A stretch of 64,000 nt of DNA from an uncultured Pelagibacteraceae bacterium (GTDB taxonomy: Bacteria > Pseudomonadota > Alphaproteobacteria > Pelagibacterales > Pelagibacteraceae). Numbering within the stretch: position 1 is the stretch's first letter; every line of letters begins with the position of its first letter. Where the stretch lies: positions 62,001-126,000 of the forward strand of contig CACAYM010000002.1 in NCBI GenBank assembly GCA_902536765.1, given 5' to 3'. Below the pieces are notes generated by a model. That model was not told the DNA's origin, did not search any database, and was given only the letters and a program-made list of their open reading frames with translations. Shown piece after piece: positions 1-64,000 of this stretch. A program made the position numbers and the translations under genes.

Positions 1-2
1 GG

Positions 3-383
3 GATGCTCATGCGATAGTTCATGCTCATTCGGCTAATGCTGCAGCTGTTTCAGCTCATGGCAAGAATATTCCTGCATTTCATTATATGGTCGCTTTAGC
101 TGGTGGAAATAATATAAAGTGCGCAGAATATGCGACCTTTGGAACAAAAGAATTATCTCAAAATATTATTAAGGCACTAGATGGAAGAAAAGCATGTCTT
201 ATGTCTAATCATGGTCAGGTTGCATTTGGCAAATCTCTTAGCGAGGCATTTGAACTTGCAGGGGAGATCGAAAATATTTGTCATCAATACATAAATACAA
301 TAAAATTAGGGCAACCTAAGATTCTTTCAGATGAAGAAATGAAAAAAATTTTAGACAAAACAAAGGATTACAAAAAAAACTAA
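3..383 (+). CDS. Class II aldolase/adducin-family protein (5' end outside window)
   Basis: This is the C-terminal part of a class II aldolase/adducin domain protein. The frame is open from base 3, well upstream of the first ATG at 87, so the real start lies before the window. The start of the visible part carries the family's zinc-ligand motif (VHAHS), and a further conserved His sits in SNHGQVAFG. Members include fuculose-phosphate aldolase-type enzymes, which cleave or decarboxylate sugar phosphates with bound zinc; the substrate here cannot be told from the fragment. It ends 9 bases before speDE and may share its transcript. The family call is firm and the exact reaction is unknown. Confidence 0.8.
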   Translation, partial: DAHAIVHAHSANAAAVSAHGKNIPAFHYMVALAGGNNIKCAEYATFGTKELSQNIIKALDGRKACLMSNHGQVAFGKSLSEAFELAGEIENICHQYINTIKLGQPKILSDEEMKKILDKTKDYKKN

Positions 384-392
384 AACTTTTAT

Positions 393-1433
393 ATGACTAA
401 AGTTGGCGAACATATAACGTTAGACATTATAGGCACAATTAAAGAATATGATCCAAAATTCTTTGAAAAACTAGTCTATAAAATTGCAAAAAAAGCTAAA
501 GTAACAGTTTTAGAAATATCAAAGTACAAATTTGAACCTCAAGGATTTACTTTAGTCGCACTTTTAGCTGAAAGTCATATAAGTTTTCATACTTTTCCTG
601 AAAAAGGAATTATAAGTTTTGATTTTTTTACATGCGGAAAAGTTAACCCAGTTGTCGCCTTAGATATTATTAAAAAAGATATTAAACATAAAAAAATTGT
701 AAAAAAAGAATTCAATAGAGATAATATTATTTACTATGATGATATTTATAGTTCACCAGGACTTAAAAAATATTATTTAGTTAAAGATGTTTTAGAAGAT
801 TTCAATTCTAAAGTTGGTCAGCATATAGAAATTTTAAATCTAGAACAGTTTGGAAAATCCTTATTTATTGATAACGAACTTCAAGTTGCTGAAAGTGATG
901 AACATTTGTATAGCTCAACTTTTGTTAATTCTGGTATTAAAATAAATCCACAGAAAGATAAATCTGCAATCATTGGTGGTGGAGACGGGGGTGTGGCAAG
1001 AGAATGTATATCACAAGGATTTAACTATATAGATTGGTTTGAACTTGATCCAGAGGTAGTCGAAGTTTGTGAAAAACATTTATCCAAAATTGGTAAAAAA
1101 GCTACAACAAAAAATTCAGTTAAGTGTGTTTGGGGTGATGCTTTTGAAAGTATTAAAAAAGTTGAGGACAACAAATACGATAAAATATTTGTAGATCTTA
1201 ACGACGACCAATATTGTATCGATCTTGCAGCAAAAAATATAAATTCACTTAAAAGAATTTTGAAGCCTAATGGTACAATAACAGCACAAGTCGGAAGTCA
1301 GGATAAAAAACCAAAGCAGGTAAAAAAATGGCTTAATTTGTTTGAAAAAAGCTTTGGCAATACATCTTTAGATAGAATTTATATACCGAGTTTTGATTGT
1401 TCTTGGAATTTTGCATCTTCATTAAATAAATAA
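393..1433 (+). CDS. speDE: Fused S-adenosylmethionine decarboxylase-spermidine synthase
   Basis: A bifunctional polyamine enzyme of 346 residues. Residues 1-115 are a class 1 AdoMet decarboxylase proenzyme: the ESH site at 60-62 (Ser61 would become the pyruvoyl cofactor by self-cleavage), with His66 and Cys81 in the usual catalytic positions. Residues 120-346 are an aminopropyltransferase with the decarboxy-AdoMet binding motif GGGDGG at 195-200 and acidic residues at 167-170 and in VDLNDD. Decarboxylated AdoMet made by the first half would donate the aminopropyl group to putrescine or a similar diamine in the second. The usual YHE element after the first acidic motif reads YSS here, so diamine preference may differ. 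Functional fusions of this kind are described, including from Ca. Pelagibacter. Cytoplasmic. Confidence 0.93.
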   Translation: MTKVGEHITLDIIGTIKEYDPKFFEKLVYKIAKKAKVTVLEISKYKFEPQGFTLVALLAESHISFHTFPEKGIISFDFFTCGKVNPVVALDIIKKDIKHKKIVKKEFNRDNIIYYDDIYSSPGLKKYYLVKDVLEDFNSKVGQHIEILNLEQFGKSLFIDNELQVAESDEHLYSSTFVNSGIKINPQKDKSAIIGGGDGGVARECISQGFNYIDWFELDPEVVEVCEKHLSKIGKKATTKNSVKCVWGDAFESIKKVEDNKYDKIFVDLNDDQYCIDLAAKNINSLKRILKPNGTITAQVGSQDKKPKQVKKWLNLFEKSFGNTSLDRIYIPSFDCSWNFASSLNK

Positions 1434-1481
1434 TTTCTTTTTAAATCTTTTAATTTGTGAAATACTTCTAAAAAAAATATT

Positions 1482-1486
1482 GGAGG
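1482..1486 (+). promoter_or_regulatory. Strong Shine-Dalgarno of the amino-acid binding protein
   Basis: GGAGG lies four bases before the ATG at 1491. Most genes in this window have weak or no Shine-Dalgarno, so this marks the binding protein for high translation and fixes its start. Confidence 0.8.
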
Positions 1487-1490
1487 CGAT

Positions 1491-2318
1491 ATGAATATTA
1501 TTAAAAAATTTAGCTTAGGAGTTTTGATTACTTTATTTTTATCATTTTCTGCTAACGCTGATAAAATTAAAATTGGAACAGAAGGTGCATACCCGCCTTG
1601 GAATTCAAAAGATGCTTCAGGCAAACTAATTGGATTTGAGGTCGAGCTTGCTTGGACGCTTTGTAGATATATAGGTCAGCAATGTGAGATAGTTGAGCAA
1701 GATTGGGATGGTATGATACCAGCTCTAATCATGAGAAAATTTGATGCAATAATGGCTGGAATGTCTATTACTGCTGAAAGACAAAAAGCAATCAGTTTTT
1801 CTCAAGGATATGCTGACGAAGTTGCTTCATTGGCTGTAATGAAAGGTTCAGATTTAGAGGGCATGGATACACCAGCTGGAATTAATTTAACTAAACCAAA
1901 TGCTGCTGCAAAAAAAGCACTAAAAACGCTTACTACTGGATTAGCAGGTAAAACAGTTTGTGTTCAAACAGCTACAATTCATCAGAATTTCTTAGACTCA
2001 GGTGACGTTGGAAAAGTAAATGTTAGAACATATAAAACTCAAGACGAGGTAAACTTAGATTTAGCATCTGGTAGATGTGACGCTGCCTTAGCTGCTGCTG
2101 TAGCTTTTAGTGATTACGCAGAAAAATCTGGTAAACCAGTTGTATTAGTTGGGCCAACATTTTCAGGTGGTGCATTTGGTAATGGTGTAGGTGTCGGTAT
2201 AAGAAAAGACGATACAGAGTTACTCAACGCATTTAATAAAGCAATCGATAAAGCAAGAAAAAATGGCGACATTAGTAGAATTGCTACTAAATGGTTCGGC
2301 TTTGATGCATCTATGTAA
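1491..2318 (+). CDS. Polar amino-acid ABC transporter, periplasmic binding protein
   Basis: A 275-residue solute-binding protein of the HisJ/ArgT/OccT type (family 3). Residues 1-23 form a signal peptide ending in ANA, followed by the family's opening strand (KIKIGTEGAYPPWN) and the FEVELA and AMAGMSIT segments that frame the ligand cleft. It should capture a basic or polar amino acid or opine in the periplasm for the two permeases just downstream. The exact ligand is not readable; the neighbouring polyamine gene makes arginine, ornithine or a polyamine precursor worth testing but does not prove it. It is separated from the permeases by a strong stem-loop, an arrangement that usually leaves binding protein in excess. 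Confidence 0.9.
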   Translation: MNIIKKFSLGVLITLFLSFSANADKIKIGTEGAYPPWNSKDASGKLIGFEVELAWTLCRYIGQQCEIVEQDWDGMIPALIMRKFDAIMAGMSITAERQKAISFSQGYADEVASLAVMKGSDLEGMDTPAGINLTKPNAAAKKALKTLTTGLAGKTVCVQTATIHQNFLDSGDVGKVNVRTYKTQDEVNLDLASGRCDAALAAAVAFSDYAEKSGKPVVLVGPTFSGGAFGNGVGVGIRKDDTELLNAFNKAIDKARKNGDISRIATKWFGFDASM

Positions 2319-2327
2319 ATATTTTTA

Positions 2328-2359
2328 GATTTGGCGGCTATAATATATAGTCGCCAATC
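2328..2359 (+). terminator. Stem-loop between binding protein and permease genes
   Basis: Bases 2328-2342 pair with 2346-2359: a roughly 14-bp stem with one bulged T and one G-U pair and a 3-base loop, followed by only TTT before the ATG at 2363. It can act as a partial terminator or 3' mRNA-stability element for the binding protein transcript. The downstream start codon is four bases from the stem, with no Shine-Dalgarno. Confidence 0.6.
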
Positions 2360-2362
2360 TTT

Positions 2363-3055
2363 ATGGAACTTCTTTCATTTGGAAAAACTGGTTGGGGCGA
2401 TGAACTACTGATCGCAACAATGATGACAATTGCCGTATCTATTACAGCTATGCTTATAGGTTTTCTGTTTGCTTTAATATTTACTCCACTTAAACTATCA
2501 AAAAGTAAATTTTTAAATCTTATTGGAAATTGTTACACAACAGTAATAAGAGGAGTTCCTGAATTATTAGTTATCTATTTATTTTTTTTTGGTGGAAGTG
2601 GTGCTGTTATGTATGTAGCATCTATATTTGGATATAATGAGTACATTGAAATTAATGCATTTATCACAGGATCATTTGCAATTGGAATTATTTCAGGAGC
2701 GTATTCAACAGAAGTTTTTAGAGGTGCAATTCAATCAATAGATAAAGGACAATTTGAAGCTTCAAAAGTTTTAGGTTTAAAAAAACCTGTTCACTTTTTT
2801 AAAGTGATTATGCCCCAAATGTTAAGACTAGCTATTCCTAATTTGAGTAACGTTTGGCAAATAACATTGAAAGATACTTCGCTGATATCTGTGACTGGTT
2901 TAGTCGAAATAATGAGACAATCTTACATCGCAGCTGGATCAACTAGAGATCCTTTATTTTTTTACTCATTTGCAGCAGTTTTGTATCTACTACTTACATA
3001 TTTGAGTATGAAGTTAATAAATAAATTAGAAGTTAGATACAGTAGGGGGTATTGA
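2363..3055 (+). CDS. Amino-acid ABC transporter permease (HisQ/OccQ-like)
   Basis: A 230-residue inner-membrane permease with about five membrane segments. The opening MELLSFGKTGWGDELL is typical of the HisQ/OccQ subunit, supporting the ATG at 2363 although no ribosome site is visible and a hairpin ends four bases upstream. The EAA loop (EASKVLGL near residue 137) is the docking site for the ATPase. It should pair with the next gene as the transmembrane heterodimer. The four-base overlap ATGA at 3052-3055 suggests translational coupling to the partner. Confidence 0.9.
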   Translation: MELLSFGKTGWGDELLIATMMTIAVSITAMLIGFLFALIFTPLKLSKSKFLNLIGNCYTTVIRGVPELLVIYLFFFGGSGAVMYVASIFGYNEYIEINAFITGSFAIGIISGAYSTEVFRGAIQSIDKGQFEASKVLGLKKPVHFFKVIMPQMLRLAIPNLSNVWQITLKDTSLISVTGLVEIMRQSYIAAGSTRDPLFFYSFAAVLYLLLTYLSMKLINKLEVRYSRGY

Positions 3056-3726
3056 TGGATTTTGAATTAATGATTAATAGTTTCCCTAAACTAATAAATG
3101 CTACTTTTATAACTCTTAAATTATTAATTGCTTCTTTAATTTTTGGATTATTTATCGGACTTTTTTTTGCAATTTTAAGGTTAAATAAAAATCTAATAAT
3201 TAATAAATTTGCTTACGTTTATTCTTATGTGTTTAGAGGGACACCACTTTTAGTTCAAATATTCATCATTTATTTCGGGCTAGGTCAAATAGAATATTTA
3301 AGATCAACAGCATTATGGATTATCCTAAAAGAGCCTTATTGGTGTGCAATAATTGCTTTTTCACTGAATACAGGAGCTTACACATCTGAAATACTACGAT
3401 CTGCATTTCAAACAATAAAACCTGGAATGATTGAAGCAGGTCAGAGTTTAGGAATTTCCAGTAAAATTATTTTTTATAAAATTCAAATTCCCATCGCTAT
3501 AAGACAGTCTTTGCCAGCTTATGGTAATGAAATAATTTTAATGATGAAGGGTACCTCGTTAGCAAGCACTGTAACTTTGATGGATCTTACTGGTGTAGCG
3601 AAATACATAATATCCACAACATTCAAGCCAATTGAAGTATTTATAGTTGCTGGTGGAATTTATCTTTTCATGACTTTTATAATTCATAATGTTGTTAAGT
3701 TTTTAGAGAAAAAATACAGTTATTAA
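3052..3726 (+). CDS. Amino-acid ABC transporter permease (HisM/OccM-like)
   Basis: A 224-residue second permease, about five membrane helices, with the EAA loop (EAGQSLGI) in the middle. It overlaps the upstream permease by four bases and completes the transmembrane core. No ATP-binding subunit follows: the next gene is on the opposite strand and the two reading frames overlap by four bases at 3723-3726. The ATPase must therefore be supplied from elsewhere in the genome or shared with another transporter. Family assignment is firm and substrate is unknown. Confidence 0.9.
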   Translation: MMDFELMINSFPKLINATFITLKLLIASLIFGLFIGLFFAILRLNKNLIINKFAYVYSYVFRGTPLLVQIFIIYFGLGQIEYLRSTALWIILKEPYWCAIIAFSLNTGAYTSEILRSAFQTIKPGMIEAGQSLGISSKIIFYKIQIPIAIRQSLPAYGNEIILMMKGTSLASTVTLMDLTGVAKYIISTTFKPIEVFIVAGGIYLFMTFIIHNVVKFLEKKYSY

Positions 3727-4112
3727 TATGATGTATATTCTTTAATTTCTCTGATTTTAGATCCAGAATGACTGTTCATTTCAAGCTTAATTTTTCCTCT
3801 CTCGTCATTTAGAAAGTGTATATCTCTAGATGTTTTAATAAAGACTTCACCAAAATCTGCATTTTTTTCGCATAACCTTTTTTCATTTTCTATATTCCAT
3901 AGTTTATTATTTATTTCTTTAAGCGACTGAAAAAGTTTATCAAGTTTATTGTCTGATTTTATATTTTTTTTGAATTGTTTTATTAATAATTCAAGCTCTT
4001 CATTTATAAATTTTAGTTTATGTTGATCTTTTATTTTTTCCTTTTTAATTTCAAGAATAGAAATTTTGTCTAATAATTCACCAACAGAAACTTCAACAAG
4101 TATTTTATTCAT
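3723..4112 (-). CDS. DUF6165-type small protein
   Basis: A 129-residue soluble protein. The opening EVSVGELLDKISILEIK matches, from memory, the DUF6165 family, whose biochemical role I do not know. The rest is Lys/Glu-rich and predicted helical, probably coiled coil over residues 15-80. No signal peptide or membrane segment is visible. It is divergent from a heptosyltransferase-like gene 32 bases away, and such proteins can occur beside surface-polysaccharide genes, so a link to cell-envelope glycosylation is only a guess from context. Confidence 0.65.
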   Translation of the reverse strand: MNKILVEVSVGELLDKISILEIKKEKIKDQHKLKFINEELELLIKQFKKNIKSDNKLDKLFQSLKEINNKLWNIENEKRLCEKNADFGEVFIKTSRDIHFLNDERGKIKLEMNSHSGSKIREIKEYTSY

Positions 4113-4144
4113 AATTTTTTATATTATGTTAAGTTGTTAAAAAT

Positions 4145-5077
4145 ATGTCTAATATTTTAATTATTAAACACGGATCTTTAGGAGATATAGCTCAAGCGAG
4201 CGGTGCAATTCAAGATATTTATGAAAATCATAAAGATCATAATTTGTATATAATGACCTCTAAACCTTACATAGATTTGTATAAAAAAAACCCTTTCATA
4301 ACAGATATTATTTTGGACATGAGATTATCTAGATTTAACCTTATTTACTTATATCTATTAATGAGAAAAATTAAAAAGCTTAAATTTGTAAAAGTATTTG
4401 ATTTACAAAATTCATCTAGAACATCATTTTATAAAAAAGTATTATTTCCAAACTCAAATTATAATTCTTGGTCGTCATCTCAAACTACATTACCCACGAA
4501 TACAACTAAAGAAGAATTTGATAAACTTTCAGTTTTAGAAAGATTTGACCACCAATTAAAAATTTCAGGATTGAAAACTAAACATACTCTAAAACCGAAT
4601 TTTGATTGGTCTTGTACAGATATATCAAAAATTAATTCTAAATTTAAATTAGAGAAATATATTATTTTATTTCCATTTTGCTCCCCACATCTCCATTTGA
4701 AAAAATGGCCACACTACAATGAGCTAATAAAATTAATTAAAGATGAATTGAAAAATGATTATAAAGTTGTAATAGCACCTGGACCAAGTGAAATTCATGA
4801 GGCAAAAAATTTTAATGCAGAATGTATCTTAGATGATGGTAAAGCTTTAAATATCCCTCAACTTGCAACTCTTATTAAAAACAGTTCTTTTGTAGTTGCC
4901 AATGATACAGGGCCAGCACATATTTCTGCTCATATAGGCGCAAAAGGTGTTGCTCTTTTTGGCTCACATACCACAGCTTATAAAGTAAACATTGAAAGAG
5001 AACATTTCAAAGCTATCCAGGTCTCTGATTTAAATAAATTAAGTGCAAGTAAAGTATTTGAAAAGATTGAACTATAA
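4145..5077 (+). CDS. Glycosyltransferase family 9 (heptosyltransferase-like)
   Basis: A 310-residue GT-B fold glycosyltransferase of the family that includes the LPS heptosyltransferases WaaC/WaaF. The N-terminal IIKHGSLGDIAQASGA is the usual family opening, and the C-terminal half has the nucleotide-sugar signature (NDTGPAHISAHIGA, then VALFGSHT). It would transfer heptose or another sugar from an ADP- or NDP-sugar to lipid A core or another surface glycan at the cytoplasmic face. It overlaps the convergent GT4 gene by six bases at 5072-5077. Donor and acceptor cannot be read from sequence. Confidence 0.85.
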   Translation: MSNILIIKHGSLGDIAQASGAIQDIYENHKDHNLYIMTSKPYIDLYKKNPFITDIILDMRLSRFNLIYLYLLMRKIKKLKFVKVFDLQNSSRTSFYKKVLFPNSNYNSWSSSQTTLPTNTTKEEFDKLSVLERFDHQLKISGLKTKHTLKPNFDWSCTDISKINSKFKLEKYIILFPFCSPHLHLKKWPHYNELIKLIKDELKNDYKVVIAPGPSEIHEAKNFNAECILDDGKALNIPQLATLIKNSSFVVANDTGPAHISAHIGAKGVALFGSHTTAYKVNIEREHFKAIQVSDLNKLSASKVFEKIEL

Positions 5078-6154
5078 AATTTTTTGATAATTTTTAATAA
5101 TTTGTTCCCAATGAAAATTTTTTGAAAATTCTTTAGCAAATTTACCGTATTCCTTATATTTGTGATCTTTGAGCATTTTGTCTATAGAAGAATATATTTC
5201 TTCAAGACTATTTCCATCACAAATTAAACCTGTTTTATCATGAACAATTGCATCTGATGCACCCCCATCTTTGCCACCAATAGATGGTATCCCATATTGA
5301 GCAGCTTCAATATACGCAATACCAAAACCCTCGACCGATTTGTTGTGAATTATTGAGGGCATTACAAAGATATTTGATCTGTATACTAAAGCGTTCTTGA
5401 GTCCGTTATCTATATTTTTAAGAAAAATAACATTGTTGTTTAAATTAAGTTCATTGACTAAATTTTTTAAATTGTTTTCTTCTTCTCCATAACCAACACA
5501 AACATAAATTATATTTGGGTATAACTCTTTTAAATTTCTGATTGCCATAATCACTTTTTCATGATTTTTTCTTTTATCAAATCTGGAAACAGTAATTAAT
5601 CTATTAGATTTTCCACTAAAAATTTTTTCAGCTTTTTCTATATCTTTATCTGAAACCTCACTCACAGCTTCAACTCCTGGATTGATTACAATTATTTTGT
5701 TTTCTTTTACTCCCTTATTTATTGCTAAATTTTTTGTAAAAACTGAATTTGATATTATATAATCAACACGATTTAAAATTTTTATTAACCTTTTATTTTG
5801 TCTTGTGCCTTTTTCATGATTTATTTCTTTAGAATGAATTAAGCATATTTTTTTTTTGTTTGTATTTATGAGCTCTAAACTCTTCCAATGATCAGCTATT
5901 ATACAACTAACGTTTTTGTTATTTTTTAAAAATTCATTAATTAAATAAGATTTTCTATATTTTCTAAGTAATTTTGGTCCTCCAATCCTCTCAATTGAGA
6001 AATTAACACTATTATCAAAATTTGAATAATTTTCATGATAGTCAGCGAAAACTTTTACTAAATTTATTTTAGATAAAGATTTAGTTAATCCATGCATTAG
6101 ATTTTGCATACCACCTATGTCAGGGGGGAAATTTCTAGTTATAATTAAAAACAT
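5072..6154 (-). CDS. Glycosyltransferase family 4
   Basis: A 360-residue GT-B glycosyltransferase. Visible family markers are the N-terminal acceptor-domain loop (PDIGGMQNLMHGL), the linker INPGVE, the basic RFDKRKNHE segment that binds donor phosphate, and the acidic EGFGIAYIEA motif near residue 280. It would add a sugar during synthesis of lipopolysaccharide, capsule or a glycolipid. It lies five bases after the redoxin gene on the same strand, so the two may be cotranscribed. Specificity is unknown. Confidence 0.87.
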   Translation of the reverse strand: MFLIITRNFPPDIGGMQNLMHGLTKSLSKINLVKVFADYHENYSNFDNSVNFSIERIGGPKLLRKYRKSYLINEFLKNNKNVSCIIADHWKSLELINTNKKKICLIHSKEINHEKGTRQNKRLIKILNRVDYIISNSVFTKNLAINKGVKENKIIVINPGVEAVSEVSDKDIEKAEKIFSGKSNRLITVSRFDKRKNHEKVIMAIRNLKELYPNIIYVCVGYGEEENNLKNLVNELNLNNNVIFLKNIDNGLKNALVYRSNIFVMPSIIHNKSVEGFGIAYIEAAQYGIPSIGGKDGGASDAIVHDKTGLICDGNSLEEIYSSIDKMLKDHKYKEYGKFAKEFSKNFHWEQIIKNYQKIL

Positions 6155-6159
6155 TTAAT

Positions 6160-6714
6160 TTACTTAATCCATTTAATATTACAGCCCATACTTGGGTGTT
6201 GCTCTTTTGGACCTTTACCTGTTTTTGAAATTAATTTTAACGCTTTAGATAGCTCACTTTCGCTATTATCCATAGGTTGTAAATCCTTCAGTTGTTTAAT
6301 TCGACCTCTGTACTGAAGTTCTAAATTTCCGTTATACGCAAAAAAATCTGGTGTGCAAACAGCATTATATACTTTCGCTACTTCTTGCGTTTCATCATGA
6401 AGGTATGGAAAAGAAAAGTTATTTTCTTTTGAAAAAGTAATCATATTTGCAAAAGAATCCTCTGGGTAATTTTTAACATCATTAGAACATATAGCAGCTG
6501 AGCTAATCCCAAATTTTTCTAAACTTTTACAGTCTTGAACTAAATCTTTAATTATCGCTTTTACATAAGGACAGTGATTGCAAATAAACATTATTAATGT
6601 TCCTTTTTCTCCTTTAATATCATTTAGAGAAATTATTTTGTTATCTGTAGATTTTAGTTTGAAATCTTCTGCCTTTTTCCCAAAATCGCATATTGGAGTT
6701 TTTGTAAGAGCCAT
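6160..6714 (-). CDS. Thioredoxin-fold redoxin (AhpC/TSA-like)
   Basis: A 184-residue cytoplasmic protein (no signal peptide) with a thioredoxin/peroxiredoxin fold. The active-site region is FICNHCPYVK, a CxxC pair at Cys45 and Cys48, and TPDFF supplies a cis-proline after Thr. This matches the small redoxin group often annotated as thioredoxin family protein; whether it reduces peroxides or protein disulfides is open. It is divergent from the gamma carbonic anhydrase gene with 20 bases between the two start codons. Confidence 0.8.
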   Translation of the reverse strand: MALTKTPICDFGKKAEDFKLKSTDNKIISLNDIKGEKGTLIMFICNHCPYVKAIIKDLVQDCKSLEKFGISSAAICSNDVKNYPEDSFANMITFSKENNFSFPYLHDETQEVAKVYNAVCTPDFFAYNGNLELQYRGRIKQLKDLQPMDNSESELSKALKLISKTGKGPKEQHPSMGCNIKWIK

Positions 6715-6734
6715 GATAGAACAATATATAATTT

Positions 6735-7247
6735 ATGTTTTATGATTTAAAAGATAAAAAACCAAAAAACTCTGGCGAAAATTGGGTAGCGCCTAATGCA
6801 GTCATAATAGGGGATGTGACGTTAGAAAAAAATACAAGTATATGGTTTAATGCAACTTTGAGAGGCGATTTAGAAAATATTCATATAGGTGAGGGATCCA
6901 ATGTACAAGATGGAAGCGTCCTTCATACTGATCCAGGTTATCCACTAATGGTTGGAAAAAATGTAACTGTTGGTCATTTAGTTATGCTCCACGGGTGTTC
7001 AATTGGAGATAACAGTTTAATTGGAATTGGAGCAGTTATTTTGAATAACGCTAAAATTGGAAAAAATTGTATAATTGGTGCAAAAGCTTTGATAACAGAG
7101 AATAAAGAGATACCAGACAACTCTTTAGTTATAGGTTCACCAGGAAAAGTTGTTAGAGAAGTTACTGAAGAAGAAAAAAAGGCAGTATTTGAAAACACAA
7201 AACATTATCAAGAAAATTGGAAAAAATATTCTAAATCAATATTTTAG
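6735..7247 (+). CDS. Gamma carbonic anhydrase-family protein (YrdA/PaaY-like)
   Basis: A 170-residue left-handed beta-helix protein built from hexapeptide repeats (residues 20-135). His64, His81 and His86 fit the three metal ligands of gamma-class carbonic anhydrases, and WFNATLRGD is the family's trimer-interface segment. Members bind zinc or iron and form trimers; some hydrate CO2 and others have no measured activity. It is cytoplasmic and followed after two bases by a methyltransferase gene. A second carbonic-anhydrase-like gene lies 0.8 kb away on the other strand. Confidence 0.87.
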
Positions 7248-7249
7248 AT

Positions 7250-8062
7250 ATGTCTGAAAACAAAAATCTCAAGTCAATAGCAGAGATTTATAAATCAGAT
7301 AAAATTGAACATGGATATATTAAGGTATATGAAAAGTATTTTGAAAAAATAAGAGATGAAAATTTAAAAATACTTGAAATTGGCATAGCGGATGGAAAAT
7401 CTTTATTAACATGGAGCGATTATTTTCAAAACTCAATAATAGTTGGGATTGATATTCATAGGATTAATATTTCAGAAAAAAAGCTTGATAGAGATAACAT
7501 AGAAGTTCACCAAGGCTCACAAAGTGACCAATCTTTTATACAGGAAATTATTAATAAATATAAAGAGTTTGATATAATTATTGATGACGGAAGCCATTTA
7601 TCTAAAGACGTTAAAAAAAGCTTTAATTTACTATTCCCAGCATTAAAAGATGACGGTCTTTATATTATTGAAGATATTCAAACAAGCTATAATCATTTTT
7701 TTGGTGGGAATCCTTTTGATTTAAAATATTCAAATTCCCATATGAATTTTTTTAAACATTTGACTGATAGTTTGAATCATCAAGAAGTAGCTAATCCTTT
7801 TTACATCAAGAAGAGATATGATGGGAAAATCATTAATATTTCATTTTATCATAACATGGTTTTTGTAAGAAAAGGTGTAAATGATTTAAAAAGTAAAGAG
7901 TTAATAAATCATTCTTATGAGGACATGAAGTATTTAGAAAAATCAAGCAGGACAGGAAAAAAATTCCAATATTTTGTTAAGTATAAGGTATTTTATAAAG
8001 CATATACAATTTTCTTATTTGTATTTAACACAATTAAAAAACTACTTCTTTTAAGAATTTAG
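7250..8062 (+). CDS. Class I SAM-dependent methyltransferase
   Basis: A 270-residue methyltransferase. The SAM-binding motif ILEIGIADGKS is near residue 45, and IIIDDGSHL near residue 105 is the acidic metal-binding segment typical of sugar O-methyltransferases of the MycE/CmcI kind. The region YIIEDIQTSY is also characteristic. The C-terminus ends in a hydrophobic stretch that may touch the membrane. Nearby glycosyltransferases suggest methylation of a surface sugar, but this is inference. Confidence 0.78.
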   Translation: MSENKNLKSIAEIYKSDKIEHGYIKVYEKYFEKIRDENLKILEIGIADGKSLLTWSDYFQNSIIVGIDIHRINISEKKLDRDNIEVHQGSQSDQSFIQEIINKYKEFDIIIDDGSHLSKDVKKSFNLLFPALKDDGLYIIEDIQTSYNHFFGGNPFDLKYSNSHMNFFKHLTDSLNHQEVANPFYIKKRYDGKIINISFYHNMVFVRKGVNDLKSKELINHSYEDMKYLEKSSRTGKKFQYFVKYKVFYKAYTIFLFVFNTIKKLLLLRI

Positions 8063-8064
8063 TT

Positions 8065-8454
8065 TTAAACTTTCATTATTTTAAAACTAACTTTTAAATT
8101 AGGATATTTCTTTTTTAATTTTTTTTTAATTTTGATAAACGATTTTTTATGAATTGTGTTCTCAACAGATAAGTTAAATTTTTTTTTACCATTAACAATT
8201 TTAGCAGCACCACAATCGTTATGATTTATAACAATTAAACTGGTAATTTTATGAAGTTTAATTGAAGTTGCTAAGTTTTCCCAGAATGTAGAATGCCATT
8301 TTTGGAATCTATTTGCAGTTACACCAATTCCACCTCCAGCGATTGTAAAAGAACTATATTTGCCAGTTAATTTTTTTCTTTTTAAATAATTAAATACCTT
8401 TGATTGAAACCTCGGATCAATGCAGGATAAAACCATTGCTTTATATTTCTTCAT
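8065..8454 (-). CDS. Short beta-carbonic-anhydrase-like protein
   Basis: A 129-residue protein with the beta-carbonic anhydrase zinc set: Cys11, Asp13 and Arg15 in SCIDPR, then His78 and Cys81 in NHNDCG. Most beta enzymes are 190-230 residues, so this is a minimal version lacking the N-terminal helices. It could hydrate CO2 or be an inactive relative. Its start overlaps the stop of the upstream PNPOx-like gene by one base (TAATG), indicating coupling. Confidence 0.75.
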   Translation of the reverse strand: MKKYKAMVLSCIDPRFQSKVFNYLKRKKLTGKYSSFTIAGGGIGVTANRFQKWHSTFWENLATSIKLHKITSLIVINHNDCGAAKIVNGKKKFNLSVENTIHKKSFIKIKKKLKKKYPNLKVSFKIMKV

Positions 8455-9053
8455 TAAGGTACTAGCCAGCTATTTTTACTATTCTCAAAATCAAATTTTG
8501 CTCTTCTATGACCTTTTGCAGCAAGATATAACCACTCTGCAGATTTAATTTTACACTTAATTACTGTAAAATTTTTATAACCCTCTTCACTTTGCTGCAT
8601 TGTGTAATCAAAATCCTCTAATTGGGATATCATTCCTGAGGTTGGATTTTCTGAAATTGTACCAGGAGGACTATCAGTTAAATAGCATCTTCTACTTATG
8701 TGTTGAGTTTTTTTCCAGGATTCTTCTGTAATAGAGTTTTGATTATTTATTTCACATTTTACTTTCACTCTTAATTGTATTTTCTCCTCCTTGTCATAAA
8801 AAAGCAATGACGCTTTATTATTTTTTTTTAATATTTCCACTTTTGGTGACCTTAAATCTGTATGAAATTGCAATAAATTATTTTTTCTATCTGATTTTCT
8901 TAAAACTACTATTCTACCATCTATTTCGTTTTGATTTGCACACATAAAAACAGGAATTCTAAAAGGAGAACCTCTGTTGGTTACAGCATCATCTAGCATT
9001 GACCAGTACTTATTTTGAATTTCTTCTAAATTTTCGTAGTATGCTGGCTGCAT
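8454..9053 (-). CDS. PNPOx-family flavin-binding protein (Alr4036-like)
   Basis: A 199-residue split-barrel FMN protein of the pyridoxamine 5'-phosphate oxidase superfamily. Features include RGSPFRIPVF at the start of the barrel, IVVLRKSDR and SPKVEIL around the flavin phosphate site, and the C-terminal WLYLAAKGHRRA that fits the Alr4036-type subgroup. It is probably a flavin oxidoreductase, and the natural substrate is unknown. It is likely cotranscribed with the upstream dehydrogenase gene (five bases apart) and the downstream carbonic-anhydrase-like gene. Confidence 0.78.
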   Translation of the reverse strand: MQPAYYENLEEIQNKYWSMLDDAVTNRGSPFRIPVFMCANQNEIDGRIVVLRKSDRKNNLLQFHTDLRSPKVEILKKNNKASLLFYDKEEKIQLRVKVKCEINNQNSITEESWKKTQHISRRCYLTDSPPGTISENPTSGMISQLEDFDYTMQQSEEGYKNFTVIKCKIKSAEWLYLAAKGHRRAKFDFENSKNSWLVP

Positions 9054-9058
9054 ACTTT

Positions 9059-9928
9059 TTACTTCCTAAATCTTTTAATTAAACTTGATGTATCCCATCG
9101 GTTTCCACCCATTCCTTGAATTTCACCATAATATTTATCTACTAGCTCCGTTACAGGTAAAAATGATCCATTGTTTTTTGCTTCTTCCATTGCAATTTTT
9201 AAATCTTTTCTCATCCAATCAACTGCAAATCCAAAATCAAATTTGTTGTCAATCATTGTTTTATATCTATTTTCCATTTGCCAAGATTGAGCTGCTCCTT
9301 TGGAGATTACCTCGATTACATCTTCCATATTTAATCCTGCTTTAATTCCAAAATTAATAGCTTCAGATAGCCCCTGAACTAGACCTGCGATACAGATTTG
9401 ATTTACCATTTTTGCTAATTGTCCGTTGCCAGCTTTTCCAAGCAATTTCATTTTTTTGCTGTAACAGTCAATTTTATCTTTTGCTTTATCAAAATCTTTT
9501 TGATCTCCACCAATCATTACTGTAAGAGCACCATTTTCAGCACCAGCTTGACCACCGGATACTGGAGCATCTAAGGAGCCAAATCCGTTTTTATTTGCAT
9601 ACTCATAAATTTCTCTAGCAATTGTTGCAGATGCTGTTGTGTTATCAATGTAAACTGATCCCTTTTTAATCGTTTTAAATACACCATTCTCACCAAAGGT
9701 AACCTCTCTTAAATCATTATCATTTCCAACGCAGGTAAAAATATATTCCGCATCCTTTGCAGCTTCTGCAGGAGTTTTAGCCATTTTGCCTTTAAATTCT
9801 TTTATCCATTTTTCTGCTTTTGACTGTGTTCTGTTAAAAACAGTTACATTGTGTCCACCTTTTGATATATATCCAGCCATTGGATAACCCATTACACCAA
9901 GACCTATGAAAGCAACATTACAAGTCAT
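9059..9928 (-). CDS. 3-hydroxyisobutyrate dehydrogenase-family oxidoreductase
   Basis: A 289-residue beta-hydroxyacid dehydrogenase. The NAD(P) fingerprint GLGVMG is at 9-14, the substrate-binding DAPVSGG at 120-126, and the catalytic Lys173 lies in the LAKMVNQ segment. It would oxidise or reduce a small beta-hydroxyacid such as 3-hydroxyisobutyrate, tartronate semialdehyde or succinic semialdehyde; the sequence does not decide which. The start codon is only eight bases from the divergent MFS gene start, so any promoter must lie within the neighbouring coding sequence. Confidence 0.87.
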   Translation of the reverse strand: MTCNVAFIGLGVMGYPMAGYISKGGHNVTVFNRTQSKAEKWIKEFKGKMAKTPAEAAKDAEYIFTCVGNDNDLREVTFGENGVFKTIKKGSVYIDNTTASATIAREIYEYANKNGFGSLDAPVSGGQAGAENGALTVMIGGDQKDFDKAKDKIDCYSKKMKLLGKAGNGQLAKMVNQICIAGLVQGLSEAINFGIKAGLNMEDVIEVISKGAAQSWQMENRYKTMIDNKFDFGFAVDWMRKDLKIAMEEAKNNGSFLPVTELVDKYYGEIQGMGGNRWDTSSLIKRFRK

Positions 9929-9936
9929 TTTTTTTT

Positions 9937-11145
9937 ATGTTTAAAAATTTAAGTTTAAAAGTAATTTTATTTGGATTTATTTTTACATTTTTTTCAAGCT
10001 TTGGACAGAGTTTTTTTCTTGGTCTTTTCAATTCAAATATAAGGGATGCTCTTTCAATTACTCATGGACAATTTGGCTCAATTTATGCATCAGCAACTTT
10101 ACTTAGTAGCATAATTCTAGTTTGGTTTGGAAAAAAAATTGATGATGTTAATATCCTTAAATTTTCTTACTTGGTAATAATTTTATTAGCATTTTCTTGT
10201 TTTTTCTTTTCAAAGATATCATCAGTTTATTACCTATTTTTGGCAATTCTTTTTATGAGATTTTCAGGTCAAGGTATGATGTCTCATACTGCATCAACAA
10301 CGATTTCAAGATTTTTTACAAGATCTAGAGGTAAAGCTTTAAGCACCTCTTGGTTTGGTTTGTCCACATCTGAATTTATTTTACCAGTGCTAATAATTTA
10401 CCTTTTAACAATTTATGAATGGAGAGATATCTGGATTATAATTTCATTAATTGTAATATTATTTTTACCTACAGTTTCATTTTTTTTAGTAAAGAACTTA
10501 AAGTTAGAATCTAGAGAAACCGACAATTTAAAAAACAAAGGTAATAATAAGATTAAAGATTGGAAAAGAATTGAAGTTTTAAAAGATTATAGATTCTACA
10601 TTATTAGCGCTAACATGCTTGCTATGCCTTGGATAGCCACAGGGACTTTTGTTTATCAATCTTTTATATTAGAGTCAAAAAATTGGGGACCATACATTAT
10701 AGCTCAATCCTTTATGGTTTATTCAATTATGTCAGTGATCACATTATTCGTATCTGGTTTTTTAATTGATAAGTTTACTAGCAGAAAAATATTGGTTTAC
10801 ATGAATTTACCTCTTTTACTTGCAACAATAGTGATAATTTATTTTAATAATCCTCTTACGGCATTTATTTTTTTGGGTTTAATTGGTATTTCTAATGGTT
10901 TCGCAAACGTTCTTGGGTCTTCTACCTGGGCAGAAATATATGGTGTTAAATATATTGGATCAATTAAAGCTTTGACAACAGCATTAATGGTATTCTCAAC
11001 AGCTTTTGGAACAGCCTTTTTTGGAATATTGATCGACCGTGGTTTTTCTATTGAGAAAATTGCGGTAATATCAAGCGTTTATATATCCATATCTTTGATC
11101 ATGCTTTTTATCATTAGATCTAAACTAAATCCTGTTAAGGTATAA
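9937..11145 (+). CDS. Major facilitator superfamily transporter
   Basis: A 402-residue inner-membrane carrier with about 12 hydrophobic helices in two bundles of six, joined by a charged loop near residues 185-205. MFS-type signatures are the GKKIDD loop after the second helix and SRFFTRSRGKA after the fourth. The substrate is unknown; monocarboxylate or organic-anion carriers have a similar layout. It starts eight bases from a divergent hydroxyacid dehydrogenase gene, which makes an organic acid plausible but unproven. A small hairpin overlaps its stop codon. Confidence 0.85.
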   Translation: MFKNLSLKVILFGFIFTFFSSFGQSFFLGLFNSNIRDALSITHGQFGSIYASATLLSSIILVWFGKKIDDVNILKFSYLVIILLAFSCFFFSKISSVYYLFLAILFMRFSGQGMMSHTASTTISRFFTRSRGKALSTSWFGLSTSEFILPVLIIYLLTIYEWRDIWIIISLIVILFLPTVSFFLVKNLKLESRETDNLKNKGNNKIKDWKRIEVLKDYRFYIISANMLAMPWIATGTFVYQSFILESKNWGPYIIAQSFMVYSIMSVITLFVSGFLIDKFTSRKILVYMNLPLLLATIVIIYFNNPLTAFIFLGLIGISNGFANVLGSSTWAEIYGVKYIGSIKALTTALMVFSTAFGTAFFGILIDRGFSIEKIAVISSVYISISLIMLFIIRSKLNPVKV

Positions 11146-11160
11146 AAATACCTTGATTTT
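11137..11160 (+). terminator. Weak terminator at the end of the MFS gene
   Basis: AAGGTAT at 11137-11143 pairs with ATACCTT at 11147-11153... with one base of slack at the loop, then GATTTT follows. The stem overlaps the stop codon. It is short and AT-rich, so it would be a weak intrinsic terminator. Confidence 0.45.
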
Positions 11161-11179
11161 ATTTATAAGCAGGTATAAA
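11153..11179 (+). promoter_or_regulatory. Possible rpoZ promoter
   Basis: TTGATT at about 11153-11158 and TATAAA at 11174-11179 are separated by 15 bases, slightly short of the optimum. Initiation would fall only a few bases before the ATG at 11188 and give a nearly leaderless mRNA. AT-rich sequence makes chance matches common. Confidence 0.3.
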
Positions 11180-11187
11180 TACCCGGC

Positions 11188-11697
11188 ATGGCCAGAGTAA
11201 CAGTTGAGGATTGTGTAGATAAAGTAGAAAGCCCTTACGAATTAGTTTTAGTTGCTAAAGAGAGAACAACACAATTAAATTCAGGTATTGAACCAACAGT
11301 AAATAAAGATAATGACAAGAATACAGTAATTTCCTTAAGAGAGATTGCAAATGAAAATGTGAAAGTTTCAGATTTAATCGATAGTGGAGTTTTTAAATTA
11401 AGAAAGCATGTTGAACAAGTTGATGACTCATTAACAGAAGATGAAGAAGTAGGTGATGATTTCGAAAATTTATATAAAGGTGAAATATCTAAAAGTGGTG
11501 TACCAATATTACCATCAAAAAGAGCTAGAAAAATTCCAGAAAAAACCCAAGCATTTTCTAAAGAAGATATTGCTGAAAGTTCACCAACACAACCTACCGA
11601 ACAAGCTGAGGCATCTGGAGAAACAGAGGATGCATCTGTTGAGGAATTAAAAGACCAAGAGATTAAAGAACCAAGCGAAGACGCAAATCAAGACTAA
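11188..11697 (+). CDS. rpoZ: RNA polymerase omega subunit with long acidic tail
   Basis: Residues 1-75 match the omega subunit: MARVTVEDC at the start and NDKNTVISLREIA at 43-55, the conserved region that clamps the beta-prime C-terminus and helps RNA polymerase assembly. At 169 residues it is about twice the E. coli protein. The extra part from residue 76 is acidic and low in hydrophobics, with one basic patch (KRARK, 111-115) and a tail of Glu, Asp, Thr, Ser and Gln, so probably disordered. Acidic tails occur on other alphaproteobacterial omegas but this one is long. It overlaps the convergent CoA-transferase gene by four bases. Confidence 0.9.
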   Translation: MARVTVEDCVDKVESPYELVLVAKERTTQLNSGIEPTVNKDNDKNTVISLREIANENVKVSDLIDSGVFKLRKHVEQVDDSLTEDEEVGDDFENLYKGEISKSGVPILPSKRARKIPEKTQAFSKEDIAESSPTQPTEQAEASGETEDASVEELKDQEIKEPSEDANQD

Positions 11698-12839
11698 TTA
11701 CAAAACTCTTCAATAATTTTTTTTCTATGTTCGTCTAAATCTGGGATATCTCCTCTTTTTGTCTCATCTTTATAAGAGGACATTTTGATTGGATTACCTG
11801 CTGTTTTAAAATCACCAACAACTTTGTGAAAAGTATCAACTATCATATTTCTTGATTTTATTTGCGGATTTTCTACAGCCTCTTTTATATTAAAAATAGG
11901 ACCACATGGAATTTTTTGTTTCTCCATTTTTTGTATCCAATCCTTAGTATTTAAAGATTTGAGTTTTTCCTCCATAATTAATTTAAGATCATTCATATTT
12001 TCACAACGTAAAGAATTACTTTTAAATTTTTCATTCTGGGGTAAATCATTTAATTCAAGAACATTACATAATTTTTCAAAAAGTTTGTCATTTCCTGCAG
12101 CAATTATTATGTAGCTATCTTTTGTTTTAAAAGCCTCAAATGGTGCAATAGATGGGTGTCTTGATCCCATTGGTTTTGGTATTTCATTTTTTGATAAATA
12201 ACGTGCAATTGCATTTTCTAAAATTGCAATTTGACAATCGAGCATTGAAACATCAATAAACATTCCTTTACCTGTTTTTTCTCTATCATAAAGAGCAGCA
12301 TTGATTCCAATTGTTGTAAATAATGCAGCTGTAATATCGCCAATAGACGTTCCAACCCTAGTAGGTTCAGAATTAGGTTGTCCGGTAACACTCATTAAAC
12401 CTCCCATTCCCTGTACAACCATATCGTAAGCTGGTAATTCTTTTAACGGTCCAGTTTGACCAAAACCAGATGCAGAAGCGTAAATTAATTTTGGAAATCT
12501 TTTACACAATTCTTTCCAGCCAAAACCCCATTTCTCTAATGTTCCTGGCTTAAAATTTTCAACAAGAATATCTGCTTTACTTAATATATTTAAAAATATT
12601 TCTTTATCTTCTTCATCTTTTAAGTTTAACGCAATACTTTCTTTTCCTCTGTTTAATGACATGAAATAGGCTGAATTATCTTTGACAAAAGGACCAAATT
12701 TTCGAGAGTCATCACCTATACCTGGTGCTTCTACTTTTATTACTCTTGCACCCATGTCTGAGAGCATCATTGTACAATAAGGGCCTACTAATACTCTTGT
12801 TAAATCAACAACCAGCAAGTTTTTTAAAGGTCCATCCAT
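11694..12839 (-). CDS. CoA-transferase family III (CaiB/BaiF)
   Basis: A 381-residue class III CoA-transferase. Family markers are VLVGPYCTMMLSDMGARVIKVE near the N-terminus, NRGKESIALNLK, NFKPGTLEKWG, and IDVSMLD near residue 200, the segment that carries the catalytic aspartate in the family. Such enzymes move CoA between carboxylic acids through an aspartyl-CoA intermediate. The acids cannot be named. It is divergent from the TRAP transporter operon, which may import the acid it activates (inference). Alpha-methylacyl-CoA racemases share the fold and remain an alternative. Confidence 0.85.
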   Translation of the reverse strand: MDGPLKNLLVVDLTRVLVGPYCTMMLSDMGARVIKVEAPGIGDDSRKFGPFVKDNSAYFMSLNRGKESIALNLKDEEDKEIFLNILSKADILVENFKPGTLEKWGFGWKELCKRFPKLIYASASGFGQTGPLKELPAYDMVVQGMGGLMSVTGQPNSEPTRVGTSIGDITAALFTTIGINAALYDREKTGKGMFIDVSMLDCQIAILENAIARYLSKNEIPKPMGSRHPSIAPFEAFKTKDSYIIIAAGNDKLFEKLCNVLELNDLPQNEKFKSNSLRCENMNDLKLIMEEKLKSLNTKDWIQKMEKQKIPCGPIFNIKEAVENPQIKSRNMIVDTFHKVVGDFKTAGNPIKMSSYKDETKRGDIPDLDEHRKKIIEEFCN

Positions 12840-12874
12840 AAATTAATAACGTTATATATGAGTTAATAGCGAAC

Positions 12875-12903
12875 TTGACTCTTAATCATATCTTATCTTT
12901 AAT
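12875..12903 (+). promoter_or_regulatory. Putative promoter of the TRAP operon
   Basis: TTGACT at 12875-12880 and TTTAAT at 12898-12903 are separated by 17 bases, in the 97-base divergent gap. The start codon follows 33 bases later, with AAGGGG at 12926-12931 as a good ribosome site. Confidence 0.5.
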
Positions 12904-12936
12904 ACACTTTTTTTAATAACTAAAGAAGGGGAAAAA

Positions 12937-13947
12937 ATGTTTAAAAAAATATCTTTATTTTTAACTTCATTAGTATTTATCCTAACGACAATTGGATCGG
13001 CTTATGCTGTTACTCTAAAGGCTAGTCATCAATGGCCAGGTACACCTAGAGCTGATGGTTCTTATGATCCAAGACATGAAATGGTACAGATAATTGCTGA
13101 TGAAATGAAAAAAGCAAATGTAGGAGTCGATATCAGAATTTATCCTGCAAAATCGCTTTATAAACCAAAAGAACAGTGGAAACCAATGACAACTGGTCAA
13201 TTGGATATTTCTGCTTTTCCATTAGCGTATGCATCTAAGTTTCATCCAGAATTTGATGCAACTTTAATGCCAGGTACAGTTAAAAATCACGATCATGCAT
13301 TGAGATTTAATAAAGGTCCAATGATGACTGAGATTAAAAAAATTATTAATGACGCTGGTGTAGTTGTATTATCTGACGCTTGGTTAGGCGGAGGTTTTGC
13401 ATCTAAAACAAAATGCATTAAAAATCCTAGTGATGCTAAAGGGCAAGTTATGAGAGCAGCTGGTAAAGCATTTAACCAAATGTTAGAGGCAGCTGGTGCA
13501 GGTATACAAAGTATGCCATCATCTGAAATTTATACTGGTCTTCAAACTGGAGTACTTACTGGTGCAAATACTAGTTCAGGAAGTTTTGTAAGTTATAAGA
13601 TTTATGAACAAGTAACTTGTGCAACTCCTCCAGGTAAGTTTGGATTATGGTTTATGTACGAGCCAATTTTAATGTCAAAAATGAGTTTCGATAAATTAAA
13701 CTCTAAACAACAAGATGCTTTAATGAAAGCTGGAAAAGTTGCAGAAAAATATATGACTGCTCAAGTCGAAAATTTAGATAAAAAATTTGAAGACGCTTAC
13801 AAAGCAGCAGGTGTAAAATTAGTATATATGAATGCAAAAGATCATGCAGCTTGGGTTGAGATTGCTAAGAAATCTTCTCACAAAGCATTTGCTGAAAAAG
13901 TTCCAGGTGGTGATAAGCTAATGGAAATGGCTTTATCAGTTAAATAA
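12937..13947 (+). CDS. dctP: TRAP transporter periplasmic binding protein (DctP family)
   Basis: A 336-residue DctP-type binding protein. Residues 1-24 are a signal peptide ending SAYA. The mature part has the family fold, with Arg173 in QVMRAAG at the position of the arginine that binds the ligand carboxylate in DctP proteins, and Cys160 and a second Cys near 228 that may form a disulfide. It would bind an organic acid in the periplasm and deliver it to DctQM, with uptake driven by the sodium gradient in characterised members. Ligand unknown. A strong ribosome site and a terminator directly after the gene imply it is made in excess over the membrane subunits. Confidence 0.92.
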   Translation: MFKKISLFLTSLVFILTTIGSAYAVTLKASHQWPGTPRADGSYDPRHEMVQIIADEMKKANVGVDIRIYPAKSLYKPKEQWKPMTTGQLDISAFPLAYASKFHPEFDATLMPGTVKNHDHALRFNKGPMMTEIKKIINDAGVVVLSDAWLGGGFASKTKCIKNPSDAKGQVMRAAGKAFNQMLEAAGAGIQSMPSSEIYTGLQTGVLTGANTSSGSFVSYKIYEQVTCATPPGKFGLWFMYEPILMSKMSFDKLNSKQQDALMKAGKVAEKYMTAQVENLDKKFEDAYKAAGVKLVYMNAKDHAAWVEIAKKSSHKAFAEKVPGGDKLMEMALSVK

Positions 13948-13964
13948 AAAAATATATAAAGAAG

Positions 13965-13998
13965 AACCCCTATTTAATTTTAAATAGGGGTTTTTTTT
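13965..13998 (+). terminator. Strong intrinsic terminator between dctP and dctQ
   Basis: A perfect 13-bp stem (13965-13977 with 13980-13992) holding a run of four G-C pairs, with an AT-rich tip that probably opens, followed by T through 13998. The dctQ ATG is the very next base. This is the clearest intrinsic terminator in the window, yet it sits inside an operon; readthrough must feed dctQM. Confidence 0.85.
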
Positions 13999-14493
13999 AT
14001 GAAAAAAAAGTATTTAAAGTTTTGTAATCTTGTTGCCCAGGCTTGTGGGGCTTTTGCTGTTATAGCATTACTGTTATCAATCTTAGTAATTGTAGAATTA
14101 GTATTCGAAAGATATTTTTTCCAAAGAGCAATTACATGGCAAACAGAGCTGGTTACAATGCTTTTAGTCGCATCGACATTTATTGGAAGCGCATATGTTC
14201 TAAGTGAAAAGGCACATGTTAGTATGGAATGGATATATGATTTTTTATCTAATAAAAATATTATTAGATTAAAAATTTTTACATCCTTTTTAAGTTTACT
14301 TTTCTTCCTAATACTATTTTATTTTGGTTTTTTAATGGTTGAGGAAGCATTTACAAAAAATTACTCAACAGGTACTGTTTGGGATCCTCCACTTTGGATA
14401 CCGTATTCTTCAATGATGATAGGAGCTATTTTGATGATACTCCAATACATAGCTGAAATTATAAAATTAATTGATGATAAGGATTATAATTAA
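13999..14493 (+). CDS. dctQ: TRAP transporter small permease (DctQ family)
   Basis: A 164-residue inner-membrane protein with four hydrophobic helices, the DctQ layout. WQTELVTMLLVASTFIGSAYVL around residues 45-70 is the conserved core. It bridges DctP and the large permease. The ATG directly follows the T-tract of a terminator, so no Shine-Dalgarno exists; translation may be leaderless-like after processing or depend on low-level readthrough. Its stop overlaps the dctM start by one base. Confidence 0.88.
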   Translation: MKKKYLKFCNLVAQACGAFAVIALLLSILVIVELVFERYFFQRAITWQTELVTMLLVASTFIGSAYVLSEKAHVSMEWIYDFLSNKNIIRLKIFTSFLSLLFFLILFYFGFLMVEEAFTKNYSTGTVWDPPLWIPYSSMMIGAILMILQYIAEIIKLIDDKDYN

Positions 14494-15824
14494 TGGATCC
14501 ATTAATAATAGCATTGATTGTTGCAGTTTTTACTTTGATAGTTCTTTTCTCTGGTATCCCAATAGCTTTTGGTTTGAGTTTCGTATCGATAGCGTTATTG
14601 GTTTCTTTTGAAGGTTTTCAAATGCTTGATGTATTTGCTGAAACATTCTATGCAGGTTTAAATTCTTTTGTTCTACTTTCAATCCCCATGTTTATTTTAA
14701 TGGGAATGGCAGTAGCGAACTCACCAGCAGGTAAGGATTTATATATTGGTTTAGACAGATGGTTATGGAGAGTACCAGGTGGATTAGTTATTTCTAATAT
14801 AGGCGCATGTTCAATTTTTGCTGCTTTAAGTGGCTCAAGTCCAGCTACCTGTGCAGCAATTGGAACAATGGGTATACCTGAGATGAGGAAGAGAGGATAT
14901 TCAGATCAAATTGCTACGGGAACTATTGCTGCTGGAGGAACTTTAGGAGTTTTAATTCCGCCAAGTATAGTTTTAATAGTTTATGGTATTGCAACTGGAA
15001 CTTCTATTGGAAGATTATTTTTATGTGGCTTGATACCTGGATTCATGCTTGCAGGTATGTTTGCAATATGGGCATTAATTCACAGTTACTTTATTGATAA
15101 AGATGCTGCTAAAGCTTTAAAGAACAGAAAACGTCCTACATTAAAAGAAAAACTTGAGGTTTTACCAAGAATTTTTCCTTTTTTAGCAATCATTGCTGGA
15201 GTTTTATATGTTTTATACGGAGGGGTTGCAACTCCATCTGAAGCTTCAGGCGTTGGAGCATTCTTAGTTTTTGTTATGATAGCAGTTGTCTATAAAATTT
15301 ATCAACCAAAAAAAATATGGAACATAGTTAAAGTTTCAATGAAAGAAAGTGTAATGATAATGTTCATCATTGCAGCATCATACCTTTTTGCATTTACTCT
15401 TTCACAACTCTATGTAACACAATCTTTAGCTCAGAGTATGGTAGAGCTCAGCTCAAACAAATGGGTTATATTTATTTTAATAAATATATTTTTATTAATC
15501 GCTGGTTTCTTTTTACCTCCAGTTGCAGTCATTGTTATGACTTCAGCAATTTTATTACCAGTTATTACTACTCTCGGTTTCGATCCTTATTGGTTCGCTA
15601 TTGTATTTACAATTAATATGGAGATTGGATTGATTACTCCACCTGTAGGTCTAAATCTCTATATAATTAAAGGCATAACACCCGATGTTAGTTTAAAGGA
15701 AATTCTAAAAGGATCTGTGCCTTTTATGATAATAATGGCATTAGCAATCCTAATACTGTGTATTTTTCCAGAAATTGTTACATGGTTACCTGATAAAGTT
15801 ATGGGTAAAGCTCTTGGATATTAA
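14493..15824 (+). CDS. dctM: TRAP transporter large permease (DctM family)
   Basis: A 443-residue membrane protein with about 12 helices, the ion-coupled transport subunit. Conserved DctM pieces are visible: SIPMFILMGM, VPGGLVISNI, SGSSPATCAAIG, GTLGVLIPPSI and the matching late repeat EIGLITPPVGLNLY. These two GxLIPPS/LITPPVG hairpins belong to the inverted repeat of the transport core. It overlaps the last base of dctQ, and its 3' end overlaps the start region of dusA, so the operon continues. Confidence 0.92.
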   Translation: MDPLIIALIVAVFTLIVLFSGIPIAFGLSFVSIALLVSFEGFQMLDVFAETFYAGLNSFVLLSIPMFILMGMAVANSPAGKDLYIGLDRWLWRVPGGLVISNIGACSIFAALSGSSPATCAAIGTMGIPEMRKRGYSDQIATGTIAAGGTLGVLIPPSIVLIVYGIATGTSIGRLFLCGLIPGFMLAGMFAIWALIHSYFIDKDAAKALKNRKRPTLKEKLEVLPRIFPFLAIIAGVLYVLYGGVATPSEASGVGAFLVFVMIAVVYKIYQPKKIWNIVKVSMKESVMIMFIIAASYLFAFTLSQLYVTQSLAQSMVELSSNKWVIFILINIFLLIAGFFLPPVAVIVMTSAILLPVITTLGFDPYWFAIVFTINMEIGLITPPVGLNLYIIKGITPDVSLKEILKGSVPFMIIMALAILILCIFPEIVTWLPDKVMGKALGY

Positions 15825-16818
15825 AAAAAAAATTAATAGAAAAATTTCAGTTGCTCCCATGATGGATTGTACTGACCGTCATGATAGATATTTCTTAAGA
15901 CTTATAAGTAAAAATGTAATGCTTTACTCAGAAATGGTTGTTACTAAAGCAGTATTACGCGGTGATAAACATAAATTACTTATGTTTAATGACTTGGAAA
16001 AACCTTTAGCTTTACAAGTGGGTGGTTCTGATAAAAAAGAACTAGCGGAAGTAGCTAAAATTGCTGAAGATTATGGTTATGATGAGATTAATATCAATTT
16101 AGGTTGTCCTAGTAAAAAGGTTCAAAAAAATTCTTTTGGCGCTTGTTTAATGAAAGAACCAGACCTTGTATCCGAATGTTTGGCTGAGATGAAAAATTCC
16201 TGCAGTATTCCAGTTACTGCCAAAACTAGAATAGGGTTTGATGATACAGAGGAATTTGATTATTTAAATATGTTTGTAAATAAAATGAAACAAACTGGGT
16301 GCAAAACTATTATCTTACATGCTAGAAAAGCAATATTAAAAGGTCTAACTCCAAAGCAAAATTTAATTATTCCAAAATTAAACTATAGAATGGTTTATGA
16401 AATTAAGAAATCAAATCCAGATTTAGAAATTATAATTAATGGAGGAATTACCACTATAGATCAAGTCAAAAACCATTTAAATTACTGTGATGGTGTAATG
16501 ATTGGTAGAGCGATTTACCAAAATCCATATTTTTTAAAAGATATTGAGAGAGAAATATTCAATAATTCAAACATATTATCGAGAGAAGATGTTGTTAAAC
16601 ATATTTTAGAATATCTTGAAAAAGAAATTAAAACTGGAACCAAAGTAAATCAAGTAATGAGACATACTGTTGGACTTTATTATGGTCAACCAGGTTCGAA
16701 AGAATGGAAAAAATATTTGAGCGATAATATGATGGCAAGAGACTCTGATTTCCAAAAAGCAAAACATATTATGGATATTGCTCAAAATAATGAAAAAGCA
16801 AATCAATTAACTGCCTGA
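15814..16818 (+). CDS. dusA: tRNA-dihydrouridine synthase A
   Basis: An FMN-dependent enzyme reducing uridine to dihydrouridine in the tRNA D-loop (DusA acts at U20/U20a). Near the start is SVAPMMDCTDRH, then the active-site NLGCPSKKV with the catalytic Cys, and late in the TIM barrel GGITTIDQV and DGVMIGRAIY contact FMN phosphate. No ATG precedes these motifs: candidate starts are TTG at 15814 (334 residues, GGGTAAAG just upstream) or TTG at 15775 (347 residues, 50-base overlap with dctM). I chose 15814 for the ribosome site. It overlaps the next gene's ATG by one base. Confidence 0.88.
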   Translation: MDIKKKINRKISVAPMMDCTDRHDRYFLRLISKNVMLYSEMVVTKAVLRGDKHKLLMFNDLEKPLALQVGGSDKKELAEVAKIAEDYGYDEININLGCPSKKVQKNSFGACLMKEPDLVSECLAEMKNSCSIPVTAKTRIGFDDTEEFDYLNMFVNKMKQTGCKTIILHARKAILKGLTPKQNLIIPKLNYRMVYEIKKSNPDLEIIINGGITTIDQVKNHLNYCDGVMIGRAIYQNPYFLKDIEREIFNNSNILSREDVVKHILEYLEKEIKTGTKVNQVMRHTVGLYYGQPGSKEWKKYLSDNMMARDSDFQKAKHIMDIAQNNEKANQLTA

Positions 16819-17654
16819 TGGAAAATATAGATTCAGGAATAATAATAAATCTTTTAACAGTATTAGCTATTGCTGCAGCTGTTGCCGGTTTTATGGCGGG
16901 ATTACTTGGGGTTGGGGGAGGTATAATAATGGTTCCCGCTCTGTATTATGCATTTAGCGTTCTTGACTTTGATATTATTACAAGAATGCATTTGTCTGTT
17001 GGAACTTCTCTTGCAATTATTATTCCAACATCAATAATTTCAACAAAAACACATATGGAGTATGATGCTGTAGATTTTAAAATGGTTAAAACTTTCGGTA
17101 TTTTAATTGTACTAGGGGTTTTGGTCGGAACATTTTTGGCAGTAAATTTAAAAACTTCAGCATTAGTTTTATTCTTTGCGATCTTTTCATGTTTTGTAGG
17201 ATTATTTTTTATTTTTCTAAGAGAAAAGCTTGTTGAAAGTCCAAAAAAAATATCAAATACAATTAAAAATATTTCAGGTTTATTAATTGGTTTTATTTCA
17301 GTACCTTTAGGAATTGGTGGCGGTTCATTAATGGTACCATTCATGAGAACCTTTGGATACGATATTAGAAAATCTATTGGCACTGCAGCAGCAGTTGGAT
17401 TTTTAATAGCAGTTACAGGCACCACCACAATGATAATAGGTGGAAATATAATTGATAATGTTAATACACCATATAGCGTTGGTTATATAAATCTTTTAGG
17501 GTTTGCTGTATTCGTGCCAGTAACAATGGTTATGGCAAGAATAGGCGCCAAGGTTGTATATAAAATTGACAAAAAATTATTAAGTAGAATATTTGGCTGT
17601 TTTTTATTAATTGTATCTGCTAGATCGTTCTTTGAATACTTTAGTATAACTTAA
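16818..17654 (+). CDS. TauE/SafE-family membrane transporter, copy 1
   Basis: A 278-residue inner-membrane protein of about eight helices in two repeats. Each repeat has the family's glycine-rich element: LLGVGGGIIMVP near residue 30 and PLGIGGGSLMVP near residue 163. Members are proposed to export sulfite, sulfoacetate or other organic anions. It is coupled to dusA by a one-base overlap and followed 13 bases later by a paralogue. Substrate unknown; the upstream TRAP importer could supply a compound whose breakdown releases the exported anion (inference). Confidence 0.85.
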   Translation: MENIDSGIIINLLTVLAIAAAVAGFMAGLLGVGGGIIMVPALYYAFSVLDFDIITRMHLSVGTSLAIIIPTSIISTKTHMEYDAVDFKMVKTFGILIVLGVLVGTFLAVNLKTSALVLFFAIFSCFVGLFFIFLREKLVESPKKISNTIKNISGLLIGFISVPLGIGGGSLMVPFMRTFGYDIRKSIGTAAAVGFLIAVTGTTTMIIGGNIIDNVNTPYSVGYINLLGFAVFVPVTMVMARIGAKVVYKIDKKLLSRIFGCFLLIVSARSFFEYFSIT

Positions 17655-17667
17655 TCAAAAGGTTTTT

Positions 17668-18501
17668 TTGTCACAAACATATTTAATCAATGAATATTGG
17701 TACTTCTTACTACTAATAATATTTGCAGCAACTGCTGTTGGTTTTTTTGCAGGTTTATTTGGTATCGGTGGTGGTTTAATTTCTGTTCCTTGCCTCTTTT
17801 TTATCTTTGAAACGTTAAATTTCGATAAAAATTATTTGATGCATTTGACTGTGGGAACAGCATTTACAATTACTATTTTTACATCAACAGTTTCTGTCAT
17901 AACCCACCACAGAAACAAACTAGTGGATTTAAGCGTGGTTAAGACTTTTGGTATATTTGTGGTTATTGGAGTGCTGATAGGCACTTTTTTTGCATCTATC
18001 ATGAAAACCAAGATGTTAGTTCTGTTCTTTTCTATAGTTGTATATGTTTTTGGGGCTTATTTAATGTTAGCACAGGAAAAAATAAAAAAAATTAAACCTA
18101 ATCCATCACTTTCTCCTCGTATTATTTTTGGAATTTTGTCTGGATTTATTTCAGCACCAATGGGTATTACTGGTGCAATGATGAATGTGCCTATATTAAG
18201 ATATTTGGGATATCCGATTAGCAAATGTATTGGAAGCGCTGCTGCTATTGGTTTTTTTATATCATTTACTGGATCAATAGGCTTTTTAATTTCCGGATTT
18301 TATTTTGATGTAAATTTACCTTTTAGCATTGGTTTTATTAACATTCCTGCTTTTATTCTCTTTGTACCGATTACAAGTTTTATGGCAAGAGTAGGAGCGA
18401 ATACAGTTTATAAAATGGATAAATTAAAAGCTCAAAGATTGTTTGGAGTTTTTTTATATACTGTAGGTACAATATTTATTTATAGATATTTTAATATTTA
18501 A
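17668..18501 (+). CDS. TauE/SafE-family membrane transporter, copy 2
   Basis: A 277-residue paralogue of the preceding gene with the same topology. It begins at TTG 17668, with AAAAGG a few bases upstream; no ATG fits before the first helix. The first glycine motif is intact (LFGIGGGLISVP) but the second reads PMGITGAMMNVP, so the GIGGG element is degenerate in the second repeat. This suggests divergence in substrate or function after duplication. Its stop codon directly abuts that of the convergent phosphohexomutase gene. Confidence 0.83.
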   Translation: MSQTYLINEYWYFLLLIIFAATAVGFFAGLFGIGGGLISVPCLFFIFETLNFDKNYLMHLTVGTAFTITIFTSTVSVITHHRNKLVDLSVVKTFGIFVVIGVLIGTFFASIMKTKMLVLFFSIVVYVFGAYLMLAQEKIKKIKPNPSLSPRIIFGILSGFISAPMGITGAMMNVPILRYLGYPISKCIGSAAAIGFFISFTGSIGFLISGFYFDVNLPFSIGFINIPAFILFVPITSFMARVGANTVYKMDKLKAQRLFGVFLYTVGTIFIYRYFNI

Positions 18502-19947
18502 TTAAATTTTTTGATCGTATTCACCAACCTTACCAGTTTGTTGTAAAAGATTATCAATAAAATTAAAAATTTCTTTTTTAATTTTATCTGAAGTCGGACT
18601 TTCAGTAACTATAACTAGTGAAGGTTTATTTGATGAAGCTCTAATTAACCCCCAAGACCCATCTTTTAGAGTAAATCTTATACCGTTTACTGTCAAAATA
18701 TCTATTATCTCTTGGCCTTCAATTTTTATATTTTTTTCTTTTAAGTTTTTTATTTTTAAAGTTATATCATCTATTACATCATATTTTTCATTGTCTTTAC
18801 AAAAGGGACCCATAGTAGGACTTTGATATGTTTTTGGTAGAGCATTGATTAAAACATCTAAATATTCATTTTGATTGTCTAATAATTTACATACTTGAAT
18901 GGCAGAATTAATACCATCATCATACCCATATCCTAGTGGTTTATTAAAAAAGAAATGACCACTTTTTTCAAATCCCGCTATTGCATTATCCTCATTTACT
19001 TTTCTTTTAATATATGAATGGCCTGTCTTCCAATAAATAGTTTCACAATTATTTTTTTTCAAAATTTCATCTTTCATAAATAAACCTGTTGATTTAACAT
19101 CTACAACAAATTTTGAATTTTTATGAGCGTTAGAAATATCTCTTGCAATTAATAAACCAATTTTATCTGCAAAAATTTCATTTCCTTTGTTGTCTATTAC
19201 GCCAACTCTATCTCCATCCCCATCAAATCCAAAACCAACATCTGCTTTATTTTTTTTAACACATTTAGCGATCTCATGAAGCATCTCCATATCTTCTGGA
19301 TTAGGGTTATACCTTGGAAAAGTATAATCTAAATTACAATCTAATTCTATTACATCACAACCTATACCTCTTAAAATATCTGGGGCAAAAATACCAGCAG
19401 TGCCGTTTCCACAAGCTGCTACTACTTTTAATTTTTTCCTAATTTTGTTTTGTGATAGTTCATGAATATAAGTTTTATTAAAATCTTTCACCTCTTCATA
19501 TTTTCCAGATCCTTTTGAAAATTTTTCATTCATTACAATATCTTTTAGATCTGACATTTCATCCTTGCAATGAGTTAATCCTTTTTCAATACCCATTTTT
19601 ATTCCTGTCCATCCGTTTTCATTATGACTTGCAGTTATCATTGCTACTGCATCTGAATTTAATTTAAATTGAGAAAAATATACCGTAGGTGAGAGACACA
19701 AACCTATATCTTTTACGTTGCAACCTGTTGACAATAACCCTTTAACAAAATTTTTTTTTACATTTTCACTATATGATCTATAATCATGCCCAACTATTAC
19801 TGTTGGATTTTTTATTTTAGAAATAACTTGAGTACCAAATCCCTTGCCAACTGAATCGATTCCCTCCTCATTAATGCTTTCTGGAAACAACCACCTTGCG
19901 TCATATTCTCTAAAGCCTAACGGATCTATTTTTTTAAGATTAGACAT
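18502..19947 (-). CDS. manB: Phosphomannomutase/phosphoglucomutase
   Basis: A 481-residue alpha-D-phosphohexomutase of the AlgC/ManB group. The phospho-serine loop TASHN has Ser107, the metal loop FDGDGDR spans 241-247 with three aspartates, the sugar-binding GFEKSGH follows in the third domain, and the C-terminal phosphate-binding loop reads IRASSNKPSL. It interconverts hexose-1- and 6-phosphates for cell-surface sugars and, plausibly, for the glucosyl metabolism encoded later in the window. It stands alone, divergent from nrdAB across a 144-base gap. Confidence 0.9.
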   Translation of the reverse strand: MSNLKKIDPLGFREYDARWLFPESINEEGIDSVGKGFGTQVISKIKNPTVIVGHDYRSYSENVKKNFVKGLLSTGCNVKDIGLCLSPTVYFSQFKLNSDAVAMITASHNENGWTGIKMGIEKGLTHCKDEMSDLKDIVMNEKFSKGSGKYEEVKDFNKTYIHELSQNKIRKKLKVVAACGNGTAGIFAPDILRGIGCDVIELDCNLDYTFPRYNPNPEDMEMLHEIAKCVKKNKADVGFGFDGDGDRVGVIDNKGNEIFADKIGLLIARDISNAHKNSKFVVDVKSTGLFMKDEILKKNNCETIYWKTGHSYIKRKVNEDNAIAGFEKSGHFFFNKPLGYGYDDGINSAIQVCKLLDNQNEYLDVLINALPKTYQSPTMGPFCKDNEKYDVIDDITLKIKNLKEKNIKIEGQEIIDILTVNGIRFTLKDGSWGLIRASSNKPSLVIVTESPTSDKIKKEIFNFIDNLLQQTGKVGEYDQKI

Positions 19948-20015
19948 GTTGATATTTGTATATTTTTTTTAATTTTTTATTGCTAAATTTTTTATAATGT
20001 TCTATAAATGTTCTG

Positions 20016-20043
20016 TTGATTTTTAATTCATATAGTGTATTAA
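20016..20043 (+). promoter_or_regulatory. Putative nrdAB promoter
   Basis: TTGATT at 20016-20021 and TATTAA at 20038-20043 with a 16-base spacer. The first NrdR-like box lies between these elements and the second just after the expected start site, as expected for repression. Confidence 0.4.
20025..20041 (+). promoter_or_regulatory. NrdR-box-like site 1
   Basis: Read on the minus strand this is AATACACTATATGAATT, close to the NrdR consensus half ACACTATAT. Its CATATAG core (20029-20035) is 31 bases from the identical core of site 2, the spacing typical for paired NrdR boxes. Confidence 0.6.
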
Positions 20044-20055
20044 GGATATCTTCAT

Positions 20056-20070
20056 ACAACATATAGTTGT
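20056..20070 (+). promoter_or_regulatory. NrdR-box-like site 2
   Basis: ACAACATATAGTTGT, with ACAAC and GTTGT as inverted arms around ATATA. It resembles the NrdR palindrome and shares CATATAG (20060-20066) with site 1 exactly 31 bases upstream. NrdR is the (d)ATP-sensing repressor of ribonucleotide reductase genes. Confidence 0.6.
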
Positions 20071-20091
20071 TTAACAAATTTTAAGGGAGTT

Positions 20092-22032
20092 ATGAACAAA
20101 TTAGTATCTCAGGCTATAAAGAAAGCTGTCTCAGAATACAGCTATAACAACCAGGAATTGATTAACAAGGATAAAAGACCAGATTTATTTTCATTAAATA
20201 ACAATACTGAATTATTCCAAAATTCTAGAGGTATAACTATCAAAATAGACAGATCTAGGGATAGCAATTTAACAGATTTTGGCAAAGCTACTTTAAGCGA
20301 TAGATATTTGGGTGAAAATGAGTCATTTCAAGATCTCTTTGCAAGAGTTGCTAGTCATTACGCAGATGATAACTTACATGCACAAAGACTATACAATTAT
20401 ATAAGTCAACTTTGGTTCATGCCAGCAACACCAGTTTTATCTAACGGAGGAACAACAAGAGGCCTTCCTATTTCATGTTTTCTTAACGAAGCAGGAGATA
20501 GCCTAAACGGTATTTTAGATTTATGGAGTGAAAACGTTTGGCTAGCAGCTAGAGGAGGAGGAATTGGAAGCTATTGGGGTAACCTTAGGTCTATTGGTGA
20601 AAAAATTGGAAGAGTAGGTAAGACCTCTGGAATAATTCCATTTATAAAAGTAATGGACTCTTTGACAATGGCAATAAGCCAAGGTTCTTTGAGAAGAGGA
20701 TCAGCAGCATGTTATCTACCAATTGATCATCCTGAAATTGAAGAGTTCATCGAAATGAGAAGACCTACAGGTGGTGACCCAAACAGAAAAGCTTTAAACT
20801 TACATCATGGAGTTTTAGTATCAGACGCGTTTATGCGAGCAGTAGAGATGGATGAACAGTGGGCTTTAAAAAGTCCAAAAGATGGAGCTGTTCAAGCAAC
20901 TGTGTCAGCAAGAAATTTATGGATTAGACTTCTAACAGCTAGAATTGAAACTGGTGAACCGTATATAATTTATATAGACACAGTTAACAGAATGATACCA
21001 CAGCATCATAAGCTCGCCGGTCTAACTGTTAAGACATCAAATCTTTGTAGTGAAATTACTTTACCAACAGGTGTTGATAAAGAGGGCAGAGATAGAACCG
21101 CGGTATGTTGTTTATCATCTTTAAACGTAGAAAAATATGATGAGTGGAAAGATGATGAAAATTTCATTGGTGATGTTATGAGATTTTTAGATAACGTTCT
21201 AACTGATTTTATTGAAAATGCGCCTGAACAATTTAGTGACGCAACATACTCTGCATTAAAGGAAAGAAGTGTTGGATTAGGTGTAATGGGATTACATTCA
21301 TTTTTTCAAAAGAAAATGATTCCGTTAGAGTCTGTTATGAGTAAAGCTTGGAATAAAAAGATTTTTGAACACATTCATAAACATGTCGATAAAGCATCAA
21401 AAGATTTAGCTGAAGAAAGAGGACCTTGTCCTGATGCAGCTGAGTACGGAATTAACGAAAGGTTTTCAAATAAAACTGCTATCGCTCCAACAGCGTCTAT
21501 TTCTATTATTTGTGGTGGAACATCACCAGGTGTTGAACCTATAGCTGCTAACAGTTATACACATAAAACCTTATCTGGATCATTTAATGTAAGGAATAGA
21601 CACTTAAAACAAATTCTTGCTAAATACGATAAAGATAACGATGAAGTTTGGTCAAGCATTACAACTAATCAAGGATCTGTTTCACATCTAGATTTCTTAA
21701 CTCAAAATGAAAAAGATGTATTTAAAACAGCTTTTGAGCTAGATCAAAAATGGATAATAGAATTGAGCGCTGATAGAACACCTCATATATCCCAAGCTCA
21801 ATCAATAAACATATTTTTACCTGCAGATGTGCATAAAAAAGAGCTACATCAAATTCACTTTCAAGCCTGGAAAAAAGGATTGAAAAGCTTGTATTATTGT
21901 AGGTCAAAATCAATTCAACGTGCTGAAAATGTTAATGATGCAAAATCAACTGATATTACAGCTAACGTTTACAAATCTAACAAACAACAAGACAATCAAC
22001 CAGAATACGAGGAGTGTTTATCATGTCAGTAA
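20092..22032 (+). CDS. nrdA: Ribonucleoside-diphosphate reductase, large subunit
   Basis: A 646-residue class I catalytic subunit making deoxyribonucleotides. Active-site residues are visible: Asn317, Cys319 and Glu321 in NLCSEI, Cys129 in LPISCFL, a pairing Cys at 339/340, and the redox CxxC at 642-645 at the C-terminus. It is about 100 residues shorter than the E. coli protein because there is no N-terminal ATP-cone, so overall inhibition by dATP at that site should be missing. AAGGGAG three bases before the ATG is a strong ribosome site. The 3' end overlaps nrdB by 10 bases. Confidence 0.94.
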   Translation: MNKLVSQAIKKAVSEYSYNNQELINKDKRPDLFSLNNNTELFQNSRGITIKIDRSRDSNLTDFGKATLSDRYLGENESFQDLFARVASHYADDNLHAQRLYNYISQLWFMPATPVLSNGGTTRGLPISCFLNEAGDSLNGILDLWSENVWLAARGGGIGSYWGNLRSIGEKIGRVGKTSGIIPFIKVMDSLTMAISQGSLRRGSAACYLPIDHPEIEEFIEMRRPTGGDPNRKALNLHHGVLVSDAFMRAVEMDEQWALKSPKDGAVQATVSARNLWIRLLTARIETGEPYIIYIDTVNRMIPQHHKLAGLTVKTSNLCSEITLPTGVDKEGRDRTAVCCLSSLNVEKYDEWKDDENFIGDVMRFLDNVLTDFIENAPEQFSDATYSALKERSVGLGVMGLHSFFQKKMIPLESVMSKAWNKKIFEHIHKHVDKASKDLAEERGPCPDAAEYGINERFSNKTAIAPTASISIICGGTSPGVEPIAANSYTHKTLSGSFNVRNRHLKQILAKYDKDNDEVWSSITTNQGSVSHLDFLTQNEKDVFKTAFELDQKWIIELSADRTPHISQAQSINIFLPADVHKKELHQIHFQAWKKGLKSLYYCRSKSIQRAENVNDAKSTDITANVYKSNKQQDNQPEYEECLSCQ

Positions 22033-23030
22033 TTAAACAAGAAAAAAAAGAAATTATTCAACCAAAAAAAATGGGTCTATTAGTAGAAAACCCAGTTTAT
22101 AAACCGTTCAGATATCCTTGGTGTTACGATGCATGGTTAACACAACAAAGAATTCACTGGCTTCCAGAAGAGGTGCCTTTAGGAGATGATGTAAGAGATT
22201 GGCAAAAAAATTTATCTCAAGCAGAAAAAAATTTACTAACACAGATTTTTAGATTTTTTACTCAAGCTGATGTTGAAGTAAACAACTGTTATTTAAGACA
22301 TTACACAACAGTTTTTAAACCAACAGAAGTATTAATGATGATGACTGCTTTTGCAGCAATGGAGACAGTTCATATCGCTGCCTACTCACATTTATTAGAT
22401 ACAATTGGAATGCCCGAGTCAGAATACTCTGCATTCATGAAATATAAAGAGATGAAAGATAAATACGATTATATGCAAAATTTTAATGTAAATTCAAAAG
22501 AAGACATTGCAAAAACTGTTGCAGTCTTCAGTGCGTTTACTGAAGGACTTCAATTGTTTGCAAGTTTTGCAATTCTTTTAAACTTTCCGAGATTTAATAA
22601 AATGAAAGGAATGGGTCAGATCGTAACTTGGTCTGTTCGTGACGAAACTTTACATTGCAACTCCATGATAAGAATTTTTAAAGAGTTTATCAAAGAGAAC
22701 CCCGAAGTTTGGACACCTCAACTTAAGAAAGAGCTATATGAAGCTTGCAGAACAATAATTGAGCATGAAGATGCATTTATTGATTTAGCATTTGAAATGG
22801 GACCCATGCAAGGATTAACTGCACAGGAAGTAAAAGACTATATAAGATTTATTGGTAACAGAAGATTATCTCAATTAGGATTAGAACCAATTTATAAAGT
22901 TGATAAAAATCCTTTGACATGGTTAGATACCATGTTGAATGCTGTTGAACACATGAACTTCTTTGAAGGAAGAGCAACAGAATATTCAAAAGCTTCAACT
23001 AGAGGAAACTGGACTGAAGCGTTTAGTTAA
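22023..23030 (+). CDS. nrdB: Ribonucleoside-diphosphate reductase, small subunit
   Basis: A 335-residue ferritin-like radical subunit. All expected diiron ligands and the radical tyrosine are present: Asp83, Glu114, His117, Tyr121, Glu174, Glu208 and His211, numbering almost as in the E. coli protein for the first four. No ATP-cone is fused here either. I place the start at ATG 22023, with GGAG eight bases upstream inside nrdA; a GTG at 22014 would add three residues. Its stop codon is directly followed by the stop of the convergent prpC gene. Confidence 0.94.
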   Translation: MSVIKQEKKEIIQPKKMGLLVENPVYKPFRYPWCYDAWLTQQRIHWLPEEVPLGDDVRDWQKNLSQAEKNLLTQIFRFFTQADVEVNNCYLRHYTTVFKPTEVLMMMTAFAAMETVHIAAYSHLLDTIGMPESEYSAFMKYKEMKDKYDYMQNFNVNSKEDIAKTVAVFSAFTEGLQLFASFAILLNFPRFNKMKGMGQIVTWSVRDETLHCNSMIRIFKEFIKENPEVWTPQLKKELYEACRTIIEHEDAFIDLAFEMGPMQGLTAQEVKDYIRFIGNRRLSQLGLEPIYKVDKNPLTWLDTMLNAVEHMNFFEGRATEYSKASTRGNWTEAFS

Positions 23031-24155
23031 TTATCTCTGATTTAATTGTACAACTTTTCTGTGCTGGTTACCTTTATAACTAGCTAAAGGTCTAATTAGT
23101 TTATTCGCTGCGTGTTGTTCCATTATATGTGCTGACCAACCTGTAATTCTAGATATTACAAATATCGGTGTAAAGAAATCTGTATCAAAGCCCATTAGGT
23201 GATAAGTAGGCCCTGTTGGGTAATCAACGTTTGGATATATATTTTTTCTTTCAATCATTACTTTTTCAACAATGTCGTAAATTTTTTCAAACTTTTTATC
23301 TTTTTTAATTTTAGCAACCTTTGAAAAATATTTTCTCATTGTTGGAACTCTTGAGTCGCCAGACTTATAAACTCTATGGCCAAAACCCATAACAACTTCT
23401 TTTTTATCTAAAGTGTTATTAATCCATTTAAGGGCATTTTCAGGTTTCTTAATTTTATTCATCATGTGCATCACTTCTTCGTTTGCACCTCCATGAAGCG
23501 GCCCTTTTAAACTTGCAATAGCTCCAGTTATTGCTCCATGAATATCAGATAAACTACTTGTAATTGTTCTTGCTGTGAATGTTGATACATTAAAACTATG
23601 TTCAGCGTATAAAATTAGAGAAACATCAAAAGCTTTGACAATTTCCTTTTGTGGCACTTTACCAAAACACATGTAGAAAAAATTTTCAGCAATATTTAAA
23701 TTTTTTTTAGGTTTAATAATTGTTTTTCCCTTTCTCAATCTATAAAAGGCAGCTAAAGCAGTAGGTGTTTTAGCTAAAATTCTGATAGCTTTTCGCATAT
23801 TTGCCTCTGGTGAAGAGTCTGTCGTTTCCTTGTCCTCCAAACCCATTACACTAACAGCTGTTCTTGCTACATCCATTGGATGAGCTTTTTTAGGCATCTT
23901 TTTTAAAATTGAATAAAGGTCTTTAGATAATTCTCTATTATTTTTTTCTTCTTTCTCAAATTTTCTTAGCTGAATAGTATTAGGAAGGTCTTTATTTAAA
24001 ATTAAGTAGGCAACCTCTTCAAATCTGCAATATTCACATAGGTCTTGCGCCGCATAACCTCTGTAAGTAAGAGAATTAATTTCTGGCATAACTTTTGAAA
24101 CTTCTGTCTCATCAACAACTATTCCAAGTAAACCTTTTTTTATATCTTCACTCAT
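23031..24155 (-). CDS. prpC: 2-methylcitrate synthase
   Basis: A 374-residue citrate synthase-fold enzyme. Typical segments include LHGGANEEVM, MGFGHRVYK and PTGPTYHLMGF, which carry active-site His and acidic residues and the family's substrate-binding groups. The length fits methylcitrate synthase rather than the roughly 430-residue hexameric citrate synthase, and the operon with prpD and prpB fixes the role: propionyl-CoA plus oxaloacetate to 2-methylcitrate. It is the last gene of the set and overlaps prpB by one base. Confidence 0.9.
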   Translation of the reverse strand: MSEDIKKGLLGIVVDETEVSKVMPEINSLTYRGYAAQDLCEYCRFEEVAYLILNKDLPNTIQLRKFEKEEKNNRELSKDLYSILKKMPKKAHPMDVARTAVSVMGLEDKETTDSSPEANMRKAIRILAKTPTALAAFYRLRKGKTIIKPKKNLNIAENFFYMCFGKVPQKEIVKAFDVSLILYAEHSFNVSTFTARTITSSLSDIHGAITGAIASLKGPLHGGANEEVMHMMNKIKKPENALKWINNTLDKKEVVMGFGHRVYKSGDSRVPTMRKYFSKVAKIKKDKKFEKIYDIVEKVMIERKNIYPNVDYPTGPTYHLMGFDTDFFTPIFVISRITGWSAHIMEQHAANKLIRPLASYKGNQHRKVVQLNQR

Positions 24156-25051
24156 TACTCATGACCCTTTGTATTAAAATTATAAATTTTCTCGTCTAAA
24201 CTATTATATTTTTCATAATCGACAAGCTCGTATAGTCTTTTTCTAGTCTGCATCTTATCAATAATATTATTCTGATGTCCATTTACATAAATGTCCCTCA
24301 ATCCATCCTCAACATTTTTCATGGCCAATCTTTGTGTTGTTACAGGATAAATTACTATATTATATCCTAAATTTTCCAATTCTTTATAGTTTAATAATTT
24401 TGTTTTTCCAAACTCTGTCATGTTAGCTAATAAATAGGACGAAAGTTCTTTTCTTACTTTTTCAAAATCTTTTTCGTCTTTTAAGGCTTCCGGAAAAATA
24501 ATTTCAGCTCCTGCATCAATATATGCTTTACATCTATCAATCATCTTATCAATTCCTTCAACGCTTTTTGCGTCTGACCTTGCTATAATTTTAAAATTTT
24601 CATCTTTTCTTGCAGAAACACAATCTTTTATTTTTTTTACCATTTCATCTTTTGATATGAGTTCTTTATTATCTAAGTGGCCACATCTTTTTCTCTCAAT
24701 TTGATCTTCTAAATGTACAGCCGTTAGACCAAACTCTTCAAAAGTTTCTATTGTTTCTTTACAAGATTTAAAACCAGTATCAATGTCAACAATTGTTGGA
24801 AGGTCAGTTACTCTAGATATGAGATATGATCTAGTACTAACATCTTCAATAGTAGTCAATCCTATATCAGGGAACCCAAGATCATTGGCCATTACACCTC
24901 CAGAAACATAAACAGCATCATATCCTATTTCTTGAATTAATTTTGCTGTTAAAGGATTATAAGCACCTGGCGCTCTAATAATTTTTTTAGATTTTAATTT
25001 ATTAACAAAATCTATTCTTTTTTGACTGGGATCTTTTTCTACAAAATGCAT
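24155..25051 (-). CDS. prpB: Methylisocitrate lyase
   Basis: A 298-residue isocitrate lyase/PEP mutase-family enzyme splitting 2-methylisocitrate to pyruvate and succinate. VDIDTGF supplies metal-binding aspartates, and ERKRCGHLDNKE contains the CGH signature with the catalytic cysteine. The opening RAPGAYNPLTAKL and YVSGG are family features. One-base overlaps on both sides show a tightly coupled prpD-prpB-prpC operon. Confidence 0.92.
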   Translation of the reverse strand: MHFVEKDPSQKRIDFVNKLKSKKIIRAPGAYNPLTAKLIQEIGYDAVYVSGGVMANDLGFPDIGLTTIEDVSTRSYLISRVTDLPTIVDIDTGFKSCKETIETFEEFGLTAVHLEDQIERKRCGHLDNKELISKDEMVKKIKDCVSARKDENFKIIARSDAKSVEGIDKMIDRCKAYIDAGAEIIFPEALKDEKDFEKVRKELSSYLLANMTEFGKTKLLNYKELENLGYNIVIYPVTTQRLAMKNVEDGLRDIYVNGHQNNIIDKMQTRKRLYELVDYEKYNSLDEKIYNFNTKGHE

Positions 25052-26553
25052 TAAAATATAGCTTTCTTTAAATTTTTTTTTAATTTACTTTTTTTAACCA
25101 CTAAATTCAATTTTCCAAGTTGACCTGGCTTTAGTTTTTTTAGTTTTTGAACAACTTTAATAAATCTATCACTTTCTTTTTTTTCTAGAATACCTCTAGT
25201 TAAAGTTAAAAATTTGTTTATATAATTGTCTCTTCTAAATGGTCTTGCTCCATATGGATGTGCATCAGCCCTTTCAAGTGAGTCGGTGATTTTTTTACCA
25301 TTATTTAATGTTACGACAACTTTTGCTCCAAAAGATTTTCTTTTGGGGTTTGGATCATGATATTTTTTTGTCCATTTTTTATCTTCATGTGTCTTTATAG
25401 ATTGCCATATTTTTATTGTTGACTTTTTAGATGCTCTCGCTTTTGTATATGATTTTATATGGTGCCAATCTCCATCTTCCAATGCAACTGCAAAAATATA
25501 CATAATTGAGTGATCTAAAGTTTCCCTACTTGCATTTGGATCCATTTTTTGCGGATCGTTAGCGCCAGTTCCTATTACATAATGAGTATGGTGGCTTGTA
25601 AAAATATCAATTTTTTTTATCTGATTTAAATTTCTAATTCTCTTTTTTAATTTTTTTGCTAAATCAATCAAGGCTTGAGATTGATATTCAGCTGAATATT
25701 CCTTTGTGTATGTTTCTAGAATTGCTTTTTTTGTTTCACCTTTTTTTGGTAATGGAACTTTGTATAAAGCTTTTTTACCATCTAAAATTCTTGCAATAAC
25801 ACTATCTTCGCCTTCATAAATTGGACTTGGAGCGCCTTCTCCTCGCATAACTCTATCTACTGCTTCTATAGCTAGTTTGCCCGCATGTGCAGGAGCGAAT
25901 GCTTTCCAACTTGAAATTTCACCTTTTCTTGATTGTCTTGTTGAAACAGTTGTATGTAAAGCTTGTTGTATTGCTTGATAAATTGTTTCAGTATTTAATT
26001 TAAGCATTGATCCAATCCCTGCAGCAACACTCGGTCCCAAATGAGCAATGTGGTCAACCTTATGCTTATGTAAACATATACCCTTCACAAGATTTACTTG
26101 GACTTCGTATGCTGTAATAATTCCTCTTAAGAGATCTACACCACTTCTTTTTTTTTGTTGGGCAACACTTAAAAGTGGAGGAATATTATCACCTGGATGA
26201 CTGTAATCTGCAGCTAAAAAAGTATCGTGAAAATCCAATTCTCTTACCGCTGTACCATTTGACCACGCAACCCATTCGCAATCGTATTTTAGATTAGAAT
26301 TAACACCAAATAACATTGCTCCATTTTTTCTTGGGTGTTTTAATGCCATTTCCCTTGATGAGATAACAGGTTTTCTATTTAGAGATGCGATAGCTACGGA
26401 TGCATTGTCTATAATTCTGTTAATAACCATCTCAACAGAATCTTTATTTAATTTAGCATTATCACTTGCTATCTCTGCGATTTTCCACGCCAATTGTTTT
26501 TTTTTGGGACAATCTCTTTTTGATGGATAAACTTTTACTTTGTGAATAATCAA
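25051..26553 (-). CDS. prpD: 2-methylcitrate dehydratase
   Basis: A 500-residue MmgE/PrpD-family enzyme. Segments such as [20 protein letters not shown], the [19 protein letters not shown]-like middle and HPYGARPF near the C-terminus are typical. It dehydrates 2-methylcitrate in the methylcitrate cycle of propionate use. The start is TTG at 26553, chosen because AAGGAG (minus strand, 26559-26564) sits five bases upstream and no ATG is near. First gene of the operon. Confidence 0.92.
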
Positions 26554-26558
26554 ATTAT

Positions 26559-26564
26559 CTCCTT
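26559..26564 (-). promoter_or_regulatory. Shine-Dalgarno fixing the TTG start of prpD
   Basis: AAGGAG on the minus strand is five bases before TTG 26553, the only plausible start in reach. Confidence 0.75.
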
Positions 26565-26591
26565 AAATTCTCATACAGTAATAATGACTTA

Positions 26592-27191
26592 TTAATCAAT
26601 TACAATCAAAATGGCGGTTATTAAAAGCAAAAATGCTAAAAATAACTCTATAATTACTTTTATTTTATTATTCTTTACCAAATTTTTAATACCTGATCCA
26701 AAAGCAGCCCATGGAGAAATTGAGATTGGACATATTATAAGAGCAATACACGAGATAAATAATATAGATATGATTAAATTACCATCTTTTGGTAAAAAAC
26801 CAGAAGCGGCCATACTTGAAATAGTCCATGCTTTTGGATTTACTATTTGAAATAATGCCGCCTCATAGAATTTCAGTGGCCTTGAATCATCATCTTTAAT
26901 TTTACTAAATGAACCAATTATTTTATAACCAAGATAAATTAAGTAGATTGCACATAGTATTTTCAATATATTTTGTATTTCTGGAAATATTTGAAAAATT
27001 TTTCCTAATCCAAGACAAACCAAAATCAATTGAGTTACATGACCAATAGTTATGCCTGTCATGTGAGGAATACTTTTTAAAAAACCAAATTTTAATCCTG
27101 AAGCAAGAACCATGGCATTATTGGGTCCTGGAGTTACATACATGACAAAATAAAAACTTATTAGTGCGAAGATTAAATTAGTATCAACCAT
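26592..27191 (-). CDS. LysE/RhtB-family exporter
   Basis: A 199-residue inner-membrane protein with about six helices. The family opening FVMYVTPGPNNAMVLASG (residues 15-32) and the GxxxG-rich second helix MTGITIGH are clear. Members export amino acids such as lysine, threonine or homoserine. It starts within the last eight bases of the HAD phosphatase gene, so the two are coupled. Substrate unknown. Confidence 0.87.
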   Translation of the reverse strand: MVDTNLIFALISFYFVMYVTPGPNNAMVLASGLKFGFLKSIPHMTGITIGHVTQLILVCLGLGKIFQIFPEIQNILKILCAIYLIYLGYKIIGSFSKIKDDDSRPLKFYEAALFQIVNPKAWTISSMAASGFLPKDGNLIISILFISCIALIICPISISPWAAFGSGIKNLVKNNKIKVIIELFLAFLLLITAILIVID

Positions 27192-27873
27192 TTAAATATT
27201 TGGATACAATTTTTTCTACATTTACAAAATCTGTTATGAGATGATTATGATAAATTTGTTCTATTTTTTTATCGGTATAACCATCTTCTAAAAGGATCAT
27301 TGGGATATTAGCAGCCCTTGCAGCATCAGCATCGTTTTCACTATCACCAAACATTAAACATTTATCTAATTTTCCATCAATTATTTCAACTATACTAGTT
27401 AAATGTCTTGGATCAGGTTTGCAGTAATCAAATGTATTTCCTCCCGCAACATATTCAAAATAATGATATATGTTAATTTTTTTTAACAAGTCAATTGCAA
27501 GATGCTCTTGCTTATTTGTGCACACTGCCATTGAGATATCTTTTGATTTTGCCCAATCTAAAAATTCTTGAACTCCTTTAATTAACTTACTTTCAATAAC
27601 CAAATTTTTTCCATAAAAATCTATAAATTCTTTTACCATTTCATTTTTAATTTTTTCATCCGTTATTTTAGAAAATTCTTTTTTTGCAGCACCCCAAATT
27701 GATCTACCAATTAATACTGCAGCTCCTTTACCTACTAAGTTCCTTATTTCATCTACACTTTTAGTGCTATAACCAAATTTTTTCATTACATGATTGTGTG
27801 CAGCCATTAAATCAGGGGCCGTGTCAACTAATGTACCATCTAGATCAAATAGAATTGTATATTTTTGACTCAT
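27184..27873 (-). CDS. gph: HAD-family phosphatase (phosphoglycolate phosphatase-like)
   Basis: A 229-residue HAD hydrolase. Motif I is LFDLDGTLVD (Asp10 nucleophile, Asp12), motif II is VCTNKQ near residue 120, Lys lies in YCKPDPRHL, and motif IV is FGDSENDADAA. The alpha-helical cap after motif I fits phosphoglycolate phosphatase, which removes 2-phosphoglycolate from DNA repair or oxygenase side reactions; related sugar-phosphate phosphatases cannot be ruled out. Divergent from the GlmU-domain gene across 70 bases. Confidence 0.8.
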   Translation of the reverse strand: MSQKYTILFDLDGTLVDTAPDLMAAHNHVMKKFGYSTKSVDEIRNLVGKGAAVLIGRSIWGAAKKEFSKITDEKIKNEMVKEFIDFYGKNLVIESKLIKGVQEFLDWAKSKDISMAVCTNKQEHLAIDLLKKINIYHYFEYVAGGNTFDYCKPDPRHLTSIVEIIDGKLDKCLMFGDSENDADAARAANIPMILLEDGYTDKKIEQIYHNHLITDFVNVEKIVSKYLNG

Positions 27874-27943
27874 TTTAAAAGTATTATTAAGAAATAATTT
27901 GTGAATTAAAGATCATACATACTTAATTATAAGAAAAAACTAA

Positions 27944-28558
27944 ATGAGACAAACATTTTTAAACATAAAATTGAGAGAAAAATTTATTAAACAAGGAGTT
28001 AAAATGATTGCTCCTGAAACAGTATTTTTTTCAAAAGATACTAAAATTGGTAAAAATGTTATTATAGAACCTTACGTAGTGTTCGGAAAAAAAGTAAAAA
28101 TTAAAAATAATGTAAAAATTTTAGGCTTTTCTCATGTTGAAGGTGTCGTCATTGAGCAAAATTGTATTATAGGACCATTTGCTAGATTAAGACCTGGAAC
28201 AAAATTAGAAAAAAATTCTAAAGTTGGAAATTTTGTTGAGATTAAAAAAAGCACACTTAAAAAAAATTCAAAAGTAAATCACCTTTCTTATATTGGTGAC
28301 AGTCTAATTGGCCAATCAACAAACATTGGCGCTGGAACTATTACTTGTAATTATGATGGGGTGAGAAAAAATAAAACAATCGTTGAAGATAATGTTTTTG
28401 TTGGATCTAATTCATCTTTAGTAGCACCATTAAAAATTAGACGAAATGCAGTCATTGGAGCAGGATCTGTTATTACCAAAAATGTAAATAAAAATAGTTT
28501 AGCTTTAACTAGAATAAATCAAGTTGAGAAAAAAAATTATAAAAGAAAAAAAAAATAA
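27944..28558 (+). CDS. Stand-alone GlmU acetyltransferase domain
   Basis: A 204-residue left-handed beta-helix acyltransferase equal to the C-terminal half of GlmU. The start ([20 protein letters not shown]) matches the linker before the GlmU helix, then hexapeptide repeats run to the end with [35 protein letters not shown] and [11 protein letters not shown], the residues that bind acetyl-CoA and glucosamine-1-phosphate. The uridyltransferase half is absent, and only 70 bases lie upstream, so it cannot be an undetected frameshift of a full gene. It overlaps the glmS ATG by one base, supporting a role in UDP-GlcNAc synthesis. Confidence 0.85.
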
Positions 28559-30378
28559 TGTGTGGAATTATTGGAATTACTAGTAATAAACCTGTCTCTT
28601 CATCAATATTAAATTCACTCAAAAAACTTGAGTATAGAGGGTACGACTCAGCAGGTATAGCAACAATAAATGATGGTTTAATAAATGAAGTTAAATGCCA
28701 GGGAAGAGTTGACGTATTAGAAAAAAATATTTCACAAATTAATCTTTTAGGAAATGTTGGAATTGGCCATGTCAGATGGGCAACACACGGCATACCTAGT
28801 ACAATTAATGCGCATCCTCATTCAACTGAAAGAATTTCAGTTGTTCACAATGGAATAATAGAAAATTCTGTAGATTTAAAAAAATTATTAATTAACAAAG
28901 GACATAAATTTAAATCACAAACTGATACCGAAGTTATTGTTCATCTTTTAGTTGAATATTTGAAAAATAATAAACTCAATGAATCAATCATTAAAACTCT
29001 AAATGATTTAGATGGAAGTTTTGCTTTGGGTATAATTTTTAAAGATATGCCTGAACTTATTATCGGCGCAAGGAGAGGTTCACCATTAGCTGTAGGATAC
29101 GGTCCGAATGAAAATTATCTAGGTTCAGACTCATATGCTTTAAAATCAATGACAAATAAGATTACTTATTTAAATGATGGCGAGTTCTGTATAATTAAAA
29201 AAAAAGATATTGATTTTTTCGACTCAAAGGGAAAAAAAGTAAATAAAAAAATATTGCATTTATCATCTAGTGATCAAAATTATGAAAAAGGTGAATACAA
29301 ACACTTCATGGCAAAAGAGATAGATGAGCAACCAATTACAATAAAAAACTGCATTAACGAGTATATCGATAAAATTAATAATGAAATAAATCTTCATAAT
29401 TTTCCATGGAAAAAAGATGAAATTAAATCAATCAAACTAATTGGATGTGGAACTGCATTTCATTCTTGCTTAGTAGGTAAATACTGGTTTGAACAATTAA
29501 CCAATTTAGATGTACAAGTAGATATTGCTTCTGAATTTAGATATAGAAAAAACAAGTTTAATGAGGATTGTCTATATATTTTTATTTCTCAATCTGGAGA
29601 AACTGCAGATACTTATGCTGCTTTAAATTTATGTAATAAAAATAACATGAAAACATGCAGTATTGTAAATGTAGTAGAAAGCTCGATTGCAAGAGATTCT
29701 AAATTTGTATTACCAATTCATTGTGGCCCTGAAATTGGTGTTGCATCAACGAAAGCATTTTTAGGACAAATGTTAGTAATTTATTTATTATGCGTTAAAA
29801 TTTCATTTTTTAAAGGTGATATTAATAAACACAAATATATTGAAAAAATTAAAAATCTTAAATTACTTTCAGATCTAGTTAATAAAACTATTTCTGCAGA
29901 AAATAAAATTCAATTAATTTGTAATACTTTTGCTGATGCAAAAGGTTCAATGTTTTTGGGCAGAGGATACTCATATCCAATTGCACTTGAAGGAGCCTTA
30001 AAGCTTAAAGAATTAGCTTACATACATGCCGAGGGATACCCGGCAGGGGAAATGAAACATGGACCGTTGGCCTTAATTGAAGATGGAATGCCAGTTGTGG
30101 TTATTGCTCCAAAAGATGAGCACTACAAAAAAACTATTTCAAATATGCAAGAGGTTATAGCAAGAGGCGCTAAAGTATTATTGATAACTAATAAAGAGGA
30201 TAACCAAGTAGTATCAGAAAATATTTGGCAAAAAATTGAAATTGAAAATATAGAAAATGATTTGTATCCTTTTTTAGTAACTATACCTTTGCAAAAGTTA
30301 GCATATTATACAGCTCTTAAAAAAGGCTATGATATAGATAAACCAAGAAATCTAGCTAAATCAGTTACAGTTGAATAA
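28558..30378 (+). CDS. glmS: Glutamine-fructose-6-phosphate aminotransferase
   Basis: A 606-residue enzyme making glucosamine-6-phosphate from fructose-6-phosphate and glutamine. Cys2 (MCGIIG) is the glutaminase nucleophile after Met removal; GYDSAGIA, HVRWATHG and NGIIENS complete the glutaminase domain (1-240). Two SIS sugar-isomerase domains follow, with CGTAFHS, SQSGETADT and the C-terminal PRNLAKSVTVE typical of GlmS. It directly follows the GlmU acetyltransferase domain gene, so two steps of amino-sugar synthesis are coupled. Confidence 0.96.
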   Translation: MCGIIGITSNKPVSSSILNSLKKLEYRGYDSAGIATINDGLINEVKCQGRVDVLEKNISQINLLGNVGIGHVRWATHGIPSTINAHPHSTERISVVHNGIIENSVDLKKLLINKGHKFKSQTDTEVIVHLLVEYLKNNKLNESIIKTLNDLDGSFALGIIFKDMPELIIGARRGSPLAVGYGPNENYLGSDSYALKSMTNKITYLNDGEFCIIKKKDIDFFDSKGKKVNKKILHLSSSDQNYEKGEYKHFMAKEIDEQPITIKNCINEYIDKINNEINLHNFPWKKDEIKSIKLIGCGTAFHSCLVGKYWFEQLTNLDVQVDIASEFRYRKNKFNEDCLYIFISQSGETADTYAALNLCNKNNMKTCSIVNVVESSIARDSKFVLPIHCGPEIGVASTKAFLGQMLVIYLLCVKISFFKGDINKHKYIEKIKNLKLLSDLVNKTISAENKIQLICNTFADAKGSMFLGRGYSYPIALEGALKLKELAYIHAEGYPAGEMKHGPLALIEDGMPVVVIAPKDEHYKKTISNMQEVIARGAKVLLITNKEDNQVVSENIWQKIEIENIENDLYPFLVTIPLQKLAYYTALKKGYDIDKPRNLAKSVTVE

Positions 30379-30413
30379 TTAATAAACTCTGCTACAACAC
30401 CTTTAGGTTGAAT

Positions 30414-31793
30414 ATGAAAAAATGGACTACAAATAGCTGGAGGAAATATCCTGTTAAACACATCCCAAAATACGAGGATGATAAGGAATTAAATTTAGTT
30501 TTAAATAAACTAAAGTCTTTTCCTCCTTTAGTGTTTGCAGGGGAAACAACACACCTGAAGAAACAGCTTGCCGAAGTTGTAGATGGTAAAGCTTTTTTAC
30601 TTCAAGGTGGAGATTGCGCAGAAAGTTTTGCTGAGTTTAATCCAGATAACATAAGAGACTATTTTAAAGTCTTTTTACAAATGTCTCTTGTCCTAACATA
30701 CTCAGCGTCTTTACCAGTTGTAAAATTAGGAAGAATTGCTGGTCAATTCTCAAAACCAAGAAGTGCTCCAACAGAAAAACAAGGTGATAAAGAATTACCA
30801 AGCTATCTTGGAGACAATATAAACGCTATAGAATTTACTGAAAAAGCAAGAAGACCTGATCCAAAAAGATTATTTAAAGCTTATTCGCAATCAGCATCAA
30901 CCCTAAACTTAATTAGAGCTTTCTGTCATGGTGGTTTTGCTGATTTAAAAAAAGTTCATTTATGGAATCTTGGTTATATTAAAAAAAGTCCTCAAGCTAA
31001 AAAATTTAAAGAGCTAGAAGACAAAATAGCTGATGCTTTAGCATTCATGGATGCTTGTGGTATTAATGCAGAATTTAATAGAAGATTAAAAACTGTAAAC
31101 TTTTGGACTTCACACGAAGCTTTATTGCTTCCATTTGAAGAGGCAATGACTAGAATAGATTCAACTTCAGGACAATACCATGATACATCTGCTCACTTTG
31201 TATGGATAGGAGACAGAACCAGACAAATTGATGGAGGTCATGTTGAATTTTGTAGAGGTATAGAAAATCCAATAGGAATTAAATGTGGTCCAACTTCAAA
31301 ACCAGATGAAATAGCAAAAATTTGTGAACTTATTAATCCTGATAACGAAAAAGGTAAAATTACTTTGATATCTAGATTTGGACATGACAAAGTAGAGAAG
31401 TTTCTACCTAAACTTATTAGAGGAATTAAAAAAGAAGGATTAAATGTAATCTGGTCTTGTGACCCTATGCATGGTAATACACTAGTATCTTCAACAGGTT
31501 TTAAAACTAGACCATTCAATAATGTTTTAAATGAAGTTAAAAATGTATTCCAAGTACATCAAAGCGAGGGATCATATGCAGGAGGTCTTCATATAGAAAT
31601 GACAGGACAAAATGTGACAGAATGCACAGGTGGCGCAAAGAATATTTCAGATCAAGATTTATCTAGCAGATACCACACACATTGTGATCCAAGATTAAAT
31701 GCAGACCAATCTATTGAACTGGCGTTTTTAATTTCTGATGAAATTAAGAAAAACTCTAATTACGCAAAAAACATTATTAAAGCAGCTTCTTAA
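30414..31793 (+). CDS. aroG: Class II DAHP synthase (first step of aromatic synthesis)
   Basis: A 459-residue type II 3-deoxy-7-phosphoheptulonate synthase joining phosphoenolpyruvate and erythrose-4-phosphate. Landmarks are LLQGGDCAESFAE with the metal-binding Cys, KLGRIAGQFSKPRS, SAHFVWIGDRTRQ, IWSCDPMHGNT and HIEMTGQNVTEC, which provide the metal and phosphate ligands. I use ATG 30414, with AGG upstream, rather than TTG 30408. No N-terminal extension of the kind used for allosteric control in actinobacterial enzymes is evident. Confidence 0.93.
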   Translation: MKKWTTNSWRKYPVKHIPKYEDDKELNLVLNKLKSFPPLVFAGETTHLKKQLAEVVDGKAFLLQGGDCAESFAEFNPDNIRDYFKVFLQMSLVLTYSASLPVVKLGRIAGQFSKPRSAPTEKQGDKELPSYLGDNINAIEFTEKARRPDPKRLFKAYSQSASTLNLIRAFCHGGFADLKKVHLWNLGYIKKSPQAKKFKELEDKIADALAFMDACGINAEFNRRLKTVNFWTSHEALLLPFEEAMTRIDSTSGQYHDTSAHFVWIGDRTRQIDGGHVEFCRGIENPIGIKCGPTSKPDEIAKICELINPDNEKGKITLISRFGHDKVEKFLPKLIRGIKKEGLNVIWSCDPMHGNTLVSSTGFKTRPFNNVLNEVKNVFQVHQSEGSYAGGLHIEMTGQNVTECTGGAKNISDQDLSSRYHTHCDPRLNADQSIELAFLISDEIKKNSNYAKNIIKAAS

Positions 31794-31823
31794 TAGCTTA
31801 TTTAAACAGATGAGCTTATTAAG
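31789..31823 (+). other. Stem-loop after aroG
   Basis: CTTAATA at 31789-31795 pairs with TATTAAG at 31817-31823, extended inward by three more pairs past a one-base bulge, with a 14-base loop. It overlaps the stop codon and lacks a T-tract, so it may be an mRNA end or processing structure rather than a terminator. Confidence 0.35.
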
Positions 31824-31873
31824 TATAACTATTTACCTATACAATATAAAATTAAAGTGACTATATCTTAAAT

Positions 31874-33532
31874 ATGAATAAAAAACTTAAAATTGCACTG
31901 GCTCAATTAAATCCATTGGTTGGAGATGTTTCAGGAAATGTTGATAAATTATTAAAAATCAGATCTAAATTAAAGAATGATGTTGATTTATTGGTAGCTC
32001 CAGAGCTTTATATTTCTGGATATCCAATAGATGATTTAGTTTTGAGAGAGGATTTTTTAAATTTAGTAGAAGTTGAGATAAAAAGGCTTGTAGAAAGTAC
32101 AAAAGATGGAAAATCAGCAATAATATTTGGCGCACCTAGAAGAGATAATACATTAATTAAAAATTCAGTTTATGTAGTCGAAAATGGTAAAATAGGGGCC
32201 ATTAAAGATAAATATGAGCTTCCTAATACTGGAGTTTTTGATGAACAAAGAATATTTACTGAGGGTGAATTAGAAGATTGTGTAACAATAAAAGATATTA
32301 ATTTTGGATTGCCTATTTGCGAAGATATTTGGGAAAAAACAGTTTTAGATAATTTATCTAAATCTGGAGCAGAGATAATTATTGCAATCAATGCATCACC
32401 TTTTACAATTTCAAAAATTTCTGAAAGAAATCAAATAACTTTATCAAGAGTTAAAGAGACCAAACTTCCACTTATATATTTAAACAGGACAGGGGGGCAA
32501 GACGAACTGATATTCGACGGAACATCCTTTGCATTAAATCACGACGGAAATAAATTTTTTTGTTCTGCAGAATTTAAAGAGGAGGTTTCAATTTTAGATT
32601 TTGAGAAAAAAAATGGGAAATGGATAGGAAATGGAAGTATAACTAAAAGTTCATCAGAAATTGAAAGACTATATAAAGCATTGGTTCTTGGACTAAGGGA
32701 TTATGTAAATAATAATAAATTTCCTGGAGTTGTACTAGGTTTATCAGGTGGAATTGATTCCGCACTTGTCGCTGCAATTGCAACAGATGCATTTGGACCA
32801 AGCATGGTTCAATCAATTATGCTTCCAAGTAACTTTACAGGGCAAGATAGTTTAAATGATGCTAAAGATATAGCAAATCTTTTGAAAATTAATTTTTCGA
32901 ATTTAGAAATTAATGAAGCTATGAGAATAGTTAATAAAATGTTGGGGAAATTTAATGGAAAAAGTTTTTCACCAGGTATTACAGAAGAAAATATTCAGTC
33001 AAGACTAAGAGGTTTGATACTTATGGCATTATCAAACCGTTATGGTTATATGGTATTAGCAACTGGTAATAAATCAGAGTATGCAGTTGGATATTCAACT
33101 TTATATGGTGATATGTGTGGAGGTTTTGCTCCAATCAAAGATGTATGGAAAACAGATGTTTTTAAATTATGCAGGTGGAGAAATGAAAATTTTTCTGAAT
33201 TATTTAAAGGACCCAAAGGAAGAGTTATTCCAGAAAATATAATTACTAAAGCACCAACAGCTGAATTAAGAGAGAACCAAAAAGATACAGATAGTTTACC
33301 AGAATATGAAATTTTGGATGAAATTTTAAAAGGCCTTGTAGAAAAAGAGATTTCAGTTGAAAAGATTGTATCAAAAGGTTTTGAAAGAGAAATTGTGGAG
33401 AAGACAGCACACTTACTAGCTAGATCCGAATATAAAAGATTTCAATCTGCGCCTGGGCCAAAAGTAACATCGAAAGCTTTTGGTAGAGACAGAAGATTTC
33501 CACTTACAAGTGGATTTAGAAATTGGAACTAA
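31874..33532 (+). CDS. nadE: Glutamine-dependent NAD+ synthetase
   Basis: A 552-residue two-domain enzyme. Residues 1-255 form a nitrilase-type glutaminase with triad Glu44, Lys113 and Cys149. Residues 265-552 form the NAD synthetase domain, with the ATP-pyrophosphatase loop SGGIDS at 291-296 and TGNKSEYAVGYSTLYGD further on. Ammonia released from glutamine amidates deamido-NAD in the last step of NAD synthesis. Its stop is immediately followed by the cysS ATG. Confidence 0.95.
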   Translation: MNKKLKIALAQLNPLVGDVSGNVDKLLKIRSKLKNDVDLLVAPELYISGYPIDDLVLREDFLNLVEVEIKRLVESTKDGKSAIIFGAPRRDNTLIKNSVYVVENGKIGAIKDKYELPNTGVFDEQRIFTEGELEDCVTIKDINFGLPICEDIWEKTVLDNLSKSGAEIIIAINASPFTISKISERNQITLSRVKETKLPLIYLNRTGGQDELIFDGTSFALNHDGNKFFCSAEFKEEVSILDFEKKNGKWIGNGSITKSSSEIERLYKALVLGLRDYVNNNKFPGVVLGLSGGIDSALVAAIATDAFGPSMVQSIMLPSNFTGQDSLNDAKDIANLLKINFSNLEINEAMRIVNKMLGKFNGKSFSPGITEENIQSRLRGLILMALSNRYGYMVLATGNKSEYAVGYSTLYGDMCGGFAPIKDVWKTDVFKLCRWRNENFSELFKGPKGRVIPENIITKAPTAELRENQKDTDSLPEYEILDEILKGLVEKEISVEKIVSKGFEREIVEKTAHLLARSEYKRFQSAPGPKVTSKAFGRDRRFPLTSGFRNWN

Positions 33533-34894
33533 ATGAACAAGGATATTTTTTTATCTAATAGTTTAGGAAATAAAAAAGAGAAATTCATCCCAATGGATCA
33601 AAAAAAAATTGGCATGTATGTATGTGGGCCAACCGTTTATGATGATCCACACATTGGAAATGCCAGACCTTTAGTCATCTTTGATTTATTATTTAAAGTT
33701 CTAAAATGTAAATATGGTAATAAATCTGTAATATATGTAAGAAATATTACAGATATTGACGATAAAATTATTCAATCATCAAAAGAAAAAAATATTTCAA
33801 TATCTGAGTTAACATTAAACATTACTGAAAAATTCCATGATGATTGTAAATATTTAAATTGTGAAATTCCTACTCATGAACCTAAAGCAACTGAAAATAT
33901 TGAATTAATGGTAGTTATGATTCAAGAATTAATTAAAAATAAATTTGCTTATGAAAATCAAAAACATGTTTATTTTAAAGTCAAAAATTTTAAAGATTAC
34001 GGAAAACTATCAAATAAAAACCTTGATGATTTAATTGCAGGATCAAGAGTAGAATTATCCGATAAAAAAGAAAATCCAGAAGATTTTGTTTTATGGAAAC
34101 CTTCAAATGACGATGAGCCGTCATGGGATTCTCCTTGGGGAAAGGGTAGACCTGGTTGGCATTTAGAATGCTCTGTTATGTCAAAAAAATATCTAGGAAA
34201 TACTTTTGATATTCATGGAGGTGGAAGGGATTTAATATTTCCTCATCATGAAAATGAAATTGCTCAATCAGTATGTGCTAATAAAACAGAAAAATTTGCA
34301 AATTATTGGGTTCACAATAATTTTATCACAATGTCAAAAGAAAAAATGGCAAAGTCACAGGGAAATATTTTGAAAATAAGCGATTTTAAAAAAAAATATA
34401 ACGGTCAGGTTTTAAGATTGGCTTTAATTAGTACTCATTATAGCCAACCATTAGACTGGAATGAAAAACTAATGGATGAATGTCAGAGAACTTTAGACAA
34501 GTGGTACAATTGTTATGTTCCGGTAAATAAAAAAATATTAATACAAGACAATGATTTAAACCCTTTATATGACGACCTAAATACCCCAGGTTTTATTGCT
34601 GTCCTACATAAACTTTATGATAAGGCTAAAGAAGGCAATCAAGAAGAAAAAGAAATATTTACAACTGCGTGTAAATTTATTGGTCTTTTAGGTCAATCAA
34701 AAGAAGAGTGGTATGATTTTAAAAAACAAAATCTGAAACTTTCTGAAAACGATATTTTAAAGAAAATTGATGATAGAAATAAAGCAAGAGATAAAAAAGA
34801 TTATGAATTAGCTGATAAAATTAGAAATGAGTTATTAGACAAAGGTATTTTAATTGAAGATAAAGATGGTAAAACAACTTGGAAAATTAAATGA
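33533..34894 (+). CDS. cysS: Cysteinyl-tRNA synthetase
   Basis: A 453-residue class I synthetase charging tRNA-Cys. HIGN at 40-43 stands for the HIGH signature, KMAKS at 271-275 for KMSKS, and Cys31 with Cys and His in WHLECSVMS and HHENE form the zinc site that selects cysteine. The helical anticodon-binding part ends the protein. The ATG touches the nadE stop codon, and the gene overlaps cimA by four bases. Confidence 0.96.
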   Translation: MNKDIFLSNSLGNKKEKFIPMDQKKIGMYVCGPTVYDDPHIGNARPLVIFDLLFKVLKCKYGNKSVIYVRNITDIDDKIIQSSKEKNISISELTLNITEKFHDDCKYLNCEIPTHEPKATENIELMVVMIQELIKNKFAYENQKHVYFKVKNFKDYGKLSNKNLDDLIAGSRVELSDKKENPEDFVLWKPSNDDEPSWDSPWGKGRPGWHLECSVMSKKYLGNTFDIHGGGRDLIFPHHENEIAQSVCANKTEKFANYWVHNNFITMSKEKMAKSQGNILKISDFKKKYNGQVLRLALISTHYSQPLDWNEKLMDECQRTLDKWYNCYVPVNKKILIQDNDLNPLYDDLNTPGFIAVLHKLYDKAKEGNQEEKEIFTTACKFIGLLGQSKEEWYDFKKQNLKLSENDILKKIDDRNKARDKKDYELADKIRNELLDKGILIEDKDGKTTWKIK

Positions 34895-36492
34895 GCAAAG
34901 AAAGATTATACATATTTGATACAACTTTGAGAGATGGGGCTCAAACTCAAGGTGTACATTTTTCTCTTGATGAAAAGACCAAAATTGCACATGCATTAGA
35001 TGATTTAGGTATAGATTATATAGAAGGAGGTTGGCCAGGCGCTAATCCTTCTGATACGGAATTTTTTCAAAAAGGTTTAAATTTAAAAAATTCCACCTTC
35101 ACTGCTTTTGGAATGACTAAAAAAGCAGGACGTAGTGCTGAAAATGATCCTGGATTATCCGCAATTTTAAATTCGAACACAAAATCAGTTTGTCTTGTAG
35201 GAAAAGCATGGGATTTTCATGTTGATGTAGCTCTAGGTATTTCCAAAGAGGAAAATTTAGAAAACATAAGTGAAACCACTAAACACTTTGTCAAAAATAA
35301 TAAAGAGTTCATGTTTGATGCAGAACATTTTTTTGATGGTTATAAATCAAATCCTAAATATGCTTTAGAGTGCGTTAAAGCAGCTTATGACAATGGAGCT
35401 AAATGGATAGTTCTATGTGATACTAATGGCGGGACTTTGCCTCATGAAGTAGCAGAAATAGTAAAAGAGATATCTAAACATGTACCAGGAAAAAATTTGG
35501 GTATTCACGCACATAACGATACTGGCAATGCTGTTGCAAACTCAATTGCTGCTGTTTTATCTGGTGCTCGTCAAATACAAGGTACTATAAATGGTTTAGG
35601 TGAAAGATGCGGCAATGCTAATTTAATGTCAATTATTCCAACATTCCATCTTAAAAAAGAATTATCAGATAAGTTTGAAATAAATATTAAAGAAAAAAAT
35701 ATAAAGCAAATTACACAATGTTCAAGGTTACTTGATGAGATTTTAAATAGAAAGCCAAATAAACATTTACCATACGTTGGAGCTGCAGCATTTTCGCATA
35801 AAGGCGGTTTACATGTTTCAGCAGTACAAAAAGACCCAAAAACATATGAACACATTGATCCTTCAGATGTTGGTAATGCAAGAAACATAGTTGTTTCAGA
35901 TCAGTCAGGTAAATCAAATATTTTATCTAGACTGAAAACAATTGGAATAGAAATTGAAGAAAATGATCCAAAAGTCAAAAAACTATTAGAAGAAGTAAAA
36001 GATAGAGAGTTTATTGGTTATAGTTATGATGGAGCTGATGCTTCTTTCGAACTATTAGCTAGAAGAGTAATAGGAGAAATTCCAAGGTATATATCAATTA
36101 AAGAATATGACGTTTCGGTTTCAAAAAATGATCAAAATAAAATCATTTCTAGAGCAAAAGCAAAATTAGAAGTGGATGGAGAGCAGATTGTCTGTGAAGG
36201 TGAAGGTAATGGACCTGTTCATGCTTTAGATAACGCGATACGAAAAAATGTTACTAGATTGGAAAAATATTCAGAATATTTAAAAGATTTAAAATTAGTT
36301 GATTACAAGGTAAGAATTTTAAATACAGGAACCGAGGCCACTACTAGAGTTTCGATTGAAAGCACAGACTCTAAAGGGAAGAATTGGTTTACTATTGGAG
36401 TTTCGCCAAACATAATAGATGCATCATTTAAAGCTCTCATTGATAGTTTAGATTTCAAATTATTTAAGGATAAAGCTCCCGCAAGTAAATAA
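34891..36492 (+). CDS. cimA: (R)-citramalate synthase
   Basis: A 533-residue member of the isopropylmalate/citramalate synthase family. The N-terminal TIM barrel starts DTTLRDGAQTQGVHFS with the metal-binding Asp, and has CDTNGGTLP, HAHNDTGNAVANS and NGLGERCGNANL. The C-terminal LeuA-type regulatory domain spans about 390-525. The length and the GAQTQGV variant fit the CimA group that condenses pyruvate with acetyl-CoA, a threonine-independent route into isoleucine. An isopropylmalate synthase role cannot be fully excluded from sequence alone. Confidence 0.88.
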   Translation: MSKERLYIFDTTLRDGAQTQGVHFSLDEKTKIAHALDDLGIDYIEGGWPGANPSDTEFFQKGLNLKNSTFTAFGMTKKAGRSAENDPGLSAILNSNTKSVCLVGKAWDFHVDVALGISKEENLENISETTKHFVKNNKEFMFDAEHFFDGYKSNPKYALECVKAAYDNGAKWIVLCDTNGGTLPHEVAEIVKEISKHVPGKNLGIHAHNDTGNAVANSIAAVLSGARQIQGTINGLGERCGNANLMSIIPTFHLKKELSDKFEINIKEKNIKQITQCSRLLDEILNRKPNKHLPYVGAAAFSHKGGLHVSAVQKDPKTYEHIDPSDVGNARNIVVSDQSGKSNILSRLKTIGIEIEENDPKVKKLLEEVKDREFIGYSYDGADASFELLARRVIGEIPRYISIKEYDVSVSKNDQNKIISRAKAKLEVDGEQIVCEGEGNGPVHALDNAIRKNVTRLEKYSEYLKDLKLVDYKVRILNTGTEATTRVSIESTDSKGKNWFTIGVSPNIIDASFKALIDSLDFKLFKDKAPASK

Positions 36493-37353
36493 ATGAAAAT
36501 TAAGAAGTTTTCAAAGAAACCTACTGACATTAAAAGCAGGGTAGGAGCTGAACCTGTCGTTTGTTATCCAAATGATAATCTAGAAGACAACCTTCAAATT
36601 TTACATGAAGCAAGAAAACATATTAAAAAAATTGATGAAATCATAGTCCCACCAAGAGATGCAAAAACTTTTAAAGTTAAATCAGATAATTTTTTTAGAA
36701 TAGAAAGTATTGAGGGACCACAAGTTGGAGACTTAAATTTATTTCAAGCCGACAATTTAGAAGAAAAGTTTTATTCTGGAAAAACCAGAGCTCTTTATGG
36801 AACACATATTTCAGTTGGAGATAAAATGCTTAGTAGCTTTCCATATCTAAGATCATTAGCTACAATTACTTGGGATACATTAGACTGGTATGGCTATGAT
36901 AAGGACGGAGGTTCTGTTCATGACGTCATAGGTACAAGATGTGATCCTTATACATACAAACTAACATCAAATAATGATTATCATTACTGTTGTCATTCAA
37001 ATTTAACTAGAGCTTTGGTTACAGAAAAAAAAATCAAACTAGATGATGCAGAAAAAATTGTTCATGATGTGTTAAATGTATTTATGCTCACTGGTTTTAC
37101 TAACAAAACTAAACAATATTTTATGAAATCAAGTCCAGTGAGACCAGGTGATTATTTAGAATTTTTTGCAGAAACTGATTTATTGGGTGTTTTATCTGCT
37201 TGCCCGGGAGGAGACTGTGGATCAGAACATTCATCTAATGTTGCAAAATGTTTCCCATTAAAGGTTTCAATTTGGGATGTTGATAAAAAATTCTTAAAAG
37301 GAATTAATCCTTCGACAACGTCAAATTATAATAGAAATCACGGCATTAAATAA
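36493..37353 (+). CDS. DUF1989-domain protein (urea carboxylase-associated family)
   Basis: A 286-residue soluble protein of the DUF1989 family. Visible conserved stretches are VGDLNLFQADN, ACPGGDCGSEHSS with closely spaced Cys and His (possible metal site), and ETDLLGVLS. Relatives lie beside urea carboxylase and amino-acid or amine catabolism genes, and the sequence gives no reaction. Here it is squeezed between cimA and a tRNA methyltransferase with zero-base gaps on both sides, an unusual setting for the family. Confidence 0.78.
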   Translation: MKIKKFSKKPTDIKSRVGAEPVVCYPNDNLEDNLQILHEARKHIKKIDEIIVPPRDAKTFKVKSDNFFRIESIEGPQVGDLNLFQADNLEEKFYSGKTRALYGTHISVGDKMLSSFPYLRSLATITWDTLDWYGYDKDGGSVHDVIGTRCDPYTYKLTSNNDYHYCCHSNLTRALVTEKKIKLDDAEKIVHDVLNVFMLTGFTNKTKQYFMKSSPVRPGDYLEFFAETDLLGVLSACPGGDCGSEHSSNVAKCFPLKVSIWDVDKKFLKGINPSTTSNYNRNHGIK

Positions 37354-38079
37354 ATGAACAGTAATAAAGTTACATTTATTTTACACAAACCTCAGCTTTC
37401 AGAAAATATTGGTGCATGTGCAAGAGCAATAAAGAATTTTAATTTTCAAAAATTGTATCTGGTTGAACCAAAACCAATCTTTCCTAATGATAAAATATTA
37501 GCAACATCAGTAGGAGCAAAAGATATTATAAAGAAAAGTAAAGTATTTAACAATTTAGAGAGTTCTCTCGGGGATATCGATATATTAATTGCAACATCAG
37601 CAAGATTTAGAAATAAAAATGTAAAACATATTAGTCTTGAGAATTTAAAAAAAATAGATTTTAGAAAAAAAATTGGATTTTTATTTGGTTCCGAAGCTTC
37701 AGGACTATCAAATAAAGAGATTAGTTATGCAAACTACACTTTACAAATTCCAACGAATATTAATTTTAAATCTCTTAATTTATCACATAGTGTAATAATT
37801 ATTGCACAATTCATATCAAGTTTTTTGAACTCTAAATCAAACAATTTTAAAAAGTCAAAAAAAGTAAAGAAAGCTTCTAAAAAAGAAATTCAATCAATGA
37901 TTAATTTATGCATAAGTAATCTGAACGAAATTAATTTTTTTAAGCATCAAGAAAAAAAACCTATAATGCTTGAAAATTTAAGAAACATTTTTTATAGAAT
38001 GGAACTTTCAGATAAAGAAACACGTATTTTATCTAGTGTATTTGCAAGTTTAGCTAAAAAAGGCCGATTGACAAAATGA
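37354..38079 (+). CDS. trmJ: SPOUT RNA 2'-O-methyltransferase (TrmJ-like)
   Basis: A 241-residue SpoU/TrmH-type methyltransferase with the trefoil-knot SAM site: VEPKPIFPN after the first strand, LFGSEASGLSNKE, and IPTNINFKSLNLSHSV at the knot. The first motif ENIGACARAIKNF carries the family's Asn and Arg. The C-terminal helical extension (residues 165-241) fits TrmJ, which methylates tRNA position 32. Other SPOUT members are possible. It precedes rpsD by 28 bases. Confidence 0.82.
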   Translation: MNSNKVTFILHKPQLSENIGACARAIKNFNFQKLYLVEPKPIFPNDKILATSVGAKDIIKKSKVFNNLESSLGDIDILIATSARFRNKNVKHISLENLKKIDFRKKIGFLFGSEASGLSNKEISYANYTLQIPTNINFKSLNLSHSVIIIAQFISSFLNSKSNNFKKSKKVKKASKKEIQSMINLCISNLNEINFFKHQEKKPIMLENLRNIFYRMELSDKETRILSSVFASLAKKGRLTK

Positions 38080-38107
38080 AGAGTAAGTTTATAAACCCCT
38101 TTATTAA

Positions 38108-38725
38108 ATGACAAAAAGATTAAACTCAAAACACAAAGTTGACAGAAGATTAAAAGTAAATCTTTGGGGAAGACCAAAAAGTCCTTTCAATACTAGAGGT
38201 TATCCACCAGGACAGCATGGACAAAGTAAATCTGCTAAACCATCTGATTTTGGTGTTCAATTGCAAGCTAAACAAAAACTTAAATGTTATTATGGAAATA
38301 TGAACGAAAGACAATTCAGAAATGTTTATAAAAAAGCAATTATGAAAAAAGGTGATAGCGCAGAAAATTTAATTGGTTTACTTGAGAGAAGATTGGATGC
38401 AATTGTTTATAGAGCAAAATTAGCTACTACAATATTTTCAGCAAGACAACTTATTAACCACGGACACCTCAAAGTGAATGGAAAAAAAGTTAACATTTCA
38501 AGCTATCAAGTTAGAGAGGAAGACACTATAGAAGTTAGAGATAAATCCAAACAATTAGCTTTAATAGATGTAGCACTTGCAAATAAAGAGAGAGAAGTAC
38601 CTGAATATTTACAAGTTGATGAGAAAAATAAAAAAATAAAATTTGTCAGAGTTCCAAAATTTGAGGAAGTTCCTTATCCAGTAGTTATGGAACCAAACCT
38701 AGTAATAGAATATTATTCAAGGTAG
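38108..38725 (+). CDS. rpsD: 30S ribosomal protein S4
   Basis: A 205-residue uS4 protein, one of the primary 16S rRNA binders and an early assembly factor. [20 protein letters not shown] opens the N-terminal domain, [10 protein letters not shown] and [15 protein letters not shown] follow, and the S4 RNA-binding domain is seen in [19 protein letters not shown]. No zinc-binding Cys set is present at the N-terminus. It stands apart from other ribosomal protein genes, as is common for rpsD in alphaproteobacteria. A TTG-started gene begins right after its TAG stop. Confidence 0.96.
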
Positions 38726-40306
38726 TTGAATTTATCTTTTAAAAAAATTTCAGTTTTTTTAGCTTTTGCCTATCTAGTTTTAGGCATTTATCTTTCCATA
38801 AATACAGGAATATCTCATGATGAATTTCATGAACAACAAAATTGGACTTATAATGTTCAAGCAGTTAAAGATTTTTTAAGCACAGGTCAATATGATAGTT
38901 TTTTAAGTTTCAAGGATAGATATCATGGCATAGGATTTCATTATATTAGCCAACCAATACAATTTTTATTTTCAGATTTAGTAGGAAAATCTTATCAATT
39001 AAGTGAATATGGAGGATTATTAATCTCAAAGCATATCGCTGTTTTTTTAATCTTTTTTACCTCAGGAATTTTTCTCTTTAAAATCTTTAAAGTTGTTAGT
39101 GATGATGATAACTTTGCTATCATTTCTACAGGAATTTATTTTCTATTTCCTTACCTATTCGGTCATTCTTTATTTAACCCTAAAGACATACCATTTTTGT
39201 CGGTTTGGGTAATTTGCACTTATTATATAATTATATTAATTCAAAATTTTAAAACTAATAATTATATATCTTTAAAATTGCTCCTAATTCTATCGTCTTT
39301 AACTGCATTTTTGATTTCTATAAGGACTCTTGGTTTACTTATTTTTTTACAATACTTAATATTTTTAATTGTATTTTCTGAAATATATAAACAAGATCTT
39401 TTAAAATTAATCAAAAAACAAAGAAAAAATTTATTAATATTTACCTCTTCCACATTATTTCTGATTTATATCGTGAACCCAATTTTTTGGCATAACCCAC
39501 TTGAAATAATTAATTCAATTGCGTGGATGGGAAAGTATCAACAAGATGTTTGTACAACAACTTTAGGAAAATGTATGAAAGCATTGGATCTTCCTGCGAG
39601 CTATTATTTTATTTGGTTTTTTTTTAAATTACCAATTATTGTATTATTTGGTTTAGCTTTATATCCTTTTTGTGAAAGTAAATTATCCAAAAATAAATTT
39701 GCAAACTTTATTATTATATCTCTTTTGATAACCTCAATTTCTGTTTTAGCTATTTTTATTATTTTCAATGTGGCTATTTACGATGAACTTAGACATGTTA
39801 TGTTCTTAATCCCTCTAATATTTATAATAAGTTTAAGCTGTATTTATTTATATAATAAAAAAATATTTTTAATATTTGGGATCATAACTTCAATATTTTT
39901 TGTAGCTGAAAATGTTTCTATAAACCCTTATCAGTACACATGGATGAATTCTTTTGCAAAATTTTATAATATAAATAAAAACTTTGAAGTAGATTATTGG
40001 GGTATAAGTAATAAATCATTGAGTAATCAGATTATAAAAGATTATAAAACCAAAGAATTTAAAAAAAGTAATTGTATTTACGGAGGCCAATATTCAGATG
40101 TTTTTTTACAAAATTTTGATTTCAAGTGCTTTAAATCATATAGTGAGTTAGACTCTGCCAAAGATAGACCATATTATGTAATAAAAAATGTTAGAAATAT
40201 AAAACGTTCAAATCCAAAAGACTGTGAACTGGTTAAAAATGAAACGTTTAATTATTTATTTGATTTAAGATCTATTAGTGCTGGTAGTTTGTGGTACTGT
40301 AATTAA
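38726..40306 (+). CDS. GT-C-type membrane glycosyltransferase-like protein
   Basis: A 526-residue polytopic membrane protein, about 10-11 helices. After the first helix comes ISHDEFHEQ with Asp32 and Glu33, the place where GT-C enzymes such as ArnT/PMT relatives carry a catalytic acidic pair. FGHSLFNPKDIPFL and the late YDELRH are also typical of this group. It would transfer a sugar from a polyprenyl phosphate to a periplasmic acceptor. The start TTG follows the rpsD stop with no gap. Substrate unknown. Confidence 0.68.
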   Translation: MNLSFKKISVFLAFAYLVLGIYLSINTGISHDEFHEQQNWTYNVQAVKDFLSTGQYDSFLSFKDRYHGIGFHYISQPIQFLFSDLVGKSYQLSEYGGLLISKHIAVFLIFFTSGIFLFKIFKVVSDDDNFAIISTGIYFLFPYLFGHSLFNPKDIPFLSVWVICTYYIIILIQNFKTNNYISLKLLLILSSLTAFLISIRTLGLLIFLQYLIFLIVFSEIYKQDLLKLIKKQRKNLLIFTSSTLFLIYIVNPIFWHNPLEIINSIAWMGKYQQDVCTTTLGKCMKALDLPASYYFIWFFFKLPIIVLFGLALYPFCESKLSKNKFANFIIISLLITSISVLAIFIIFNVAIYDELRHVMFLIPLIFIISLSCIYLYNKKIFLIFGIITSIFFVAENVSINPYQYTWMNSFAKFYNINKNFEVDYWGISNKSLSNQIIKDYKTKEFKKSNCIYGGQYSDVFLQNFDFKCFKSYSELDSAKDRPYYVIKNVRNIKRSNPKDCELVKNETFNYLFDLRSISAGSLWYCN

Positions 40307-40569
40307 TCTGAGCTTTCTCTAATTTCTTTTTTTATTTTTTTAATAAATTGATTTATTAATTTGGCATCTTCTTTAGATAGATAACGCTCTTTTTTTACAG
40401 CTTTTTTTAATTCTTCTCTGATTTTGTTTACTCCATCCTTACGACCTTCTTTTGTCATAAGAACTTCACTTTGAGATGTAAATTCCTTGATCTGTTTTGC
40501 AATCGTCAATTCATAAACTAAAACTATAGCAGCAACTGCTATTAAAGTTTTATAAATGAATTGCTTCAT
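40303..40569 (-). CDS. Small single-pass membrane protein
   Basis: An 88-residue unrecognised protein. Residues 5-23 form one hydrophobic helix, followed by a highly charged Lys/Glu-rich helical tail, so it is probably anchored with the tail in the cytoplasm or periplasm. It overlaps the grxD stop by four bases (ATGA) and so belongs to the purine/bolA/grxD operon end, and overlaps the convergent GT-C gene by four bases. Confidence 0.6.
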   Translation of the reverse strand: MKQFIYKTLIAVAAIVLVYELTIAKQIKEFTSQSEVLMTKEGRKDGVNKIREELKKAVKKERYLSKEDAKLINQFIKKIKKEIRESSD

Positions 40570-40898
40570 GATTTATGAGGTATATTTTTATCCTTTAAAA
40601 CTTTTTTAAGTTCGCCATTTTCGAACATTTCTTTGATGATATCACACCCACCAATAAATTCATTTTTGATATATAGTTGAGGTATAGTTGGCCAATCACT
40701 ATAATCTTTTATGCCTTGTCGTATTTCTTGGTTTTGCAAAACATCTACACTTTTAAAATTTACTTCTAAAACTTTTAATATATTAGCTACTGCTAAAGAA
40801 AAACCACATTGAGGTGCATCAGGCGAACCTTTCATAAAGAGGCATACGTCATTTCCTTTAATCTCGTTACTTATTGTTTCTTTAATTTGTTGATCCAT
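40566..40898 (-). CDS. grxD: Monothiol glutaredoxin (Grx4/GrxD family)
   Basis: A 110-residue glutaredoxin with the monothiol CGFS active site at 31-34, KGSPDAPQ before it and WPTIPQLYI with the cis-proline for glutathione binding. Members bind a [2Fe-2S] cluster with glutathione, often together with BolA, and act in iron-sulfur delivery or iron sensing. The adjacent bolA gene supports that pairing. The gene overlaps bolA by 17 bases. Confidence 0.94.
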   Translation of the reverse strand: MDQQIKETISNEIKGNDVCLFMKGSPDAPQCGFSLAVANILKVLEVNFKSVDVLQNQEIRQGIKDYSDWPTIPQLYIKNEFIGGCDIIKEMFENGELKKVLKDKNIPHKS

Positions 40899-41127
40899 TT
40901 TTCTCCTTCGTCTTCAAGGCAAGCGCATGTAACTGATTTCCCATTTTGCCTTTCAGAGAACTATATACCATTTTATGCTGTTCTATTTTACTTTTTCCTG
41001 CAAACTGAGACGAGATTACTGTCGCAGAATAATGATTTTCATCACCCGCTAAGTCTTGAATCTCAACGGTTGCATCTGGAAAAGCCTCTTTAATAAGAGC
41101 TTCCAATTCTTTTACATTCATTGCCAT
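40882..41127 (-). CDS. bolA: BolA-family protein
   Basis: An 81-residue BolA/IbaG-like protein. The fold signature is VEIQDLAGDENHYSATVIS, with the His of the H-loop, and HKMVYSSLKGKMG with a C-terminal invariant His. It likely forms a [2Fe-2S] heterodimer with the monothiol glutaredoxin encoded next. The start is placed at ATG 41127, just after the purL stop; an upstream TTG inside purL is less likely, and ATG 41121 is an alternative. Confidence 0.9.
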   Translation of the reverse strand: MAMNVKELEALIKEAFPDATVEIQDLAGDENHYSATVISSQFAGKSKIEQHKMVYSSLKGKMGNQLHALALKTKEKNGSTN

Positions 41128-41129
41128 TA

Positions 41130-43322
41130 TTACGCCATGTACTCCATTAGCCAATTTTTATTATGTTTAGATAATTCGTCAACTGATATCTTATCATCAT
41201 CTATATTAATATAATTATCTTTTTGAACTTCTCCTAGGTTATCAAAGTGTACCGAGTTCTCTTTTAAGATATTTTCAACTTTTTTTAAGTTTTTCTTAGA
41301 AACTTCAATTATGTATCTTCCTTGATCTTCACTGAAAAAAAACTCAAATTTATTTATTAAGCTTTTCAATTTATTTAATTTAACCCCTTTTTTTCCTTTA
41401 ATACACATTTTCGCAATAGCTATAAGAATTCCACCGAGGGATACATCTCTACAAGATAGTATAAGTTTTTCTTTAATTAATTTCATAACTGTAGAACCAT
41501 TGTTTTTTTCATTAAAAAGATTAATTTCTGGTGGAGGGCCTTTTTTTTCATTTAGAACGTTTCTTGCAAATACACTTTGGTCTAGATGACCTTCGGTTTT
41601 ACCAATAACAAGTATTACATCACCCTCGTTTTTTAGTTCCATAGTCAACATATTTTTGTAATTTTTTAATAATCCAACTCCACCAATTGATGGAGTAGGT
41701 TTAATACCTTTATCTTTTGTTTCATTATAAAAAGAAACATTTCCAGAAACTACCGGGAAATCCAAATATTTACATGCCTCAGAGATGCCCTGAACACATT
41801 CAACAAATTCACCCATATTTTTTTCTTTCTCAGGATTTCCAAAATTTAGGCAATTAGTTATTGCAATTGGCTCAGCACCCACTGAAATTAGATTTCTCCA
41901 ACTTTCACATACCACTTGTTTTCCTCCAGTTAGAGGATGGGCAAAACAATATGTCGCTGAAGAATCTACACTTGCAGCAACTGCTTTCTCAGTTCCATGA
42001 ATTCTTACAACACCAGCATCTCCTCCAGGTTTTTGTATGGTGTCTCCCATTACTGTGTGATCGTACTGGTTCCATATCCATTTTTTTTCACAAATATTTG
42101 GATTTGAAAGTAATTTTATTAAACAATTATTTATCTTAAGAGATTTAAAATTCTCTTTTTTAAATCTTATTTTTTGAGGAAGTTTTGTTTTTTTCCACTT
42201 ACGATCATATTCAGGAGCATCTTCAGCTAAAAAATCAATTGGGATATCTGCAACCTTTTTACTATCGAAATAAAGTTCAATTTTTTTTGAATTTGTTGTT
42301 TTTCCAATTACAGCAAAATCCAAATCCCATTTATCAAATATTTTTTTCGCATTTTCCTCTTTTCCATTCTCAAGCACAATAAGCATTCTTTCTTGACTTT
42401 CAGATAACATAATTTCATAAGGTGTCATTTTTTCTTCCCTGCATGGAACTTTGCTTAAATCTAGTTCTATTCCCAGTTTACCTTTTGAAGCCATTTCAAT
42501 ACTTGATGATGTTAATCCTGCTGCACCCATATCTTGAATTGATATAATAGAATCGTCAGCCATTAATTCTAAACATGCCTCCAGTAAAAGTTTTTCTGTG
42601 AATGGATCTCCAACTTGAACAGTTGGTTTTTTTTCCTCAATTTTATCGTCAAATACTGCGGAGGCCATACTAGCACCATGTATTCCATCTCTTCCAGTTT
42701 TTGATCCAACATATATTACAGGTTTACCAATACCAGCTGCTTTTGAGTAAAAAATTTTTTTCTTATTAACTAAACCAAGAGTCATTGCATTTACTAAAAT
42801 ATTTCCATTATAAGACTCATCGAAACAGGTTTGACCACCAATTGTAGGAACACCAATGCAATTTCCATAACCACCAATTCCTTTTACAACTCCTCTTAAT
42901 AAATTTTTAGTTTTTTTGTGTTGAGTTGATCCAAAATGAATTGAATTTAAATTAGCAATAGGTCTTGCGCCCATTGTAAAAACATCTCTCATAATACCCC
43001 CCACACCAGTTGCAGCACCTTGGTACGGTTCTATAAATGAGGGGTGATTATGACTTTCAATTTTAAAAACAATAGCATCTTCATCATCAACATCGATAAC
43101 ACCAGCATTTTCACCTGGTCCCTGTATTACTCTTTTGCCTTGTGTGTGAAGATTTTTTAAGTGCTTCCTCGAAGATTTATATGAACAATGTTCATTCCAC
43201 ATAGCTGAAAAAATTCCGAGTTCAGTAAGATTTGGTGTTCTTTTCATAAGATCACAAATTTTTTTAAACTCATCTTTTTTTAATCCATGATCTATAGCTA
43301 TCTGTTCGTTTACTGTTGTCAT
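41130..43322 (-). CDS. purL: Phosphoribosylformylglycinamidine synthase subunit PurL
   Basis: A 730-residue small-type PurL, the ATP-using synthase that converts FGAR to FGAM with ammonia from PurQ. ESHNHPSFIEPYQGAATG is the ATP/Mg site, and GGQTCFDESYNGN and DMGAAGLTSSS mark the first half; the second half repeats the fold with SVDSSATYCFAHPL. Small PurL works with separate PurS and PurQ, both encoded just upstream. It overlaps purQ by four bases. Confidence 0.95.
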   Translation of the reverse strand: MTTVNEQIAIDHGLKKDEFKKICDLMKRTPNLTELGIFSAMWNEHCSYKSSRKHLKNLHTQGKRVIQGPGENAGVIDVDDEDAIVFKIESHNHPSFIEPYQGAATGVGGIMRDVFTMGARPIANLNSIHFGSTQHKKTKNLLRGVVKGIGGYGNCIGVPTIGGQTCFDESYNGNILVNAMTLGLVNKKKIFYSKAAGIGKPVIYVGSKTGRDGIHGASMASAVFDDKIEEKKPTVQVGDPFTEKLLLEACLELMADDSIISIQDMGAAGLTSSSIEMASKGKLGIELDLSKVPCREEKMTPYEIMLSESQERMLIVLENGKEENAKKIFDKWDLDFAVIGKTTNSKKIELYFDSKKVADIPIDFLAEDAPEYDRKWKKTKLPQKIRFKKENFKSLKINNCLIKLLSNPNICEKKWIWNQYDHTVMGDTIQKPGGDAGVVRIHGTEKAVAASVDSSATYCFAHPLTGGKQVVCESWRNLISVGAEPIAITNCLNFGNPEKEKNMGEFVECVQGISEACKYLDFPVVSGNVSFYNETKDKGIKPTPSIGGVGLLKNYKNMLTMELKNEGDVILVIGKTEGHLDQSVFARNVLNEKKGPPPEINLFNEKNNGSTVMKLIKEKLILSCRDVSLGGILIAIAKMCIKGKKGVKLNKLKSLINKFEFFFSEDQGRYIIEVSKKNLKKVENILKENSVHFDNLGEVQKDNYINIDDDKISVDELSKHNKNWLMEYMA

Positions 43323-44002
43323 TTAAGATTATTTAATAAATTTTTAAAAAAAATTGATCCATCTTCACCTGAAAGAAATTTATCAATCATCCTTTCTGGA
43401 TGAGGCATCATACCTAAAATATTTTTTTCTTTATTAAAAATACCAGCAATATTTTGTAATGCTCCGTTAGGATTTGAGTTCTCATTTACTTCACCTTTTT
43501 CATTACAATAAGAAACCGCAATAAGATTATTATCTTCAAGCATTTTTAGCTCATCACCAGAACAGAAATAATTACCCTCATTGTGAGCAATATGGAGTTC
43601 TAAAACATCTTTATCTATACTATTAAAATATTTATTATTTTTGTTGTTAACTTTTACGAACACATTTTTGCATATAAATTCAATATTTTTATTTTGTTGG
43701 AGAACACCAGGCAGGAGACCAGTCTCTGTTAATATTTGAAAACCATTACAAATACCAAGAACTAATCCACCTTTTTTCGCAAAATCTATTACAGATTTTA
43801 TAATTTTACTTTTACCAGCTATACTTCCACATCTAAGATAATCACCATATGAAAATCCTCCTGGTAGAACAATTAAGTCTGATTTAGGTAGTTGCTCATC
43901 ATCGTGCCATACCATCTCATTTTTAAAGCCGAATTTTTTTAGTGCTACATCCATGTCTCTATCACAATTTGAGCCTGGAAAAATAATAACAGCTGATTTC
44001 AT
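43319..44002 (-). CDS. purQ: Phosphoribosylformylglycinamidine synthase subunit PurQ
   Basis: A 227-residue class I glutamine amidotransferase supplying ammonia to PurL. The nucleophile is Cys85 in GICNGFQ, and HPERM near the C-terminus holds the His-Glu partners. The opening IIFPGSNCDRD and LPGGFSYGD are PurQ-specific. It lies between purS (six bases upstream) and purL (four-base overlap). Confidence 0.95.
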   Translation of the reverse strand: MKSAVIIFPGSNCDRDMDVALKKFGFKNEMVWHDDEQLPKSDLIVLPGGFSYGDYLRCGSIAGKSKIIKSVIDFAKKGGLVLGICNGFQILTETGLLPGVLQQNKNIEFICKNVFVKVNNKNNKYFNSIDKDVLELHIAHNEGNYFCSGDELKMLEDNNLIAVSYCNEKGEVNENSNPNGALQNIAGIFNKEKNILGMMPHPERMIDKFLSGEDGSIFFKNLLNNLK

Positions 44003-44008
44003 TATTGA

Positions 44009-44242
44009 TTATAAAATTTCAAAATTTTCAATTACCAAATTTGCTAAAAGTTTTTTACACATATCTTCAACTTTGATTTTTGCCTTAGCTTCATCTTTTT
44101 CATTAACGTCAACTTCGAAGAATTTGCCCTGTCTAACTCCATTTACAGAGGAAAAGCCCATCCCGTTTAATGTTTGCTGTATCGCTTTACCTTGTGGATC
44201 TAAAACACCATTTTTAAGTGTTACTATTACTTTTATTTTCAT
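44009..44242 (-). CDS. purS: Phosphoribosylformylglycinamidine synthase subunit PurS
   Basis: A 77-residue bridging subunit. VTLKNGVLDPQGKAIQQTL is the usual PurS opening, and the C-terminal half forms the dimerising helix and strand. It joins PurL and PurQ into the active complex and has no catalytic residue. It overlaps purC by four bases. Confidence 0.93.
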   Translation of the reverse strand: MKIKVIVTLKNGVLDPQGKAIQQTLNGMGFSSVNGVRQGKFFEVDVNEKDEAKAKIKVEDMCKKLLANLVIENFEIL

Positions 44243-45024
44243 TTACTTTTTATTTTTACAGCTTTTGGTTTTGGAAATCTAAGTGGCCTAACATTAGATT
44301 GTTCATGTAAAATTCCAAGTCTTTTTGCGACTTCTTGATAAGCTTGTATAAGGTTACCTAAATCTTTTCTAAACCTGTCCTTATCAAGTTTTTTTTCAGT
44401 ATTCATGTCCCACAACCTGCAGGTGTCCGGACTTATTTCATCAGCTAATAGAATTTCATTTTTACTATTATTTTTGTATCTTCCAAACTCAACTTTGAAA
44501 TCTACAAGTTTAATACCTATTCCTCTAAACAGACCTACTAAGAAATCATTAATTCTTAATAGTTGTCGATCAATCTTATCGATTTCTCTTCTTGTTGCCC
44601 ATTTAAAAGTATAAATGTGTTCCTTAGAAATAAGCGGATCGCCTAGCTTATCATCTTTTAAGCAATATTCAATTAATGTAGAGTCTAAAACAGTACCTTC
44701 CTCAATACCAAGTCTATTTGTGAGAGAACCAGTGGCAATGTTACGAACTACAAATTCAATAGGTATAATTTCTACACGTTTAATAAGCTGCTCTCTCATA
44801 TTCAATCTTTTTACTAAATGATTTTTGATACCTACTTGAGATAAGTATGTAAGAATATGTTCAGATATTCTATTATTAAGAATGCCTTTGCCATCTATGA
44901 CTGATTTCTTTTTATTATTGAAAGCTGTCGCATCATCTTTGAAATGCTGAATAACTAAATTTTTTTCACTACTTGCGTAAACTATTTTTGCTTTTCCTTC
45001 ATATAATTTCTTACCCTTTTTCAT
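44239..45024 (-). CDS. purC: SAICAR synthase
   Basis: A 261-residue ATP-dependent ligase joining CAIR and aspartate. LYEGKAKIVYAS is the phosphate-binding start; VVRNIATGSL, KVEFG and ADEISPDTCRLWD contain substrate and metal residues. It starts on the last base of purB's stop codon (one-base overlap), in the order purB-purC-purS-purQ-purL. Confidence 0.95.
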   Translation of the reverse strand: MKKGKKLYEGKAKIVYASSEKNLVIQHFKDDATAFNNKKKSVIDGKGILNNRISEHILTYLSQVGIKNHLVKRLNMREQLIKRVEIIPIEFVVRNIATGSLTNRLGIEEGTVLDSTLIEYCLKDDKLGDPLISKEHIYTFKWATRREIDKIDRQLLRINDFLVGLFRGIGIKLVDFKVEFGRYKNNSKNEILLADEISPDTCRLWDMNTEKKLDKDRFRKDLGNLIQAYQEVAKRLGILHEQSNVRPLRFPKPKAVKIKSK

Positions 45025-46316
45025 TATTTAAAGACTCTTTTAAAAATATAATTTATATACTTAAGGTGTTTAGAAAATTTGAATATATTGTTTATTTTCT
45101 TCTCCGAGATTTTTGAAATTATTAATTTATCTCTTTTTATTAATTCCATTAAGTTTAAGTTTTTAGAATAACTATTTTTTGCGTGTTTTTGAATAATTTT
45201 ATAGGCTTTTTCCCGTGCAAGTCCTGATTTAGTTAACTCTAACATCAACTCTTGAGAGAAAATTACTCCTTTTGTCAGATTTAAATTTTTTAACATATTT
45301 TTTGGATAAACAATCATGTTATCTAAAAGGTTACCTAATCTTACCAATGCAAAATCTAAAGTGATGTTTGAATCTGGCCCAATATTTCTTTCAACACTTG
45401 AATGAGAGATATCTCTTTCATGCCAAAGTGCAATATTTTCTAATGCAGGGGTTACATGACTTCTAACAATTCTTGATAAGCCTGTTAAATTTTCACTTAA
45501 AATTGGATTTTTTTTGTGTGGCATCGCTGATGAACCTTTTTGATCTTTTGAAAAAAATTCTTGCAATTCATAAACTTCAGATCTTTGCAAATGTCTTATT
45601 TCAGTAGCTACTCTTTCAATGGACCCTGCAATTATACCTAAAACTGAAAAATAATAAGCATGCCTGTCTCTTGGGATTATTTGAGTTGATATTGGTTCTG
45701 GTCTTAACTTTAATTTCTTTGAAACATAAATTTCAACTCTTGGATCTATATTTGCAAATGTTCCAACTGCACCAGATATTGCACATGTAGAAACTTCATT
45801 TATTGCTCTTTCTAGTCTTATTTTATTTCTTTTAAACTCTTCATAAAAAGATGCTAATTTTAGTCCAAATGTGATCGGCTCTGCATGGATGCCATGACTT
45901 CTTCCAATGCAAGGAATAAATTTATACTTATTTGCTTTTTTTTTTAAGACACTTAAAATTCTATTAATGTCTTTTAGCAGTAGTGATCCTGATTGAACTA
46001 ATTGAATATTAAAACTTGTATCTAAAACATCTGATGAAGTCATACCTTGGTGTAAGTATCTAGCTTTAATTCCAGCTTTTTCAGTTATAGATGTCAAAAA
46101 AGCAATAACATCATGTTTTACTTTATTTTCTATTTGATGAATTCTTTTTACGTTTATTCTTCCTTTTTTTCTTACTATTTTTGATACGCCTCTTGGTATT
46201 ATTTTTAATTTCTCCATTGCTTCTGCCGCAGCAATTTCAACATCTAACCAAATCTTATATTTATTTTCCTCTGACCAAATTCTTACGAGCTCTTTTCTTG
46301 AATATCGAGATATCAT
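45024..46316 (-). CDS. purB: Adenylosuccinate lyase
   Basis: A 430-residue fumarase/aspartase-superfamily lyase acting twice in purine synthesis, on SAICAR and adenylosuccinate. The family signature GSSAMPHKKNP is near residue 260 on the flexible loop with the catalytic Ser; HQGMTSSDVLDT and GRSHGIHAEP provide further active-site His and Ser/Thr. Directly follows map on the same strand with zero gap. Confidence 0.95.
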   Translation of the reverse strand: MISRYSRKELVRIWSEENKYKIWLDVEIAAAEAMEKLKIIPRGVSKIVRKKGRINVKRIHQIENKVKHDVIAFLTSITEKAGIKARYLHQGMTSSDVLDTSFNIQLVQSGSLLLKDINRILSVLKKKANKYKFIPCIGRSHGIHAEPITFGLKLASFYEEFKRNKIRLERAINEVSTCAISGAVGTFANIDPRVEIYVSKKLKLRPEPISTQIIPRDRHAYYFSVLGIIAGSIERVATEIRHLQRSEVYELQEFFSKDQKGSSAMPHKKNPILSENLTGLSRIVRSHVTPALENIALWHERDISHSSVERNIGPDSNITLDFALVRLGNLLDNMIVYPKNMLKNLNLTKGVIFSQELMLELTKSGLAREKAYKIIQKHAKNSYSKNLNLMELIKRDKLIISKISEKKINNIFKFSKHLKYINYIFKRVFK

Positions 46317-47084
46317 TTAATACGGGGGCTTGGTATAACCTTTAACAGATTCTGTGAAAATTTCATAACCATTTTCTGTAATTCCAACTGTATGTTCAAA
46401 TTGTGCAGAAAGAGATTTATCTTTTGTGACCGCTGTCCATCCATCATTTAACACTTTAGACTCAAATTTACCTGCATTTATCATTGGTTCTATTGTAAAA
46501 GTCATTCCAGGGATTAACTCTTTACCAGTATTTTTATTACCATAATGTAGAACGTTAGGCGGTTCATGAAATACATTGCTAATACCATGACCACAAAAAT
46601 CTCTAACAACACTAAATCCTTTTTTTTCTACGTAAGTTTGTATCTCGTGTCCAATGTCTCCAAGTTTGACTCCAGGTTTTAGAATTTTAATTGAATTTAT
46701 TAATGACTCATAAGTTGCATCAATTAAATTTTTTGCTTTAACAGAAACATCTGGCACAACAAACATTCGACTCGTATCGCCATAAAAATCATTTACAACT
46801 GCAGTAACATCAATATTTAATATATCACCTTCAACAAGTGTTCTATCTGATGGAATTCCATGGCAAATAACATGATTTAAAGATGTACAAACTGATTTTT
46901 TATATCCTCTATAAAATAAAGGCGCAGAATACCCACCATTGTCTCTAATATACTCAAAACATAAATTATCAATTTTTTCAGTACTTATTCCTGGTTTTAT
47001 ATGATCTGTAATCATATCCAATGTATTAGATGCAAGTTTTCCTGCAATCCTCATTTTTTCAAATTTCTCAGAATAATTACTCAT
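46317..47084 (-). CDS. map: Methionine aminopeptidase type I
   Basis: A 255-residue metalloprotease removing the N-terminal Met from new proteins. The metal ligands are readable in order: the Asp of LNIDVTAVV, the Asp of YGDTSRMF, the His of CGHGIS, Glu in TIEPMI and Glu in QFEHTVGI, plus the substrate His in NHVICHGIP. The start is ATG 47084; TTG 47087 would add one Met. It overlaps sfsA by eight bases. Confidence 0.95.
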   Translation of the reverse strand: MSNYSEKFEKMRIAGKLASNTLDMITDHIKPGISTEKIDNLCFEYIRDNGGYSAPLFYRGYKKSVCTSLNHVICHGIPSDRTLVEGDILNIDVTAVVNDFYGDTSRMFVVPDVSVKAKNLIDATYESLINSIKILKPGVKLGDIGHEIQTYVEKKGFSVVRDFCGHGISNVFHEPPNVLHYGNKNTGKELIPGMTFTIEPMINAGKFESKVLNDGWTAVTKDKSLSAQFEHTVGITENGYEIFTESVKGYTKPPY

Positions 47085-47763
47085 CAATAATTTTAATTTT
47101 CTTTTCTATCTTAATTTCTTTGTTGTTTATATCACATCTGTAAGCGATAAATTTAACACCATGTTTTTTAGCTAAAAGATAATTTTCATAATATTTTTTA
47201 TCTATATCCTTAGCGATTTTAAATTTTTTTATACCCTGAATTTGAGTTAAAAATAAGACATAGGGTTTATAGCCTTTTTTGATTGATTCTTTAAGATTAA
47301 GTAAATGTTTTGACCCTCTGCTTGTTATCGCATCTGGAAATTCACTTATTTCACTCTCACGATTTAAAGTAACATTTTTAACTTCTATTAAATTTTTATC
47401 ACACAAGAAATCAAACCTTGTATCCTTTGAATATTTAAATTCTGGTCTTATATTTTTTATATTTTTAAACTCCTCCATTAATTTATTTTCAAGTGCATGT
47501 TTTACAATTTTATTAGCTTTATGAGTATTTACTCCCACCAAATTGTTTTTAACTTTTATAACTTCTAACGTGAACTTAAGTTTACGATTTGGATCATCAT
47601 TTTTTGTTAACCAAACTTCGTTACCTTTATCTAGCAGTCCTTGCATTGAACCAGTATTTGGACAATGAGCAGTTATGACTGCATTTTTTACTTTTATATC
47701 TACAAAAAATCTTTTATATCTTTTGATTAATTTGCCTTTAATTAAACTATTGGTAAACTTCAT
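47077..47763 (-). CDS. sfsA: SfsA-family protein
   Basis: A 228-residue SfsA (sugar fermentation stimulation) homologue. Typical parts are the OB-like N-terminus with KGKLIKRYKRFFVDIK, TAHCPNTGSMQGLLDKGN, and a nuclease-like core with FDFLCDKNLIEVKNVTL that resembles a PD-(D/E)xK fold. In E. coli it affects maltose gene expression and the molecular role is unsettled. First gene of the long minus-strand group; its start is 22 bases from the divergent CinA-like gene. Confidence 0.92.
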   Translation of the reverse strand: MKFTNSLIKGKLIKRYKRFFVDIKVKNAVITAHCPNTGSMQGLLDKGNEVWLTKNDDPNRKLKFTLEVIKVKNNLVGVNTHKANKIVKHALENKLMEEFKNIKNIRPEFKYSKDTRFDFLCDKNLIEVKNVTLNRESEISEFPDAITSRGSKHLLNLKESIKKGYKPYVLFLTQIQGIKKFKIAKDIDKKYYENYLLAKKHGVKFIAYRCDINNKEIKIEKKIKIIDE

Positions 47764-47785
47764 TGAAATTTATTTATATTTGTAA

Positions 47786-48538
47786 ATGACAAATAAAAAA
47801 GAAATAATTGCAGGGATAATAATCATAGGTAATGAAATATTATCTGGTAGAACCCAAGATATTAATACTAAAACTATATCCTTATGGTTGAATACTATTG
47901 GTATCAAGGTTACTGAGGTAACAATCATAGCAGATGTACAACAAACAATCATTGATACAGTAAATGAGTTTAAAAAAAGATTTAATTATGTCTTTACCTC
48001 GGGTGGTATTGGACCAACACATGATGATATTACTGCTCAATCTGTTTCAAAAGCTTTTAATATTGAATATGGGCCACATAAGGAAGCGATGAAAATTTTA
48101 GAAAATTATTATCAACCAGGAGAATTTTCTGAAGGAAGACAGAAAATGGCATGGATGCCTGTTTCAGCAAAATTAATTTATAATCCAAGTAGTGGCGCAC
48201 CAGGTTTTAATGTTGAAAACGTTTATTGTTTGCCAGGTGTGCCATCTATACTCAAATCTATGATTGGAGGTTTAACAAACGAACTAGTTGGTGGAGATCC
48301 AATTATTAGTCACACACTCAGCTTAAGAACTGTAGAAAGTGAAATTGCAAAATCTTTATCGAACGTTCAAGATAATAATAAAGATGTTGACATAGGCAGT
48401 TATCCTTTTTTTAAAGCAGGAAAATTAGGAGTATCAATTGTTTTAAGATCACCAGAGCAAAAAAAAATTGATAAGTGTAATTCAGAGATACTTAAATTTG
48501 TAAAAGAAAAAAATATCGAACTAGTAGAAAATAGTTGA
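47786..48538 (+). CDS. CinA-like molybdopterin-binding domain protein
   Basis: A 250-residue protein of the MoCF/CinA N-terminal family. IIGNEILSGRTQDINT and TSGGIGPTHDDITAQ are the conserved ligand-binding loops; MAWMPVSAKLIYNPSSGAPGF and CLPGVPS follow. It has no CinA C-terminal nicotinamide-nucleotide deamidase domain. The COG1058 group includes ADP-ribose/NMN-related pyrophosphatases, so a nucleotide-salvage role is possible. It overlaps the next gene by four bases. Confidence 0.85.
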   Translation: MTNKKEIIAGIIIIGNEILSGRTQDINTKTISLWLNTIGIKVTEVTIIADVQQTIIDTVNEFKKRFNYVFTSGGIGPTHDDITAQSVSKAFNIEYGPHKEAMKILENYYQPGEFSEGRQKMAWMPVSAKLIYNPSSGAPGFNVENVYCLPGVPSILKSMIGGLTNELVGGDPIISHTLSLRTVESEIAKSLSNVQDNNKDVDIGSYPFFKAGKLGVSIVLRSPEQKKIDKCNSEILKFVKEKNIELVENS

Positions 48539-48945
48539 TGCTTTATTTTGCTTACGGAAGTAATTTAAATCACTTTCAAATGAAGAGAAGGTGCAAAGAT
48601 TCCATATTTTTAAAAAAATATAACCTTAAGGACTTTAAACTAACTTTTAGAAGCAAATATAAAGCCGCAGATATAGAAAGAAAAAAAAACTCAATTGTTC
48701 CAGGTGGTATTTTTGAAATTTCAAAAAGTGACGAGAAAAAATTAGATCTTTATGAGGATTTTCCAATTTTATACAAAAAAATCTATATCAATTATTATAA
48801 TAAAAAAATGATGACCTATACTATGGTTGATAAAACTGAATTTAGGTATCCAACTGAAAGATATTTAAATGTAGTAAAAAGAGGTTATAAAGATTGTGAT
48901 TTAGATATGAAATATTTAATTACTGCGTTAAAGAATACTAGATAA
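48535..48945 (+). CDS. Gamma-glutamylcyclotransferase-like protein
   Basis: A 136-residue AIG2/GGCT-fold protein. FAYGSNLN near the N-terminus is the substrate-binding loop, and IVPGGIFEIS follows; in active enzymes a downstream Glu (here in LYEDFPILY) is the catalytic base. It may turn gamma-glutamyl peptides into 5-oxoproline. It overlaps the CinA-like gene upstream and the convergent DUF3147-like gene by eight bases. Confidence 0.8.
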   Translation: MMLYFAYGSNLNHFQMKRRCKDSIFLKKYNLKDFKLTFRSKYKAADIERKKNSIVPGGIFEISKSDEKKLDLYEDFPILYKKIYINYYNKKMMTYTMVDKTEFRYPTERYLNVVKRGYKDCDLDMKYLITALKNTR

Positions 48946-49276
48946 AAGAAACAAAATATTTATGTATTAAATAGCCGATTACTAATAACAGAATTCCTGA
49001 TCCATAAATTAGATAAAAATTCATACCCAATGACTTTGAAAAGAAAAAAGGCAAAAAGAACAAATAACTTACTGGAATCGCAATTAAAATACTCTTGGTA
49101 AAAGTTACAGTTTTATCTACGTCTTTGTATTCGTAGTATGAAAATAAAATTGCTATTAATGAGACGATTGGTAATGCAATAATAAATCCTGCTAATTTTG
49201 GGTAAATACCAGATAACCAACTAGAAAAAGCTATTATTAATGCTGCTACAATTACTTTAAATGTAAAAAAAATCAT
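48938..49276 (-). CDS. Four-helix membrane protein (DUF3147-like)
   Basis: A 112-residue inner-membrane protein with four hydrophobic helices. The layout and GIYPKLAGFIIALPIVS resemble DUF3147 proteins; the function is unknown. It begins three bases after zur and is the last gene of the znuCB-zur group, so it may be under Zur control. Confidence 0.65.
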   Translation of the reverse strand: MIFFTFKVIVAALIIAFSSWLSGIYPKLAGFIIALPIVSLIAILFSYYEYKDVDKTVTFTKSILIAIPVSYLFFLPFFFSKSLGMNFYLIYGSGILLLVIGYLIHKYFVSFI

Positions 49277-49279
49277 TTT

Positions 49280-49678
49280 TTACTTTTTACATTTTTTACA
49301 TAATCCAAAAAATTCTAAATTATACTTATTATATCTCATGCCAGTTTCATCCTGAAAATTAGCTAAATATTTAGAAAGTTTCGGATTGCTTATTTCTGTA
49401 ACCATTTCACAGCTATCACATATTGAAAAAGCTGTTGCGTTAGATATGGTACAACTATCGTTTTTACATGCTACAAAAGCATTTTTACTTTCAATTTTGT
49501 GAATTTTTCCAAGTTTAATTAATCTATCAAGCGCTCTATATACTTGCGGGGGTGCTTTAATTCCTTTTTTTTGGACACTAAATAAAATTGAATAAGCTTT
49601 TAAAGGTTCTTTAGCTTTTTCAATAATTTCTAAAACTATTTGTTGGTTTTTTGAGAGGAAGTCAATTTTTTGAGTCAT
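49280..49678 (-). CDS. zur: Zinc uptake regulator (Fur family)
   Basis: A 132-residue Fur-family repressor. The winged helix includes PPQVYRALDRLIKLG, the recognition-helix region. Cysteine pairs CDSC and CKKC near the C-terminus form the structural zinc site. Its position behind znuC and znuB and the twin palindromes in front of znuA identify it as Zur rather than Fur. With zinc bound it should block both divergent transcripts and so limit its own synthesis. Confidence 0.92.
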   Translation of the reverse strand: MTQKIDFLSKNQQIVLEIIEKAKEPLKAYSILFSVQKKGIKAPPQVYRALDRLIKLGKIHKIESKNAFVACKNDSCTISNATAFSICDSCEMVTEISNPKLSKYLANFQDETGMRYNKYNLEFFGLCKKCKK

Positions 49679-49700
49679 ATTCTATTTTACCAAGTCCATA

Positions 49701-50504
49701 TTATTTTTTCAATTGTCTTAACTTATTTATTTTTAAAAATGATAAAATAAATAAAAGTAATGCAGCTGTTATAATTGAGGGGCCGGATGCTGAATTAAAT
49801 TGCATTGAAGAAAACAACCCAACTAGAACAGCTAATATGCCACCTATAATAGATAAAACTACCATTTGCTGAGGATTGTTTGCTAAATTTCTTGCCATTG
49901 CAGCTGGTATTATCAGCATGCCAGTAATTAATAATATCCCAACCATTTTGATTGATATAGCAATAATTGCAGCCATTAATATTGTAAAAATAATATTTAC
50001 TTTTTCTGGTTGCATTCCCTCTGCTTCTGCTAGCTCGTAATTTACAGTCGATGCGAATAAAGGTTTCCAAATAATTTTAAGTATCAATAATATTATTGCT
50101 CCCCCGACCCATATAACTAACAAATCTTTTTTATTAACAGCTAGTATATCACCAAATAATAAGCCCATTATATCAAAACGAATGTAAGATAGAAATCCAA
50201 TTACTACCAATCCAATTGCCAAAGATGAATGTGCTAATAGCCCCAACAAAGCATCACCGGGTAGTTTTGTAGTTTTCTGCAACCGTAATAGAATTAAAGC
50301 TATTGCAGATGAAACTAATAAAACAGAGAAAGAAATATTTATATCAAAAGAAAAAGCGAGTGTTACCCCTAACAATGCTGAGTGGGCTAATGTACCTGCA
50401 AAAAAAGATAATCTTCTCCAGATGACAAAGCAACCTAGGGGTCCTGTAACAAACGCTAAACCAAGACCGGCAGCAAGTGCTCTTATGAAAAAATCATCAA
50501 ACAT
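49701..50504 (-). CDS. znuB: Zinc ABC transporter permease
   Basis: A 267-residue ABC-3 family permease with about eight helices. FVTGPLGCFVIWRRLSFFAGTLAHSALLGV opens the family core, and GILLITGMLIIPAA is the late conserved segment. It forms the membrane channel for zinc delivered by ZnuA and powered by ZnuC. It starts immediately after znuC and precedes zur by 22 bases. Confidence 0.93.
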   Translation of the reverse strand: MFDDFFIRALAAGLGLAFVTGPLGCFVIWRRLSFFAGTLAHSALLGVTLAFSFDINISFSVLLVSSAIALILLRLQKTTKLPGDALLGLLAHSSLAIGLVVIGFLSYIRFDIMGLLFGDILAVNKKDLLVIWVGGAIILLILKIIWKPLFASTVNYELAEAEGMQPEKVNIIFTILMAAIIAISIKMVGILLITGMLIIPAAMARNLANNPQQMVVLSIIGGILAVLVGLFSSMQFNSASGPSIITAALLLFILSFLKINKLRQLKK

Positions 50505-51254
50505 TTATTTTTTAGTTTCTATTGATCCATCTGTAGAATGGGTGTGATCATGGTCATGTTCATAAACTGACAATATTGTTGAAGCTCGATCACCAAATAA
50601 CTCTTTATATTTACTATCATTAGCAACAGCTTGTGGAGTTCCTGAGCAACAAACATGACCATTTAAACATACTACATAGTCTGTAGCTGACATTACCACG
50701 TGTAAGTCATGTGAAATTAATAATATACCGCAACCTAATTTTTCAGAAATTTTTTTAATTAATTCATAAAGGGCGATTTCTCCTTTAAAATCTACTCCTT
50801 GAACAGGCTCGTCTAGTACTAGAAGATCAGGTTTTTTAGCTATTGCTCTTGCAATTAAAACTCTTTGAAATTCTCCACCAGACAAATTTCTTAAATCGTT
50901 ATTTTTTAAGTGTTTGACACCAGTTAGGTCTAATGCAGTATCGATTTCATTATTTTTAAGATTTTCAGTTAGAAGCATAAAATCTGATACTCTGAGAGGT
51001 AAAGTCCAATCAATTGAAATTTTTTGTGGAACGTAACCGATCTTATCTGTAAATTTATATACTTTTCCCTCTATATTCTTAAGAATCCCTAGAGCAAGTT
51101 TAGCGGTAGTTGTTTTTCCAGAACCATTTGGACCTATTAAAGTTACAATTTTTCCTCTTTGAACCTCGAAAGAAACTCCTTTTACAAGCCATTTATTATC
51201 AACTTGTACGCCAGTATTTTCTAATTTGACGAGAGTGTTATTATTTTCTTTCAT
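50505..51254 (-). CDS. znuC: Zinc ABC transporter ATP-binding protein
   Basis: A 249-residue ABC ATPase. Walker A GPNGSGKTT at 41-49, signature LSGGEFQ, Walker B LLVLDEPVQGVD and the switch His in ISHDLHVVMS are all intact. The C-terminus has a short His-rich tail (EHDHDHTH) typical of ZnuC, perhaps sensing zinc. First gene of the minus-strand operon, read from the shared operator region opposite znuA. Confidence 0.94.
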   Translation of the reverse strand: MKENNNTLVKLENTGVQVDNKWLVKGVSFEVQRGKIVTLIGPNGSGKTTTAKLALGILKNIEGKVYKFTDKIGYVPQKISIDWTLPLRVSDFMLLTENLKNNEIDTALDLTGVKHLKNNDLRNLSGGEFQRVLIARAIAKKPDLLVLDEPVQGVDFKGEIALYELIKKISEKLGCGILLISHDLHVVMSATDYVVCLNGHVCCSGTPQAVANDSKYKELFGDRASTILSVYEHDHDHTHSTDGSIETKK

Positions 51255-51284
51255 ATCTCAAATTTAATAGTTGACTATTATAAT

Positions 51285-51299
51285 TTGTTATAATATTAC
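51285..51299 (+). promoter_or_regulatory. Zur-box-like site 1
   Basis: TTGTTATAATATTAC, nearly identical (14 of 15 bases) to site 2 exactly 18 bases downstream. It also contains the likely -35 element TTGTTA of znuA. Confidence 0.65.
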
Positions 51300-51312
51300 G
51301 CATTGTTATAAT
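51285..51312 (+). promoter_or_regulatory. Putative znuA promoter
   Basis: TTGTTA at 51285-51290, a 16-base spacer and TATAAT at 51307-51312, giving a leader of about ten bases before ATG 51330. On the minus strand TTGTTA (51319-51314) and TATTAT (51295-51290) could serve znuCB. Both would be covered by Zur. Confidence 0.5.
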
Positions 51313-51320
51313 ATAACAAT
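51302..51320 (+). promoter_or_regulatory. Zur-box-like site 2 (palindrome)
   Basis: A 19-base perfect inverted repeat, ATTGTTATA and TATAACAAT around one central A. It covers the putative -10 TATAAT of znuA at 51307-51312. AT-rich palindromes of this form are typical Fur-family operators. Confidence 0.75.
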
Positions 51321-51329
51321 TTTATAATT

Positions 51330-52391
51330 ATGCGAATTAAATCAAAAATCTCTTTTATATTATCACTAGTTTCAATATTATTTTACTTTTCTTCATTAAA
51401 AGCTGAAATAAAGGTAGTTGTATCAATAAAACCAATACATTCTCTAGTAAGCTATATTATGGATGGAGTTGGAACACCAGATTTAATAGTTGATGGTTAT
51501 AATTCTCCACATGGATTTAGTCTAAAACCATCTCACGCAAAAATGTTGCAAGAGGCAGATATGGTTGTTTACGTAGGAGAGGGAATTGAGGAATTTTTAG
51601 AAAAACCTTTAGAGTCTATATCAAAGAACTCTGTAAAATTTGAATTAATGGATCAAAGTGGAATAAAAAAATTGAAGTTTAGAGAAAGAAATATTTTTGG
51701 AGATCATGATGACCATGACGATCACGGCCATGGAAAAAAGAAAAAAGATGACCATGACGACCATGATGATCATGATAAGAAAGCTAAAAAAGAAGATCAC
51801 GATGACCACGATGATCACGATCATGATAAAAAAGCTAAAAAAGATGATCATGATGATCACGGACATGACGACCATGGACACGGACATGGTGAGTTTGACC
51901 CTCACATCTGGTTAGATCCAATGAATGCAAAAACTATTGTTAAAAAAGTTACAAACCAATTATCAAAATTAGATAAAGAAAACAGTGCAATCTATAAAGC
52001 AAATTCCAAGAAAGCTTTAAAAGAGTTAGATCAAATGATTAAAGAAGTTAAATCAGATGTCAACAAAGATGCTAAAGTTGTAGTATTTCATGATGCATAT
52101 CAATATTTCGAAAAAAGATTTAAAGTAAATATTATTGGTGCATTAACTGTAAATACAGACGTCTTACCAGGTGCAGAACAGCTTGCTGAAATCAGAGAAG
52201 TAATAGAACATGAAAAAGTAACATGTGTACTTTCAGAACCACAATTTAATCCAGACATTGTTGAAACAATTGCAAAAGATACAAATATAAATATGGGTGT
52301 TTTAGATCCTTTAGGCGCAACTTTGACTAAAGGAAAAACTTTATATTTTGATCTTATTAAAAATATTTCATTATCAATAAAGAATTGCTAG
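51330..52391 (+). CDS. znuA: Zinc ABC transporter periplasmic binding protein
   Basis: A 353-residue cluster A-I metal-binding protein. Residues 1-25 are a signal peptide ending in LKA. Zinc ligands expected from the family are His61 (SPHGF), His192 (DPHIWLDP), His254 (VVFHDAY) and possibly Asp326. Between residues 125 and 187 is a flexible loop with 17 His and 25 Asp, much longer than in E. coli ZnuA, probably gathering zinc. Cys299 and Cys353 may form the C-terminal disulfide seen in ZnuA. Divergent from znuCB-zur, under the twin Zur boxes. Confidence 0.95.
   Translation: MRIKSKISFILSLVSILFYFSSLKAEIKVVVSIKPIHSLVSYIMDGVGTPDLIVDGYNSPHGFSLKPSHAKMLQEADMVVYVGEGIEEFLEKPLESISKNSVKFELMDQSGIKKLKFRERNIFGDHDDHDDHGHGKKKKDDHDDHDDHDKKAKKEDHDDHDDHDHDKKAKKDDHDDHGHDDHGHGHGEFDPHIWLDPMNAKTIVKKVTNQLSKLDKENSAIYKANSKKALKELDQMIKEVKSDVNKDAKVVVFHDAYQYFEKRFKVNIIGALTVNTDVLPGAEQLAEIREVIEHEKVTCVLSEPQFNPDIVETIAKDTNINMGVLDPLGATLTKGKTLYFDLIKNISLSIKNC
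51702..51890 (+). repeat. In-frame tandem repeat encoding the His/Asp-rich loop of ZnuA
   Basis: Imperfect repeats of GATCAT/GACCAT units separated by Lys/Ala spacers (KKAKK twice), encoding the DHDDHDDHD-type loop. Such repeats change length easily by slippage; reading frames seen on the other strand and frame here are by-products of the repeat. Confidence 0.85.
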
Positions 52392-52460
52392 ATTTTACTC
52401 ACCTTTAAGTGGGCTATTTAGCACATAGAAAATTACCAAAATCATACTAATTCTTTATAT

Positions 52461-53147
52461 ATGAGTGATTTAAATACACATGTAGGACCAAAAAATTTTA
52501 GCGACAAATTTGCTTTAAATTTTACTAAGTTTTTGAGATTTCTTGCTGATACCTTCTTTAAAAAAAGATACGGACATAGAGCAGTTGTTTTGGAAACAGT
52601 TGCAGCTGTGCCTGGAATGGTTGCAGGTATGTTAATACACTTTAAATCTTTACGTAAGATGGAAGACGACAGAGGTTGGATCAAATTACTCTTAGATGAA
52701 GCAGAAAACGAAAGAATGCACTTAATGACTTTCATTCATATTGCAAAGCCCAATTTGCTTGAAAGAATTATTATTTTGATAGCCCAAGCAATATTTATAG
52801 TAACTTATTCATTAATTTACATAATTTCACAAAGAACTGCTCATAGAATTGTTGGGTATTTCGAAGAGGAAGCTGTAAGAAGTTATACCGAATATTTGCA
52901 CGAGCTCGAAACTGGAAAAATAAAAGACCAACCCGCCCCAGAGATAGCGATTAATTATTGGAACTTGCCACTTAACTCTACTTTAAAAGATGTTGTAAGG
53001 GTAATTAGAGATGACGAAGCCGGACATAGAGACGTCAATCATAACTTTGCAAATCTAATCGATAGCAGAAACACATTTAAAAAAAGCGAATATACCAAAG
53101 AATACAAAACTGAGAACAAAAGTTCAAAACAACAAGTTAAAAAGTGA
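52461..53147 (+). CDS. aox: Alternative oxidase (cyanide-insensitive quinol oxidase)
   Basis: A 228-residue diiron oxidase. All AOX iron-ligand motifs are present: LET (Glu45), NERMH (Glu84, His87), the FEEEA element (135-138, second Glu as ligand) and RDDEAGH (Glu186, His189). Two hydrophobic helices anchor it in the membrane. It oxidises ubiquinol and reduces oxygen to water without pumping protons. The shorter N-terminus lacks the regulatory Cys of plant enzymes. It overlaps the cupredoxin GTG by four bases. Confidence 0.93.
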   Translation: MSDLNTHVGPKNFSDKFALNFTKFLRFLADTFFKKRYGHRAVVLETVAAVPGMVAGMLIHFKSLRKMEDDRGWIKLLLDEAENERMHLMTFIHIAKPNLLERIIILIAQAIFIVTYSLIYIISQRTAHRIVGYFEEEAVRSYTEYLHELETGKIKDQPAPEIAINYWNLPLNSTLKDVVRVIRDDEAGHRDVNHNFANLIDSRNTFKKSEYTKEYKTENKSSKQQVKK

Positions 53148-53650
53148 AAAAAATTTTTATAATTTCATTTGTATTAATTTTAATAAATTCTTTCTCATTA
53201 GCTGATAAAAATATGAAAATTGGATCTAAGGGGAAACTCTCAGATGTAACAAGAACAATTAAAGTGAAAATGTATGATAATTACTATGAGCCAAATTCAT
53301 TTAATATAAAAAAAGGTGAAACAATCAAATTTGAAGTTAGTAATTTGGGTGAACTCGTACATGAATTTAATATAGCAAATGCAATGATGCATCTTAAACA
53401 TCAGCCAGAAATGGAAAAAATGGTTGAGAACGAAATATTATTAGGTGATAAAATTGACAAGGATCAAATGCATAAAATGGCTGCAATGGATAAATCTATG
53501 GGTCATTCTCATAGTAATAGTGTATTGTTAGCTCCTAAAGAAAAAGGAATTATAATTTGGAAGTTTGAAAATGCTGTTGATATAGAGATTGCATGCAATG
53601 TTCCTGGTCATTATCAAGCTGGCATGATTGCAGCAGTTAATCTAGACTAA
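53144..53650 (+). CDS. Cupredoxin (plastocyanin-like copper protein)
   Basis: A 168-residue periplasmic copper protein starting at GTG 53144 with a signal peptide to residue 20 (SLA). The type I copper site is complete: His73 in LVHEF, Cys151, His156 and Met161 in CNVPGHYQAGM. Between these lies a Met/His-rich stretch (81-123: MMHLKH, QMHKMAAM, MGHSHS) of the kind that binds copper in transport or detoxification. It may shuttle electrons or copper near the alternative oxidase, with which it is translationally coupled (GTGA). Confidence 0.88.
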   Translation: MKKIFIISFVLILINSFSLADKNMKIGSKGKLSDVTRTIKVKMYDNYYEPNSFNIKKGETIKFEVSNLGELVHEFNIANAMMHLKHQPEMEKMVENEILLGDKIDKDQMHKMAAMDKSMGHSHSNSVLLAPKEKGIIIWKFENAVDIEIACNVPGHYQAGMIAAVNLD

Positions 53651-53662
53651 AGTTTTTTAACA

Positions 53663-54106
53663 ATGAGTTCTGAAGTGATTAAATTTAATTGGAATTGCAA
53701 ACATACTTGGAGAAGAAGCGCTAAAAATACCGCTTGGTGTTTACTTGGTTGTGGAATTGGAGACTTTGGAACAATTTTATTTTTTCAAATAACAAAAATA
53801 CCATTTCCTGTTCTAGGAATAATGACACTTGCTATCATTAATGGATTGATAACAAGTATTATTTTAGAAACTATAATTTTGTTACAACAAAATTTTAAAT
53901 TTTCTAATGCTTTAAAAACAGCTTTAGGAATGAGCTTTATCTCCATGATCAGCATGGAAATTGCAATGAATTTAACTGATTATCTACTTACTGGGGGCGC
54001 AATACTTACATGGTGGGTGGTGCCAATTATGCTTATGGCAGGATTCTTAACCCCTTGGCCTTATAATTATTGGAGATTAAAGAAGTTCAATATTAGTTGT
54101 CACTAA
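53663..54106 (+). CDS. DUF4396-domain membrane protein
   Basis: A 147-residue inner-membrane protein with about four helices. W-rich N-terminus and GCGIGDFGTILF, then ETIILL, SMEIAMNLTDYLL and PWPYNYWRLKK match the DUF4396 family. Members often neighbour copper-handling genes such as cupredoxins and P-type ATPases, and the cupredoxin 12 bases upstream fits; the function is unknown. Confidence 0.78.
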   Translation: MSSEVIKFNWNCKHTWRRSAKNTAWCLLGCGIGDFGTILFFQITKIPFPVLGIMTLAIINGLITSIILETIILLQQNFKFSNALKTALGMSFISMISMEIAMNLTDYLLTGGAILTWWVVPIMLMAGFLTPWPYNYWRLKKFNISCH

Positions 54107-54109
54107 TAT

Positions 54110-55831
54110 TTAATTAGATAGCCAAATAGTTTGAAAAGGATCTAAAGTAATATTATTTTTACTAACTGTAGTACCGATTATTAATTCTTTATACTTTTTA
54201 TTTGTTGGTTGAATTTTAATAGTTTGAGTTTTTGAACTTAAGTTTGAAATACACATAACAGTTTTTTTTTTATCTAAGCTTATCCTTTTAAATGCGAATA
54301 TCTTTGGTCCAAGGTTCATGGTTTTTCTTAATGCATTAGGATGAAAAGCTTTATTTTTTCGCTTGATATTTAATAAATTAGTTATTTCTTCGTAAATTAA
54401 ATAATGCTTTGAGTTCTTATTTTTTAATAATTTATTCAAACGTTCTGCACTCCATTTATATCTATTTAAATCTCTCTTATTATTTGAAATAATGTACTTA
54501 TTAATGTCATTTGAAGTACCAAACATTGAATTAAAATAAACTGCTGGAATACCCTCAAAAGAGATCATTATTGCATGAGCACACAGATACCTTGCGTAAT
54601 GATACTTTCCTTTAGGATCGGTATCAGTTTTTTGAAATGCATTAAATAAAGTAATATTAGCTTCATATACCTTTTTTGATTTTCCTTGGACTTTTCTAAA
54701 CGAAAATTCTCCACCATTCTTTTTAAGCCTTTTAAACATTTTATTGATGGCATCTTTATTTAAAAGACCTTCAACTGGCCTCATACCAATCCCGTCATGT
54801 GATGCAATAAAGTTTAGATAACTATTACCTAATTTATTTTGTGGCAATTTTTTACTCCAAGAAGTTATTTTTCTACTATCTTCAAATAATAGTGAATTAA
54901 CCAAAAGGGGAGGTAATGAAAAATTATAAATCCAGTTTGCCTCATCATTATTACCAAAGTAACTAATATTTTCTTTTTCAGGTAAGTTTGTTTCAGTTAC
55001 AATTATTGCTGGTTTGTTTAAGCTATTACAAACAATTCTTAATATTTTAATGATTTCGTGAGTTTGTTTTAAATTAATGCATTTAGTTCCACTTTCTTTC
55101 CAAAGGTAAGCTATAGCATCCAATCTAAATATATTTACTCCATGATTAATCAAATTAATTATAATTTTGATAAATCTAATTAAAACTTTTGGATTCTTAA
55201 AATTTAAATCAATCTGATCGTTACTAAAGGTTCGCCAAAGATATCTTTTTTCACCGAAAATATTCACTTTCTTTAATAAACGATGTTCTCTTGGCCTAAC
55301 TACATTTTTAGAATTAAATTTTTTATTAACAGTAAAAAAATAATTTTTTCCCGGTGAATTATTTCTTAAATAGTTTTTAAACCAAAGACCCCTAGATGAT
55401 GAATGATTAATTACAACATCAGCCATAATAAAACTATTTTTTGAAAAACTCTTAATATCACTCCATTTACCTAATCTTGGATCAATTTTATAATGATCCT
55501 TAACAGCAAAACCACTATCGCTACTTGATGGATAAAAGGGTAGAAAGTGCACAGAATTGAAGGATTTACTCAAGTATTTTTTATGAAAGCTTTTAAACTC
55601 AATGATAGATTTATTTGTTTTTGTACCTAAAACACTATCTCCATAGCAAATTAAGAGTGATGTTCTTTCTGACAAATTAAAATTTTTCTTTGAATTTTTT
55701 ATTTTATTAGACTTAGTAATGCTTTTAACTATGTCTTCAGTGAAACTTAGTAATTCTTTATTACTAAAGATTGGTTTATAAATTTTTCTTAATTTAAGAT
55801 TAATTTTATTTCGGATTTCTGAGGAATTCAT
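54110..55831 (-). CDS. GH13_18 sucrose-phosphorylase-like enzyme, probable glucosylglycerate phosphorylase
   Basis: A 573-residue GH13 enzyme. Catalytic regions are DVVINH (138-143), nucleophile Asp238 in FRLDA, acid/base Glu280 in VTETN, and ASHDG with His345-Asp346; SHDGIGMRP is a hallmark of the GH13_18 phosphorylases. The group includes sucrose phosphorylase and glucosylglycerate phosphorylase, which splits glucosylglycerate with phosphate into glucose-1-phosphate and glycerate. The preceding two genes synthesise glucosylglycerate, so that substrate is favoured over sucrose. One-base overlap with gpgS. Confidence 0.82.
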   Translation of the reverse strand: MNSSEIRNKINLKLRKIYKPIFSNKELLSFTEDIVKSITKSNKIKNSKKNFNLSERTSLLICYGDSVLGTKTNKSIIEFKSFHKKYLSKSFNSVHFLPFYPSSSDSGFAVKDHYKIDPRLGKWSDIKSFSKNSFIMADVVINHSSSRGLWFKNYLRNNSPGKNYFFTVNKKFNSKNVVRPREHRLLKKVNIFGEKRYLWRTFSNDQIDLNFKNPKVLIRFIKIIINLINHGVNIFRLDAIAYLWKESGTKCINLKQTHEIIKILRIVCNSLNKPAIIVTETNLPEKENISYFGNNDEANWIYNFSLPPLLVNSLLFEDSRKITSWSKKLPQNKLGNSYLNFIASHDGIGMRPVEGLLNKDAINKMFKRLKKNGGEFSFRKVQGKSKKVYEANITLFNAFQKTDTDPKGKYHYARYLCAHAIMISFEGIPAVYFNSMFGTSNDINKYIISNNKRDLNRYKWSAERLNKLLKNKNSKHYLIYEEITNLLNIKRKNKAFHPNALRKTMNLGPKIFAFKRISLDKKKTVMCISNLSSKTQTIKIQPTNKKYKELIIGTTVSKNNITLDPFQTIWLSN

Positions 55832-57051
55832 TATTTATGTTTTTTATTATCCTCATCAACTGCATGTTTTAATCTTTCTAGAAAATCTGGTATTGCGCTT
55901 TTAACTCTACTCCATGTTGGTATAAAGGGTGTATCCATTGGATTTTTAAAAAATGACTCTCCTGCCTTCATTATATTAAGAGCAAACAATTCAACTGCCT
56001 TTTCCTCAGTATGAGAGTCAAACTTTAAGCCGTTCATTTCAGCATCACTTCTGTATGTATCTATTAAATCTAATGCAGATCTATAGTAAGTTGCTTTTAA
56101 AGATCTAAAAGTTTCAAGACTGAATGAATTTCCTTGTGTCGCAAGTTTTCTAATCAATGTTTTAATAATATCTATCGACATTCTCGAAAGTCCTTTTTTA
56201 TCATCACTAATTGAAAGTTCTTGGTGTTTGTGGTCATAAGTATCGGCTAGATCAACTTGACAAACATTATTTGGAGAAAAATTTCTCTGCATTTCAGATA
56301 AAACACCAACCTCAATACCCCAATCCGATGATATTCTTAACTCTGGCAATATATTTCTTCTAAAAGAAAATTCTCCAGCTAATGGATACTTAAATGATTT
56401 CATAAATTCTAAATAATCACTTCTACCAATTGTTTTTTCTAAAGCTGTTATTAATGGAAACACAAGTAATCTTGCAACCCTGCCATTCATTTTTCCTTGA
56501 GCTATCCTTGGGTAATATCCCTTGCAAAATTCAAAGTTAAATAGTGGATTAACCACAGGATAAAATAATTTAGCTAGCATCCTTCGATCATACGTTTTAA
56601 TATCGCAATCATGTAGAGCAACTGATCTTGCCTCATCTCTTGCAATACACATTCCAAGGCAATACCAAACGTTTCTTCCCTTACCAAGTTCATTAGGCGC
56701 AAGGTCTTTTTTCTTTAATTCATTATGAAGTTTTTTTAGCTTAGGTCCGTCATTCCATAAAATTGAGAAAGGAGTTTTGAGCTTTTTAAAGAAATTATGG
56801 GCTTTATCCGCTTGTTTTTTATTTGCTCTATCTAGTCCAATAATTATGTGATTGAGATAATTTATTTTACTTATTTCACTGACAATTTTTGGTAATGCAT
56901 TTCCTTCAAGTTCCGAATAAAGACTAGGAAGAATTAATTCCATTTTTCTTTCCTTAGAAAATTTTAATAAATCTTTTTCTATATCTTTAGTAGATTTAGT
57001 CCCAAAATCATGCAAACTTGAAATAATACCGTTTTGGGAAAAATCGCTCAT
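55831..57051 (-). CDS. gpgS: Glucosyl-3-phosphoglycerate synthase-like glycosyltransferase
   Basis: A 406-residue GT-A glycosyltransferase. The metal-binding DxD is Asp148-Cys-Asp150 in LHDCDIKTY; GKGRNVWYCLG precedes it as the nucleotide-sugar site, and SSDWGIEVGVLSE is typical of GpgS/MpgS enzymes. Transfer of glucose from an NDP-glucose to 3-phosphoglycerate is the likely reaction, the first step to the compatible solute glucosylglycerate. A mannosyl variant remains possible. It lies between the phosphatase and phosphorylase genes. Confidence 0.82.
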   Translation of the reverse strand: MSDFSQNGIISSLHDFGTKSTKDIEKDLLKFSKERKMELILPSLYSELEGNALPKIVSEISKINYLNHIIIGLDRANKKQADKAHNFFKKLKTPFSILWNDGPKLKKLHNELKKKDLAPNELGKGRNVWYCLGMCIARDEARSVALHDCDIKTYDRRMLAKLFYPVVNPLFNFEFCKGYYPRIAQGKMNGRVARLLVFPLITALEKTIGRSDYLEFMKSFKYPLAGEFSFRRNILPELRISSDWGIEVGVLSEMQRNFSPNNVCQVDLADTYDHKHQELSISDDKKGLSRMSIDIIKTLIRKLATQGNSFSLETFRSLKATYYRSALDLIDTYRSDAEMNGLKFDSHTEEKAVELFALNIMKAGESFFKNPMDTPFIPTWSRVKSAIPDFLERLKHAVDEDNKKHK

Positions 57052-57059
57052 AATAAATT

Positions 57060-57866
57060 TTAATCCGTTTGTTTAATTTTTTCTAGCGCAATTTTGACAA
57101 CTTCTTCCCATCCAAATGGAGCAGATTGTTTTGAAACTATGCAATTATTTATATTTATTGGCTCCATGAGAAATTGATCGTTAAATACAAGACACGCAAT
57201 ATTACTATTTCTTAACATATCTAGATCATTATAATTGTCTCCAACACCAACTATTTTAACTTCATTTTCAATTTTTTTAATCATTTTAATAACTCTATTC
57301 ATTGCTTTAACTTTACTTACATTATCGCAAATATTTATTACTCGACCACCCTCATGGAGAGACAAACCAATAGTTTTTACAATCTTAAATAAATCTTTTT
57401 TCTGTTCACCATTTCCCTTAAATAAAATAGGTGTAGAATAGCTTCTATTAAGAACATTTTTTAAGCTTTTATCCGATAATCCAAAAATTTCCTTTTGTAT
57501 TTTTTTTTCCATTTTTGTTATTATTTTACATTTAGATCTTAAGTTTTCAGGTATTTTTTTTTGAAAAACTTTAAATGTAATTTCCTTTTCTCTACTTAAA
57601 ACTATATTATTTGGAAAGTTTTTATTAATATTATCCAAGCCAAATATTGCTGAACCATTTTCAGAAATAAAGGGTAAATTTAAATCTAATTTTTTATTAA
57701 AATCTTCAATCTCGACTTGGGTTTTACTAGTATTAGGAATTATGATTATTCCCTTGCTTGTAAGATCTTTTACGTATTCTTTTATTCCATCAAATTCAAA
57801 AGTATCTCTATGCAAAAGAGTACCATCCAAATCAGTAAAAATAATTATTGGAGATTTTTTATTCAT
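57060..57866 (-). CDS. gpgP: Glucosyl-3-phosphoglycerate phosphatase (HAD, MpgP family)
   Basis: A 268-residue HAD-IIB phosphatase. Motif I FTDLDGTL has Asp11 and Asp13; GVGDNYNDLDML supplies the late metal-binding acidic residues. The cap and length match mannosyl/glucosyl-3-phosphoglycerate phosphatases. It would dephosphorylate GpgS product to glucosylglycerate. Start placed at ATG 57866; a TTG at 57875 would add three residues. First gene of the three-gene operon, eight bases from gpgS. Confidence 0.82.
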   Translation of the reverse strand: MNKKSPIIIFTDLDGTLLHRDTFEFDGIKEYVKDLTSKGIIIIPNTSKTQVEIEDFNKKLDLNLPFISENGSAIFGLDNINKNFPNNIVLSREKEITFKVFQKKIPENLRSKCKIITKMEKKIQKEIFGLSDKSLKNVLNRSYSTPILFKGNGEQKKDLFKIVKTIGLSLHEGGRVINICDNVSKVKAMNRVIKMIKKIENEVKIVGVGDNYNDLDMLRNSNIACLVFNDQFLMEPININNCIVSKQSAPFGWEEVVKIALEKIKQTD

Positions 57867-57951
57867 AATTTTCAATTTTGTGTTTTATTTTTTAATTTTA
57901 TAAAATAAATTAGTAAAATTACATATATTAAAATTATTTAATTTAACAAAA

Positions 57952-58347
57952 ATGAGTATCATCAAAACATTAATTGAACATCACAAAATGACACCTCATC
58001 CTGAGGGTGGATATTATGTCGAGGTATTTAAGAATAAAGATATAACTCACATTTATTTTTTATTAGAAGGGCATCAAAGATCTCATTGGCACAGAATAAC
58101 TAAAAACGAAACGTTACATTTTTATTCTGGTAGTCCATTAAAAATATTTACGTCAAAAGACGGTAATGGATTTCAAACAAATGAGATTGGTTCCAAAAAT
58201 AATTTCATATTTAATGTAGAAAAAAACACATGGTTTTCTATGAAACCTACAGGTTCATACAGCCTTATTGGGTGTACAGTTGCTCCTGCTTTTGAATTTA
58301 GTGATCTTGAAATAGCTCCTGAAGATTGGAAACCAACTAAATTTTAA
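57952..58347 (+). CDS. Cupin-fold protein (DUF985)
   Basis: A 131-residue single-domain cupin of the DUF985/cupin_5 group. HPEGGYYVEVF near the start and the metal-type His residues in RSHWHRITKNETLHFYSG are characteristic. Sugar-epimerase-like or metal-binding roles have been suggested for the family but none is set. It is divergent from gpgP (85 bases) and convergent with the ABC ATPase gene five bases on. Confidence 0.8.
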   Translation: MSIIKTLIEHHKMTPHPEGGYYVEVFKNKDITHIYFLLEGHQRSHWHRITKNETLHFYSGSPLKIFTSKDGNGFQTNEIGSKNNFIFNVEKNTWFSMKPTGSYSLIGCTVAPAFEFSDLEIAPEDWKPTKF

Positions 58348-58352
58348 ATTCT

Positions 58353-59408
58353 CTATTGCCTTATCCTTTTTTTATTTTTGTCAAACAAATATAATTTATC
58401 TTTAGGAAAAGATATATTTAAAGTATCTATCTGAATATTTTCAGATGTTTTAATTCTTATTTCATTGTTCAATGATGATGAATATATAATTCTCTCAAAT
58501 CCTAGATTTTCTATAAGATCAACTTTTACTTCAAATTTAATATCATGTTCATCTTTGACACTAATGTCTTCTGGTCTTATGCCTAAATATATTTCGTCAT
58601 TAAAATTAAAATTTTCAAACACAATCTGATTATTTAAAAAATTAATCGTATTATTATTAATCATATTTTCTTTGTTAATTTTAATTAAATTCATCTTTGG
58701 TGATCCAATAAATTCTGCAACAAATACGTTATTTGGATCAGCATAAATTTCATTAGGTGTACCAAACTGTTCTATATTTCCATTATTTAAAATCACTATT
58801 CTGTCAGCCAGTGTCATTGCTTCAACCTGGTCATGTGTGACATAAATAATATTTGAATTCATTTTCTTATGAAGTTTTGAAATTTCTACTCTCATCTCGG
58901 ACCTTAATGCTGCATCTAAATTGGATAGTGGTTCATCAAATAAAAAAAGTTTAGGATTTCTTGTTATTGCTCTACCAATAGCAACCCTTTGTCTTTGGCC
59001 TCCGGAAAGTTCTTTTGGTTTCCTATCAAGCAAATCTTGGATCTGAAGTGTTTTAGCAGCCTCGTTCACTTTTTTTTCAATTTCACTTTTAGAATATTTT
59101 TCCATTTTAAGACCGAAAGACATATTTTCATAAACATTCATGTGTGGATATAAAGCATATGATTGAAAGACCATAGCTATTCCTCGTTTAGACGGAATTA
59201 AATTATTAATTAAATTGTTGTCTAAAAAAATTTCTCCCTTATCGACTGTTTCAAGACCTGAAATCATTCTTAATAAAGTTGATTTTCCACAACCAGATGG
59301 ACCTACTAACACAATAAATTCACCATCAGTAATTTTTATATTAAAATTATTAATAACTTTGTTATTGCCATAAGATTTGTTGAGATTTTTAATTGTAATT
59401 TCTGACAT
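58353..59408 (-). CDS. Sugar ABC transporter ATP-binding protein (UgpC/MalK-like)
   Basis: A 351-residue ABC ATPase of the carbohydrate-uptake CUT1 type. Walker A GPSGCGKS at 36-43, signature LSGGQRQRV, Walker [13 protein letters not shown] and switch His in VTHDQVEAM are intact. Residues 235-351 form the MalK/UgpC-type TOBE regulatory domain with LGIRPEDI. It likely energises the permeases at 60.9-63.3 kb, from which it is read divergently; 109 bases separate it from the binding-protein gene. Confidence 0.92.
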
Positions 59409-59446
59409 TTGCTAAATTTATAGCGCTTTTAAAAAACCATTAAGTA

Positions 59447-59475
59447 TTGTTAAAAATTTATTACACTGATAGATT
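59447..59475 (+). promoter_or_regulatory. Putative promoter of the sugar ABC operon
   Basis: TTGTTA at 59447-59452 and TAGATT at 59470-59475 with a 17-base spacer and a TGA just before the -10 (extended -10 form). AAGGGGG at 59506-59512 is a strong ribosome site for ATG 59518. Confidence 0.45.
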
Positions 59476-59517
59476 TATGCAATAAAAATTTCATAGGGAA
59501 AATATAAGGGGGAAACT

Positions 59518-60846
59518 ATGATAAAAAAAATAATAATCAAATTCGCTGTTCTCGCATTTTTAATGTCAAATACTAGTTTTGCTGACATTAAATTTTGGAC
59601 GACTGAAGTCCAACCAGCAAGAATGGCTAAACAACAGGAAATGGCAAAAGCTTTTGAAGCTCAATCTGGTATTAAGGTTGAGGTTATTCCTGTAGAGGAA
59701 AAAGATCTTGGAACAAGAGCAACGGCAGCTGCAGCTGCTGGTGATCTACCAGATGTAATTTATCATACATTACAATATGTATTGCCTTGGGCAGAAGCTG
59801 GCATTTTAGATGTAGATGCAAATAATACAGTAGTAAAAGATTTAGGTAAAAACACTTTTGCTCCTGGAGCGTTAAACATGGCTAAGTCTGGATCAAAGAT
59901 TGCAGCTGTTCCAGTTGATGGTTGGACGCAAATGGTTGTTTACAGAAAAGACTTATTTCAAAAAGCAGGTCTCGAACCACCAACAAATTATGCAAATATT
60001 GTTAAGGCAATTAATGCACTATCAAATGACAACATGTATGGCTTTGTTGCAGCAACAAAAACTGATGAAAATTTTATGAGTCAGGTTTTAGAGCATGTAC
60101 TTTTAGCAAATGGAGTAAATTTTGTTAAAAAAGGTGGAACAAAGAAACAAGGTAAAGCTTTAAAAAATTCTTTAGAGTTTTACAAAGTTTTAGCTAAGGC
60201 TAGTCCTAAAGGTGAATTATTTTGGAAGCAATCAAGAGCTTTATATTTTGCTGGAAGAACACCAATGATAATTTGGTCACCATTTATAATGGATGAGTTA
60301 GCTGGTTTAAGAGACTCAGCACCACCAACATTTAACGTTGATCCAACTTCTAATGAGTTAGCTCAAAAAACTGGTTTCATCACTAATTTCAGTGGTCCTA
60401 ATAATAAAAAAGGGGCAGCTTGGGCTGATATTAGATACTTTGGTATAACTGCAGATGCAGATACGGATGAAGCTAAAAAATTCATTATGTATTCAATGAA
60501 CGAAGGTTATACAGCAACATTAGGTATTGCTCCTGAAGGAAAATTCCCTGTAAGAAGAGGAAACTCAAGCGATCCAAATGCTTACACTAAAGCTTGGAGT
60601 AAACTTCCAGTTGGTGTAGATAGAAAAGCTCCTTTAACAGATCTTTATTCTTCTGATGTTATTAACAACATAGTTGCAGGATTAGATACTGCAAGCAGAT
60701 GGGGAGTTAAAGAAGGTGAGCTATCAAGAGCATCAAAAATAATTAATTCTCAATTCTTAAATAGAATCACAAGAGAATTTATTGATGATCAAATTTCAGT
60801 TGATGAGGCAGTTAAGAAAATTAACGCTGAATTAGCTAAGTTTTAA
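59518..60846 (+). CDS. Sugar ABC transporter periplasmic binding protein
   Basis: A 442-residue family 1 (CUT1) solute-binding protein with a signal peptide to about residue 22 (TSFA). The mature start IKFWTTEVQPARM and the later IWSPFIMDELAG and GFITNFSGPNNKKGAAW belong to the sugar-binding fold. Ligand not readable; the neighbouring glucosylglycerate genes suggest a glucoside or other alpha-sugar. A strong ribosome site and a hairpin right after the stop imply high output relative to the permeases. Confidence 0.92.
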   Translation: MIKKIIIKFAVLAFLMSNTSFADIKFWTTEVQPARMAKQQEMAKAFEAQSGIKVEVIPVEEKDLGTRATAAAAAGDLPDVIYHTLQYVLPWAEAGILDVDANNTVVKDLGKNTFAPGALNMAKSGSKIAAVPVDGWTQMVVYRKDLFQKAGLEPPTNYANIVKAINALSNDNMYGFVAATKTDENFMSQVLEHVLLANGVNFVKKGGTKKQGKALKNSLEFYKVLAKASPKGELFWKQSRALYFAGRTPMIIWSPFIMDELAGLRDSAPPTFNVDPTSNELAQKTGFITNFSGPNNKKGAAWADIRYFGITADADTDEAKKFIMYSMNEGYTATLGIAPEGKFPVRRGNSSDPNAYTKAWSKLPVGVDRKAPLTDLYSSDVINNIVAGLDTASRWGVKEGELSRASKIINSQFLNRITREFIDDQISVDEAVKKINAELAKF

Positions 60847-60860
60847 TCAATAAGATTTAA

Positions 60861-60894
60861 AAAAAGCGGGTAATATATTATTATCCGCTTTTTT
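60861..60894 (+). terminator. Terminator-like hairpin between sugar binding protein and permease
   Basis: 60861-60875 pairs with 60879-60893 (15 bp, one G-U) around a 3-base loop, closed by A-runs on the left and six T on the right. The permease ATG is at 60897, three bases after the T-run, with no Shine-Dalgarno. Confidence 0.82.
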
Positions 60895-60896
60895 AT

Positions 60897-62156
60897 ATGA
60901 GTGATACTTTATCTAAAATAGAAAAAAGAACTGCGTATACATTACTTTTACCAGCAGTTTTTTTAGTTTTTTCTATAATATTATTTCCTATTTTTGCAAA
61001 TATTTGGATTAGCTTTAAAGAAGTAAGTTTAAAAGACATTAGAATTCCGGAACCAAGAGCAAAAAAAATTGTTAAAAGCATATCAGATAATAAATCAGAA
61101 TTAAAAATTATTTATAAATTAAGAAATAGCTCTTTAATTCAAAAAATATCAGATGTGGAGTTTAAGGATAAGCTTCCGAGCAATGTAATACCTGTAGATC
61201 TTGATTCTAGATGTGAATTTGAGTCAAAGACAATTAAATGTCAGTTTGGTGAATGGGAAGCAAAATATAGAGAAAATTTTGAGGTATTAATTAAAAATGA
61301 AAATAATAATGAAATAGATAAAAAAGTAATCAAATCTCAAAAACCATCCTTAAGCGGAAAAGCTGATAACATCCTTCTAACGACAAATTTTACATTAAAG
61401 AACTTTAAGAAAGTTTTTTATGAAGATGATTTTGTTGATTTACTTCTAACTACATTTTACTTCACTTTTTTTGGTACAATTGGAGCAATATTCTTTGGAA
61501 TTTTAGCTGCGCAGCTAGTTAATCAAAATTTTTACGGCAGATCATTTATGAGAAGTATTTTGCTTTTTCCATATGTTGGACCTGTGGTAGCTTTAGCCTA
61601 CACTTGGACTTTGTTACTAGATCCAAATAGCGGAACCTTCAATGCTTTGATGGTGAATTTTAATATTTTTGATGAACCTATTAATTTACTGGGTCAAAAA
61701 TATATGGTGATGAATGTTTTTGGCTTTGAATTAAAATTAAGATTAGCTTTAACTACAGTCATATTTTTTGAGATTTGGCGATATTTTCCTTTAGCTTTTT
61801 TATTTATTATTGCAAGATTGCAAGCTGTACCTAAAGATTTATATGAAGCTGCTGAAGTTGATGGGGCGGGGCCACTTAAAAAGTTTATTCATATTACTCT
61901 TCCACAAATAACCGCAATCATATCTATTTTATTTATGATTAGGTTTATTTGGAATTTTAATAAATTTGAGGATATTTTTTTATTAACTGGTGGCGCGTCT
62001 GGGACTAGGACGTTACCAATAAATGTTTACCAACAAGGTTTTGCTATATCAGATATAGGCATGGGATCTGCTGTCTCAATAGTAATAGTTTTATTACTTA
62101 TAATTTTTATGTTTATTTATTTTAAATTAATTGGAAGAAAGGCAAATGAAATTTAA
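60897..62156 (+). CDS. Sugar ABC transporter permease 1 with large periplasmic insert
   Basis: A 419-residue CUT1 permease, about 120 residues longer than UgpA-type proteins. The first helix is at 15-38; residues 44-160 form a hydrophilic, presumably periplasmic domain with Cys106 and Cys115 close together; about five helices follow with the EAA loop (YEAAEVDGAGPL). The position of the insert recalls the P2 domain of MalF that holds the binding protein. It starts three bases beyond a terminator hairpin and overlaps the next permease. Confidence 0.9.
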   Translation: MSDTLSKIEKRTAYTLLLPAVFLVFSIILFPIFANIWISFKEVSLKDIRIPEPRAKKIVKSISDNKSELKIIYKLRNSSLIQKISDVEFKDKLPSNVIPVDLDSRCEFESKTIKCQFGEWEAKYRENFEVLIKNENNNEIDKKVIKSQKPSLSGKADNILLTTNFTLKNFKKVFYEDDFVDLLLTTFYFTFFGTIGAIFFGILAAQLVNQNFYGRSFMRSILLFPYVGPVVALAYTWTLLLDPNSGTFNALMVNFNIFDEPINLLGQKYMVMNVFGFELKLRLALTTVIFFEIWRYFPLAFLFIIARLQAVPKDLYEAAEVDGAGPLKKFIHITLPQITAIISILFMIRFIWNFNKFEDIFLLTGGASGTRTLPINVYQQGFAISDIGMGSAVSIVIVLLLIIFMFIYFKLIGRKANEI

Positions 62157-63339
62157 GTCATTATCTATATATTTATTAACATCATCTATATTTTTATTAT
62201 GTTTGTTGTCTATATTAAAAATAATGTCTACCTTACAAGGTATAGATTTTACAAATTTAAACATTAGTCAAAATTTTATTCTTGGAATATGTTTATCTCT
62301 TGGGTTGTTAGTTGTTGGGAATAAATTAAATCATTTTATAAAGATTTTTTCTTTGACATCAGTTTTTACAATTTTTTATCTATATATTAATGAGAGTGCT
62401 CCAATTTGGTATTATATTAGTGTATTTATAGTTATCTTATTTTTTTCACACAAAGTTAAGAATTATAATTTAAATTATTTAAAAGAAGATTTCGTATCAG
62501 AAAAAATAATTTTTGATTTTATAACTCTATTTGGAATTATATTTTTTGCTTTTGTGATTTTGTTTCCATTTTATATAATGCTTGTGACCAGTTTTAAAAC
62601 CCAAATAGCCTTATTAGTTAATCCTCTAGATTTCAGCTTAGATTTTAAAAAAGATTTATCTGATTTATTCAAATCATATTTCGTTATCTTTGATACCTAT
62701 AATTTTGGAAGATATATTCTTATCAGCTCACTTGTTTCTATTGGAACAGTAATAATTACCTTAATGTTTGCAATACCTGCAGCTTATGCCGTAGCTAGGT
62801 TAAACTTTTTTGGTAAAACTTTTCTGTCATCGTCAATATTAATTATTTATATGTTTCCAGCTATCGTTCTTGTAATTCCTTTGTATACAGTCTTTAGCCA
62901 ACTTGGTTTGAGAAACTCAGTTGTAGGTCTTTTGATTGTTTACACAGCAACCACCTTACCTGTAGCAATTTATATGTTACAAGGTTATTTCAAAAGTATT
63001 CCCAAAGAGATCGAAGACGCTGGAATTATGGATGGTCATAGTTGGTTTGGCATCATTTTAAAAATTATAATTCCATTGAGTCTTCCTGCGATTGCATCTG
63101 TTGCGTTATATGTGTTTATGATAGCTTGGAACGAATTTTTGTTTTCGTTAATGTTTTTAGATAATCCAAAATCCTTTACACTTTCAAGGGCTATACAATA
63201 TTTAACTGGAGATGCTGAAACACCAAGGCAGTACTTAATGGCAGGATCAGTAATAGTTACATTACCTGTGCTTATAATATTTATTTATTTTGAAAAATAT
63301 TTAGTAAGTGGTTTAACAGCTGGAAGCGTAAAAGGTTAA
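62146..63339 (+). CDS. Sugar ABC transporter permease 2 with N-terminal membrane extension
   Basis: A 397-residue CUT1 permease (MalG/UgpE type). The usual family start corresponds to about residue 120 (FVILFPFYIMLVTSFK); before it lie about 115 residues with roughly four extra hydrophobic helices. The EAA loop reads EIEDAGIMDGHSW. Start chosen at ATG 62146 (AGAAAGG just upstream; 11-base overlap with permease 1) rather than TTG 62131. A hairpin terminator overlaps the stop. Confidence 0.9.
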   Translation: MKFKSLSIYLLTSSIFLLCLLSILKIMSTLQGIDFTNLNISQNFILGICLSLGLLVVGNKLNHFIKIFSLTSVFTIFYLYINESAPIWYYISVFIVILFFSHKVKNYNLNYLKEDFVSEKIIFDFITLFGIIFFAFVILFPFYIMLVTSFKTQIALLVNPLDFSLDFKKDLSDLFKSYFVIFDTYNFGRYILISSLVSIGTVIITLMFAIPAAYAVARLNFFGKTFLSSSILIIYMFPAIVLVIPLYTVFSQLGLRNSVVGLLIVYTATTLPVAIYMLQGYFKSIPKEIEDAGIMDGHSWFGIILKIIIPLSLPAIASVALYVFMIAWNEFLFSLMFLDNPKSFTLSRAIQYLTGDAETPRQYLMAGSVIVTLPVLIIFIYFEKYLVSGLTAGSVKG

Positions 63340-63350
63340 CGCTTTTATTT
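63322..63350 (+). terminator. Terminator of the sugar ABC operon
   Basis: AAGCGT at 63324-63329 pairs with ACGCTT at 63339-63344, extended by two G-U pairs, with a 9-base loop and TTTTATTTT after it. The stem begins inside the coding region and spans the stop codon. Confidence 0.6.
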
Positions 63351-63357
63351 TCTAAAT

Positions 63358-64000
63358 TTATTTTTCCCAATCAAATCTGGGAAAAGAATCAAAAATTTTA
63401 AAAATACCATCTGACCACTGATTACATACTTTTGAGTATTCATCATCGTTAATATTCAAGCATTTTTTCGAAGCAATTTTAAATTCATCCTTTTTATAAA
63501 CTGCAAAATCTATCGGAGGTCCAACGGTCAAGTCACTTTTTAAAGTTGAGTCCATGGAAATCATTGCACATCGAGACGCATCACCTACAGATACATCAGG
63601 TTTAATTACTCTATCTAAAATTGGCTTACCATACTTTACTTCACCTATTACCAAATATGGCTTGCTATCTGCGGGCTTAATATAATTTCCTTGAGGGTAG
63701 ATTAAATATAATTCTAAGGATTGACCTTTAATCTGTCCTCCAACTATAAATGTTGAACCTAAAAGAACAGTATCCGTATTAATTCCCTTTGGCGAAGAGT
63801 GTTCAGTATTTAAAGATCCAATGTAAGAAGCTATTTGGTCAAAACTTTTACATGTATTTAAATTCATTACTCCAGATGTATCTTTTAAGTCATTTTCAAT
63901 AGATTTATATACAGCTTGTGATGTTCCAAGATTACCGGATGTTACTATAATTATTGATCTATCGCCTACGTCGTAAGTAAACATTTTTGAATATATGTTT
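63358..64000 (-). CDS. Anbu-like proteasome-family protein (N-terminus outside window)
   Basis: The C-terminal 214 residues of a protein resembling Anbu (ancestral beta subunit of the proteasome/HslV superfamily). The frame stays open to the window edge (NIYSK before the ATG at 63984), matching the Anbu segment preceding the VTSGNLGTSQAV strand-helix, so that ATG is internal. LLGSTFIVGGQI and YLVIGEVKYGKPILDR fit the family. The catalytic Thr would lie beyond the window. Self-compartmentalising hydrolase; substrate unknown. Confidence 0.72.
   Translation of the reverse strand, partial: NIYSKMFTYDVGDRSIIIVTSGNLGTSQAVYKSIENDLKDTSGVMNLNTCKSFDQIASYIGSLNTEHSSPKGINTDTVLLGSTFIVGGQIKGQSLELYLIYPQGNYIKPADSKPYLVIGEVKYGKPILDRVIKPDVSVGDASRCAMISMDSTLKSDLTVGPPIDFAVYKKDEFKIASKKCLNINDDEYSKVCNQWSDGIFKIFDSFPRFDWEK

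Follow-up and report, generated by a model that had tools for sequence, protein, structure and literature searches.

The window, by which we mean the whole 64,000-nucleotide stretch of DNA that was analysed, comes from a Pelagibacterales genome (1.14 Mb, 20 contigs, completeness 92.8%) and contains three consecutive genes coding for an alternative oxidase (AOX), a CopI-like periplasmic cupredoxin and a DUF4396 membrane protein (Table 1). Their placement on one strand, first proposed from the letters alone, is borne out by the open reading frames and their domain matches, and so is the translational coupling of the first two: the GTG start of the CopI-like gene (53144) lies within the AOX stop codon (GTGA), giving a 4-base overlap, and its end is separated from the DUF4396 start by 12 bases. 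The upstream neighbour of AOX is znuA, from which znuC, znuB and a Zur-like gene diverge, and downstream of DUF4396 lies a convergent alpha-amylase-type gene. The three genes probably constitute one operon transcribed from the upstream region of AOX itself, which would place them under shared regulation. The ZnuA protein of the window contains a long loop of HDD/HDH repeats (51697-51905) that is probably metal-binding. On the other side, the region 54110-57875 codes for the amylase-type enzyme (PF00128), a protein that matches no Pfam family and a HAD-type hydrolase (PF08282), which we take to be possible compatible-solute genes of the glucosylglycerate type.

Table 1. Features of the AOX-CopI-DUF4396 locus (positions in the window)
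Feature	Position	Strand	Basis
AOX (alternative oxidase), 228 aa, predicted diiron quinol oxidase	52461..53147	+	PF01786 E 3.3e-82; alignment with trypanosome AOX
CopI-like periplasmic cupredoxin, 168 aa, GTG start	53144..53650	+	PF13473/PF00127 over cut-off; NF051440 145 bits
DUF4396 inner-membrane protein, 147 aa	53663..54106	+	PF14342 E 1.3e-37; model pLDDT 83
znuA, upstream neighbour anchoring the locus, outside the module	51330..52391	+	PF01297; znuA-CopI-DUF4396 order without AOX elsewhere
Conserved element GCTATTTAGCACATAGA, 48 bases 5' of the AOX start; candidate promoter or regulator site of the operon	52413..52429	+	

The window AOX matches PF01786 with 275.7 bits (curated cut-off 22.7) and can be aligned with the trypanosome AOX over nearly the full domain; the two share both ExxH motifs and the remaining conserved stretches with Glu. 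All four stretches, namely LET, ENERMH, EEEAV and DEAxH, are retained in this alignment and presumably supply the four Glu and two His ligands of the diiron centre. The protein is best regarded as a putative quinol oxidase with predicted cyanide resistance. AOX needs neither copper nor cytochromes and is unaffected by the poisons of haem oxidases. One AOX gene (L157, at G125:C49:39121-39723) is interrupted by an internal TAA stop, sits on a long branch and is possibly decaying. No title on the AOX-CopI-DUF4396 arrangement was found in the literature on AOX in SAR11/Pelagibacterales, the search lying mostly outside the subscription journals, and the sole "alternative oxidases" in the accessible text of PMC8879329 are cytochrome bd types.

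Both the Cupredoxin_1 and the Copper-bind profiles score above cut-off on the second ORF. Its best NCBIfam match is CopI (NF051440), at 145.2 bits against an equivalog cut-off of 280 bits; because the score is about half of this cut-off, which is not reached, we call the protein CopI-like only. It has a predicted N-terminal signal peptide, and the structure model (pLDDT 91) finds the cupredoxin AcoP as the first-ranked solved fold in Foldseek. The Met/His-rich loop noticed at the outset is real: residues 82-123 contain MHLKHQPEMEKM...MHKMAAMDKSMGHSH, and in the internal His/Met segment MHLKHQPEMEKM H86 and M90 are invariant in all 35 aligned homologues. The same holds (35/35) for H73, C151, H156 and M161, which we take to be the type-1 copper ligands of a His-Cys-His-Met site. 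The N-terminal His-rich region of CopI is absent from the window protein in the 35-sequence alignment; this region is described as variable in the available portion of PMC13308877, where a role of the internal His/Met segment is also described. The accessible parts of the Rubrivivax studies present CopI as a copper-tolerance protein (PMC7558416; PMC7283390; PMC13308877), proposed to capture Cu(I) with its His/Met segment and to oxidise the ion at the cupredoxin centre.

The third protein matches PF14342 with 129.8 bits (cut-off 27), and its structure model (pLDDT 83) displays about four transmembrane helices. An alignment of 44 DUF4396 sequences, from which eight long or fused sequences of the phylum are omitted (L055, L056, L057, L058, L064, L071, L073 and L074), shows full invariance of C26, G29, G33, S94, W117, P133 and N135 and near-invariance of C30, D34 and M102. 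In L057, L058 and L069 an Asp stands in for the second Cys of the pair, and the Cys motif is not retained in the divergent L073 and L074. The window protein represents a short form, and the extra N-terminal helices and His-rich loop belong to the long form of the family. One genome from a different class of the phylum (G464, L068) has a short form too, and a search for the short form on plasmids returned no match. Comparisons of the model with TRIC (5wuf; VIA-align Z 9.3, rmsd 4.1 over 108 residues) and with the Rnf/Nqr subunits RnfA/E-NqrD/E (Z 4.5-7.0) fall below the level trusted for helical bundles, and Foldseek gave no match at E <= 0.001. In the accessible literature DUF4396 receives a passing mention only.

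Copies of the AOX-CopI-DUF4396 arrangement occur at two unrelated chromosomal positions. The first is the locus of the window, where the order znuA-AOX-CopI-DUF4396-amylase is shared with L275. At this locus a flavodoxin gene is placed between AOX and CopI in L272, and L141, L273 and L274 have znuA-CopI-DUF4396 without AOX; alignment detected no AOX remnant at the znuA locus of L141. The second position lies beside hisD (PF00815) and harbours AOX-CopI-DUF4396 in L131, L134, L135, L277, L281-L283, L285 and L288, with variants that include an extra cytochrome c (L139) or another gene (L333). In other genomes the hisD locus instead contains AOX-MsrB, AOX-flavodoxin-MsrB or AOX alone, and AOX is found there without CopI in L147, L151, L156, L158, L160 and L162. 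The window family has 19 AOX-positive genomes; in the 17 whose downstream genes were read, AOX is followed by CopI (5), by MsrB, either directly or after a flavodoxin-type gene (4), or by neither of these (8). MsrB also precedes the pair itself, as MsrB-CopI-DUF4396 in L336. In all, MsrB or flavodoxin genes are seen in related operons of L336, L272, L147, L151, L158 and L160. The MsrB that replaces CopI in the AOX operons of L147, L151, L158 and L160 bears an export-like signal at its N-terminus.

Across 147 Pelagibacterales genomes, AOX is present in 59, DUF4396 in 115 and a CopI-like protein in 31, the latter counted at E <= 0.001, with none of the matches above the curated cut-off. AOX lies immediately 5' of CopI in five of the 147 (the window genome, G115, G128, G132 and G146), and DUF4396 comes next in four of these five, a cytochrome c intervening in G115. 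CopI directly precedes DUF4396 in 18/32 CopI loci, or 19/32 if the interrupted pair of G115 is added. A further view comes from the best 80 of 459 DUF4396 loci retrieved with an alignment query, all of them from Pelagibacterales and two at a contig edge, a set that overlaps the 147 genomes in part (e.g. L288 and G132): AOX is found within three genes upstream in nine, with the exact order AOX-CopI-DUF4396 in seven, a flavodoxin gene after AOX in L272, and a larger gap with an extra gene in L333. With L272 and L333 left out, the AOX-CopI junctions at the two loci range from -8 to +9 bases (overlap or gap). The sequence-only reading had looked to co-occurrence of the three families above expectation, and among the 94 genomes of the window family this is found weakly: AOX and CopI occur together in 9 (expected 5.9, one-sided p 0.07), AOX and DUF4396 in 18 (expected 15.2, p 0.06), and CopI and DUF4396 in 26 (expected 23.1, p 0.09). 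The presence of the three genes is thus weakly linked, and the signal of linkage resides in gene order. In a 378-genome sample of the phylum, AOX is near CopI or DUF4396 in 0/15 AOX genomes from outside Pelagibacterales, and no CopI directly adjoining DUF4396 was seen outside the order.

The separate assortment of AOX, CopI and DUF4396 leads us to reject a fixed three-gene cassette; CopI-DUF4396 is the stable element, which AOX joins in some lineages only. Co-transfer as one unit was likewise considered, and the three gene trees neither reject nor show a common origin: the window CopI is sister to that of L141 (100/98), whose locus is without AOX, and the AOXs of other cassettes are nearest to the window AOX by path without forming a supported clade. 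Of the earlier idea of a copper-handling pair tied to AOX, the pair itself stands up, since it recurs in CopI loci and its DUF4396 member has copper and respiratory links elsewhere (see below), but a tie to AOX is not supported, the junction being seen in 5/59 of the AOX genomes and 5/31 of the CopI genomes, missing from L141, L273 and L274, and unseen in the 15 AOX genomes sampled outside the order. The figure of 5/59 favours a reading in which the three genes are incidental neighbours, with CopI-DUF4396 a mobile copper module, AOX an unrelated accessory, both settled wherever streamlined genomes tolerate insertion, and the operon a by-product; the AOX-free znuA locus of L141 with no remnant, the hisD-locus AOXs without CopI and the modest co-occurrence of AOX with CopI point the same way. 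Against this, two different loci have the AOX-CopI junction, with a spacing of -8 to +9 bases, the genes that replace CopI (MsrB and flavodoxin) fit a stress theme, and the trees do not decide on a common origin. On balance we consider an incidental association somewhat unlikely.

The neighbourhoods of DUF4396 provide further clues to its function. Among the best 80 of 459 loci, a set biased to close relatives because all of it comes from Pelagibacterales, the adjoining same-strand gene on the upstream side codes for CopI in 28 cases and for a c-type cytochrome in 20. The cytochrome that fills the CopI position in these 20 loci (cluster c27, e.g. L278:4537-5001) is His-rich, with HSHYPIT near the mature start and a GTGHTWHH motif, and is possibly metal-binding. 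We also considered a cytochrome lineage common to c27 and the cytochromes associated with DUF4396 on plasmids and in fusions, and set it aside: the SAR11 protein shows distant similarity to these, with E about 1e-5 at best, as against about 1e-31 for the plasmid and fused cytochromes with each other. Outside the order, DUF4396 is fused to 1) multicopper oxidases, through a His/Met-rich linker (L057:226-2142 and L058:1273-3225); and 2) a cytochrome c, in a protein encoded at the end of a COX1-COX3 operon (L064:1492-2832, L239). On plasmids, 19 annotated regions of 26 records could be surveyed (H14 being without annotation, and H3, H4, H22, H24, H25 and H26 left out). Terminal-oxidase genes lie within 5 kb of DUF4396 in six of these (H7, H9, H12, H13, H16 and H19), and a clear copper-resistance operon with multicopper oxidase, CopB and cytochrome c accompanies it in two (H1 and H2). 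Another two are loosely metal-linked, through RND efflux and DUF305 genes (H5) or DUF305 (H23), the latter family having a metal link as we assume, and nine have neither oxidase nor copper genes. Pooled chromosomal neighbourhoods are heterogeneous, and many show neither oxidase nor copper genes: the families listed for 150 neighbours from 21 loci contain only two multicopper oxidases, a single COX1 and a single P-type ATPase (the 25 commonest of 98 and 95 in the pooled scans, which used 150/151 neighbours and dropped ORFs of <70 or >900 aa).

One recurrent neighbour raises the alternative that sulfide, persulfide or nitric oxide, and not copper, is the signal common to the operon. In 29 of the best 80 of 459 DUF4396 loci a metallo-beta-lactamase (MBL)-fold gene (PF00753), which we take to be ETHE1-like, is located within three genes upstream, and in many relatives it is accompanied by a thioredoxin; at the hisD locus a member of the same cluster precedes AOX by three or four genes in L131, L134, L135 and L151. 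The insensitivity of AOX to haem-oxidase poisons would suit such a role, and AOX reportedly raises sulfide tolerance in a study of Ciona. However, in those 29 loci the MBL-fold gene is encoded on the opposite strand, no such gene accompanies AOX in the window or in nine further AOX loci checked, and the fusions of DUF4396 are to copper and cytochrome proteins, not to sulfur enzymes, making a sulfide or nitric oxide signal improbable.

Upstream of AOX at both loci there is an element, such as ATTTAGCACATAG or CAATTTAGCCCCATTGG, positioned about 47 bases before the start. A matrix trained on 10 AOX sites places 17/23 distinct AOX upstreams over the 95% level of the background, a partly circular result that misses six; applied to CopI, it recovers 5/14 non-redundant upstreams over the 95% level and two over the 99% level (p 4e-4), these 14 being interrelated and mostly of one locus type. 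Other top-scoring upstreams belong to an MsrB gene and a DUF4396 gene, with the element at the same distance from the start, and the best background site precedes an unrelated gene by 18 bases. Three thioredoxin-type gene upstreams score as well; they are not independent, because their intergenic regions are shared with a divergent CopI. In the reverse test a matrix trained on CopI identifies 3/16 AOX upstreams (p 0.04, weak), and a genome-wide scan for the pattern shows no excess, with 358 sites versus 331 in the reversed control. Of the 20 top sites of the window, two fall within 60 bases of an ORF start: that of AOX, at 48 bases, and another at position 6680, at 55 bases. A general scan for sigma-70 promoters and terminators gave no excess, and a hairpin before AOX has a z of -2.0. 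Given the weak reverse test and the lack of a genome-wide excess, a promoter element shared by AOX and CopI is suggestive only.

Copper is low in open-ocean waters, which, like the position of the window operon behind zinc-uptake genes and a Zur-like regulator, favours the view that AOX replaces a copper-dependent oxidase when copper is scarce and that CopI-DUF4396 scavenges or imports the metal. In the accessible text of PMC9035749 AOX is indeed up 4.3-fold in copper-limited Naegleria gruberi, and Candida is said to behave alike, but copper limitation is very improbable as the explanation here, for CopI is presented in the available parts of PMC7558416 and PMC7283390 as a tolerance protein induced by excess copper, it is accompanied by detoxification genes in 4/4 loci scanned outside SAR11, and the hisD-locus copies are without the znu neighbourhood. 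The equipment of these genomes is instructive as well. No P-type ATPase scores over the Pfam cut-off in any of the 147 Pelagibacterales genomes, as opposed to 14/14 controls, and two sub-threshold matches have internal stops (G041 and G051). SAR11 are likewise without copA, with copZ in 54% of genomes, in the accessible portion of Hogle et al. 2016 (PMC4771312). The window genome codes for one COX1. SAR11-type cells count among the most numerous bacteria of the ocean, and the CopI-DUF4396 pair is a concrete candidate for copper handling in some of them, given that they lack the usual copper pump.

In light of these contextual connections, we propose that the three genes act as a modular stress operon against periplasmic copper damage, and probably oxidant damage too, an explanation to which we assign a probability of roughly 0.4 and which is the best of those considered; the gene identities, the junction, its recurrence and its modularity are observed, and the functional steps and the shared regulation are inferred. 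AOX would oxidise ubiquinol without copper, haem, the bc1 complex or cytochrome c, so that electron flow could persist even with cytochrome c or the haem-copper oxidase damaged by Cu(I) or oxidants. CopI would take Cu(I) on its His/Met segment and either oxidise or buffer it at the type-1 site. DUF4396, with its four helices and conserved Cys, usually a pair, might be the membrane partner of the adjoining periplasmic carrier, which would be CopI in the window and a c-type cytochrome in many relatives; that it receives electrons or copper from this carrier is suggested by the exchange of partners and by the fusions. Direct transfer from CopI to quinone is uphill by the usual potentials, and for this reason we do not propose that AOX drains CopI. 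Evidence against the proposal comes from the slight excess of co-occurrence, the rarity of the AOX-CopI junction within the order and its absence from the 15 AOX genomes sampled outside it, the many DUF4396 neighbourhoods, nine of the 19 plasmid regions included, with neither oxidase nor copper genes, a Cys pair that is not universal, and a promoter pattern without genome-wide excess. The initial suggestion that the cassette protects respiration when copper is toxic or missing survives as a possibility, in that AOX may offer a copper-free exit for electrons, but the link to AOX is occasional. Overall, the arrangement is real, recurrent and modular, and the idea of a copper pair is favoured.

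A bolder extension of the stress-operon proposal, which we regard as unlikely, is that DUF4396 serves exchangeable periplasmic one-electron carriers as a hitherto unrecognised redox or copper partner in the membrane, and that CopI-DUF4396 is a main copper-detoxification device of SAR11, in which no P-type ATPase was found. The slot beside DUF4396 would then be filled by a cupredoxin or c-type cytochrome, or by a fused cytochrome or multicopper oxidase; CopI would oxidise Cu(I), and DUF4396 would accept either the electron or the copper at the membrane. If this were true, a single operon of AOX and the pair would remove copper and also sustain quinol oxidation during impairment of the copper-sensitive branch. 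The exchange of cupredoxin for cytochrome c next to DUF4396 makes its role testable.

Parts of this operon have counterparts in well-described systems. The window AOX is like the mitochondrial-type AOX of trypanosomes (PDB 3vv9/9m2a) in its near-full domain and diiron motifs; unlike it, the window protein is bacterial and, in a few lineages, translationally coupled to a cupredoxin. With the CopI of Rubrivivax gelatinosus and Pseudomonas (NF051440, NF047895) the window cupredoxin shares the signal peptide, the single cupredoxin domain, the His-Cys-His-Met site and the conserved internal His/Met segment, but it differs in having no N-terminal His-rich region, no adjacent multicopper oxidase (MCO)/copA gene and DUF4396 as its partner. 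Finally, the CopI component is held in common with the CopA(MCO)-CopB-CopI copper-resistance operons of proteobacteria, and MCO and CopB adjoin CopI in 4/4 loci scanned (of 19 CopI regions) outside SAR11, whereas in the window MCO and CopB are not adjacent and their place is taken by AOX and DUF4396.
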